Positions 1 to 32,626 of a stretch of 32,626 nucleotides of DNA are shown one piece after another. A model generated the notes under the pieces. That model had not been told where the DNA came from. It saw only the letters and a list, made by a program, of their open reading frames with translations, and made no database searches. Numbering within the stretch: the stretch's first letter is position 1; the number at the start of each line of letters is the position of its first letter. Both the position numbers and the translations under genes were made by a program. The stretch comes from Candidatus Berkelbacteria bacterium. Lineage in GTDB: Bacteria; Patescibacteriota; UBA1384; XYA2-FULL-43-10; CAINNR01. The stretch covers positions 30,624-63,249 of the forward strand of contig JAPLVG010000022.1 in assembly GCA_026397235.1 (NCBI GenBank), given 5' to 3'.

Positions 1-2
1 AT

Positions 3-233
3 AATTGGGCAATTGGCATTAAGCAAATTGAAAAACAGTTCGAAAATATATTATTTGAAAATGGTTTAGAACGAATCGAATCGGTTGGCCAAGAATTTAA
101 TCCGGAACTTCATGAAGCAATTGAAGAAATTGAATCTGACAAACCATCCGGAATTATTGTCGAAGAAATTCTCTCCGGCTACAAATTCGCCGGTTCAGTT
201 CTCCGCCCAGCCAAAGTCAAAGTCGCAAAATAA
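3..233 (+). CDS. grpE: GrpE co-chaperone, C-terminal part (5' truncated by window edge)
   Basis: Frame 3 reads NWAIGIKQIEKQFENILFENGLERIESVGQEFNPELHEAIEEIESDKPSGIIVEEILSGYKFAGSVLRPAKVKVAK*. This has the GrpE C-terminal signature (G-x-x-F-x-P-x-x-HEA ... GY ... VLRPAKVKV). The listed ORF 85..330 is in a different frame. Confidence 0.93.
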   Translation, partial: NWAIGIKQIEKQFENILFENGLERIESVGQEFNPELHEAIEEIESDKPSGIIVEEILSGYKFAGSVLRPAKVKVAK

Positions 234-319
234 TTCCGAAAATAATTTGGATTTAATTAAATCCAAATTAAATTTACTTGATCTAATGGAAAAAATACTC
301 ACTGTGGGCAGATGTTCAT

Positions 320-361
320 ATTGCAACTGATTCTAACCGATCGAGTAAAATCAGTTGCAAT
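320..361. repeat. 42-bp dyad, left flank of PaaX-like gene 1
   Basis: ATTGCAACTGATTCTAACCGATCGAGTAAAATCAGTTGCAAT. Its reverse complement matches 986..1027 at 39/42 positions, and it is also internally palindromic (TTGCAACTGATT/AATCAGTTGCAA). Confidence 0.9.
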
Positions 362-368
362 AATAATT

Positions 369-893
369 CTATTTTACCAGATCCTTTTTAAATAATTGTT
401 TCAGGTGACCCTCAATATCGGTTTTTTCGACCAAAAGAAAAGCAACATATTTTTCTAGCCCTAAATCTTTAATTATCAAATCAACCTGATTCGCTTTTGC
501 GAATGGGCAGGTCCATAAACTTTTTTGAACTTGTTTGTAGCCGATTCTTCGAACCGATCGACAAAGAGATTGCCGTTTAACACTAAATTTTTCGGGTATG
601 TCCCAGGAAAGAAAACGCCATTTACCGTCGATAATTTTTTCTGATGAATTTTCGATTACTTTTATTCGCCCCTTATTGGTAAGTTCGATGCTATCGGATT
701 TGCGGTCTATTTTAATGAATCCTCGATGTTCCAAGCTCCTAACATTACTGTCGAACTTCCGATTATTCCATTCCGGATAATAAACTCGCTTTCTCATTCC
801 ACTCAAAGTCATTGGTTCAATTATCTCGTCGGCAAATTTGGATAGCTCCGAAAGAAATGTGATGGTAATATTTTTGATCTCGTCAAAACCCAT
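369..893 (-). CDS. PaaX-like protein with Cas2-like central domain (copy 1)
   Basis: Motif GKWRFLSWDIPEKFSVKRQSLCRSVRRIGYKQVQKSLWTCPF after a winged-helix-like N-terminus (RGFIKIDRKSDSIELTNKGRIKV). Paralogous to 19879..20418. Confidence 0.8.
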   Translation of the reverse strand: MGFDEIKNITITFLSELSKFADEIIEPMTLSGMRKRVYYPEWNNRKFDSNVRSLEHRGFIKIDRKSDSIELTNKGRIKVIENSSEKIIDGKWRFLSWDIPEKFSVKRQSLCRSVRRIGYKQVQKSLWTCPFAKANQVDLIIKDLGLEKYVAFLLVEKTDIEGHLKQLFKKDLVK

Positions 894-985
894 ATTGCCT
901 CATTCTCTATTCATTGTGGGGTAATGATAATTTATGATTAATGCCGGTCATTGTTACTATTTTATCGTATATTAATTGGGTTAAA

Positions 986-1027
986 AGTGCAACTGATTTT
1001 ACTCGATCGGTGAGAATCGGTTGCAAT
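986..1027. repeat. 42-bp dyad, right flank of PaaX-like gene 1
   Basis: AGTGCAACTGATTTTACTCGATCGGTGAGAATCGGTTGCAAT, inverted relative to 320..361 with 3 mismatches. Confidence 0.9.
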
Positions 1028-1128
1028 GTCGGCAGATTAATTTTGATTATGGTTTCTGGGAGAAAGAAATTAATGAAAATTATTGATGATAATTAATAAA
1101 ATTGGTAGAAGAATTGCGGCAGCACTTG

Positions 1129-1171
<43 letters not shown>

Positions 1172-1272
1172 TGTAAGATAGAAATAGAAAAGTATTTTAT
1201 CTGAAATTTATTTATTCTTTGCAAAGTCGAAGGATTTCAGGATCTAATTAGTAATTAAATTGGGAGGTATTT

Positions 1273-2094
1273 ATGCCGGGCGGACCAGAAGGTGGTGGTA
1301 ATGGCATCTACAACGAATTTGGTCAGGTAGAAGATCCAGAAATTGCTCAAGAAGCGGCTCAAATTGAAAAGGGAGCTCGGGATAGGCGTGGTTTTTTTTC
1401 TGGTCGGAGTACGGCGATGCGTATGGCAAAGGATAGTCTTGAAAGTACATTGAGGGATAAGAACACGGAGGTAAAAAATAATTTTAAAAAAGAAAAAGCA
1501 GAGGAGCTTGCAACCGAAATCAGAGACGACATTGTAGTGTTGGACGCAAATCCAAGTTTTATTAGCGCTCAATTGACATTTGACGGGCATAAAATACTAT
1601 TTTCTGGAAGTTATCATAACCCTGAAGATGCGTCAATTCAGATAGATGGTATTAAAGCCGATAAGCAATTAGCCCGTGAATTTCAAAAAAAATATAGTAG
1701 TGCACTTAACATACTAGGATTGGAGTACTACGATAGGAAACGATTTATGGAAATGAGAAATAGAAAGAGTGCGGATACAATTTTAAGTGATATATTATCA
1801 AATAATAAAGGAGACAACATGCCAGAAGGAAAAGTTGGGATTGGGTCGGAGACCGAAGGACAAATGCAGAATCTAGAAAACTCTTTAGGAGTTGAAATTT
1901 CGGTACATGTGCCAATATCAGAGGCGCAGAGAGAAGCAGCAAGAAAAGCTTTTGAAGCTGCCTATGATGAAGAAGACCGAATTGACAATGCTTACATTGA
2001 CACAGAAAATACTACGGAGAAACCAGCACTTTTTGTAACTGTTAATAAAGGTAATGTCGGCTCGGGTGCATTGAACGAAGTGATCGGTTTGTAG
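1273..2094 (+). CDS. Hypothetical protein, 273 aa, downstream of the PaaX-like module
   Basis: ORF with GGGAGG ribosome-binding site 5' of the ATG, followed by a terminator. Glycine-rich N-terminus MPGGPEGGGNG. Confidence 0.75.
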   Translation: MPGGPEGGGNGIYNEFGQVEDPEIAQEAAQIEKGARDRRGFFSGRSTAMRMAKDSLESTLRDKNTEVKNNFKKEKAEELATEIRDDIVVLDANPSFISAQLTFDGHKILFSGSYHNPEDASIQIDGIKADKQLAREFQKKYSSALNILGLEYYDRKRFMEMRNRKSADTILSDILSNNKGDNMPEGKVGIGSETEGQMQNLENSLGVEISVHVPISEAQREAARKAFEAAYDEEDRIDNAYIDTENTTEKPALFVTVNKGNVGSGALNEVIGL

Positions 2095-2116
2095 GTAAAT
2101 TATCATCGAATAATAG

Positions 2117-2145
2117 AAAAAATCGGCACTGGTGGCCGATTTTTT
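2117..2145. terminator. Bidirectional intrinsic terminator
   Basis: AAAAAATCGGC-N7-GCCGATTTTTT perfect hairpin. Confidence 0.85.
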
Positions 2146-2230
2146 CATGGAAAGAAGCTAGATTACTTCATTCCTCTCAATGACAGAAAACTGTTAGTGG
2201 ATTCCCGCCTTCGCGGGAATGACAAAGTAA

Positions 2231-4888
2231 TTATTTGGAACTATAATTTGTAGAGTCTTTTTCTTCAATCACCGCTTGAGCTGCTGCTAGACAAGCAATT
2301 GGTACGCGATATGGTGAGCAGGAGATATAATCCATGCCGGCTCGGTGACAGAATTTGACCGAATCTGGATCTCCGCCATGTTCGCCGCATATACCAATTT
2401 TCAAATGCTCTTTAACGCTTCGACCTTTTTCAATTCCCATTTTCACTAATTGGCCAACGCCATCAACATCCAAGGTTTGGAATGGATCAGCAGCGAAAAT
2501 CTTTTTATCGATGTAGACTTTAATGAACTTACCGGCATCATCACGTGAAAAACCTAGTGTCATTTGGGTTAAATCATTGGTACCAAATGAGAAGAAGTCA
2601 GCTACTTCAGCGATTTCATCGGCGGTAACGGCGGCTCGTGGAACTTCGATCATGGTACCAACCATGTATTTGACTTTGACGCCATACTCTTTCATTGTCT
2701 CAGCAGCGGTAGCGTCGATAATATCTTTTTGATCTTTGAACTCAGAAACATTTCCAACTAGTGGCACCATAATTTCTGGCACTACTTTGACATTTTTCTT
2801 TTTCAAAAGTTCGCAAGCGGCAGAAATAATTGCCTTTGTTTGCATTTTGGTGATTTCCGGATAGGTAATTCCCAAGCGGCAACCGCGATGGCCAAGCATT
2901 GGGTTGAATTCATGTAAATCTTCAGTTTTGCTCCAAATAATTTTTTCATCAATGCCAATTTTCTTTGAAAGCTCTTTGGCTTCCTCTTTGGTTTTTGGCA
3001 AAAATTCATGAAGTGGTGGATCGAGCAGACGGACGGTTACTGAATAACCTTTCATTTCTTCAAATAAACCTTTGAAATCCTCTTTTTGGAAAGGCAGAAG
3101 TTTTTCCAGCGCTTTGCGGCGATCGGCTTCGCTATCAACCAAAATCATTTTTTGCATCAATGGCAATCTGGCGGCGTCGAAGAACATGTGCTCTGTTCGG
3201 CAAAGGCCAATGCCTTCGGCACCGAAACCGGCAGCGGTTTTTGCGTCTCGTGGAATGTCAGCATTGGAGCGAACTCCAAGGCGGCGGGTTTTATTGACCC
3301 AGCCCATAAGTGTTCCAAAGTCTCCGGAAAGTGTCGGCTCGATTGTTGGAACTTGGCCCAAAATTACTTCACCAGTTGAGCCGTTAATGGAAATATAATC
3401 ACCTTCTTTAATAGTTTTTCCGGCAATAATCAACTTGCCAGCTTTTTCATCTACTTTAATATCTTCGCAACCGGCAACACAGCATTTTCCCATGCCACGA
3501 GCGACTACGGCGGCATGTGAGGTCATTCCGCCGCGGGTAGTTAGAATTCCCTGGGCAACTTCCATTCCGGAAATATCATCCGGACAAGTTTCGGTTCTAA
3601 CCAATATAACTTTTTCATCTGCTTTTTTAACTGCGTCTTCGGAGGTAAAAACAACCTTGCCAACGGCAGCGCCAGGGGAGGCTGGGAGGCCAGTAGCAAC
3701 GGCATCATACTTTACTTTGGCATCGAAAACCGGGTGCAAAAGCTGATTCAAGCCCTCTGGTTCAACTCTCATAATTGCTTCTTCTTTGGTAATCATATCC
3801 TCTTTCACCATGTCAACGGCAATTTTGACTGCGGCATGAGCGGTTCGTTTGCCAACTCGGGTCTGCAACATATAAAGTACACCTTGCTCAATGGTAAATT
3901 CAAAATCTTGGATATCGCGATAGTGTTTCTCTAGGTTATCAGTAATATCTTTGAGCTCCTTAAACGCTGCAGGCATTTCTTTCTTCAATTCTATAATTGG
4001 TTTTGGTGTGCGAATTCCGGCAACAACATCTTCTCCTTGGGCGTTGGTTAGGTACTCGCCGTAAAATTCGTTGACGCCAGTCGAAGGGTTTCTGGTAAAA
4101 CCAACACCAGTTGCCGAATCATTGCCCATATTGCCAAATACCATTGCCTGGACATTAACGGCAGTGCTTAAGTCATCAGCAATTTTGTTCATTCGTCTGT
4201 AAGTGAAAGCTCGTGGGTTGTTCCAGCTTTTAAAAACCGCGTCTCTGGCCATAGCCAACTGAGTCATAGGGTCAGTTGGGAACTCTTTTCCTGTTTGCTT
4301 TTTAACTAAATCTTTATATTTTTTGATAACAATTTCTAGGTCCTGTTCGACTAATTCGGTGTCAAGTTTAACTTTGGCGGATTTTTTCACATCTTCCAAA
4401 ATTTCTTCAAACAAAGCTTTTTCAACTTCCAAAACGACATCGGAAAACATTTGAATAAATCGACGGTAAGCGTCGAGTGCGAACCAACGGTTGCCGGATT
4501 TAGTGGCCAGGGCTTCTACAGTTTTTTCATTGAGTCCCAAATTTAGAATTGTGTCCATCATTCCTGGCATCGAGAATTTGGCGCCGGAACGAACAGAAAC
4601 TAAAAGTGGATTCTCTAAGTCGCCGAATTTTTTGCCCACGGCTTTTTCCATTTTGGTAATTGAGTCGGAATATTCGGAGTCAAAACCAGCTGGCATTTTG
4701 CCCTTATTATCTGAGAAATAGTTGCAGACTTTGGTTGTGATTGTAAAACCTGGAGGAACCGGAACGCCAGAGTTAACCATTTCGGCCAGGTTAGCACCTT
4801 TGCCGCCCAAGAGATCTTTCATTTTGCCATTACCCTCGGCTTTTTTGCCGCCGAAGAAGTACACCATCTTTTTTGAATCGGTTGCCAT
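2231..4888 (-). CDS. ppdK: Pyruvate, phosphate dikinase
   Basis: 885 aa with GGKGANLAEM, catalytic TTRGGMTSHAAVVARGMG, and C-terminal SFGTNDLTQMTLGFSRDDAGKF and GICGEHGGDP. Confidence 0.98.
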   Translation of the reverse strand: MATDSKKMVYFFGGKKAEGNGKMKDLLGGKGANLAEMVNSGVPVPPGFTITTKVCNYFSDNKGKMPAGFDSEYSDSITKMEKAVGKKFGDLENPLLVSVRSGAKFSMPGMMDTILNLGLNEKTVEALATKSGNRWFALDAYRRFIQMFSDVVLEVEKALFEEILEDVKKSAKVKLDTELVEQDLEIVIKKYKDLVKKQTGKEFPTDPMTQLAMARDAVFKSWNNPRAFTYRRMNKIADDLSTAVNVQAMVFGNMGNDSATGVGFTRNPSTGVNEFYGEYLTNAQGEDVVAGIRTPKPIIELKKEMPAAFKELKDITDNLEKHYRDIQDFEFTIEQGVLYMLQTRVGKRTAHAAVKIAVDMVKEDMITKEEAIMRVEPEGLNQLLHPVFDAKVKYDAVATGLPASPGAAVGKVVFTSEDAVKKADEKVILVRTETCPDDISGMEVAQGILTTRGGMTSHAAVVARGMGKCCVAGCEDIKVDEKAGKLIIAGKTIKEGDYISINGSTGEVILGQVPTIEPTLSGDFGTLMGWVNKTRRLGVRSNADIPRDAKTAAGFGAEGIGLCRTEHMFFDAARLPLMQKMILVDSEADRRKALEKLLPFQKEDFKGLFEEMKGYSVTVRLLDPPLHEFLPKTKEEAKELSKKIGIDEKIIWSKTEDLHEFNPMLGHRGCRLGITYPEITKMQTKAIISAACELLKKKNVKVVPEIMVPLVGNVSEFKDQKDIIDATAAETMKEYGVKVKYMVGTMIEVPRAAVTADEIAEVADFFSFGTNDLTQMTLGFSRDDAGKFIKVYIDKKIFAADPFQTLDVDGVGQLVKMGIEKGRSVKEHLKIGICGEHGGDPDSVKFCHRAGMDYISCSPYRVPIACLAAAQAVIEEKDSTNYSSK

Positions 4889-5002
4889 TTTTCTCCTACT
4901 CTAAATTATTGACGAATAAAAAAAGAAAACCCACGTTCCTAATTATTTTTAACTTAGCAAACTTAGAGTGAAAAATCAAATATAAAGTTTTTGAAGTATT
5001 GA

Positions 5003-5069
5003 CCCCTCACCCTTTGAAATGCAATAGGCTATCTTGTCGTCCCGAAATCGATAATAAAAGGGTGAGGGG
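5003..5069. promoter_or_regulatory. 13-bp inverted repeat abutting the tRNA-cluster promoter
   Basis: CCCCTCACCCTTT (5003-5015) and AAAGGGTGAGGGG (5057-5069) are exact inverted repeats. The right arm ends next to the -35 TTGACA. Confidence 0.7.
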
Positions 5070-5098
5070 TTGACATAGAAAACACAATCTGCTATATT
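5070..5098 (+). promoter_or_regulatory. sigma70-type promoter of the tRNA cluster
   Basis: TTGACA (5070-5075) - 17 nt - TATATT (5093-5098). Confidence 0.8.
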
Positions 5099-5120
5099 AT
5101 TCTTTGTCGCAATTCGCGGT

Positions 5121-5274
5121 CGGGGCGTGGCGCAGTTGGTAGCGCGTATGGAATATCTGCAGCGAGTAGCTTTATCGGGTCAGGGTAAGATCTTGTTATC
5201 CCGAGGTCAAAGCTTCCGTATCTTGCTGGAGTAAAACCATGAGGTCGCTGGTTCAAATCCAGTCGCCCCGACCA
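5121..5274 (+). tRNA. tRNA-Pro-like gene with 85-nt structured sequence in place of the 7-nt anticodon loop (intron-bearing, pseudo- or noncanonical tRNA)
   Basis: Perfect acceptor CGGGGCG/CGCCCCG (C1-G72), A73, encoded CCA, D arm GCGC-AGTTGGTA-GCGC, anticodon stem TATGG (5147-5151)/CCATG (5237-5241), T arm GCTGG-TTCAAAT-CCAGT. C1-G72 with A73 is the bacterial tRNA-Pro pattern. No T33-NGG-G37 loop is adjacent to the stem. Confidence 0.8.
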
Positions 5275-5290
5275 AATCTCGACATGTTTC

Positions 5291-5350
5291 GCGGCGCGTA
5301 GTCCGATGGACTTAAGTTCCTGGGGTGATTGCCCCTAGGCTGCGTGCCGC
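5291..5350 (+). ncRNA. Unassigned three-way-junction structured RNA in the tRNA spacer
   Basis: Outer stem GCGGCGCGTAG (5291-5301)/CTGCGTGCCGC (5340-5350) with two G-U pairs, and inner hairpins GTCC-GAT-GGAC and CCTGGGG-TGATTG-CCCC(T)AGG. All pairing was read by eye. Confidence 0.5.
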
Positions 5351-5364
5351 GTTGGTTTTCGGCA

Positions 5365-5441
5365 GGAGGGGTAGCTCAGTTGGTTAGAGCAGCGGACTCT
5401 TAATCCGCGTGTCGCTGGTTCGAATCCAGCCCCCTTCGCCA
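5365..5441 (+). tRNA. tRNA-Lys(CTT)
   Basis: Cloverleaf GGAGGGG...CCCCTTC-G-CCA with anticodon loop CTCTTAA. Confidence 0.92.
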
Positions 5442-5521
5442 GAATCTTCTGCTGGTCTCCTCCCCTGAACCAGCAGTTAGGCCCGGACGGCTGTTCCGAC
5501 TGTCATCGGACGTCCGCGGTC

Positions 5522-5598
5522 GGGCCCGTAAAGCTCAGTGGTCAGAGCTGGAGTCTGATAAACTCCGGTCAGTGGTTCAAACCCACTCGGGCCCGCCA
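5522..5598 (+). tRNA. tRNA-Ile(GAT)
   Basis: Acceptor GGGCCCG/CGGGCCC, anticodon loop CTGATAA, encoded CCA. Confidence 0.93.
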
Positions 5599-5614
5599 GC
5601 CAATCTTCGTCACA

Positions 5615-5650
5615 CGGACAACCTCCTCGGTTGTCCGTTTTTTCTTTTTC
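5615..5650 (+). terminator. Intrinsic terminator of the tRNA cluster
   Basis: CGGACAACC-TCCTC-GGTTGTCCG followed by a T-rich tract. Confidence 0.85.
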
Positions 5651-5672
5651 TGCTATATTTTCACAAGAGGTG

Positions 5673-5969
5673 ATGACTGTGATACTCATTTTTATCTGCA
5701 AGTATCAGCTTTGGTGGTTCGTTTGCCCCAAGCTGATCAAGATGATGTGGGCATGGCGCCATCTATGGTGGGGCAGATGGTGGGGGAGTAGTTTCTGGAA
5801 ACTGCTGTATTCCCCGCGTTACGCCGAGGGAGTTTGTCGCTATCTACTCGGACGGCTACAACACTTCGCGCCAGCAGAAGTCTTTCGGAGTTATCGGGAT
5901 GGTCCATGGAGACGGAAGAAGCTGGAAGCGATCATGAAGCGGCACAAAGTGGACATCGGGTTTGTCTAG
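5673..5969 (+). CDS. Possible small Trp/Arg-rich membrane-associated protein
   Basis: ORF starting MTVILIFICKYQLWWFVCPKLIK, preceded by AGAGGTG and followed by a terminator-like hairpin at about 5974-6002. No family recognised. Confidence 0.4.
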   Translation: MTVILIFICKYQLWWFVCPKLIKMMWAWRHLWWGRWWGSSFWKLLYSPRYAEGVCRYLLGRLQHFAPAEVFRSYRDGPWRRKKLEAIMKRHKVDIGFV

Positions 5970-5973
5970 TCCG

Positions 5974-6002
5974 TGGTCGGCCAGATGGTCTGACCATTTT
6001 TT
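5974..6002 (+). terminator. Probable intrinsic terminator
   Basis: TGGTCGG...CTGACCA followed by TTTTTT. Confidence 0.6.
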
Positions 6003-6167
6003 ATCTACTGAAGATGAAAAACTAGCTCTTGATCCACACACTTTTTCTGACTTATCAATTCAATGTTAATAATTGGCGACATACAACCGCCTATCGGCTA
6101 CTATCAAATTTTGTCAATTCTGTATTGGAAAAAGTGAGGGATCAATACCCTCGCGACGGCTCGGGTA

Positions 6168-6196
6168 TTGACATAATGTAAAGTTTCCTTTACATT
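6168..6196 (+). promoter_or_regulatory. dnaK promoter overlapped by dyads
   Basis: TTGACA-N17-TACATT. Overlaps the dyad TCAATACCC-N12-GGGTATTGA and the palindrome ATGTAAAG-TTTC-CTTTACAT. Confidence 0.65.
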
Positions 6197-6290
6197 TTAT
6201 ATAGGAGCTAGCGTTTGATCGGAGGGTCACCAACAATCCATCAAAAGCGGCTCCAATCTATTAGAAAGAAAAACTAAAGAAGGAGATAGA

Positions 6291-8177
6291 ATGGGAAAAA
6301 TTATCGGAATTGACCTTGGCACCACAAATTCAGCTGTTGCTGTAATGGAAGGTGGCGAGGCAAAAATTATTTCAACATCAGAGGGTGGCAGAACTTGTCC
6401 GTCTGTTGTTGCAGAGAATAAAAAAGGCGAGCGTCTTGTTGGTCAGTTGGCTAAACGCCAAGCTGTAACCAATTCAGAAAATACTATTTTTTCTGTTAAA
6501 AGGTTTATCGGTCGCAAATTTGAGGACAAAGAATCACAAGACGACTTGAAAAAAATGCCGTATTCAACCAAAAAGGCCGCCGATGGCTCTATCCGCGTTG
6601 TAATGAACGGCAAAGAGTACTCACCACAAGAAATCTCGGCATTTACTTTGCAAAAGCTAAAAACTGATGCTGAAACATACCTTGGCGAAAAAGTTACTGA
6701 AGCTGTTATCACTGTTCCGGCTTACTTTAATGATTCTCAGCGCCAAGCCACAACTGATGCTGGAAAAATCGCTGGGCTCGAAGTCAAAAGAATTATCAAT
6801 GAGCCTACTGCCGCTGCGCTTGCATATGGATTAGATAAGAACAAGAGCGAAAAAATTGCCGTTTATGACCTTGGTGGTGGAACGTTTGATATTACAATTC
6901 TTGAACTTGGAGATGGTGTTTTTGAAGTAAAAGCTACCAACGGCGATACTCACCTAGGTGGTGACGACTTTGATCAAACGATTATGGACTTTATCATCGA
7001 TGAATTCAAAAAAGACCAGGGCGTTGATTTGCATAACGACAAAGCGGCGATTCAGCGAGTTAAAGAAGCGGCAGAAAAAGCCAAAATTGAATTGTCCAGC
7101 TCAAATGAAACTGAAATCAATTTGCCATTTGTTACTGCCGACGCTTCCGGCCCGAAACATTTGGCCCTCAATCTTTCTCGGGCTAAACTCGAGCAGTTAG
7201 TATCAGACCTAATCGAAAAAACTTTGAAGCCATGTGAAAAGGTTTTGTCCGACGCTAAACTTTCTGCCAAAGATATTGACGAAATCGTTTTGGTTGGCGG
7301 TCAAACCAGAATGCCGGCGGTTCGCGACGCGGTGAAGAAATTCTGGGGCAAGGAACCGAATCATATGGTTAACCCAGATGAAGCAGTTGCTTTGGGCGCC
7401 GCGATTCAGGGCGGAGTTCTTGGTGGTGAAGTTAAAGACCTGTTGCTTTTGGATGTCACTCCACTATCTTTAGGAATTGAAACCTTAGGTGGCGTGGATA
7501 CTAAATTGATCGAACGAAACACCACTATCCCAACATCAAAATCACAAGTCTTCTCGACTGCCGCCGATAATCAAACTCAAGTTGACATCCACGTTCTGCA
7601 AGGCGAACGAGAAATGGCAAATGATAATAAAACCTTGGGTCGTTTCATTCTTGATGGTATTCCACCATCACCGCGAGGAATTCCACAGGTTGAGGTTTCT
7701 TTTGACATTGATGCCAATGGCATTGTGAATGTTTCAGCCAAGGACAAAGCTACCGGCAAGGAACAAAAAATTACTATCACTGCATCGTCCGGTTTATCCA
7801 AAGAGGAAATTGAAAAGATGACCAAGGATGCCGAAATTCATGCCGACGAAGACAAGAAAAAGAAAGAATTGATTGAGGCCAAAAATCTAGCTGAAAACTT
7901 AGTATATACCGCAGAAAAAACCATCAAAGACGCTGGTGATAAAATCGATTCAAATAAAAAGACTGAAGTTGAAGACAAGGTAAAAGCAGTTAAAGATGTC
8001 ATGGCCGAAGAAAATGCCGAAGTTATTAAAAATGCCACTGAAGCACTGTCAACATCACTTCAGGAGCTAGGTGCCTCAATGTACAAACAAGCAGAGGCTG
8101 AAAAACCAGCGGAAAACGCGGAAGAGAAATCATCTGAAGAAAAGGACGAAAAACCAGCGGAAGAAAATAAGTCATAA
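6291..8177 (+). CDS. dnaK: Chaperone protein DnaK (Hsp70)
   Basis: [27 protein letters not shown]...[39 protein letters not shown]...; AAGGAGATAGA ribosome-binding site. Confidence 0.99.
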
Positions 8178-8335
8178 GGTATAAGTTGTGGAGGTGAGTA
8201 TGGTCTGAAGTCTGGGTTATAGGGCCTAAAACCTAAAACCAATGCCATACTCATTTCCTAACCTTCTGACTTTTGACTTGTAATATTTGCACCTTATAAA
8301 TTAAATTGCTAGAATTGTTGCATAAGGAGGGAAAG

Positions 8336-9007
8336 TTGTTTGATTTTTTTCGAAAACCGATTTTTCTGATTATTCTAGCTGCAGCGCTAATCACCGCTGG
8401 TGTTTGGGCATATTTCTCAAATAAAAGCAGCCAGCAATCAACTGCAACCACAACAAGTCAACAAACTACATCTTCAACAACTGTGACGACTCCAACCATT
8501 AGCAATCTAACAAACATTGACCCAAAAAATCTTACAGATACCATCAATGCTCAATTAAGTTTGGCTGATACGCAAGCGGCAGCAGTAGATAAAAAACTTC
8601 AATTATCCGCAATCGAAGTCGATCTGCCTGGCACTCTGGATCAGGGTTCTGGTAGCACATACTATATATACTCGACGACAAGCGACACAGTAAATAACTG
8701 GGTAATTGCAATTTCCAATTCAGACAATAAATATGTCCGCTCAAAAACTGTCAAAGCTGATTATATGGGGAATGTCACAACCATTAACCGCAGTTTTCTT
8801 AAAACTAGTTATGTTGTGGCAATTCAAATTGCTGAAAAAAATGGCGGAAAAGATTATCGTCAGGGGAATACTTTGACTGCGGCAAAATTAACACTGAAAA
8901 ATTCCGGCGCCAACAATTGGTTGTATTGGACTGTAGAATATGATACAGCCAGCAGCCAGAAGCAGTTCCAAATTGATGCTTCAACTAGCGCAATTGTTAC
9001 CCAATAA
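8336..9007 (+). CDS. Hypothetical membrane-anchored extracellular protein
   Basis: TTG start after AAGGAGGGAAAG, one N-terminal TM segment (PIFLIILAAALITAGVWAYF), then a Ser/Thr-rich exported region. Confidence 0.65.
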   Translation: MFDFFRKPIFLIILAAALITAGVWAYFSNKSSQQSTATTTSQQTTSSTTVTTPTISNLTNIDPKNLTDTINAQLSLADTQAAAVDKKLQLSAIEVDLPGTLDQGSGSTYYIYSTTSDTVNNWVIAISNSDNKYVRSKTVKADYMGNVTTINRSFLKTSYVVAIQIAEKNGGKDYRQGNTLTAAKLTLKNSGANNWLYWTVEYDTASSQKQFQIDASTSAIVTQ

Positions 9008-9056
9008 TATATATTATTAAATATTTTGAGAGAGCAGCTCCAAGGCTGTTTTTCTA

Positions 9057-9683
9057 ATGGCAAACGATTATTACAAAACACTTGGCGTGGAGAAGGGCGC
9101 CTCCATAGAAGAAATTAAAAAAGCTTACAGAAAGCTGGCTTTGCAGTACCATCCTGATCGTGGCGGCAGTGAATCAGATCACAAAAAATTTAATGAAGCT
9201 AGCGAAGCCTACCAGGTTCTTTCTGACCCGCAAAAACGATCACAATACGATCAATTCGGCCGGACTGATTTTTCTGCTAACGGTGGTGGGCAATCAGGTT
9301 TTGGTGGATTCCAGGGTGGATTTGATGGCATGGAATTCGATTTTGGCGGTATGGGCGGCTTTGGTGATATCTTCGAAAATTTTTTTGGTCAAGCATTTTC
9401 TCAAGTTCAAGCAGAAATTAGAATTTCTCCAGCACAAGCAGTTTTGGGTGATAAATTGGAAGCAACAATTGGTGGTGAAAAAATAAATTTTGATATTCCG
9501 GCCGGTGTCCAAGATGGTCAAGCGTTTAGATTTCCAGGCAAGGGTAGAACTCATAATAAGGGTCGGGGAGATTTAATATTGACTATCCGAATAGAATTGC
9601 CGAGACATATTACAAAAGAGCAAAAAGAACTCTGGGAAAAATTGCGTGAGTCTGAATCTAAAAAACATCATTGGTGGAACTAA
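9057..9683 (+). CDS. DnaJ/CbpA-type J-domain protein lacking the zinc-finger domain
   Basis: [37 protein letters not shown] with HPD motif, Gly/Phe linker and a short C-terminal substrate-binding region. No CxxCxGxG repeats. Confidence 0.92.
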
Positions 9684-9755
9684 CGATCACAGATCTATTT
9701 CACAGATTGGCACTGATTAGTGAAAATCAGTTAACAGGATTCGTGAAAGTGAAAT

Positions 9756-10584
9756 TCAATTTATTTTTTCTAGTACTCGTAATTTGGCGCTGCGAGAGCG
9801 AGGATTTTCTCTAATCTCATCCTCTGTCGCAGTGATTGGTTTTTTCATTAGCACTTTGAATTTATCTGGAAAATTATTTTCTAAATCGCGGAAAGCATGC
9901 TTGACGATTCCGTCCTCAAGCGAGTGGAAAGAAATAATTAACAATCTACCGTCATCGGCCAAAAGTTCGGCCGCATTTGGTATGAACTCTTTGAGAACAT
10001 TTAGTTCATTATTAGTTTCAATTCTAAGAGCTTGAAAAACCCTGGTTGCCGGGTGAATTTTATATTTATTTTTGTAACTTGCTGGGAATGATTGTTCAAC
10101 AATTTTTGATAGTTCATTAGTCGTTTCAATCCTGCCAGTCTTGCGGGCCTCGACTTTCGCTGTAATTGTTGATAATATCCGTGGCCGATTCTGTCTCAGA
10201 TTGATTCATTCGCATATCGAGTGGCGCATCAGCCAGGAAAGAAAATCCGCGATCTTTGTTGTCTAACTGATAACTGGAAACACCGAGATCCAAAAGAATC
10301 CCATCAACTTTCTCAATTCCTTTTGATTTCAAAATCTTTGGCAGGTTGGAATAATTGTCATGAACGAATTCAACATGGTCTTTAAAAGCATCAAGGTTTT
10401 CCTTGGCGGCAAAAATCGCTTCAAGGTCTTGATCAATTCCAATTACTCTTCCTGGTGTTTTTTCTAAAATAGCTTTTGCATGGCCGCCTCCGCCTAAAGT
10501 TCCGTCAACAAAAATGCTGTCTTTCCCTAGCTGAAAATACTTCAAAACTTCTTTAAGCAGTACTGACTGATGTTTGAATTCCAT
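9756..10584 (-). pseudogene. rsmH: 16S rRNA m4C1402 methyltransferase RsmH, disrupted by an internal out-of-frame deletion
   Basis: N-terminal MEFKHQSVLLKEVLKYF...DGTLGGGGHA...LLDLGVSSYQLD...RGFSF. The C-terminal part continues in another frame: VEARKTGRIETTNELSKIV...HPATRVFQALRIETNNELNVL...ISFHSLEDGIVKHAF. Confidence 0.8.
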
Positions 10585-10609
10585 GGTGCAATGTTAGCAG
10601 AAATTTGTC

Positions 10610-10638
10610 TTGAAATCTATAGCAAAATATGTTAGAAT
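10610..10638 (+). promoter_or_regulatory. Promoter originally serving tRNA-Asp
   Basis: TTGAAA-N17-TAGAAT, ending 11 nt upstream of the duplicated tRNA-Asp 5' fragment. Confidence 0.65.
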
Positions 10639-10649
10639 TTGTTCATTGC

Positions 10650-10715
10650 GGGGTCGTAGTGTAGCCCGTCTCGGCTGAGCCGAGCCGTGGCGAGGATTAG
10701 ACGGACGGTTATCAC
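10650..10715 (+). pseudogene. Duplicated tRNA-Asp 5' fragment interrupted by a 41-nt palindromic insert
   Basis: GGGGTCGTAGTGTAGC (10650-10665) + 41 nt + GGTTATCAC (10707-10715). The two pieces together equal the first 25 nt of the intact tRNA-Asp at 10955. Confidence 0.85.
10666..10706. repeat. 41-nt palindromic (REP/RPE-like) insert in a tRNA fragment
   Basis: CCGTCTCGGCTGAGCCGAGCCGTGGCGAGGATTAGACGGAC. CCGTCT/AGACGG and CGGCT/AGCCG are inverted repeats. Confidence 0.6.
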
Positions 10716-10964
10716 ATGTATTACACATACGTTCTGAAAAGCCAATCTTCAAATCATTATTATGTTGGTTGGACAAATAATCTGGAACTTAGAATAAAAA
10801 CACACAATAGTGGTTTAGTTACTCGGACAAAGCGATATCTTCCATGTAAAGTAATATATTTTGAAACTTTTGAAGAAAAGACTGAAGCACTGGTACGAGA
10901 GAAATATTTTAAGACACACGCTGGAAGAAACTGGTTAAAGAGAAAATTGAATACGGGGTCGTAG
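10716..10964 (+). CDS. GIY-YIG domain endonuclease (small single-domain)
   Basis: MYYTYVLKSQSSNHYYVGWTNNLELRIKTHNSG...VIYFETFEEKTEALVREKYFKTHAGRNWLKRKL. Its stop codon lies inside tRNA-Asp. Confidence 0.88.
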   Translation: MYYTYVLKSQSSNHYYVGWTNNLELRIKTHNSGLVTRTKRYLPCKVIYFETFEEKTEALVREKYFKTHAGRNWLKRKLNTGS

Positions 10965-11030
10965 TGTAGCGGTTATCACGTCTCCCTGTCACGGAGAAGA
11001 TCGCCGGTTCGAGTCCGGTCGACCCCGCCA
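10955..11030 (+). tRNA. tRNA-Asp(GTC)
   Basis: GGGGTCG...CGACCCC-G-CCA, anticodon loop CTGTCAC. Confidence 0.95.
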
Positions 11031-11102
11031 ATGTAAATAGTCGCTCACAGAGCGTCTATTTTATTGTACGGCAGACCGGAGTTCGAACTTTTATGTTGAG
11101 TA

Positions 11103-12071
11103 TTATTTCAAAACAAAATTAAATAAATATCCAGTAAACATAATCCCGATTCCCACCACAATGGCAAAGATTACGATCAGTTTTGTTTTAATGACCTTTT
11201 TCAATATCATAAACTCAGGCAAAGACAGCCCCGTAACGGCCATCATAAAAGCCAGAGTAGTGCCCATAGCGACACCTTTTTCTGTTAGAACAGAGACCAG
11301 AGGAATTACACCAGCCGCGTTTGAATAAAGAGGGATGCCAATCAGAGTAGCCAGAGGCACAGCATACCATTTATCTCTTCCGGCATATCTGGCGAGAAAA
11401 TCTGTCGGCACATAACCATGGATCCAAGCGCCGATACCAATACCGACCAATATGTATGGCCAAACTTTCTTAATGATATCCAGCGTATAACTTATGGCAT
11501 AGCTATGTCTTTCTTTCCAAGACATTTCGGTAATGTTAGCATCTCCATCAATTTTATGCTTATAGACAAAATCTGCCACTAAATTCTCGACTTTTAACTT
11601 GCCAATAACAAGGCCTGCAACAATAGAGATTATTAAACCACTCACGACATAAATCAAAGCAACTCTCCAGCCGAACATACCGATCAATAGAACAAGAGCG
11701 ACTTCATTGATCATCGGTGAGGCAACCAGAAATGAAAAAGTGACACCAAGAGGCACACCCGCTTCAACAAAGCCAAGAAACAGCGGCACGGCTGAGCACG
11801 AACAAAAAGGAGTGATGATTCCAAGAAGCGAAGCGAGTATGTTGCCAACGAAAGGATATTTCTTAGAGAGAATGCCCCGAATCTTTTCTGGAGGTAAAAA
11901 CGATCTGATTATCGACACGACGTAGATAATTACGGTTAACAGGATTAGAATTTTGATTGTATCATAGATAAAAAAGTTAAGTGCCTCGCCGAAAATTGTG
12001 CCGTGAGCAATCGAAAACACATTATATACGAGCCAATCGGCCAGTAGCTTTAACGGTTGCCAAATATCCAT
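11103..12071 (-). CDS. Predicted permease (DUF318/YraQ-like family)
   Basis: Multi-TM protein with PFCSCSAVPLFLGFVEAGVPLGVTFSFLVASPMINEVAL and a second P-x-YSNAAGVIPLV repeat. Confidence 0.88.
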   Translation of the reverse strand: MDIWQPLKLLADWLVYNVFSIAHGTIFGEALNFFIYDTIKILILLTVIIYVVSIIRSFLPPEKIRGILSKKYPFVGNILASLLGIITPFCSCSAVPLFLGFVEAGVPLGVTFSFLVASPMINEVALVLLIGMFGWRVALIYVVSGLIISIVAGLVIGKLKVENLVADFVYKHKIDGDANITEMSWKERHSYAISYTLDIIKKVWPYILVGIGIGAWIHGYVPTDFLARYAGRDKWYAVPLATLIGIPLYSNAAGVIPLVSVLTEKGVAMGTTLAFMMAVTGLSLPEFMILKKVIKTKLIVIFAIVVGIGIMFTGYLFNFVLK

Positions 12072-12080
12072 CGCGCCCTC

Positions 12081-12326
12081 CTATTTAGTGCTATTTTCTT
12101 CAATCACATTCTTAATTTTTTCAATGTCTGGAACCGAACCGACAATAACCGGCTTCCCATCGATAGCCAAAACAGGGCTGGACATTACGCCCATTTCAAG
12201 CATTTTTTGAATGTCGGTGATGTATTCGACTTCTTGACCAATACCCAGCTCTTTAACGGCTTGGTTTGTTAGACCGTGTAATTTTTTGCATGTTGGACAA
12301 CCGGAACCCAAAACTTGAATTTTCAT
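12081..12326 (-). CDS. Small thioredoxin-fold redox-active disulfide protein
   Basis: MKIQVLGSGCPTCKKLHGLTNQAV...MSSPVLAIDGKPVIVG; CxxC. Confidence 0.9.
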   Translation of the reverse strand: MKIQVLGSGCPTCKKLHGLTNQAVKELGIGQEVEYITDIQKMLEMGVMSSPVLAIDGKPVIVGSVPDIEKIKNVIEENSTK

Positions 12327-12643
12327 TTTTCTCCTTCACTTAGGACTTGATTTAGAATTTCATTATAATTATTTAATTCTTGGATGTTAATTGAATAATA
12401 TACTTTCAAACCCTCTTTTCTTGAATTAAGTAGGTCAAAATCTCGAAGAACTTTTAGATGATGAGATATTAAGTTTTGAGGTAATGTCAAAAACTCCTGT
12501 ATCTCGCAGACACAGCGCTCATTGCTTTTTTGAAGGAAGCAAATAATCTTTAGCCGGTTTTCCTCCGAAATTATCCTTAAGAAATCCGCCAGAAGCGGGA
12601 TGTTAGAATCGCCCTCGTTGCAGCAATCTTTACGCATGAGCAA
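12323..12643 (-). CDS. ArsR/SmtB-family metal(loid)-responsive regulator
   Basis: Winged helix with CVCEIQEFLTLPQNLISHHLKVLRDFDLLNSRKEGLKVYYSI. The CVCEI segment resembles the ArsR ELCVCDL metal site. Confidence 0.9.
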   Translation of the reverse strand: MLMRKDCCNEGDSNIPLLADFLRIISEENRLKIICFLQKSNERCVCEIQEFLTLPQNLISHHLKVLRDFDLLNSRKEGLKVYYSINIQELNNYNEILNQVLSEGEK

Positions 12644-12646
12644 AGT

Positions 12647-12666
12647 ATATCAACGATTGTTGATAT
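12647..12666. promoter_or_regulatory. Putative ArsR operator
   Basis: Perfect dyad ATATCAAC-GATT-GTTGATAT just upstream of the ArsR start. Confidence 0.65.
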
Positions 12667-12887
12667 GGTCAATATCATAATGGAATACCCACCATGTAAA
12701 AAGTTCTGACTTCCTCCGCTATGCTCCGCCAGATAAAAGGATGTCACTGAAAAGTGATATTTTTTTATCTGTAGAATTTTGGACCGGACGAGAACCGAGG
12801 AAGGGGTCGGGAAATCTTTCGAAGGTGACCCTGTGGGCGTGGGTTTTCCGCGGAGGAAAATACTAAAAACCGTGGGTTTTTTAGAGT

Positions 12888-12914
12888 GGTTCATATGTCA
12901 GGTCGACCCCGCCA
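12888..12914 (+). pseudogene. tRNA-Asp 3'-end remnant (T arm + acceptor + CCA)
   Basis: GGTTCATATGTCAGGTCGACCCCGCCA versus GGTTCGAGTCCGGTCGACCCCGCCA in intact tRNA-Asp. The following sequence is also similar (AGTAGCTCACAGAG versus AGTCGCTCACAGAG). Confidence 0.75.
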
Positions 12915-13021
12915 TAAAACAAAGTAGCTCACAGAGTTATTAATCAATTCGAACTTCTGCTTCTGTGCAGAGCTATGATGTAAATACAAAATAATATTTC
13001 CAAAAAGAGTATAATAGCGGT

Positions 13022-13363
13022 ATGAAGAATGCGATAATTAGTCATTTTAAGGAAAAACCGAAAACCAAAATTGCCTGGTGGGCTTTTGCGTCGGGGTTGG
13101 CAGCTGTTCTGGAGATTCCATTTATGGCACTTCTGTCTTCATACATTCACAAATCGACCGGCACCTCTATTAATCAGAGCATTGGAATCGTGGGGATAGC
13201 CCTTACGATTGCCGCTCTTATCACTGGTACAATTGCCTATCGTAAAGCTGAGCGGTCTTGGGTTTTGTGGCTTGGTTTCGGACCTGCTCTTTTACTTGGA
13301 TTATTTTGGCTTGTAATGATTATTGCCGAAATTATTTCTGCAATTTTTGGACTAGGGTTTTAA
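13022..13363 (+). CDS. Hypothetical membrane protein, 113 aa
   Basis: Several TM segments; no family recognised. Confidence 0.6.
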   Translation: MKNAIISHFKEKPKTKIAWWAFASGLAAVLEIPFMALLSSYIHKSTGTSINQSIGIVGIALTIAALITGTIAYRKAERSWVLWLGFGPALLLGLFWLVMIIAEIISAIFGLGF

Positions 13364-13476
13364 AACGGTTCTAACGTTCTCCGCTACCCCTAGCCAGTGA
13401 ATCAGTTGATTGTACACAAGAAAAATTGTCCGGCTGCGCCTTTCCGTAATTTTGCGAAGGAGGATTGATCTTACCA

Positions 13477-13517
13477 AAAAAACCAGAGCAATTAGAATTT
13501 GGTTCCTCTGGTTTTTT
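13477..13517. terminator. Bidirectional intrinsic terminator
   Basis: AAAAAACCAGAG...CTCTGGTTTTTT. Confidence 0.75.
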
Positions 13518-13568
13518 ATTCGGCGTGCCGAATTTGACGCCTTAAATAGCAACCGTTATAATAGTATT

Positions 13569-14447
13569 ATGGAAGCAGTGCTAATTATCGTGGCGATAGT
13601 CTCAGTTATTTGTTTTGTGATTGGACTAATCAAGCCAACGTTTTTTTCGTTTTTGTTTCGAAGCCATACTTGTCGGCTGATAATCGGCCCAACTTTTTTT
13701 CTGATCGCTGTCGTTTCCTTAATTTTAGTTGGTGTTTTTTACGGCAACAATAGTAATAAAAATAGCAACAATAATAGTAACACCAAATCTGCTGAAAAGC
13801 CGACTGTCAAAGAAATGAAGAATTGGTCGGGTTATGTGAAATATGGATTGGAAAATTCCATGACTTCCGTTAGCGGTGATTGGACTGTCCCAAGTGTCCA
13901 ACCCAGTTCCAAAATTCAGACTGCATCTAATTGGATCGGTATTGGCGGCTATGCTACTACCGGGCTGATTCAAATCGCAACCCAATCGATTGCTGGACCA
14001 AGTGGTGGCACGCCGGGTACTTTATATGATGCTGTTTGGGAATGCTTACCAAACCCCAGTGTTTTAATCACGGATTTTAAAATTAATGCTGGGGATAAAA
14101 TCTCGGCTAGCATCAAAAAAACAGATGCGCTTTGGACGATGTCATTGAAAAATAACAATACGGGGCAAACTTTTGAAAAAACTACGGCTTGTGCGACCGA
14201 TGGAAGCACGGCTGAATGGGTTCTGGAAAAACCTCCAATCGGAGTCCAGACGTCCTTTAAGTTGGACATAATGCCTAGTTTTAGCCCGACAACTTTTTCC
14301 AGTCTTTTGGTCAACGGTTCTGTCCCTGGGTGGTCAAATATGATTGAGGTTCGTTTGGAAGATGATAATAATCAAATAATCGCTTCTCCAAACGAAACTT
14401 TAAGCCAAAACGGTCAGGAATTTACAATACAGGATGTTAGAAAATAG
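13569..14447 (+). CDS. Membrane-anchored eqolisin (peptidase family G1)-like protein
   Basis: From the internal ATG: two TM segments, then KNWSGYVKYGLENSMTSVSGDWTVPSV...SNWIGIGGYATTGLIQIAT...GDKISASI...GSTAEWVLEKPP, which resembles G1 peptidase motifs. Confidence 0.75.
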   Translation: MEAVLIIVAIVSVICFVIGLIKPTFFSFLFRSHTCRLIIGPTFFLIAVVSLILVGVFYGNNSNKNSNNNSNTKSAEKPTVKEMKNWSGYVKYGLENSMTSVSGDWTVPSVQPSSKIQTASNWIGIGGYATTGLIQIATQSIAGPSGGTPGTLYDAVWECLPNPSVLITDFKINAGDKISASIKKTDALWTMSLKNNNTGQTFEKTTACATDGSTAEWVLEKPPIGVQTSFKLDIMPSFSPTTFSSLLVNGSVPGWSNMIEVRLEDDNNQIIASPNETLSQNGQEFTIQDVRK

Positions 14448-14630
14448 AATACAAGGGTGTTGTTTAGTCAGAAATTACAACGACAGTAGTAAACAAAGAG
14501 TTCTAGCGTTCTCCGCTGTATGTCGTCATAAAACAAAATAGCTATCGGGCTATTTTTGTTTATCATATTGACATTTTCCAAACAAAGAGTATTTTCTGAA
14601 TTAGAAATAATATAAAAAGAAGGAACTATT

Positions 14631-15383
14631 ATGCCGTATGAAACAATTGGAATTGTGGTATTTGTTCTTTTAGTTTTGTCGCTACGGGTTGTCCAGCAAT
14701 TTCAAAAAGCGGTAATTTTTCGTTTAGGTAAAGTTGTCGGCGAACGAAATCCCGGCTGGCGAATCATTATCCCGATTATTGACAGAATGGTTAAAGTTTC
14801 AATGCAAATTGTTACTATGCCGGTACCGTCGCAAAAAATTATTACCAAAGACAATGTTTCAATTGATGTTGCTGCCGTTGCCTATTTCCAAGTAGTTGAT
14901 GCAACAAAATCGTTGGTGGCAATTCAAAATGTTTATTCGGCTGTCAATCAAATTGCTCAGACAACCGTTCGAAACATCGTTGGTCAATTTTCACTTGATG
15001 AAGTATTGTCAGAAACAGTAAAAATTAATCAGAAAGTTAAGAATATCATTGACACCCATACAGAATCTTGGGGTGTGGCTGTTCGGACTGTTGAAATTAA
15101 AGATATTCAACTTCCTGACACAATGCAGCGAGCGATGGCAAAACAGGCCGAAGCAGAGCGGGAAAAAAGAGCGAAAATTATCGCTGCTGAAGGCGAATAT
15201 TTATCGGCTGATAAGCTGGGCAAAGCCGCAGATATCATTTCCAAACATCCAGTTGCGCTCCAGCTTCGAAACCTGCAAGTTCTTTCTGAAATTGCAGTCG
15301 AGAAAAATTCGACAATCGTTTTCCCACAAAATCTTTTTTCCAACATTGAAAGCATTAAAAAATTCGTCGAACAAGAAAAGTGA
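14631..15383 (+). CDS. SPFH/Band 7 slipin (stomatin-like) protein
   Basis: [38 protein letters not shown]...[36 protein letters not shown]. Confidence 0.96.
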
Positions 15384-15391
15384 CGCTCCGC

Positions 15392-15491
15392 GTCATCCCG
15401 AACTTGATTCGGGGTCCACTAATAGCCCGCCTGCAACGCTCGATGCGTAGTATCTGCGGGCAGGTAGATTCCCGACTAGATCAAGAATGAC
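15392..15491. repeat. 100-bp imperfect inverted-repeat element (MITE/REP-like)
   Basis: GTCATCCCGAACTTGATTCGGGGTC ... GATTCCCGACTAGATCAAGAATGAC, with an inner GCCCGCCTGC/GCGGGCAGG hairpin. Confidence 0.6.
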
Positions 15492-15534
15492 AAAGAAAAA
15501 CGGGTTCTTCGGGATTCGTTTTTCTTATTTCCAT

Positions 15535-15566
15535 GAATAAAAAAATGCCAGCGGGGTGCTGGCAAA
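15535..15566 (-). terminator. Intrinsic terminator, minus strand
   Basis: On the minus strand, TGCCAGC-ACCCC-GCTGGCA followed by a T tract. Confidence 0.65.
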
Positions 15567-15653
15567 CTGTGGTGGTCGGAAGCTCATTACTGTGGCGGGG
15601 CCGGGTTATGCATGTCCCATTCGGACAGCGCCGCCTGGTAGGGGATACAGGCC

Positions 15654-15977
15654 TTAACGGCGAACTTCTCGGCAATTCTTGCCAGTAGCCGCGGAGCGAA
15701 TGATCGGTGAGTCTTCCCGGCAGTTGTGGTCAACCATACCCCTGGCCTCGGCTCTGGCCATCTGTGCGACGACGGGTGGCACGTAGTTTGGCTCTCCGCC
15801 CACTGGGATCAGAGCAGAGATCAGCAGGGCGACTGCGACGTCTGCTGTCATCTGGTTGGTCTTTTCGACCGACCCGTCTGACGCGTCGAGGATCAACCGG
15901 TCAACCTCCAGTACGACTTTGTCAACCAGTTTCTGCCGCTTGCACTCTCTAGCTTGCTGCGCATCAGGGTCAAACAT
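15654..15977 (-). CDS. Hypothetical protein, 107 aa
   Basis: ORF preceded by AAAGGAAG and followed by a minus-strand terminator; no family recognised. Confidence 0.5.
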   Translation of the reverse strand: MFDPDAQQARECKRQKLVDKVVLEVDRLILDASDGSVEKTNQMTADVAVALLISALIPVGGEPNYVPPVVAQMARAEARGMVDHNCREDSPIIRSAATGKNCREVRR

Positions 15978-16017
15978 GGCGCACTTCCTTTTCGGATTGT
16001 GCCAGGATTATACTACT

Positions 16018-16392
16018 TTAGTCCGTTTTTTTCAATAGTTTAATAACATTGGTCGCAAAGATTACCAGTACCGTTGCAACCACTAAAAAGATCAAGTGGT
16101 TGTAACTGTAAGCACCTACGAAATCTCCGTGCATTAGCCGCGACATTGCTCGGGTTAGGCCGCATCCTGGACATAGACAGTGAGCAAAGAATCCGGTTTC
16201 TGGACAATGGCCGCGATAAATCCAGGGCAAAACAAATCGTCGCCAAATGCAAGGAATTCCTATGCGGTTCAAAAAAGCTGTCGGGATAATTGCCAGCGCC
16301 AGTAAAACGACACTGAAATTAATCACGACAGCTCTTGGAGAGCCTAAACTCAAAAATTCAACGAGAGTATTTTTTTTGCTTATTCTACCCAC
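16018..16392 (-). CDS. DUF2752-family membrane protein
   Basis: CPGCGLTRAMSRLMHGDFVGAYSYN signature. Confidence 0.9.
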   Translation of the reverse strand: MGRISKKNTLVEFLSLGSPRAVVINFSVVLLALAIIPTAFLNRIGIPCIWRRFVLPWIYRGHCPETGFFAHCLCPGCGLTRAMSRLMHGDFVGAYSYNHLIFLVVATVLVIFATNVIKLLKKTD

Positions 16393-16667
16393 TCAACACC
16401 AGGAAAGTCTTTTTTCATAGCGATCATGATGATATCAATAATCCACCAAATTCCACAACCACCGGCGGTGATAAGTTTCAAAATTCCTAAACCAATTTGA
16501 CCCATCATGAATCGGTCAACTCCAAGTTGTCCTAAAAGGATTGACAACACGAGTGTCAAAACCCAGTTAAGTTTCTTTGTGCCACCGGCAGCTGGTGCGG
16601 TTACCGGTTCTGGATTCGCAGCTGGTGCTGCTTCCTCTTTTTTCTCCTCAGCTTTTTCTTCAGGCAT
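16380..16667 (-). CDS. TM2-domain membrane protein
   Basis: LNWVLTLVLSILLGQLGVDRFMMGQIGLGILKLITAGGCGIWWIIDIIMI. Confidence 0.92.
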   Translation of the reverse strand: MPEEKAEEKKEEAAPAANPEPVTAPAAGGTKKLNWVLTLVLSILLGQLGVDRFMMGQIGLGILKLITAGGCGIWWIIDIIMIAMKKDFPGVEWVE

Positions 16668-16839
16668 TTTCCTCCTGTTTAATTATTTTTCTCTTTACGC
16701 TATTATTATATCAGATATTTTTGCCGTCAAGCAAATTTATGATAAACTACTAATATACTAATCTCTCTAATATACGAATAGGAAATGAATTTCATTGGTA
16801 AATTAGATAAATTCGTAATTTAGTAGGAGAGGAGGGCAA

Positions 16840-17241
16840 ACGCCCGACTGTATTTTTTGTAAAATTGTCGCAGGTATTATCCCAGCCTATAAAATTTATG
16901 AAGATGAGGAACTTTTAGCTTTCCTCGATATTATGCCAGTTCGCCCAGGACACACTTTAGTGATTTCAAAAAAACATTTTGCTAATATTCTAGAAACTCC
17001 AGCGGAACTATCAAGTAAAATGTTAGAGCTGGCAAAGAAAATCGGCAAACATATTATCGAAGAGTTTGGTGCTGATGGAATAAACATCACTAATAACACT
17101 CATGCTGCTGCCGGCCAATCAGTTTTGCATGTTCATTTTCATATTATCCCGCGCGACGAAAATGATGGCCTTCAGCCTTGGCCACACAAAGAATATGCTC
17201 CCGGCCAAGCCGAAACAATTGCTGCAAAGTTATCTATTTAG
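16840..17241 (+). CDS. HIT-family (histidine triad) nucleotide hydrolase; apparent ACG start
   Basis: In-frame extension upstream of 16933 reads (ACG)PDCIFCKIVAGIIPAYKIYEDEELLAFLDIMPVRPGH...VLHVHFHIIPR, preceded by GGAGAGGAGGG. Confidence 0.92.
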   Translation, partial: TPDCIFCKIVAGIIPAYKIYEDEELLAFLDIMPVRPGHTLVISKKHFANILETPAELSSKMLELAKKIGKHIIEEFGADGINITNNTHAAAGQSVLHVHFHIIPRDENDGLQPWPHKEYAPGQAETIAAKLSI

Positions 17242-17271
17242 CAAAAAATTTAACAATATTTAGAGGGTACT

Positions 17272-17649
17272 ATGAGTGAAGTAGAAAGACCTGCTCCTGG
17301 CTATGATGAGCTAACGCCCGAGGCAAGAAAATTTCACGATGAAAAAACTCAATCACTGGCTGAGCCGCAACCTGTGCAATCAGAGATTGGCCAAAATAAA
17401 CTTGGGTTATCGCCAGGAGAGATTCGGTTAAGTACGGAGGCGAAGGATGATTTGGCTGAAAAAAGGATGTGGCCAGATGATATAAAAGCCTCAGAAGATC
17501 GAAAGCGAATACTCGACATTCAAAATATGAGAGAGCTAGCGACAGGGATGAGAATGCACAATGTGCTTAATATGCCGGAGGAACAAGCCAATCGTCTGGC
17601 AGATATATTGGAAGAGCAGGCAGACAAACTTGAGCAGGAATCAAAATAG
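17272..17649 (+). CDS. Hypothetical protein, 125 aa
   Basis: ORF just downstream of the HIT gene; charged and helix-rich. Confidence 0.6.
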   Translation: MSEVERPAPGYDELTPEARKFHDEKTQSLAEPQPVQSEIGQNKLGLSPGEIRLSTEAKDDLAEKRMWPDDIKASEDRKRILDIQNMRELATGMRMHNVLNMPEEQANRLADILEEQADKLEQESK

Positions 17650-17651
17650 TT

Positions 17652-18773
17652 TTATAGTTTTTTGATCTCTTCGATTGTGATGTTTTTGGAGTTGGTGACG
17701 GCAGGTTCATCAAAAGGATTCACACCGCGGAGAGTTGCCGAATAAAACGCTACCAATTGCCAGAAAGACAGAAGTTCGCCGACGACTTGGTTGCTCATTT
17801 CCGGCAGTTCAATTGTAACGTTTGGAATTTTTAGTCGATCGGCCTCAGTTTTAGTACCATGATATTCAGCCAAAAGCGCTTGCTGGTAGGAAATATCATC
17901 CAATTTTTTTAGTTCTAGACCTTTTAAATTCAAGTCGGCGATTTCAGTTGGAACTGAGATTTTTTTGTCGTCATTCCAAGTTTTCACGGTAATGAAAGTG
18001 CCAATGACATTTTTTCGGCCGCCAAAAAATCGTTGGTTGGTGTGATGTTGACACTCTGGCGCTTCGGAAAAATAAAATGTTTGGCCGCGGCTATTTTTGC
18101 AAACTGACTCGTGCATTAGTTGAACTATCAAAGTTCTAAAGTCAGACAAAATCCAGGAGTAAGCCGAAACATAAACTTCAACGAAACCCTTGTGTTCCAA
18201 ATCAAAATAGTATTTTGCTAGGCTCCAAGCCTCTTTTTTGTATTTGTAACCGGAGGAAATGCCGGCAGCAATTTCATCAATTTTACATCCGACCAGCAGT
18301 GCCGGGAATAACCCGGCAGTTGTTGCTCCGGAGTATCGGCCGGAAATATTTGGGTGCTCAACAATTTGCCAGTTCATTTTGTTGGCTATTTGCCGCAACG
18401 CACCCTCTTCTGCTTCTGTCACAACAATAACTTTATAACCAGTAAAATCCATCAGTGATTCGATAACGCCTAAAGTATTACCTGATTTAGAAATCGCGAT
18501 GACGACAGTATTATCAATTTTACACTGACTTTTTACTTTTCTCAGAAGCGCCGGATCCATTGAATCGACGATGAAAGTATTTTTTTCAGTACAAATTGTG
18601 TAGGCCCGAAAACTGGTAACTGACCCGCCGTTGCCAATAATAACAACATTATCAAATTCAAAATCAATCTTCGCGGCTTCGCGTTTTAGATAATCGATAT
18701 CTTCCTTATAATCAAAATACTGAGACCAATCTTCCGGAACATTATCATAAATTTTTAGATCATGGAATTTCAT
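17652..18773 (-). CDS. Phosphoglucose isomerase-like SIS protein
   Basis: NVVIIGNGGSVTSFRA...AISKSGNTLGVIESL...NISGRYSGATTAGLFPALLVG, SIS/PGI motifs. Confidence 0.82.
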   Translation of the reverse strand: MKFHDLKIYDNVPEDWSQYFDYKEDIDYLKREAAKIDFEFDNVVIIGNGGSVTSFRAYTICTEKNTFIVDSMDPALLRKVKSQCKIDNTVVIAISKSGNTLGVIESLMDFTGYKVIVVTEAEEGALRQIANKMNWQIVEHPNISGRYSGATTAGLFPALLVGCKIDEIAAGISSGYKYKKEAWSLAKYYFDLEHKGFVEVYVSAYSWILSDFRTLIVQLMHESVCKNSRGQTFYFSEAPECQHHTNQRFFGGRKNVIGTFITVKTWNDDKKISVPTEIADLNLKGLELKKLDDISYQQALLAEYHGTKTEADRLKIPNVTIELPEMSNQVVGELLSFWQLVAFYSATLRGVNPFDEPAVTNSKNITIEEIKKL

Positions 18774-18857
18774 AAACTACACAGATTAATTACACAGAAT
18801 AAACACAGAATAAACACAGAAAAATACAACTATTTAAATCATACAGCAGAATTTGGC

Positions 18858-18886
18858 TTGAGTAAACCGGCAAAATTTGCTATAAT
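18858..18886 (+). promoter_or_regulatory. sigma70-type promoter upstream of the 18917 gene
   Basis: TTGAGT-N17-TATAAT. Confidence 0.7.
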
Positions 18887-18916
18887 CGAACAAGGAAAAC
18901 TGAAAGGGGAATATAC

Positions 18917-19117
18917 ATGACCGCATTTGCTTGTGCTGTTGTTGTGTTGTTCGTACTGTTAGTGATTTCGGAATTGATCAATGATAATGAGTCCGAGGCA
19001 ATCAAAGATCACCTGGAAAATGTTGTTGGTTTGCCAGGATTTCTTTCGCCGTTCGCAGTGGCCGTTTGGTGGCTGCTTGCGGTTGTCAAAGTTTTTCCTC
19101 GGATGCTGGATGTCTAG
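18917..19117 (+). CDS. Small membrane protein, 66 aa
   Basis: AAAGGGGAA ribosome-binding site and two predicted TM segments. Confidence 0.55.
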   Translation: MTAFACAVVVLFVLLVISELINDNESEAIKDHLENVVGLPGFLSPFAVAVWWLLAVVKVFPRMLDV

Positions 19118-19157
19118 TTTTGTGTACATTTGGCGGCCAACCGCCGCCACTTTTTTT

Positions 19158-19231
19158 GCGGGTGTGGTTCATCGGTAGAATGTATCCTTCCCAAGGATAA
19201 GAGGGCGGTTCGACTCCGCTCACCCGCTCCA
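19158..19231 (+). tRNA. tRNA-Gly(CCC)
   Basis: GCGGGTG...CACCCGC-T-CCA, anticodon loop TTCCCAA. Confidence 0.92.
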
Positions 19232-19236
19232 AAAAT

Positions 19237-19311
19237 AGAACTGAGAATTTAGATTTGAGAGTTTAGAAGAAAATGATAATTTATTTCCCCGAGCTCTAAA
19301 TTCTTAGTTCT
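19237..19311. repeat. 17-bp inverted repeat between tRNA genes
   Basis: AGAACTGAGAATTTAGA (19237-19253) and TCTAAATTCTTAGTTCT (19295-19311), 16/17 complementary. Confidence 0.75.
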
Positions 19312-19324
19312 CAAAACTATTCTT

Positions 19325-19488
19325 GCCGATGTAGCTCAGTTGGTAGTCCAGCCTTTTGCCGCCTTAGCTCAGTTGGTAGAGCAGCACTTTCGTAAAGTGA
19401 AGGTCCCGGGTTTGAGTCCCGGAGGCGGCTCCAAAAAGCTGGATTCGTAAAGTGAAGGTCGGCGGTTCAGCCCCGCCCATCGGCTCCA
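19325..19488 (+). pseudogene. Outer, interrupted tRNA-Thr(CGT)-like gene containing a second tRNA
   Basis: 5' part GCCGATGTAGCTCAGTTGGTAG (19325-19346) and 3' part TTCGTAAAGTGAAGGTCGGCGGTTCAGCCCCGCCCATCGGCTCCA (19444-19488) share a perfect acceptor GCCGATG/CATCGGC. They are split by 97 nt, and 9 nt spanning the D/anticodon arms are missing. Confidence 0.85.
19358..19433 (+). tRNA. tRNA-Thr(CGT), complete, nested in the outer tRNA
   Basis: GCCGCCT...AGGCGGC-T-CCA, anticodon loop TTCGTAA. Confidence 0.92.
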
Positions 19489-19507
19489 AACAAAATTTTT
19501 TTTTCAC

Positions 19508-19537
19508 AAAAAAACCACCGAATCGGTGGTTTTTTTA
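19508..19537 (+). terminator. Intrinsic terminator of the tRNA-Gly/Thr transcript
   Basis: AACCACCG-AAT-CGGTGGTT with flanking A/T tracts. Confidence 0.85.
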
Positions 19538-19596
19538 ATCCGCTGCAATTTGTGCAATTTTGTCGGACTGTCCCTGATGTACCAGGGTTTTAGATA

Positions 19597-19731
19597 TTAC
19601 GACTTACGCAATGGAGTTCAAACTTTCCCGTCTCGCCCGGCGCGAGCCGAGGCGGAAGTTTGTTCTCCAACACGCTCCCTCCAGAGGCGGGCAGGAAAGC
19701 GTGGTCTCCGTGGTTTTTGTGTAAGTCATAG
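19597..19731. mobile_element. MITE-like element with terminal inverted repeats
   Basis: Ends TACGACTTACGCAA and (reverse complement) TATGACTTACACAA. Internal hairpins CAAACTTTCC/GGAAGTTTG and CACGCT/AGCGTG. Confidence 0.5.
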
Positions 19732-19822
19732 GTATTTTCGATGTATCACGACTGATTAAGAAATTGCTTGAAATAATTTATAAAAAAGCACTAACAATAA
19801 CTATCTAATTATTTGTGACCAA

Positions 19823-19862
19823 GTATAACCGATTCTGCTCATATGGACGAAATCGGTTATAC
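19823..19862. repeat. 40-bp dyad, left flank of PaaX-like gene 2
   Basis: GTATAACCGATT-N16-AATCGGTTATAC, perfect 12-bp arms. Confidence 0.88.
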
Positions 19863-19878
19863 AATTCAAACAATACCT

Positions 19879-20418
19879 TTAAACAATACTTTTTTTGAAT
19901 AAATTCAACAAATGAGCCTCAATATCGGTTTTGTCGACTCGAAGATAGGCGACATATTTTTGCAATTTGAGTTCGGAAATTATCAAATCAACCTGGTCGG
20001 CTTTTACAAAAGGACAAGCCCATAAACTTTTTTGAACTTGCTTGTAACCTATTTTCCTAATCGATCGACACAATTGTTGGCGTTTGAGAGATAAATTCTC
20101 AGGAATATCCCAAGAAAGCATCCTCCATTTTCCATCAATAACTTTTTCGTCAGAATTTTCCAATAATTTTATTTTGCCCTTGTTGGTTAAAACGATACTA
20201 TTGTTTTTGCGGTCAATTTGAATATATCCTCTGCGTTCAATACTTTTCAGGTTATTGTAATACCATTTAGTATGCCGTCGCGGATCGCCTTGTTGATAAT
20301 AAACACTGCGCTTATAAGCCTCGAAACTAAAAAGTTCATATCCCTCATCGAGAACATCGGCAATGCCTTTAAGAATTGCGATTGTGGTGTGCTTTAGTTT
20401 TTCAATATCAATCTTCAT
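19879..20418 (-). CDS. PaaX-like protein with Cas2-like central domain (copy 2)
   Basis: IDGKWRMLSWDIPENLSLKRQQLCRSIRKIGYKQVQKSLWACPFVKADQVDLII, paralogous along its length to 369..893. Confidence 0.8.
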   Translation of the reverse strand: MKIDIEKLKHTTIAILKGIADVLDEGYELFSFEAYKRSVYYQQGDPRRHTKWYYNNLKSIERRGYIQIDRKNNSIVLTNKGKIKLLENSDEKVIDGKWRMLSWDIPENLSLKRQQLCRSIRKIGYKQVQKSLWACPFVKADQVDLIISELKLQKYVAYLRVDKTDIEAHLLNLFKKSIV

Positions 20419-20425
20419 TAATTAT

Positions 20426-20465
20426 ATATTACCGATCTAGCTCGATCGAGTCAAATCGGTAATAT
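20426..20465. repeat. 40-bp dyad, right flank of PaaX-like gene 2
   Basis: ATATTACCGAT-N18-ATCGGTAATAT, perfect 11-bp arms; the centre contains CTCGATCGAG. Confidence 0.88.
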
Positions 20466-20635
20466 TTGTGATAAAAAAACGAATATCATCCGGTGTGAAA
20501 CCTAGTGGACGAATAAATTTCTTGAAAATAGCATAGAAATAAATTATGAAAAATACTACGGCACTTGACTACGACTATTAAGACTATTAACATTAAAACT
20601 AAGAACAGAGAATTAAGAATAATGGAAGGAGAAAA

Positions 20636-21079
20636 ATGGGAGTTGAAACTGGTGGTGGTCCGAGCGAGGAGGATTTGAAAATCCGTCCGGGCGAACCGGA
20701 AGGTAGATTGCAGGATGTTGATCAAACCCATCGAAGAGCAAAATTATCAGAGCATTTTAGGGAGATATCAGAAGAAAAAGTTCAAAACGCCGAATCAGCT
20801 GAGAGATATCATGATTCTTATCGTAAAGCGATTGCTGCTGCCCCGGAAACGGATGATCCAGGCAGAGATCATAAACTAAAAACCAAGCAGGATTTAAAAT
20901 ATGAATTTGCCAAATCTGAAGAACAGGCAGAAAAAGCTCGGTCGGAAGCTAAGAGGATGATGTCAACTGTTGAGCAAGTTGAAGAAGGTGGCTGGGATAG
21001 TCAAATGAATCCCGGTTTTAAACACGATTGGGTTGACACCAAAGGAAAACGCCCACCCGAACCACCCGAAGGACTTTAA
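20636..21079 (+). CDS. Hypothetical hydrophilic protein, 147 aa, downstream of the second PaaX-like module
   Basis: AAGGAG ribosome-binding site; upstream GCACTTGACTAC block shared with the 1273 gene. Confidence 0.7.
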   Translation: MGVETGGGPSEEDLKIRPGEPEGRLQDVDQTHRRAKLSEHFREISEEKVQNAESAERYHDSYRKAIAAAPETDDPGRDHKLKTKQDLKYEFAKSEEQAEKARSEAKRMMSTVEQVEEGGWDSQMNPGFKHDWVDTKGKRPPEPPEGL

Positions 21080-21087
21080 CAACATTA

Positions 21088-21624
21088 TTACTCAATACAA
21101 CAATCAACGACTTTTTTCACCAAGTCTTTGAATTTGGACAGAGCGCCAGATTTTGTTTTATCCGACTTATCCAAAGCTTTTGGTGAGATATTTTTAATGC
21201 CTTTTGTTGGAATTGCTTTCAAATTCACGCCCCAAAAAAGGGAGTAGAGTTCATAAGCTTTTTCGAAAAGCTCGTAGGCTTCTTTTTTGTGACCGCGGCC
21301 GAGCTCTTTGGTTCCAACTTCCATTACTCGCATAGAAGATGCCAGCAAATGTTTGGAAATGCACCAGACTTCGCCTTCGGCTTTATCATCAACTAATTTT
21401 TTCAGCAAAGATTTTCTTATTTCACGAACGCCAGCCAAAAGATCATAGTACTTTTTATCTTCGGTTTTTTCGGCGGTGAAAAAAAAGTGTTCCTCAATGG
21501 AGACTAAATTCATTATTGCAATCGATAAATCCTCATCAGCGGAAAGATCAAGTTTGTGATCTTTCTTTAGTTTGTCGAAATTATCAAGAAGACTATTTAC
21601 ATCGTTTGGGTTTATTTTTGCCAT
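21088..21624 (-). CDS. Hypothetical protein, 178 aa
   Basis: Long clean ORF, helix-rich; no family named with confidence. Confidence 0.7.
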   Translation of the reverse strand: MAKINPNDVNSLLDNFDKLKKDHKLDLSADEDLSIAIMNLVSIEEHFFFTAEKTEDKKYYDLLAGVREIRKSLLKKLVDDKAEGEVWCISKHLLASSMRVMEVGTKELGRGHKKEAYELFEKAYELYSLFWGVNLKAIPTKGIKNISPKALDKSDKTKSGALSKFKDLVKKVVDCCIE

Positions 21625-21680
21625 AATTTTTCCACCTAAGAATGACGAATTTATTCAAATAACTAATAACGAATAGAGAA

Positions 21681-22139
21681 TTATCGCGTTAGAAAGTAAA
21701 ATCCTGCGCTTACTATTATAAGCGATATAATTGGGATTATGACCTTTTCCATTGGGAAATGGGCGTGACCAGCGTTTTTCTTTTTAAGCCAAGAATAAAG
21801 CATCACTGCCAGAATAAAAAATATGCTGCCACAAAATGCTCCAACAATAAATTTATCAATCCCCCAAATGCGGTTTAGTGGATGGCCGATGATTTTGCCA
21901 GTATAGAGCGGAATGAAAGCCAAAGCATAATAACTAAGTGATATTAAAAAGTCTCGGCCCCAGAAATTAATTTTATTAAAAAGAAAAAATTCAATCGTAT
22001 AATGAAAAAATTCAATCGTATAATAAATTATCGTGACCAAAAAAGCGCCAATCCAAACACCGCTGACGGTGTCATCAACTTTGAGCCATCGAGAGAGCCC
22101 GAGACCACCAATTATAGCGACGGTGCAAACTGTGCACAT
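21681..22139 (-). CDS. Membrane protein with N-terminal CxxC (MCTVCTVA)
   Basis: Several TM segments; adjacent to a thioredoxin-like gene. Confidence 0.7.
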   Translation of the reverse strand: MCTVCTVAIIGGLGLSRWLKVDDTVSGVWIGAFLVTIIYYTIEFFHYTIEFFLFNKINFWGRDFLISLSYYALAFIPLYTGKIIGHPLNRIWGIDKFIVGAFCGSIFFILAVMLYSWLKKKNAGHAHFPMEKVIIPIISLIIVSAGFYFLTR

Positions 22140-22212
22140 AAAAAAACCAATTTAAAATTTAAAATTTTCCCCCATGGGACCTAATCGGCAATTTAAAAAC
22201 ATCAGAGAAAAA

Positions 22213-22704
22213 CTATTTTGTTTGGGTAGTGAAAAACGTTTGGATGTCGGTTTCGCCGACAAAGCTTTTCTTGTTGACGGAATCAAAAAGAAATGGCACA
22301 CCGACCTGATCACTAGGAAGCCCAAGCGTTGTCGCGTTAGTTGTCAGTTCTGCTGAGTTTGTTTTATTGTACCAAACTTCCTTCATATTAAATTTTACTT
22401 TTGCGGTTGCAATCCAATTATCAACAACTGTTTGATCTATTTTTGACCCTCCGGGCAGATATTTGTTTTCTTGCAACCATTTTTCCAGATTGGTGCAGTG
22501 CGGGCAGCCATTGCCGTAATAAATAGTTGCAACGGCGTCAGGCATAATAATATCAGCGGAAACTAGGGAAACCGGTTGGGAAGCAGTGGTAGTAGTATTT
22601 CCTGCGGTATCAGATGTGGTTTTGGCTTTAGATGATCTATAAATTAAAATTCCAACGACTATTAAAATAATTATAATCACCAGCGCGTAAATAAATTTCT
22701 TCAT
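22213..22704 (-). CDS. Membrane-anchored thioredoxin-fold protein
   Basis: N-terminal TM anchor, then IYYGNGCPHCTNLEKWLQEN (CPHC). Confidence 0.82.
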   Translation of the reverse strand: MKKFIYALVIIIILIVVGILIYRSSKAKTTSDTAGNTTTTASQPVSLVSADIIMPDAVATIYYGNGCPHCTNLEKWLQENKYLPGGSKIDQTVVDNWIATAKVKFNMKEVWYNKTNSAELTTNATTLGLPSDQVGVPFLFDSVNKKSFVGETDIQTFFTTQTK

Positions 22705-22861
22705 TATTCTCCTTAATAATTTAACAGTTCTAAAGTTAAAGTAGTTGACAAAGTCGTTTATGTCAAGACCTCCGCAGACCGGAATATTTTTGCCCTGTGT
22801 AACATTCCAATTTTTTGTTATAATTATCTTTAGGACAGAGGTTTTTGATTATTGGATAAAT

Positions 22862-23164
22862 ATGACACCAATAATAGATGATAAAACTTTCATCGGCTTA
22901 GTTTCTGCGTCTTTTGTTTCCACTGCCGCTTCATTTTATTTTTTACGGCAATTTCTTATCAAAGACGTTGGAGTTTGGACTGCCCCAATGTTTGTCCCGA
23001 TATATTTTTATATTGTCCTTATATTTGCTATTAATACAATTCTCGGCTTGGTTGCTTATAAAAAAGATCGGTCATTATCATTGGCATTTAGTTTTGTCAC
23101 TCTTTCAATTGATGTTTTAATTCTTCTGGCATTGATACTCAATATTAAAAATCCAAATGGATAA
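22862..23164 (+). CDS. Small membrane protein, ~100 aa
   Basis: ATG at 22862 in the 22745 ORF frame; hydrophobic segments. Overlaps the next gene by 8 bp. Confidence 0.6.
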   Translation: MTPIIDDKTFIGLVSASFVSTAASFYFLRQFLIKDVGVWTAPMFVPIYFYIVLIFAINTILGLVAYKKDRSLSLAFSFVTLSIDVLILLALILNIKNPNG

Positions 23165-24671
23165 TCAAGATAAAAAGCTAATAAGATTTTTTGAAATTTT
23201 ACCTGGAGCTGTTTCTTGGTCAACACTGTTTGTGCTTTTAGCATTTGCTATTTTTTTGCCAAAAGTTTTGGCCGTATTTATGATATTTTATATCATTTTT
23301 TGGTTTATCCGAGTGCTTTTTATGTCCGTTAGATTAGTTTTAGGTTATATTTATCACACACGAGAAATGGCAGTTGATTGGTTTGGGGCTCTTGAAAAAT
23401 TAGCGCCAAAGGACAGTTGGAAGAAAATTTACCACATAGTTTTAGTCCCAACGTACAAAGAAGGGCTCGATATTCTGCAGACAACGATAAAATCGATTGA
23501 AAAAACTGACTATCCCAACAATAAAATAATTGTCATTTTGGCAACTGAGGAGCGCGATAAAGAAAATGCCAGAAAGTACGCGGAAATATTAAAAAAAGAT
23601 TATGTCGGTAAATTCTTGAAATTTATCATTACCGAACACCCTGATAATTTGCCGAATGAAATTAAAGGCAAAGGACCTAATATCACTTACGCTATGAAAC
23701 AAATTATGCCGATTATCGACCAAATGAAAGTGCCTTATAAAGATTTTATTGTTACTAATATGGATGCCGATCATATATTGGACAGAAAATATTTGTCCTG
23801 TCTGGCCTATAAATATATGACCACTCCGGATCCGATGCACAAAACCTTTCAGCCGTTGCCGATGTTTTTCAATAATCTTTGGGATGTGCCGATGCCAATG
23901 CGTTTGATTGGTATGAGCTCATCTTTTTGGCAGATGATTGTTTCTTCGCGGGTTTCCCGTTTGCGTAATTTCTCTTCTCACGCACAGAGTTTGGATGCCC
24001 TGGTTGCGACCAATTTTTGGGCCATGGACACAATTGTTGAAGATGGCCACCAATTCTGGCGATCATATTTTGTTTTTCATGGAAATCATCAGGTAGTACC
24101 GATATTTGTCCCAATATATCAAGATGCTATTTTAGGTTCGACGATGTTTTTAACTATTAAAGAACAATATTTACAAAAGAAAAGATGGTCTTGGGGTGTT
24201 TCAGATATTCCGTATGTTTTTTATCACTCGCTCAAAGACAAAGAGATCCACTGGTTTGACCGTTTGGCAAATTCATTGATTTTATTTGAATCACATTGGA
24301 GTTGGTCTACGGGTTCGCTAATTTTAGCACTTTTTTCTTGGATTCCAATTGCCGTTAATCCGCAATTCGGAAATACTGTTTTGGCTTATAATTTTCGTCA
24401 CATCTACAGCGATATTGTTCTCGTTGCCTACATCGGCATGATTACAACCTTAACAATTTCCACGCTTTTGGTTTGGCCGCGACGCAAAAATCGAAAAACT
24501 AATTGGAGAATAATTTTCGACTGGATTCTAACACCAATTATGTTGCCAATTACAAACATCGTTTTTTCATCAATTCCAGCATTTGATTCTCAGACCAGGT
24601 TGATGTTTGGCATAAAACCTAAAGTTTTTCGTGTTACAATAAAAGTTAGAAAAAACGAAGCTGCAGTTTAA
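23157..24671 (+). CDS. Family 2 glycosyltransferase, membrane-bound
   Basis: HIVLVPTYKEGLDILQTTIKSIEKTDYP...VTNMDADHILDRKYL...QKKRWSWG (QxxRW-like), plus TM segments. Confidence 0.9.
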   Translation: MDNQDKKLIRFFEILPGAVSWSTLFVLLAFAIFLPKVLAVFMIFYIIFWFIRVLFMSVRLVLGYIYHTREMAVDWFGALEKLAPKDSWKKIYHIVLVPTYKEGLDILQTTIKSIEKTDYPNNKIIVILATEERDKENARKYAEILKKDYVGKFLKFIITEHPDNLPNEIKGKGPNITYAMKQIMPIIDQMKVPYKDFIVTNMDADHILDRKYLSCLAYKYMTTPDPMHKTFQPLPMFFNNLWDVPMPMRLIGMSSSFWQMIVSSRVSRLRNFSSHAQSLDALVATNFWAMDTIVEDGHQFWRSYFVFHGNHQVVPIFVPIYQDAILGSTMFLTIKEQYLQKKRWSWGVSDIPYVFYHSLKDKEIHWFDRLANSLILFESHWSWSTGSLILALFSWIPIAVNPQFGNTVLAYNFRHIYSDIVLVAYIGMITTLTISTLLVWPRRKNRKTNWRIIFDWILTPIMLPITNIVFSSIPAFDSQTRLMFGIKPKVFRVTIKVRKNEAAV

Positions 24672-24689
24672 TAATAGCGGGAGGGTTAG

Positions 24690-26948
24690 ATGAAATCTAA
24701 GAATATCGTTCAGTTTTTAAAGTTTGTGGCTGTTGGCATTTTGAATACATTGGTGGATTGGGCGGTTTTTTATCTTCTAATATTTTATATAATTCCTGGT
24801 CAGCCACTTATGGCTAAAGCGATCTCGTTCGCTGTTGCAGTTGTCAACAGTTTTATTCTAAACAGCATCTGGACATTTCGTGACGAGTTCTATGGTGGGT
24901 TGAGTGACAAAAATATAAAATTTTACAGATTAACAAATTATTTTATACGCTTCATTTTGGTCAGTTTGGTTGGTTTTGCAATTAATTATTTGACATTTAG
25001 ATATGTAATTTTAAATTTAGGCGGATCACTTGCCGATCATTCTAACATCATCGGTTTAGTTGCGGCATCTGGTGCAGCGCTGGTTTGGAACTTTATAATT
25101 AACAAGCTCTGGACTTACAAAAAAGACGCTGTGGTATCTCAGGATGAGATGGAAAAGAAAATTAAACGATTCAAGTTTGATTTGGCAGCAGTAGGAATTT
25201 TAGCAATAACATTGGTAATATCTTTCTTGTTGATTAGCCGTGATTCAGCAATTGTTGATGAAACCGCCCATATTCCCGCTGGTTATTCCTATGTCGCTTA
25301 TCATGACTACCGTTTGAATCCGGAGCATCCGCCGCTAGTTAAATTCTTGGCTGGCGTACCATTGCAGTTTCTTGATATTAAAGGCTTAACACTTGATTCT
25401 TCCTGGAACGATATCCGACAGTGGGATGCCGGCTGGTACTTTATGTTCCATTCCGGAAATAATCCAGACCAAATTCTCTTCTGGGCTAGGTTGCCGATGT
25501 TATTATTTATTCTTTTACTTGGAGTGTTACTGTATAAATGGGCTTCTGAAGAGTTTGGCAATAAAACTGGTCTATTTGTTCTTTTTTTATTTGCTTTTAC
25601 ACCAGATGTTTTGGCTCATGGTCATTTCGTCACTACCGATGTACCGGCAGCATTCGGTTTTACATTGGGGATGTACACTTTTAGCAAATTTCTCGACAAA
25701 AAAAATCTCAAATACCTGATTATTGCTGGCGTCTGTTTAGGAATTGCTGGACTTTTAAAGTTTTCAACATTTTTACTCTATCCGATTTTTTTCTTACTGA
25801 TCATCATTAAATCAATCATCGAGAAAAAAGAGCAAAAAGTTAAGTTCTGGTTAACCTTTTGGGATTATTTCAAATCACTATTTTGGATTTGGCTAATTTC
25901 TTTTGCGGTCATTTGGCTGGTATATGTTCCAATGGTTTGGAATACTTCAGTTGATGTAGAAAAATCAGTTATACTAAATAATTTGACTGCTGACCCGAGA
26001 ACTGAAATTCTGCGTAATTTTCTTGGCCATTTATCCGGTAATCCATTAACAAGGGCGGTTGGTCACTATCTCCTTGGCTTAATGCTGGTTTTTGGCCGTG
26101 TCGCCGGTGGAAATTCGACTTTTATTATCGGCCATTTTGCCGACAAAGCCATCGCCTGGTTTTTCCCACTGGCATTTTTAATTAAAACTCCGGCAACAAT
26201 TTTAATTCTATTTTTCTTTTCGATAATTTATCTGATTTCGAAAAAAGTTGATAGTAAACGGGAAGCCTGGCTGTTATGGTTTTTGGGGATACCATTTATT
26301 GTTTATTGGGCTGTTAGCGTAAAAGGTTCGTTAAATATTGGCACCAGGCATTTATTGCCAACAATTCCATTCCTCTATTTGTTTATCGGTTTGGCGATGA
26401 GAAAAATAATTGATAGTAAAAAATTGATTGCAAATATCGCAATAATAATAATTGTTGTTACACTGGCTGTCCCGGTGCTCGCAGCCTATCCGAATTATAT
26501 TAGCTATTTTAATATCTTTACTTTTGGCCAGCCGAAATACACTCTAATGGTTGATTCATCTTTGGATTGGGGCCAGGATTTGAAACGTCTGGCAAGATAT
26601 GTCGATCAAAATAATATAATGGGTCTTAAGTTGGATTATTTTGGTGGCAGCCTGCCAAACCATTATATTCCTGACTCGACCGGGTGGCGATCTGGTTATG
26701 GTCCAACAACTGGTTGGTTGGCAGTTTCTGCGACTTTTTATCAAATGTCTAAACTTCACGGCCGCGAGGAGGGAAAATGGTCTTATAGCTGGCTGGATAA
26801 TATAACTCCAGAAGCCAATATTGGAAATTCAATTTTGCTTTATCACATCACTCCTCAAACATTGATCGATCACCCTCCAACCTCTCCGTATCCAATTACT
26901 GGCTATGATATGATGCCGTCGGCATCGGCAAATAATAATCAACTTTAA
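24690..26948 (+). CDS. GtrA-like domain fused to a GT-C (PMT/GT39-like) glycosyltransferase
   Basis: N-terminal FLKFVAVGILNTLVDWAVFYLLI...FINKLWTY-type GtrA domain, then DETAHIPAGYSYVAYHDYRLNPEHPPLVKFLAG and many TM segments. Confidence 0.88.
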   Translation: MKSKNIVQFLKFVAVGILNTLVDWAVFYLLIFYIIPGQPLMAKAISFAVAVVNSFILNSIWTFRDEFYGGLSDKNIKFYRLTNYFIRFILVSLVGFAINYLTFRYVILNLGGSLADHSNIIGLVAASGAALVWNFIINKLWTYKKDAVVSQDEMEKKIKRFKFDLAAVGILAITLVISFLLISRDSAIVDETAHIPAGYSYVAYHDYRLNPEHPPLVKFLAGVPLQFLDIKGLTLDSSWNDIRQWDAGWYFMFHSGNNPDQILFWARLPMLLFILLLGVLLYKWASEEFGNKTGLFVLFLFAFTPDVLAHGHFVTTDVPAAFGFTLGMYTFSKFLDKKNLKYLIIAGVCLGIAGLLKFSTFLLYPIFFLLIIIKSIIEKKEQKVKFWLTFWDYFKSLFWIWLISFAVIWLVYVPMVWNTSVDVEKSVILNNLTADPRTEILRNFLGHLSGNPLTRAVGHYLLGLMLVFGRVAGGNSTFIIGHFADKAIAWFFPLAFLIKTPATILILFFFSIIYLISKKVDSKREAWLLWFLGIPFIVYWAVSVKGSLNIGTRHLLPTIPFLYLFIGLAMRKIIDSKKLIANIAIIIIVVTLAVPVLAAYPNYISYFNIFTFGQPKYTLMVDSSLDWGQDLKRLARYVDQNNIMGLKLDYFGGSLPNHYIPDSTGWRSGYGPTTGWLAVSATFYQMSKLHGREEGKWSYSWLDNITPEANIGNSILLYHITPQTLIDHPPTSPYPITGYDMMPSASANNNQL

Positions 26949-26957
26949 GGAGTTTTT

Positions 26958-27686
26958 GTGTCAGAGCAACCATTTCTTTCAATTATAATCCCCGCCTATA
27001 AGGAAGCAGAAAGAATCCATAAATCGTTGGAGGCAATTATTGAGTATGAAAAGTCACACGATTTTCCAATCGAAGTTTTAATAGTTCTTGATGGAACACC
27101 AGACGATTCTTTGGGTGTGGCGGAAAAATACAGAGATAGAATTAAAGGTTTAAAGATTATTGACCGAAAAGAAAATAAAGGCAAGGGATATACAGTTAAA
27201 CAAGGAATACTGGAAGCAAAGGGTAAATATATACTTTTTACCGATGCTGATAACGCTACTCCAATCGATCAAGTTGACAAGTTGTTGAAATATAAAGATG
27301 AATATCCTGTAGTAATTGGTTCTCGCTATATCACTAGTGGAAAATTGGCGATCCCTCAGAGTTTTGTTCGAAAAACTGGTGGTCGATTTTTGAACTTAAT
27401 TATTCGAATGTTAGCAGTTGGCGGAATTCGAGATACTCAGTGCGGATTTAAGATGTTCAAACATAATGTGGCCAAAGAAATTTTTAAGCGAATGACCTTT
27501 GAACGTTTCTCTTTTGACATCGAAGTTTTGGCCATTGCGCGTCTTCATAAATACAAAATAAAAGAGGTTGGAATTACTTGGTATGATGATCCGCACTCAA
27601 CAGTTTCACCAATAAAAGACGGATTCAAGATGATCCGTGACGCCTGGACAGTTAACCGTAATATAGCAAAAGGAATCTATAAATAG
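26958..27686 (+). CDS. GT2 polyprenyl-phosphate glycosyltransferase (Alg5/Dpm1-like)
   Basis: LSIIIPAYKEAERIHKSLEAI...ILFTDADNATPIDQVDKLL...GIRDTQCGFKMFK. Confidence 0.93.
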   Translation: MSEQPFLSIIIPAYKEAERIHKSLEAIIEYEKSHDFPIEVLIVLDGTPDDSLGVAEKYRDRIKGLKIIDRKENKGKGYTVKQGILEAKGKYILFTDADNATPIDQVDKLLKYKDEYPVVIGSRYITSGKLAIPQSFVRKTGGRFLNLIIRMLAVGGIRDTQCGFKMFKHNVAKEIFKRMTFERFSFDIEVLAIARLHKYKIKEVGITWYDDPHSTVSPIKDGFKMIRDAWTVNRNIAKGIYK

Positions 27687-27706
27687 CTGTTAGCTAATAT
27701 TCTCGG

Positions 27707-28303
27707 CTAGACCGACAAAGTATAAATTATCAAGAAGCCGGCGAAAATGATTACAGCTAACGAAACGAGAGCATAGGTTAGTGGTTTTGGATATGTTGGA
27801 TTAGGTAAAGTATATAACGGATCAATGGCTTGAATGGTAATAGATGAGTTGCTGCCGCTAATAATTTTTGACGAATTAAGCTGATTTAAGAAAACAGCAT
27901 TTATTTTATCTAAATTATCTGTGTTTGTATTCATAAAATCGACACTAATAATGTTGGAGCTGGTCATCACATTGGCTTTTACAATATTATCGACGTTGTT
28001 ATCGAGCATTTTGCTGTCGAAATCAACGCCTGAGGTTTGTGAAACTTTTTCCAAAAAATATCGGGAAGTAATTGTTGCTGCCACTGATTTTGTTAGATCG
28101 TCATTTGTTTGCAGCCCACTGGCAGTTGTATCTGATTTATTAAGATAAAAAACAGCAAATTTGCCACTTGATTGGTAAACCGCTGGCTGAAAATTAAAAA
28201 ATATGTAGATTCCGATTGAAATTACTAAGGCCAACAAAAAAAGTATTTTATAGTAAAGTTTTTTTAACCTATCACCATGCAGAAAAGAGTTATAACCGTC
28301 CAT
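27707..28303 (-). CDS. Wzz/chain-length-determinant-like membrane protein
   Basis: Two terminal TM segments around an extracytoplasmic region; PNPTYPKPLTYALVSL near the second TM. Confidence 0.7.
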   Translation of the reverse strand: MDGYNSFLHGDRLKKLYYKILFLLALVISIGIYIFFNFQPAVYQSSGKFAVFYLNKSDTTASGLQTNDDLTKSVAATITSRYFLEKVSQTSGVDFDSKMLDNNVDNIVKANVMTSSNIISVDFMNTNTDNLDKINAVFLNQLNSSKIISGSNSSITIQAIDPLYTLPNPTYPKPLTYALVSLAVIIFAGFLIIYTLSV

Positions 28304-28357
28304 CAGCCCTCCAATTACAATTATATTATACCAAAGCCAACATTTTTAGCAATGACG

Positions 28358-29818
28358 TTAGCAGACTTTTATTAACAATTTTGATCGGTATTTTTGAACG
28401 AAAAGCATTAGTAGTATTGGCACCAGCGAATACCAAAAAAATTCTCTGACAATATCTCTTGATTCCGCTCGGGTAAAAAATAAAAAGAATGAAAGATACG
28501 TCGCCAACATTGCAAGATAGGCTCGGTTATTGCTTTTCTCCACATATTCAGAAAGAAATACGAACAAAAAACCAATAACAAAAACTGTTGCCAGAGAGCC
28601 ATAAATTCCAAAATTAGCGTAAGCTTCGGCGATGAAAGAGAATCCGAGCCCACCGCCAATTTTTGCCAGGGCTGGGTTGACAGTTGATACTAACCAGGCC
28701 GAGAAAGTAGCGTGTTGTACCGTTGGGTGAATTTTGTAAAATATATTTGGAAATATTGATGTTACCGAGTTTAGATAACTATTACCCAAATCAAACTGCC
28801 TATATTTGGGAATCAATTGGATTGTGTGGGAGGTTATTTGCATTGTTGAACCCATTTCATTCAGTGCATCCAAAAATGGGTTTGTTGAGCCGAATAGGCC
28901 ATTAATATTTTGCCAGCTAAATTTATCCACCCCTGGAACGTTACGCAAAACCCTAATTATTGGGAAAATAATAAACAAAAATAAACTCCCCAGTGTTGTA
29001 AGTAAGCCAATTCGAATTGGCTTAATGGTTTTGTGCCAGAGCCAGATGTAGGCGACCAGAGGCATAATAGCTGCCGATCTACTACCCAATATCAGCTGAC
29101 AGACTGTATAGCTGATAATAATGATTAGTGATATTAACCTATTGGTTTTATTTTTTTTGCTACTCGCAAGAAGCAGAAATGTGCCAGGGATAATGAAGCT
29201 AGCCAATATTTCTGGTAAAACCGCCAGTCCAGATTTATGCGCTTGCTGAAATACAATTTGATAGCCAGCATTAACCGAAAGCCGAAGTGCTTCGCTGGTG
29301 TTAAGATAAAGCGGATAAAGTGACAGCAAAAGTAGAAAATAGCCAACGATACTCAGGTCTTTGTCCGAAAAAGCAAGCGATTTTTCAATTTTGTGTTTTG
29401 ACGCATACAATACAGCTAAAATTGCTCCCAGGTGTAGACCAAGGATAGATAAAGTCACAACAACTACAGTTGAAGTAACAACATCCAATGGAAATATATT
29501 GGTTGGATCAGCCTGGAAATTTCCAGGAATCCGTGACAGTAAAACATAGGATAAATTGAAAAGAAATACTGCCAGGAGAAACAGCCCGTATGGGTTGAAG
29601 AGCCCTTTCTTTACCTTTCTCCATGACCAGACAATCCAGCAAAAAGTAGCTATTGAAATAAAACTCCAGAGTGAATAATTATTACTGGGGGAGAGATTAA
29701 TTGCCTGGGAGAAAAATAATACTCCCAGTGTCGCTATAACCAGCGAAAGATGGATGATCAGAGTCGCTTTTAGATCACCATTTTTTTTTAATTCCTCAGC
29801 CATTATTTGTTTTTGCAA
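28358..29818 (-). CDS. O-antigen/oligosaccharide repeat-unit polymerase-like protein
   Basis: Polytopic protein with a large periplasmic loop; next to glycosyltransferases and a Wzz-like gene. Confidence 0.7.
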   Translation of the reverse strand: MQKQIMAEELKKNGDLKATLIIHLSLVIATLGVLFFSQAINLSPSNNYSLWSFISIATFCWIVWSWRKVKKGLFNPYGLFLLAVFLFNLSYVLLSRIPGNFQADPTNIFPLDVVTSTVVVVTLSILGLHLGAILAVLYASKHKIEKSLAFSDKDLSIVGYFLLLLSLYPLYLNTSEALRLSVNAGYQIVFQQAHKSGLAVLPEILASFIIPGTFLLLASSKKNKTNRLISLIIIISYTVCQLILGSRSAAIMPLVAYIWLWHKTIKPIRIGLLTTLGSLFLFIIFPIIRVLRNVPGVDKFSWQNINGLFGSTNPFLDALNEMGSTMQITSHTIQLIPKYRQFDLGNSYLNSVTSIFPNIFYKIHPTVQHATFSAWLVSTVNPALAKIGGGLGFSFIAEAYANFGIYGSLATVFVIGFLFVFLSEYVEKSNNRAYLAMLATYLSFFLFFTRAESRDIVREFFWYSLVPILLMLFVQKYRSKLLIKVC

Positions 29819-29931
29819 AATTTATTACTTTCATTAAGTTTATCTCAAACGGTTGATGCTAACAAGAGGAGTGGATCAAAAATTTTGGTAAATTAATACA
29901 ACAAAAACCCAAATTACAGGGTTTCTTATTT

Positions 29932-30006
29932 TGGAGCGGGTGAGGGGAATCGAACCCCTGTGTTCTGCTTGGAAAGCAGACATAATAACCATTATACGAC
30001 ACCCGC
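29932..30006 (-). tRNA. tRNA-Gly(TCC)
   Basis: Minus-strand GCGGGTG...CACCCGC-T-CCA with anticodon loop TTTCCAA. Confidence 0.92.
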
Positions 30007-30260
30007 TGGTTGGAGTGACAGGATTCGGTCACCGATATTTTTCTGCTGAAAAATTCGTCGACTCCGGCTCAGCGCCGTCGCGCCTCCGCCTTTCGAATCC
30101 CGTAAAACCATATAATATTTTTTGGTCGAATTTGCTGAACGAAGTTCGAACTTATTTTGAACAAAACTCCGAAAGCAAATAACAAATACAACTATAGCGC
30201 ATTTCTCCTTAAAATTCCAGCCTGCCCCGTTACAAAACGCTTTTTGTTTTACGGGGAGTA

Positions 30261-30318
30261 TATAATTTCTGTGCGGCCGTGGAGGGGTGTGGGGAGGAAA
30301 CGGCCGCACACTTTTTTT
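30261..30318 (+). ncRNA. Candidate ~45-nt hairpin RNA with its own -10 element and terminator
   Basis: TATAAT (30261-30266), then GTGCGGCCGT (30271-30280)/ACGGCCGCAC (30300-30309) perfect 10-bp stem, loop GGAGGGGTGTGGGGAGGAA, T7 tract. Confidence 0.5.
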
Positions 30319-30381
30319 GATTTAATTACTAATTTTATGTATTCTATAGAAAGAAATCGAGTTTTAATTTCGGGAGGTTTT

Positions 30382-31575
30382 ATGCGCGAAGGCGAAGGAT
30401 ATGATGCAGATCAAGTGCGAGAAGAAGCTCAAAAAATAACTGATTTAGTTGGTGGACACGGGACAAAAGAAGATATTGAGGTGGCGGAAGGGGCGGTGGA
30501 GAAAAATTTTCCTAATATCCCTGAAAATATTGAGGGTAGGAAACCACCGACCGAAAGAGAATTTTCCAGAGAAGAATATTTTAGAATAGTTGCACCAAAA
30601 GTATCGGCAGTCGTTGATTTTTTGCTAGCCAGCGCTGAAAAAATTGGCGATCTACAACTGCAAGCATTTGCACAATTTGCCAAAGATAAAGTTGAATTGG
30701 CAAGGCAGTGTTTTGATTATATTAGACAAGAAACAAATATATCTCCCGAAGATAAAAAACATCTTTTTAATTTAGCTAAGTCGGCACTACTTCTCAATCT
30801 TGAAACATTTAAATATGGTGAAAAAACAGAACTTAGAACTTTTCTCTCCAATCATGATGATCTAGCTAGAATGATCGAATCTCGTTGGTCAGGTGCAAAA
30901 GATATGCTCTATGATCCAAGCAAAAATGACATTCGGGAAAATTTTCGAGAGACGGTTCGTCGCATGCTTTCTGCAGAAATTGAGGCAAGACAATTTGATC
31001 CAAATTCATCTATTGAGCATCTCGAAAGATTCTTACCAACAATGCCGGGTTCGACATCTACAGAAGAATCAATAAATTCCTATTTGCAAAGCAGTGAATC
31101 AACTATCAGAGAATATGCCGGCATGAATATGATAGATTTTGCAAAATATGTTCAAGCAAAAGTTTCAGAAACGCATGGGCAGAACTTGCAAACCAATCCA
31201 GATTTAATCAAAATTGAAGAAGAACTTTCATCAATCAAAAAGAAAAATCTTGAAGCCGCTGGCACAAATGTCAACTACATTGACCGTCAGGAAAAATTAA
31301 GACTAGTTCGAGATCTAAGGTTTGGTCGCATTGCCCCAGAAGAGCTACAAACGGAACCGGCAATTACAGAAATCTATGAAGATCCTGATTACAACAAAAT
31401 CATCGGCCAAAATCTTCGCCAGCACCGGCAGGCATTTAACGACGAAGTACTCTCAAGCATTGATTTACCACCAGAAGAACGCAAAACTAGATTAATTAAT
31501 TTACTGGAGAGTTTTGGTCTTTCTGAACCAAACCTAATTGCAGTAGAAGAGTTGGTGATGAAATATTTTTCCTGA
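30382..31575 (+). CDS. Hypothetical protein, 397 aa (constant N-terminal block + variable C-terminal region A)
   Basis: Likely ATG at 30382 after GGGAGG. N-terminus MREGEGYDADQVREEAQKITDLVGGHGTKEDIEVAEGAVEK. Confidence 0.78.
   Translation: MREGEGYDADQVREEAQKITDLVGGHGTKEDIEVAEGAVEKNFPNIPENIEGRKPPTEREFSREEYFRIVAPKVSAVVDFLLASAEKIGDLQLQAFAQFAKDKVELARQCFDYIRQETNISPEDKKHLFNLAKSALLLNLETFKYGEKTELRTFLSNHDDLARMIESRWSGAKDMLYDPSKNDIRENFRETVRRMLSAEIEARQFDPNSSIEHLERFLPTMPGSTSTEESINSYLQSSESTIREYAGMNMIDFAKYVQAKVSETHGQNLQTNPDLIKIEEELSSIKKKNLEAAGTNVNYIDRQEKLRLVRDLRFGRIAPEELQTEPAITEIYEDPDYNKIIGQNLRQHRQAFNDEVLSSIDLPPEERKTRLINLLESFGLSEPNLIAVEELVMKYFS
30406..30506. repeat. Left arm of perfect 101-bp inverted repeat
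   Basis: Identical to the reverse complement of 32526..32626 over all 101 nt. Confidence 0.97.
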
Positions 31576-31609
31576 AATCCCACCGTTCTTTTAGAATAAT
31601 GGAGACACC

Positions 31610-32626
31610 CTAATTATTTGCAAGTTCTTCCATTCTCGCTGATAGCATTTCTCTTTTTTTAGTTAAATTTATATCGAACTTTGGATCAGCCAAGTTTATG
31701 ATGTCATCCTTGATTGTCTTGACCCAACCCTGAAAATATTGATTTTCGTGATAAAAATTACTTATGGGTTCAGGTTGTAACGCAAGGTCTAATTTATCCA
31801 AATCCAGGCAAAATGCAGCCTTTAAAACTTCCATTACCATTCCCAACAGTGCCACATTAGTTGTGAAGGGAGATGAGTCTGCTTCAAAATGCTTCAACAA
31901 TTCAAAAATATGATCAGAAACTTGTAAAAACTGTTTATCTTTTTCTATTTTATTTAACAGATCTATTTTTTCCTGTTCACGTGTTTCTGGCAGTGCATCA
32001 AGAGATGTCTGTGAAAACACGCCTTGCCTTTCTAATATTTCTCTTTCTGTTTCATTATCACTTGATCCAAGTAGCTCTTCTAAATTTAGTTGGGCGACTT
32101 GATTTACTATTTTTAGTATCACTGAAGCAGGTGTGTCCTCTTCTCCAACTGCTGGTGTACAATCCATCAGAAGATAATCATCATTTAATTCGGCAGCCCA
32201 TCGCTTTGTTATTACTCGACTTATTTTCCCGTCTGGTAGAAATGACAGTGTTATGGTGAGAGTTAGTGAACCATATTCCTCTTCCGACCAAGCATGTCCA
32301 GGACTTCTATAACCAATGTTGACATTTAGTATCAAATCATTATTATGGTGGTCAATTTCAATCGTTCGAAATGTTAAATCTTCCACTCCCTCGGCCTTTT
32401 CATTAACAGATAATTTTTCTGGATTATAATCATTGGGTATACCATGCAAATATTCTGTCGTAACCGGAATAAATACTTTGATGTAAAGTGCTCTAATTTT
32501 ATCCGTAAATTGTTGCAGATTTGCTTTTTTCTCCACCGCCCCTTCCGCCACCTCAATATCTTCTTTTGTCCCGTGTCCACCAACTAAATCAGTTATTTTT
32601 TGAGCTTCTTCTCGCACTTGATCTGC
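31610..32626 (-). CDS. Hypothetical protein (same constant N-terminal block + variable C-terminal region B); 5' end probably beyond window
   Basis: Reading frame is open to the window edge. Its N-terminal sequence is identical to that of 30382..31575 and then diverges completely (KKANLQQFTDKIRALYIKV...). Confidence 0.78.
   Translation of the reverse strand, partial: ADQVREEAQKITDLVGGHGTKEDIEVAEGAVEKKANLQQFTDKIRALYIKVFIPVTTEYLHGIPNDYNPEKLSVNEKAEGVEDLTFRTIEIDHHNNDLILNVNIGYRSPGHAWSEEEYGSLTLTITLSFLPDGKISRVITKRWAAELNDDYLLMDCTPAVGEEDTPASVILKIVNQVAQLNLEELLGSSDNETEREILERQGVFSQTSLDALPETREQEKIDLLNKIEKDKQFLQVSDHIFELLKHFEADSSPFTTNVALLGMVMEVLKAAFCLDLDKLDLALQPEPISNFYHENQYFQGWVKTIKDDIINLADPKFDINLTKKREMLSARMEELANN
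32526..32626. repeat. Right arm of perfect 101-bp inverted repeat (may extend past the window)
   Basis: See 30406..30506. Confidence 0.97.

Follow-up and report, generated by a model that had tools for sequence, protein, structure and literature searches.

At positions 5121-5274 of the DNA stretch analysed here (the window, 32,626 nucleotides in length), direct reading reveals a tRNA-Pro cloverleaf whose entire anticodon loop has been swapped for 85 nucleotides. We think it rather probable that this is an accessory, redundant Pro copy, in which the loop was replaced by a self-complementary insert, and which is transcribed within an island of accessory RNA genes and is unable to decode. The gene is probably expressed and dispensable. 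Archaea and eukaryotes are known to have interrupted tRNA genes, as are some bacteria, in the form of group I introns. A plain hairpin in place of the anticodon loop, and whole tRNAs residing in anticodon loops, as were encountered in the same genome and in other Patescibacteria, lie outside these known classes, and this wider pattern is of more interest than the window gene itself.

The features of the region are collected in Table 1. The 5' half of the gene reads CGGGGCG-TG-GCGC-AGTTGGTA-GCGC-G-TATGG and the 3' half CCATG-AGGTC-GCTGG-TTCAAAT-CCAGT-CGCCCCG-A-CCA. All stems are paired (acceptor 7/7, D 4/4, anticodon 5/5 with one G-U, T 5/5), and the invariant bases T8, A14, G18G19, T54T55C56 and A58 are present together with C1-G72, A73 and an encoded CCA. 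An earlier note on this DNA had described a full, paired set of tRNA-Pro parts with 85 nt in place of the loop, and a TCGGG pentamer at 5175-5179; direct reading confirmed both, the insert being exactly 85 nt long. Its assignment to Pro is also borne out. Over 41 nt the 3' half shares 98% identity with the Pro-CGG gene of the same genome (contig C23, E 8e-14); for the 5' half, the identity with Pro-UGG and Pro-GGG genes of relatives is 96% (E 7e-7 to 9e-6). The resemblance of both halves to real tRNA-Pro genes is well beyond chance. The gene was missed by ARAGORN at default settings and by Rfam. With introns allowed, ARAGORN labels the locus 'tRNA-Tyr with intron', a label contradicted by the Pro-specific stems.

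Table 1. Features of the tRNA unit (positions in the window)
Feature	Positions	Strand	Basis
Strong sigma-70-type promoter, TTGACA-17-TATATT, TG before -10	5070..5098	+	consensus match only
5' half of the Pro gene: acceptor, D arm, 5' anticodon stem TATGG	5121..5151	+	all pairs formed
85-nt self-folding insert in lieu of the 7-nt anticodon loop	5152..5236	+	fold, comparison with relatives
3' half of the Pro gene: CCATG, variable loop, T arm, acceptor, A73, CCA	5237..5274	+	sequence comparison
Branched-hairpin spacer, CGCGGCGCGTAG...CTGCGTGCCGCG	5290..5351	+	fold
Accessory tRNA-Lys(CTT), second copy, discriminator G73	5365..5441	+	ARAGORN, Rfam 70.6 bits
Structured spacer, two hairpins	5442..5521	+	fold
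Accessory tRNA-Ile(GAT), atypical D arm, discriminator G73	5522..5598	+	low score, 44.5 bits
Intrinsic terminator, ACGGACAACC-TCCTC-GGTTGTCCGT-TTTTTC	5614..5638	+	sequence pattern

In order-level relatives the stem-loop-stem of Pro-GGG is CATGG-CTGGGGG-CCATG or TCATG. Because its stem TATGG/CCATG matches these, the window gene is closest to the Pro-GGG isoacceptor. It resembles the relatives' Pro-GGG genes in acceptor, D, anticodon-stem and T-arm sequence, in C1-G72, A73 and CCA, but where they carry the 7-nt CTGGGGG it has 85 nt and no anticodon. Relative to the Pro-CGG gene of its own genome (CATCG/CGATG), one pair of the anticodon stem has changed on both sides, from C30-G40 to G30-C40, so that pairing is kept. 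The complete 154-mer folds as the earlier note had described, at -56.1 kcal/mol (z = -2.65 against shuffles). For the insert alone (-24.2 kcal/mol, z = -1.93) the value was equalled in 6 of 200 shuffles, so its internal structure is suggestive but unproven. The borders of the insert, AATAT...TAAAA, are unpaired in the fold and form a symmetric 5x5 internal loop.

The genome containing the window (G000) is of Patescibacteria type and comprises 925 kb in 28 contigs, with an estimated completeness of 99.7%. ARAGORN finds 44 tRNAs in it. The earlier note had proposed looking for a full set of normal Pro genes. Part of that set is there, Pro-CGG (contig C23) and Pro-UGG (contig C12) being normal; a normal Pro-GGG gene was not found among the tRNA genes of the genome. 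The window gene is not the native Pro-GGG gene, since synteny places the native locus on contig C1 (55017-55102, minus strand; L042, L081), with flanks shared with the intact Pro-GGG of G001, a genome of the same genus. The native gene retains the loop CTGGGGG, and a hairpin, CCAGCTCTTTTCTCAAAAAGGGCTGG, replaces its T arm. Thus both Pro-GGG-like genes of this genome are altered, in different arms. CCC is the rarest Pro codon (3.2 per thousand, against 6.0 for CCT, 15.6 for CCA and 13.8 for CCG). Through U34 wobble, Pro-UGG may read all four Pro codons. As Pro-UGG and Pro-CGG cover the proline codons, the loss of decoding by the window gene would be tolerated by the cell.

The tRNA unit lies between the genes for PPDK (2231-4888, minus strand) and dnaK (6291-8177) and has the order promoter, Pro gene, structured spacer, Lys(CTT), structured spacer, Ile(GAT), terminator. 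The promoter agrees with the consensus at 11 of 12 positions and ends 22 bases 5' of the Pro gene; three promoter-like sites occur in the region, against 0.6 expected. The branched spacer belongs to no Rfam family. The core of the Lys gene is 90% identical over 61 nt to a Lys-TTT gene of the array found at the same place in G001. That array consists of accessory Lys(CTT), Leu(TAA), Lys(TTT) and Arg(TCT) genes and a long structured RNA, with a promoter and a terminator of its own; a terminator similar to that of the window (CCGGACGACC..GGTTGTCCGG) ends the array of the sister species. The same interval holds no recognisable tRNA in G003, where part of it is masked; in G002, in which a contig edge falls here, the ends of two tRNAs are found immediately upstream of dnaK. 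Judged by these comparisons of gene order, the PPDK-dnaK interval is an accessory tRNA/RNA island whose content changes from one close relative to the next. In the island, the extra Lys, Ile and Arg tRNAs (window 5365-5598; L268, L277) have G73, unlike the core Lys and Ile genes, and their charging is doubtful. A phage origin of the array was considered and rejected, the best phage matches listed being to the Lys gene and showing no more than general tRNA resemblance; in viral contigs, no match was obtained for the Pro 5' half and its stem.

According to the explanation we prefer, a redundant Pro copy would have lost its anticodon loop and received a self-complementary insert in its place. It would be transcribed from its own promoter, together with the accessory Lys-Ile unit, in a fast-changing RNA island. 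The tRNA-shaped top half of the RNA could be processed and CCA-ended. With the anticodon loop gone, the RNA probably cannot join in translation, and it would have acquired no new function. The event would fit a tendency of the lineage for self-folding sequences (group I introns, plain hairpins and hairpins carrying tRNAs) to enter the loops of tRNA genes. The window gene has the marks of a pseudogene, being redundant, not conserved and deprived of an essential part. The earlier note had made a pseudogene reading depend partly on the absence of conservation, and in this respect it stands, neither gene nor insert being conserved in relatives. The intactness of the rest argues against a simple relic: in about 69 nt outside the loop no stem or invariant base is damaged. 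The pair-preserving change in the anticodon stem and the persistence of a strong promoter and a terminator also speak against our explanation. Such features could mean that the gene arose recently, that it was converted by the Pro-CGG gene, or that selection acts on the RNA. Of the options in the earlier note, a decayed gene behind a strong promoter and a noncanonical tRNA-like RNA are both possible.

A tentative alternative, which we regard as possible but less likely, is that the locus encodes a maintained noncoding RNA, tRNA-Pro-shaped and with a long arm, of which the charged or uncharged top half is in use, for instance to decoy toxins that cut tRNAs, or to donate aminoacyl groups outside the ribosome. 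The intact acceptor, D and T arms and CCA, the strong promoter and the compensated anticodon-stem pair relative to Pro-CGG are consistent with such a role, as are the neighbours in the island, atypical G73 Lys and Ile tRNAs here and tRNAs with long structured RNAs in the sister species. On the other hand, the armed form has no homologue in any other genome searched, the insert folds only weakly better than its shuffles, and a single sequence offers no covariation.

The assembled contigs of the genome were searched for T arm, acceptor and CCA ends lacking a normal 5' half, and several other interrupted tRNA genes were found. The Phe gene (contig C15, 13231-13525) and the Asn gene (contig C4, up to 45293) each carry a group I intron in the anticodon loop (Rfam RF00028, 66.2 and 53.6 bits, respectively); these essential tRNAs are reported missing by default tRNA finders. 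On reading the sequence, an HNH-like coding stretch appears to be present in the Asn intron region. A complete tRNA-Cys(GCA) lies inside a Cys-type anticodon loop (contig C15, 12357-12533; L052, L104, L245). The outer gene has the acceptor GGCCTCG/CGAGGCC-TCCA and an extra hairpin after the D arm, and has lost the anticodon bases TGC. Likewise, a complete tRNA-Ile(GAT) occupies an Ile-type anticodon loop (contig C26, 1491-1811; L057, L113), the outer D loop of which holds hairpins; the same nesting occurs in G007 (contig C50, L248). The Ile insert motif ATACAAGATWTAA..ATGCCCGNAGGGCGACAANGCGTAA is common to two families of the order and is not an Rfam family. In addition, a tRNA-Val lies inside another tRNA-like gene (contig C1, 1916-2130), and an Ala-type 5' half precedes tRNA-Ala(CGC), with the common flank CCCTGTTAAATA.

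Nested genes of this kind were sought more widely by a pattern of two T-arm/CCA modules too close together for tandem tRNAs, a pattern blind to genes whose T loop differs or whose CCA is not encoded. It was found in 37 of 389 Patescibacteria genomes, against 2 matches for the reversed control pattern, and in none of 50 genomes of other phyla, most of them several times larger, a control weakened by the fact that some of those lineages may not encode CCA. At many of the loci one tRNA gene encloses a second, complete tRNA in its anticodon loop, and the two are usually of one isotype (for example L221, L225, L235, L242, L247, L250, L255, L257, L258 and L274). The outer acceptor stem is formed around the insert with 7/7 Watson-Crick pairs in 20 of the 45 parsed loci; chance is estimated to supply about 0.7 such stems, given about 254 nt of upstream DNA per locus. 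Wherever the outer isotype is readable (Trp, Thr, Gly, Arg, Ile, Val, Met, Glu, Cys), the inner anticodon fits it. In the Val locus of G176 (contig C2, L225), three Val cloverleafs are nested, to a depth of at least 3, with a fragment of a fourth.

When excision was required to restore a 5-bp stem, a 7-nt loop, U33 and the inner anticodon, 13 of 45 loci passed (means 5.0 and 3.7 in two controls, with a control maximum of 9). In convincing loci the insert frequently separates anticodon base 35 from base 36 (Trp CC|A, Thr CG|T, Arg CC|G, Ile TA|T, Gly CC|C; Arg TC|T in L250, read by hand), and the insert ends are commonly complementary and GC-rich, as in CCCGCAC..GTGCGGG and CCCGCCTGCC..GGCGGGCAGG. 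The window itself has uninterrupted Gly(CCC) and Thr(CGT) genes at 19158 and 19358 (19158-19433), the likely orthologues of which are interrupted in relatives, Gly in G004 and both genes in G054; this likely provides a natural comparison of the locus before and after insertion. In the Gly pair of G004 and G054 the insert ends are 91-95% alike, against 79-80% for the outer halves, a difference that speaks for a mobile, site-specific insert rather than for one acquired long ago and retained. This likeness suggests separate or recent arrival, and long-term retention of the nested outer genes is not claimed. Outer genes can decay: the outer Cys 5' half is kept in G209 and lost in G303. Downstream of a complete tRNA-Val(TAC), a further family (f62; L283-L287, L289) has a short, often hairpin-forming spacer and then an extra 3' half with CCA. 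These extra halves are often near-identical and mostly without an outer 5' half, and G376 has two tandem extra copies.

The match between inner and outer anticodons is best accounted for by survival: where a genome has a single gene for each isoacceptor, an insert disrupting that gene persists only when it supplies a replacement. Splicing of the nested outer genes is possible but unproven. If they are spliced, bacteria would have a tRNA-joining route of which we found no description. If not, these tiny genomes are struck by an element which disrupts tRNA genes present in one copy and itself supplies the substitute. In both cases the tRNA counts of Patescibacteria have to be corrected; interrupted genes escape default ARAGORN and Rfam searches. 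In the open literature, as distinct from subscription papers and preprints, no description of nested tRNAs in Patescibacteria was found.

The same observations permit a broader reading, which we consider unlikely: Patescibacteria may have an undescribed class of small, non-group-I anticodon-loop inserts, often placed between bases 35 and 36 and often carrying a complete tRNA, which are either taken out of the transcript or have their flanking halves joined once the inner tRNA has been excised, so that both tRNAs work, the window gene being a derived, hairpin-only member whose decoding is no longer needed. Like the nested genes of its phylum and its own genome, the window gene has a self-folding insert in the anticodon loop; unlike them, the insert lacks complementary ends of the CCCG..CGGG type, an inner tRNA and a clean insertion point. 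Rfam detected no tRNA within 5152-5236 at E<=5, and a candidate degenerate inner tRNA (7-bp CAGCGAG/CTTGCTG, then TA) had no tRNA score at this threshold and was deemed a chance match.

That the window gene is the precursor of a working tRNA-Pro, interrupted by a new kind of small intron, was one of the options of the earlier note. The other Patescibacteria inserts whose exact removal would restore the loop, often between bases 35 and 36, give this some plausibility, but we regard it as very unlikely for the window gene. Clean excision was enumerated by hand, and position 33 was always A or G, never U, in agreement with the statement of the earlier note that no simple removal yields T33 and a Pro anticodon. 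In all border joins inspected by hand, no 7-nt loop with U33 and an NGG anticodon arose, and none of the 7 bases of the relatives' CTGGGGG is left at the insert borders. These findings exclude a simple intron, unless the mature RNA is unlike any tRNA. A search of Rfam at E<=5 gave no group I, group II or other intron family for the insert; it reported only the Lys and Ile tRNAs of the unit and antisense hits attributable to chance. The same method does detect the group I introns of the Phe and Asn genes.

Group I introns, including those of the Phe and Asn genes, are likewise sited in the anticodon loop of a tRNA gene, but the window insert measures 85 nt against about 240-260 for those two Rfam matches, has no conserved core, and is flanked by exons that do not restore a loop; the earlier note had already judged it far too short for a typical group I intron. 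Archaeal and eukaryotic tRNA introns share with it a small anticodon-loop insert in a cloverleaf; the window gene, however, is bacterial, its loop is not restored, and the bulge-helix-bulge is absent from the insert borders, where the fold has the 5x5 internal loop instead. Split tRNAs occur in Nanoarchaeum equitans and tri-split tRNAs in Caldivirga. To these the nested genes, not the window gene, bear some likeness, since the outer halves end in complementary GC-rich extensions that would hold them together if the inner tRNA were cut out; they differ in that the halves stand in one transcription order around an inner tRNA, and the joining machinery is putative. Tri-split tRNAs are mentioned in PMC10714607. 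An assembly error or chimera, in which two Pro halves were joined around foreign sequence, is highly improbable: the draft is of metagenome type, in 28 contigs, and the gene is known from one genome only, but the locus is well inside a contig of 63 kb and is flanked on either side by DNA syntenic with relatives, the two halves can form pairs with one another, and the insert does not recur as a repeat elsewhere in the order.

A pattern search of 55 other genomes of the class gave no copy of the interrupted Pro gene, leaving the window as the sole true case, and BLAST found no copy of the insert in 10 other genomes of the order. Since the insert thus has no detectable source, we infer, rather than observe, the insertion of a mobile hairpin in the explanation preferred above. 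Its arm GCAGCGAGTAG is single-copy in the genome, and CTTGCTGGAG has 4 copies. A dispersed palindromic repeat was rejected as the source, there being no match to the listed palindromes of the genome. Palindromes number 389 in this genome against 120 in a codon-shuffle control, an about 3-fold excess. Among them are dispersed, REP-like palindromes centred on CGATCG, of the type ACTGATTT..CGATCG..AAATCAGT (for example at C4:33904, C8:8570 and C1:42499).

Follow-up and report, generated by a model that had tools for sequence, protein, structure and literature searches.

Where integrative elements have their attachment sites in tRNA genes, tRNA sequence borne by the element makes the tRNA gene whole. 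REP/RAYT systems and IS200/IS605 elements consist of a tiny nuclease gene beside short palindromes. For the single-domain GIY-YIG proteins UPF0213/YhbQ and for Slx1, a nuclease of branched DNA, we know of no mobility and no link to tRNA. SegB, the GIY-YIG endonuclease of phage T6, cleaves inside tRNA genes and has widespread links to phage tRNAs (PMC13096335). The rRNA genes of CPR bacteria carry GIY-YIG ORFs in insertions that are neither group I nor group II introns and have been judged to lie outside homing; CPR rRNA insertions are mostly found at the tops or bases of stem-loops (PMC11270868).

Here we describe a GIY-YIG ORF joined to a tRNA-Asp gene in a window of 32,626 nucleotides from a Candidatus Berkelbacteria bacterium. 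The window is the whole stretch of DNA analysed, and forms part of contig 5 of a 925 kb genome in 28 contigs. Genome size and the named relatives of the GIY-YIG protein suggest a member of the Candidate Phyla Radiation (CPR, Patescibacteria). The arrangement differs from integrative elements with tRNA attachment sites in having no integrase (between the remnant and the tRNA there is only the GIY-YIG ORF), in having hairpins in the remnant, and in duplicating, in the window, the 5' part of the tRNA and not the 3' part. REP/RAYT and IS200/IS605 use an HUH (Y1) transposase, which is absent here, the ORF being GIY-YIG by its domain and by its AlphaFold2 model. UPF0213/YhbQ proteins are the closest by sequence, and Slx1 and UPF0213 are among the nearest folds. 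As with SegB and the T-even free-standing GIY-YIG homing endonucleases, a GIY-YIG nuclease gene is tied to tRNA genes, but SegB belongs to phage tRNA arrays, whereas here a bare 82-aa domain accompanies cellular tRNA genes and a hairpin-broken remnant. With the GIY-YIG insertions of CPR rRNA genes it shares the broad host group, the GIY-YIG ORF and the position outside group I and II introns; those insertions, however, are located in rRNA, and tRNA goes unmentioned in the main text of PMC11270868. Table 1 gives the parts of the locus.

Table 1. Parts of the tRNA-Asp locus, in window coordinates.
Feature	Position	Strand	Remarks
tRNA-Asp promoter-like site, TTGAAA-N17-TAGAAT	10610..10638	+	Read directly and found by promoter scan; aligns with the promoter of the G001 empty site
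Remnant, tRNA-Asp nt 1-16	10650..10665	+	Collinear with nt 1-15 of the empty-site tRNA up to 10664
Palindromic insert of 41 nt in the remnant D-loop	10666..10706	+	CCGTCTCGGCTGAGCCGAGCCGTGGCGAGGATTAGACGGAC; inverted repeats CCGTCT...AGACGG (outer) and CGGCTGAGCCG (inner)
Remnant, tRNA-Asp nt 17-25	10707..10715	+	
GIY-YIG ORF (82 aa) with intact catalytic residues; its stop, TAG, is within the tRNA	10716..10964	+	Pfam PF01541, E=3.4e-16
Intact tRNA-Asp(GTC)	10955..11030	+	No second copy detectable by search of the genome; the sole match is itself in G000
Terminator-like stem-loop 3' of the tRNA	11042..11064	+	Common to the empty site

The first-pass annotation had read this locus as a promoter, the first 25 nt of tRNA-Asp, a GIY-YIG ORF and an intact tRNA-Asp inside which the ORF ends. 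The promoter is there, and the stop codon (TAG, 10962-10964) does fall inside the intact tRNA, at its nt 8-10. All 25 nt are present as well, with the ATG at 10716 directly after GGTTATCAC, but they are not contiguous: the 41-nt hairpin-rich insert, which that annotation overlooked, splits them after nt 16. There is no apparent ribosome-binding site before the ATG. The insert has a folding energy unremarkable for its composition (z -1.5), and a genome search with its first 30 nt finds no further copy at 3 or fewer mismatches, which rules it out as a high-copy repeat of its own genome. The fragment score of the remnant is reached by 0 of 100 dinucleotide shuffles, and because of this and of the same layout in dozens of genomes, the tRNA-Asp arrangement is not a product of chance. 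The promoter-like site now stands 5' of both the remnant and the ORF.

Two observations concern the surroundings of the locus. The rsmH gene (window 9756-10584, minus strand) is apparently split into two same-strand ORFs, of 152 aa and 68 aa, that are separated by a gap; this suggests a frameshift or a sequencing error. A motif of the form GGCAGACCGGA...AACTTT follows tRNA terminators in three genomes (window 11071-11081, loci L014 and L016, and several spots in contig C32 of G001), and the terminator region is repeated several times in G001.

The GIY-YIG domain of the 82-aa protein scores 59.8 bits against a curated cut-off of 22.6, and no NCBIfam family is reached. Residues Y16, G18, R26, H30, E62 and K66 are invariant in 18 relatives, and the catalytic Tyr, Arg and Glu are present. 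AlphaFold2 gives a confident single domain (pLDDT 93.9). The nearest solved sequences are UPF0213 proteins (1ywl, E=1.4e-5; 1zg2, E=5e-4), and the nearest folds found by Foldseek are Slx1, At-HIGLE and UPF0213, all with weak E-values (best 3e-3).

An empty tRNA-Asp site, proposed as a check by the first-pass annotation, is found in G001, a genome of the same genus in which rsmH, promoter and tRNA-Asp are contiguous. The alignment of the window to G001 has three informative blocks: rsmH (10201-10603), the promoter and remnant up to 10664, and the intact tRNA with its 3' flank (10952-11092). In G001 the last two blocks adjoin and overlap by the tRNA 5' end; therefore what the occupied site has beyond the empty one is a hairpin, nt 17-25 of the tRNA, the ORF and another copy of the tRNA 5' end. 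The alignment puts the break point at the hairpin insert. Seen from the empty site, the net change gives the promoter with nt 1-16, the 41-nt hairpin, nt 17-25, the ORF, and then an intact tRNA in its native 3' context. This agrees with the annotation's proposal of an insertion at tRNA-Asp that duplicates the 5' part and restores the tRNA, and the promoter block aligned with the empty site bears out a tRNA promoter placed in front of the ORF. A second empty site belongs to the tRNA-Ala copy of the same genome (L008), where G001 aligns with the upstream gene and with tRNA nt 1-17, as far as the hairpin, and past that point continues as a whole tRNA-Ala; downstream of the tRNA the two genomes are rearranged. 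The tRNA-Ala site of G003, from another genus, is occupied. We thus have occupied and empty alleles of one site at both tRNA-Asp and tRNA-Ala (G000 versus G001). The comparison at a tRNA-Leu locus (L038) is confounded by rearrangement, and that of L077 has no usable synteny.

We think that this is probably a minimal mobile element, in which tRNA sequence is joined to the gene of one single-domain GIY-YIG nuclease, and which enters tRNA genes and leaves one broken and one intact copy of the same tRNA. This reading draws on the architecture, the recurrence at 19 tRNA types, the empty and occupied sites, and remnants on two sides at several loci, all taken from sequence. The conserved active site speaks for it as well, and SegB is a GIY-YIG precedent. 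The nuclease would cut a tRNA gene, or a structure formed by that gene; the break would be repaired from the element-bearing copy, and the ORF would enter together with tRNA sequence that restores the whole gene. Transcription of the ORF may start at the tRNA promoter. Hairpins interrupting the remnants would be a regular part either of the element or of the aftermath: they may be an end structure that the nuclease recognises or acts on, they may destroy the duplicate target, or they may stabilise the element against precise loss between direct repeats. One finding that counts against a mobile element of this kind is that the remnant of the occupied allele is broken by a hairpin, yet the intact tRNA retains the same sequence, which leaves self-protection without an explanation.

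Other tRNA/GIY-YIG junctions recur at many tRNA genes. We surveyed 55 genomes of the class, using lists of GIY-YIG matches drawn up without regard to tRNAs, and obtained 162 small GIY-YIG ORFs. A same-strand tRNA starts within 75 nt after the domain in 44 of the 162 (27%), a tRNA ends within 75 nt before the ATG in 14/162, and antisense tRNA neighbours number 0/162. Random intervals from the same loci give 2.0% (5' of a tRNA) and 1.4% (3' of a tRNA), for a P of about 1e-36, and the genome-wide expectation is about 0.3%, from 44 tRNAs in 925 kb. The ORF stop lies inside the tRNA in 18 of the 44 cases, seven times at nt 8-10 and seven times at nt 13-15. Of the 11 GIY-YIG matches in the window genome, four stand immediately 5' of a tRNA (Asp, Ser, Ala, Glu). 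Among wider relatives of the window protein, 33/59 are tRNA-linked (with the window's own copy counted again), including members in Bacteroidota (L192, Marixanthotalea marina, and L186) and in an Ignavibacteriae genome (L187). Class and wider relatives together hit 19 of 20 tRNA isotypes, with break points that vary among loci between D-arm, anticodon loop and T-arm. Chance neighbourhood or an assembly artefact is rejected by the class survey with its null and by the recurrence across phyla. A quick FastTree tree of 218 short sequences, indicative only for that reason, requires at least 35 context changes and at least 57 isotype changes. In 23/89 cases the isotype is shared with the nearest tRNA-linked relative, against 6 expected; together with the isotype changes, this fits an element that tends to keep its tRNA type but often switches. 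Given the differing break points and the frequent switches, homing by a cut after GGTTATCAC is no more than a possibility. About two thirds of the small GIY-YIG ORFs of the class have no tRNA within 75 nt, which we count against a tRNA-entering element. The first-pass annotation would have given up its reading if related genes sat at unrelated sites: most class copies do lie elsewhere, many of them among palindromic repeats, though with a strong excess at tRNA sites.

A match to the tRNA 5' end lies just upstream of the ORF in 51 of the 72 loci with the ORF 5' of the tRNA (p<=0.05); at least 3 of these matches (L076, L118, L233) belong to whole tRNA genes next door, which leaves about 48 remnants. 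Some loci (for instance L001, L037 and L061) have no detectable 5' remnant, which also counts against the mobile element. The remnant is typically broken by one GC-rich hairpin or by two hairpins, and in 28 loci the tRNA picks up again behind the insert at the following nucleotide or close to it; the insert lies, for example, after nt 11 (L011), 12 (L137, L174), 14 (L052), 21 (L193) or 22 (L221). The insert of L102 and L209 comes after nt 35, in the anticodon loop, and in L016, L107, L120 and L128 a hairpin replaces the anticodon arm. Hairpins occur in 41/51 remnants against 7/51 equal stretches just upstream (12.8 versus 1.8 per kb). Five inserts with a layout of two 15-nt hairpins have compensatory changes (8 two-sided cells; 0/500 shuffles), a test that is modest because the five sequences were picked by eye. 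Five loci (L120, L140, L219, L187, L209) have 5' and 3' remnants of the same tRNA type around the ORF and the intact tRNA, in either order. The two sides share an exact repeat, hairpin included, of 29 nt in L120 and of 37 nt in L140, and both remnants of L209 have an identical 32-nt double hairpin. Remnants of the 3' part follow the intact tRNA in 18/69 loci and, in the mirror arrangement, follow the ORF in 8/16 loci, a few of these being probably neighbouring tRNAs. L195 has two rounds in tandem. We rejected the hairpin as a guard that keeps the remnant from capturing the 3' half of the intact tRNA: with the hairpin removed in silico, that tRNA is predicted to fold no differently (43 loci, p=0.86; secondary structure only, and not final).

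Two further arrangements appear near tRNAs. An intact tRNA-Asp in L016 (1470-1600) is enclosed by long inverted repeats, AGTAAATTTTTTCGATCG... and ...CGATCGAAAAAATTTACT. In L065, L068, L069, L180, L230 and L239, a conserved linker of the form TGTACC...hairpin...GGTACATGGC comes after the 3' end of tRNA-Ser (also Tyr) and directly before the GIY-YIG ORF, with stems that vary by paired changes.

The contexts other than tRNA bear on the strongest alternative, an insertion directed by structure. The GIY-YIG protein would then be a nuclease of palindromic, REP-like repeats acting on hairpins or cruciforms; genes for tRNA, tmRNA and RNase P RNA would be hit for their ability to form hairpins, the tRNA sites would be one instance of a wider habit, and the remnant hairpins would be element ends. 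Many ORFs without a nearby tRNA do sit in palindromic repeats (GTCATTCTGAGC..., GTCATTGCGAG...), flanking direct or inverted repeats of at least 13 nt occur in 35 of the 127 loci that have no tRNA within 75 nt, and tmRNA or RNase P RNA is found near L194, L226, L235 and L082. The double hairpin common to both L209 remnants, the branched-DNA nuclease Slx1 among the nearest folds, and the stem-loop tops and bases favoured by CPR rRNA insertions (PMC11270868) point the same way. Against it, matching hairpins on both sides are rare, at least 13 nt being common to the two sides in only 8/87 tRNA loci, the window hairpin is single copy in its genome, and the Foldseek E-values are weak. On balance we find this account rather unlikely, if worth keeping in view.

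Among the loci in these repeats, L002, L006, L007, L035, L036, L039, L044, L046-L048, L050, L063, L067 and L072 have the ORF embedded in GTCATTCTGAGC or GTCATTGCGAG repeats, inverted copies of which lie at the other end, an arrangement in which the repeats look like element termini. The tmRNA of L194 (1559-1980), beside a GIY-YIG ORF, has GC-rich palindromes of CCCGCC type, one close to the 5' end and another in its interior. A text match of the palindrome sequences to the literature returned only unrelated primers among the matches listed.

A passive history would need no element: a partial tandem duplication of the tRNA, an ordinary GIY-YIG gene landing in the spare copy, and dispersed palindromes accumulating there. 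Related CCCGCC..GGCGGG palindromes do occur elsewhere too, as in the tmRNA gene of L194, and such inserts would be tolerable mainly in non-functional copies; the excess of hairpins in remnants over the stretches just upstream, the compensatory change in paired stems, and the same order of parts across phyla with the ORF starting directly after the remnant make this history quite improbable. That the ORF is a domesticated YhbQ/UPF0213-like repair nuclease, co-transcribed with the tRNA for regulation, is hardly credible despite its similarity to 1ywl and 1zg2, given the patchy presence between genomes of the same genus, the in-frame stops in copies L011 and L070, the 11 GIY-YIG matches in one genome and the frequent changes of tRNA type. 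Two other origins were discarded: a phage origin, as the query used brought up no relative among viral contigs, and a group I intron, as the insert has no Rfam match to a group I or group II intron.

The mobile element that we favour is of a known kind as far as GIY-YIG mobile nuclease genes go, and there is a real chance that a hairpin-ended, structure-directed class is broader and new. We entertain, tentatively and as a possibility short of an expectation, a transposon-like class of hairpin-ended GIY-YIG elements, the GIY-YIG counterpart of REP/RAYT, that would sense structure and not sequence, enter genes of structured RNAs (tRNA, tmRNA, RNase P RNA, rRNA), and rebuild an intact copy beside a remnant disabled by the hairpin. 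The open-access literature, our scope here, yielded no prior account of the tRNA/GIY-YIG arrangement, and, for Patescibacteria or Bacteroidetes, nothing that connects GIY-YIG to tRNA genes.

The results point to a little-noticed class of self-sparing mobile element. The genes for tRNAs are essential and often single copy, and an element that leaves a working tRNA therefore solves the problem of entering them; comparable self-sparing is otherwise known mainly from islands that carry an integrase. The finding links three separate observations: the phage SegB/tRNA arrays, the GIY-YIG insertions of CPR rRNA that are not introns, and the palindromic repeats. If true, one 82-aa ORF would be among the smallest self-sparing mobile elements, and this would explain the scatter of small GIY-YIG ORFs through the reduced genomes of the CPR.

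Follow-up and report, generated by a model that had tools for sequence, protein, structure and literature searches.

A perfect 101-nt inverted repeat shared by two convergent orphan genes at a contig end in a Candidatus Berkelbacteria genome

The window analysed here is a stretch of 32,626 nt from a Candidatus Berkelbacteria bacterium, corresponding to C5:30624-63249, where C5 is one of the 28 contigs of a 925-kb assembly (99.7% complete by tool estimate). C5 ends at position 63249, which is position 32626 of the window, and, as the initial annotation reported, this end lies inside a repeat. Two convergent genes, tail to tail with 34 nt in between, occupy the right end of the window and are preceded by a hairpin and tRNA-related sequences. 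The features, in window coordinates, are:

29932..30006, minus strand: tRNA-Gly(TCC), abutting the tRNA-Pro-like fragment
30007..30027, minus strand: fragment resembling the 3' end of a tRNA-Pro, with a 20/21 nt match to the tRNA-Pro on contig C12 (stretch L077, 5698-5718)
30270..30310, plus strand: hairpin with a G-rich loop, followed by a T run; the only other places with its loop motif are next to the serine-recombinase elements on contigs C3 and C15
30382..31575, plus strand: gene 1, complete, encoding an orphan protein of 397 aa, its ATG with GGGAGG upstream
30406..30506, plus strand: left arm of the inverted repeat, codons 9-42 of gene 1
31610..32626, minus strand: gene 2, an orphan with 338 visible codons and its 5' end past the contig end
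32526..32626, minus strand: right arm, identical to the left arm; the last 101 bases of C5 and the 5' end of the visible part of gene 2

The two arms form a perfect inverted repeat of 101 nt (100% complementary, no mismatch) and are separated by 2,019 nt. A chance origin is excluded, because the next best inverted repeat within 29.0-32.6 kb spans 24 nt at 83% identity. Both genes read the arm in frame 0, its other two forward frames carry stops, and a codon-frequency score trained on the long ORFs of the window favours this shared frame both within the arm and over the remainder of each gene. The claim of an exact repeat common to two convergent genes is thus borne out, down to the reading frame. 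Its placement at the 5' end of the coding regions needs some qualification: the arms lie near the start, but the repeat begins 24 nt past the gene 1 ATG, and the visible repeat contains neither a start codon nor a ribosome-binding site. Since the right arm is the contig terminus, the start of gene 2 is out of sight and nothing past the arm can be read; gene 2 has no start of its own in the visible sequence.

The encoded proteins share an N-terminal segment of about 34 residues. Beyond the arm they show no similarity to each other (best BLASTP E 0.36), in agreement with the earlier description of their C-terminal regions as unrelated. Neither protein has a trustworthy family match in Pfam, PHROGs, PADLOC or NCBIfam; these searches, like the comparison of gene 2 with the PDB, gave nothing, or weak matches far under the cut-off. 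No relatives of either protein were found by protein search in 100 related genomes, or by pattern search in genome contigs and viral contigs. AlphaFold single-sequence models of the two proteins have mean pLDDT values of 42 and 46, too poor for fold comparison. To the left, the neighbouring genes encode, among others, an O-antigen polymerase Wzy and a protein with a weak match to Wzz, with no functional tie to genes 1 and 2 seen; synteny by way of the Wzy gene in a genus-mate and two family members gave no match.

The sequence to the left of the repeat has features of a mobile setting. The hairpin lies 95 nt left of the repeat, and its near-constant loop motif, GGAGGGGNGTGGGGAGGA, occurs at four sites in the genome: one beside the C3 element, two beside the C15 element and the one in the window (window 30270-30310; stretch L078, 4409-4458 and 6454-6496, on C3; stretch L079, 4980-5095, on C15). 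The stems vary in sequence yet stay paired. Three of these four occurrences adjoin inverted repeats of serine recombinases. The tRNA-Pro fragment is possibly the remnant of an attachment site. From position 30007 rightwards, we infer, the sequence belongs or once belonged to a tRNA-targeted element, whose recombinase, if there is one, would lie past the contig end.

Elsewhere in the genome, eight proteins match the Resolvase domain. All four of those scanned also match the Recombinase domain, and for three of the four the match to the zinc ribbon of large serine recombinases is above the cut-off. The stretches fetched for seven of the eight loci include a tRNA gene, which in most cases sits at or overlaps the recombinase gene's 3' end. 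The partners are tRNA-Lys on C18, tRNA-Glu on C20 and at the start of C22, tRNA-Pro on C12, tRNA-Ala on C3 and tRNA-Leu on C15, and a tRNA-Ser lies about 1.6 kb from the recombinase locus on C10. Several of these loci carry inverted repeats of 94-135 nt. Three recombinases lie between near-perfect inverted repeats of 131-135 nt, one copy of each pair falling at the 3' coding end of the recombinase itself:

C3:74558-76361 (stretch L078)
C15:5150-6938 (stretch L079)
C12:12731-14486 (stretch L077)

On C3 and C15, most of the recombinase gene is enclosed by 135-nt repeats, one arm of which covers the recombinase's own 3' coding end and adjoins the 3' end of the tRNA. On C22 (C22:21853-23461; stretch L076, 4854-4974 and 6100-6462), an inverted repeat of 94-99 nt upstream of the serine recombinase encloses about 1.15 kb of different-looking sequence; its left copy runs on into 27 nt of the 5' coding part of the recombinase, skipping the intervening sequence. 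On C20 (stretch L074, 2084-2179 and 3271-3365), two different small ORFs are each preceded by a near-identical tract of about 95 nt that runs up to the ATG; this pair is another duplicated 5' module, in direct orientation and outside the coding part. A genome of about 0.9 Mb carries eight large serine recombinases, most of them ending at or overlapping tRNA 3' ends (see also stretches L073, L074 and L075). These tRNA-targeting elements with long inverted repeats merit separate study.

A survey covering about 0.5 Mb of the genome, made up of the stretches around recombinases and large pieces of long contigs and thus not a random sample, found no further local inverted repeats reaching 90 nt and 95% identity except at the serine-recombinase loci on C3, C12, C15 and C22. 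Within this 0.5 Mb, the C5 pair is the only repeat that has no recombinase between or directly beside its visible arms. The locus resembles the C3, C15 and C12 elements in that coding ends are overlapped by long near-perfect inverted repeats, spaced about 1.5-2 kb apart, and it shares the adjacent G-rich-loop hairpin with those on C3 and C15. It differs from all three in that two orphan ORFs rather than a recombinase lie between the arms, and the arm sequence shows no similarity to the inverted-repeat arms of the serine-recombinase elements.

All 56 contig ends of the assembly were compared. Several share exactly 141 nt, the overlap expected if the contigs came from a k-mer assembler run at k = 141, and N gaps are found at or close to other repeats. 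Several other contig ends stop within an exact tract, 79 to about 131 nt long, which recurs inside another or the same contig. The tract at the end of C9 is shared with C18 over 121 nt, and the homologous proteins carry on past it as paralogues. At the start of C3, a 79-nt tract with homology continuing to the gene end matches C5:2789, a second copy of the same gene, which, from its sequence, is probably a member of the PaaX-like family seen in the window. The end of C12 is the outer arm of the 131-nt inverted repeat around its serine recombinase, a repeat type that C3 and C15 carry intact, both arms being internal to the contig. The start of C26 repeats C1:136-254 (stretch L095, 1-119, against stretch L081, 136-254) and shares a gene start with it, upstream of which C26 has tRNA-like sequence and C1 has repeat sequence; these appear to be two real junctions. 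The C26 and C1 pair may also represent the occupied and empty forms of an insertion site.

The four contig-end repeats examined therefore look genuine. Like the C9/C18 and C3/C5:2789 cases, the repeat studied here is an exact in-frame tract common to two genes that ends a contig; unlike in the C9/C18 case, the proteins do not stay homologous after it. No other contig end in the bin overlaps or continues the end of C5, so its neighbour is missing, short or unbinned. Together with the in-frame fit and the coding signal, the control contig ends indicate that the right arm is probably real. The initial annotation had cautioned that a contig end at a repeat could be an assembly effect; the right arm is indeed the terminus and the caution is warranted, but these controls suggest a genuine repeat.

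Nothing in the data shows inversion itself. A search of the flanks for a serine or tyrosine recombinase, as had been proposed, gave no Resolvase or Phage_integrase match on C5 (63 kb, up to the contig end), and the right flank lies past that end; the single Phage_integrase match of the genome is at C10:43536-44039. The best recombination-site dyad in the arm has 8 of 13 matches, a score reached by 22% of shuffles and thus not above chance. The left arm is assembled unbroken into gene 1 along a single path, which argues against frequent inversion. As both genes are orphans, relatives provide no second orientation for comparison. The genome encodes RecA.

In shufflons, a constant N-terminal part is combined with alternative C-terminal parts lying between inverted repeats, and Rci drives the swapping of pilin C-termini. 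The C5 locus has the same arrangement of a constant N-terminal part and alternative C-terminal parts, but it consists of a single segment with one long 101-nt repeat in place of short repeated sites, and it has neither a pilin nor a tyrosine recombinase on C5, where the right flank lies beyond the contig end. A further parallel is found in the pneumococcal SpnIII and Spn556II hsdS loci, where inverted repeats within the coding sequence flank alternative coding parts in opposite orientation (PMC4948785, PMC6620402). Arms of 15, 85 and about 300 bp invert in these hsdS genes (PMC4948785, PMC6620402), and the 101-nt arm falls within this range. In pneumococcus, hsdS inversion does not depend on RecA, and the local recombinase accounts for it only in part (PMC6620402); the absence of a visible recombinase is therefore weak evidence. 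The likeness does not extend to gene content: neither protein matches an HsdS or restriction family in Pfam, NCBIfam or PADLOC, and no hsdM, hsdR or recombinase is seen nearby on C5.

In the reading we favour, to which we give an even chance, a genuine repeat was created when a 5' coding module in a recombination-prone, tRNA-associated mobile island recently underwent inverted partial duplication, or gene conversion. The hairpin common to two serine-recombinase elements, the tRNA-Pro 3' fragment and the location of serine recombinases at tRNAs point to this mobile setting. Such an event would copy the 5' module and yield two proteins whose bodies differ but which share an N-terminal segment of about 34 residues. 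Inversion of the 2-kb segment by RecA or another recombinase could then exchange the bodies behind the left promoter, but this is most likely rare or absent. No direct sign of a duplication event is seen at the locus, and the right arm, being the contig terminus, may be an assembly stub, which counts against this reading. An artefact of that kind, with the end of C5 continued into sequence that does not belong there and the real 5' part of gene 2, a different one, left unassembled, is rather unlikely. It is suggested by the match continuing to the final base of the contig, by the lack of any contig end continuing past the right arm, by the exact 141-nt overlaps and the N gaps at repeats, and by a junction that sits in a run of A. 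A random stub, however, would be in frame one third of the time and would rarely coincide, in coding orientation, with the first codons of a gene, and the contig-end repeats used as controls look real.

An active invertible switch, in which either C-terminal body could be placed behind the left start and promoter and the distal copy would serve as a silent cassette, is unlikely. Its topology fits inversion of the HsdS or shufflon type, and the zero divergence and length of the arms, the lack of a start in visible gene 2 and the presence of eight serine recombinases and RecA in the genome are all consistent with it. Against these stand the absence of a recombinase on C5, an arm dyad no better than shuffles, a left junction assembled in one form only and the failure of searches in 100 related genomes and by pattern to find a relative in the opposite orientation. 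The evidence neither supports nor excludes a switch; the segment could in principle invert. Still more doubtful is the specific combination of a two-state coding inversion in a small-genome bacterium, with two hitherto unseen proteins exchanging their bodies behind one N-terminal segment, an island associated with tRNA genes and mobilised by large serine recombinases, and a recombinase just past the contig end. As the contig ends inside the repeat, sequencing reads are needed before a switch is claimed.

Duplication of the 5' module with little or no inversion thus remains the preferred explanation. If the segment does invert, the locus would be a phase-variation locus built of two orphan proteins, in a lineage for which we found no report of phase variation in the open-access literature. 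If it does not, it would illustrate how a 5' module can be duplicated among orphan genes in the vicinity of mobile elements.
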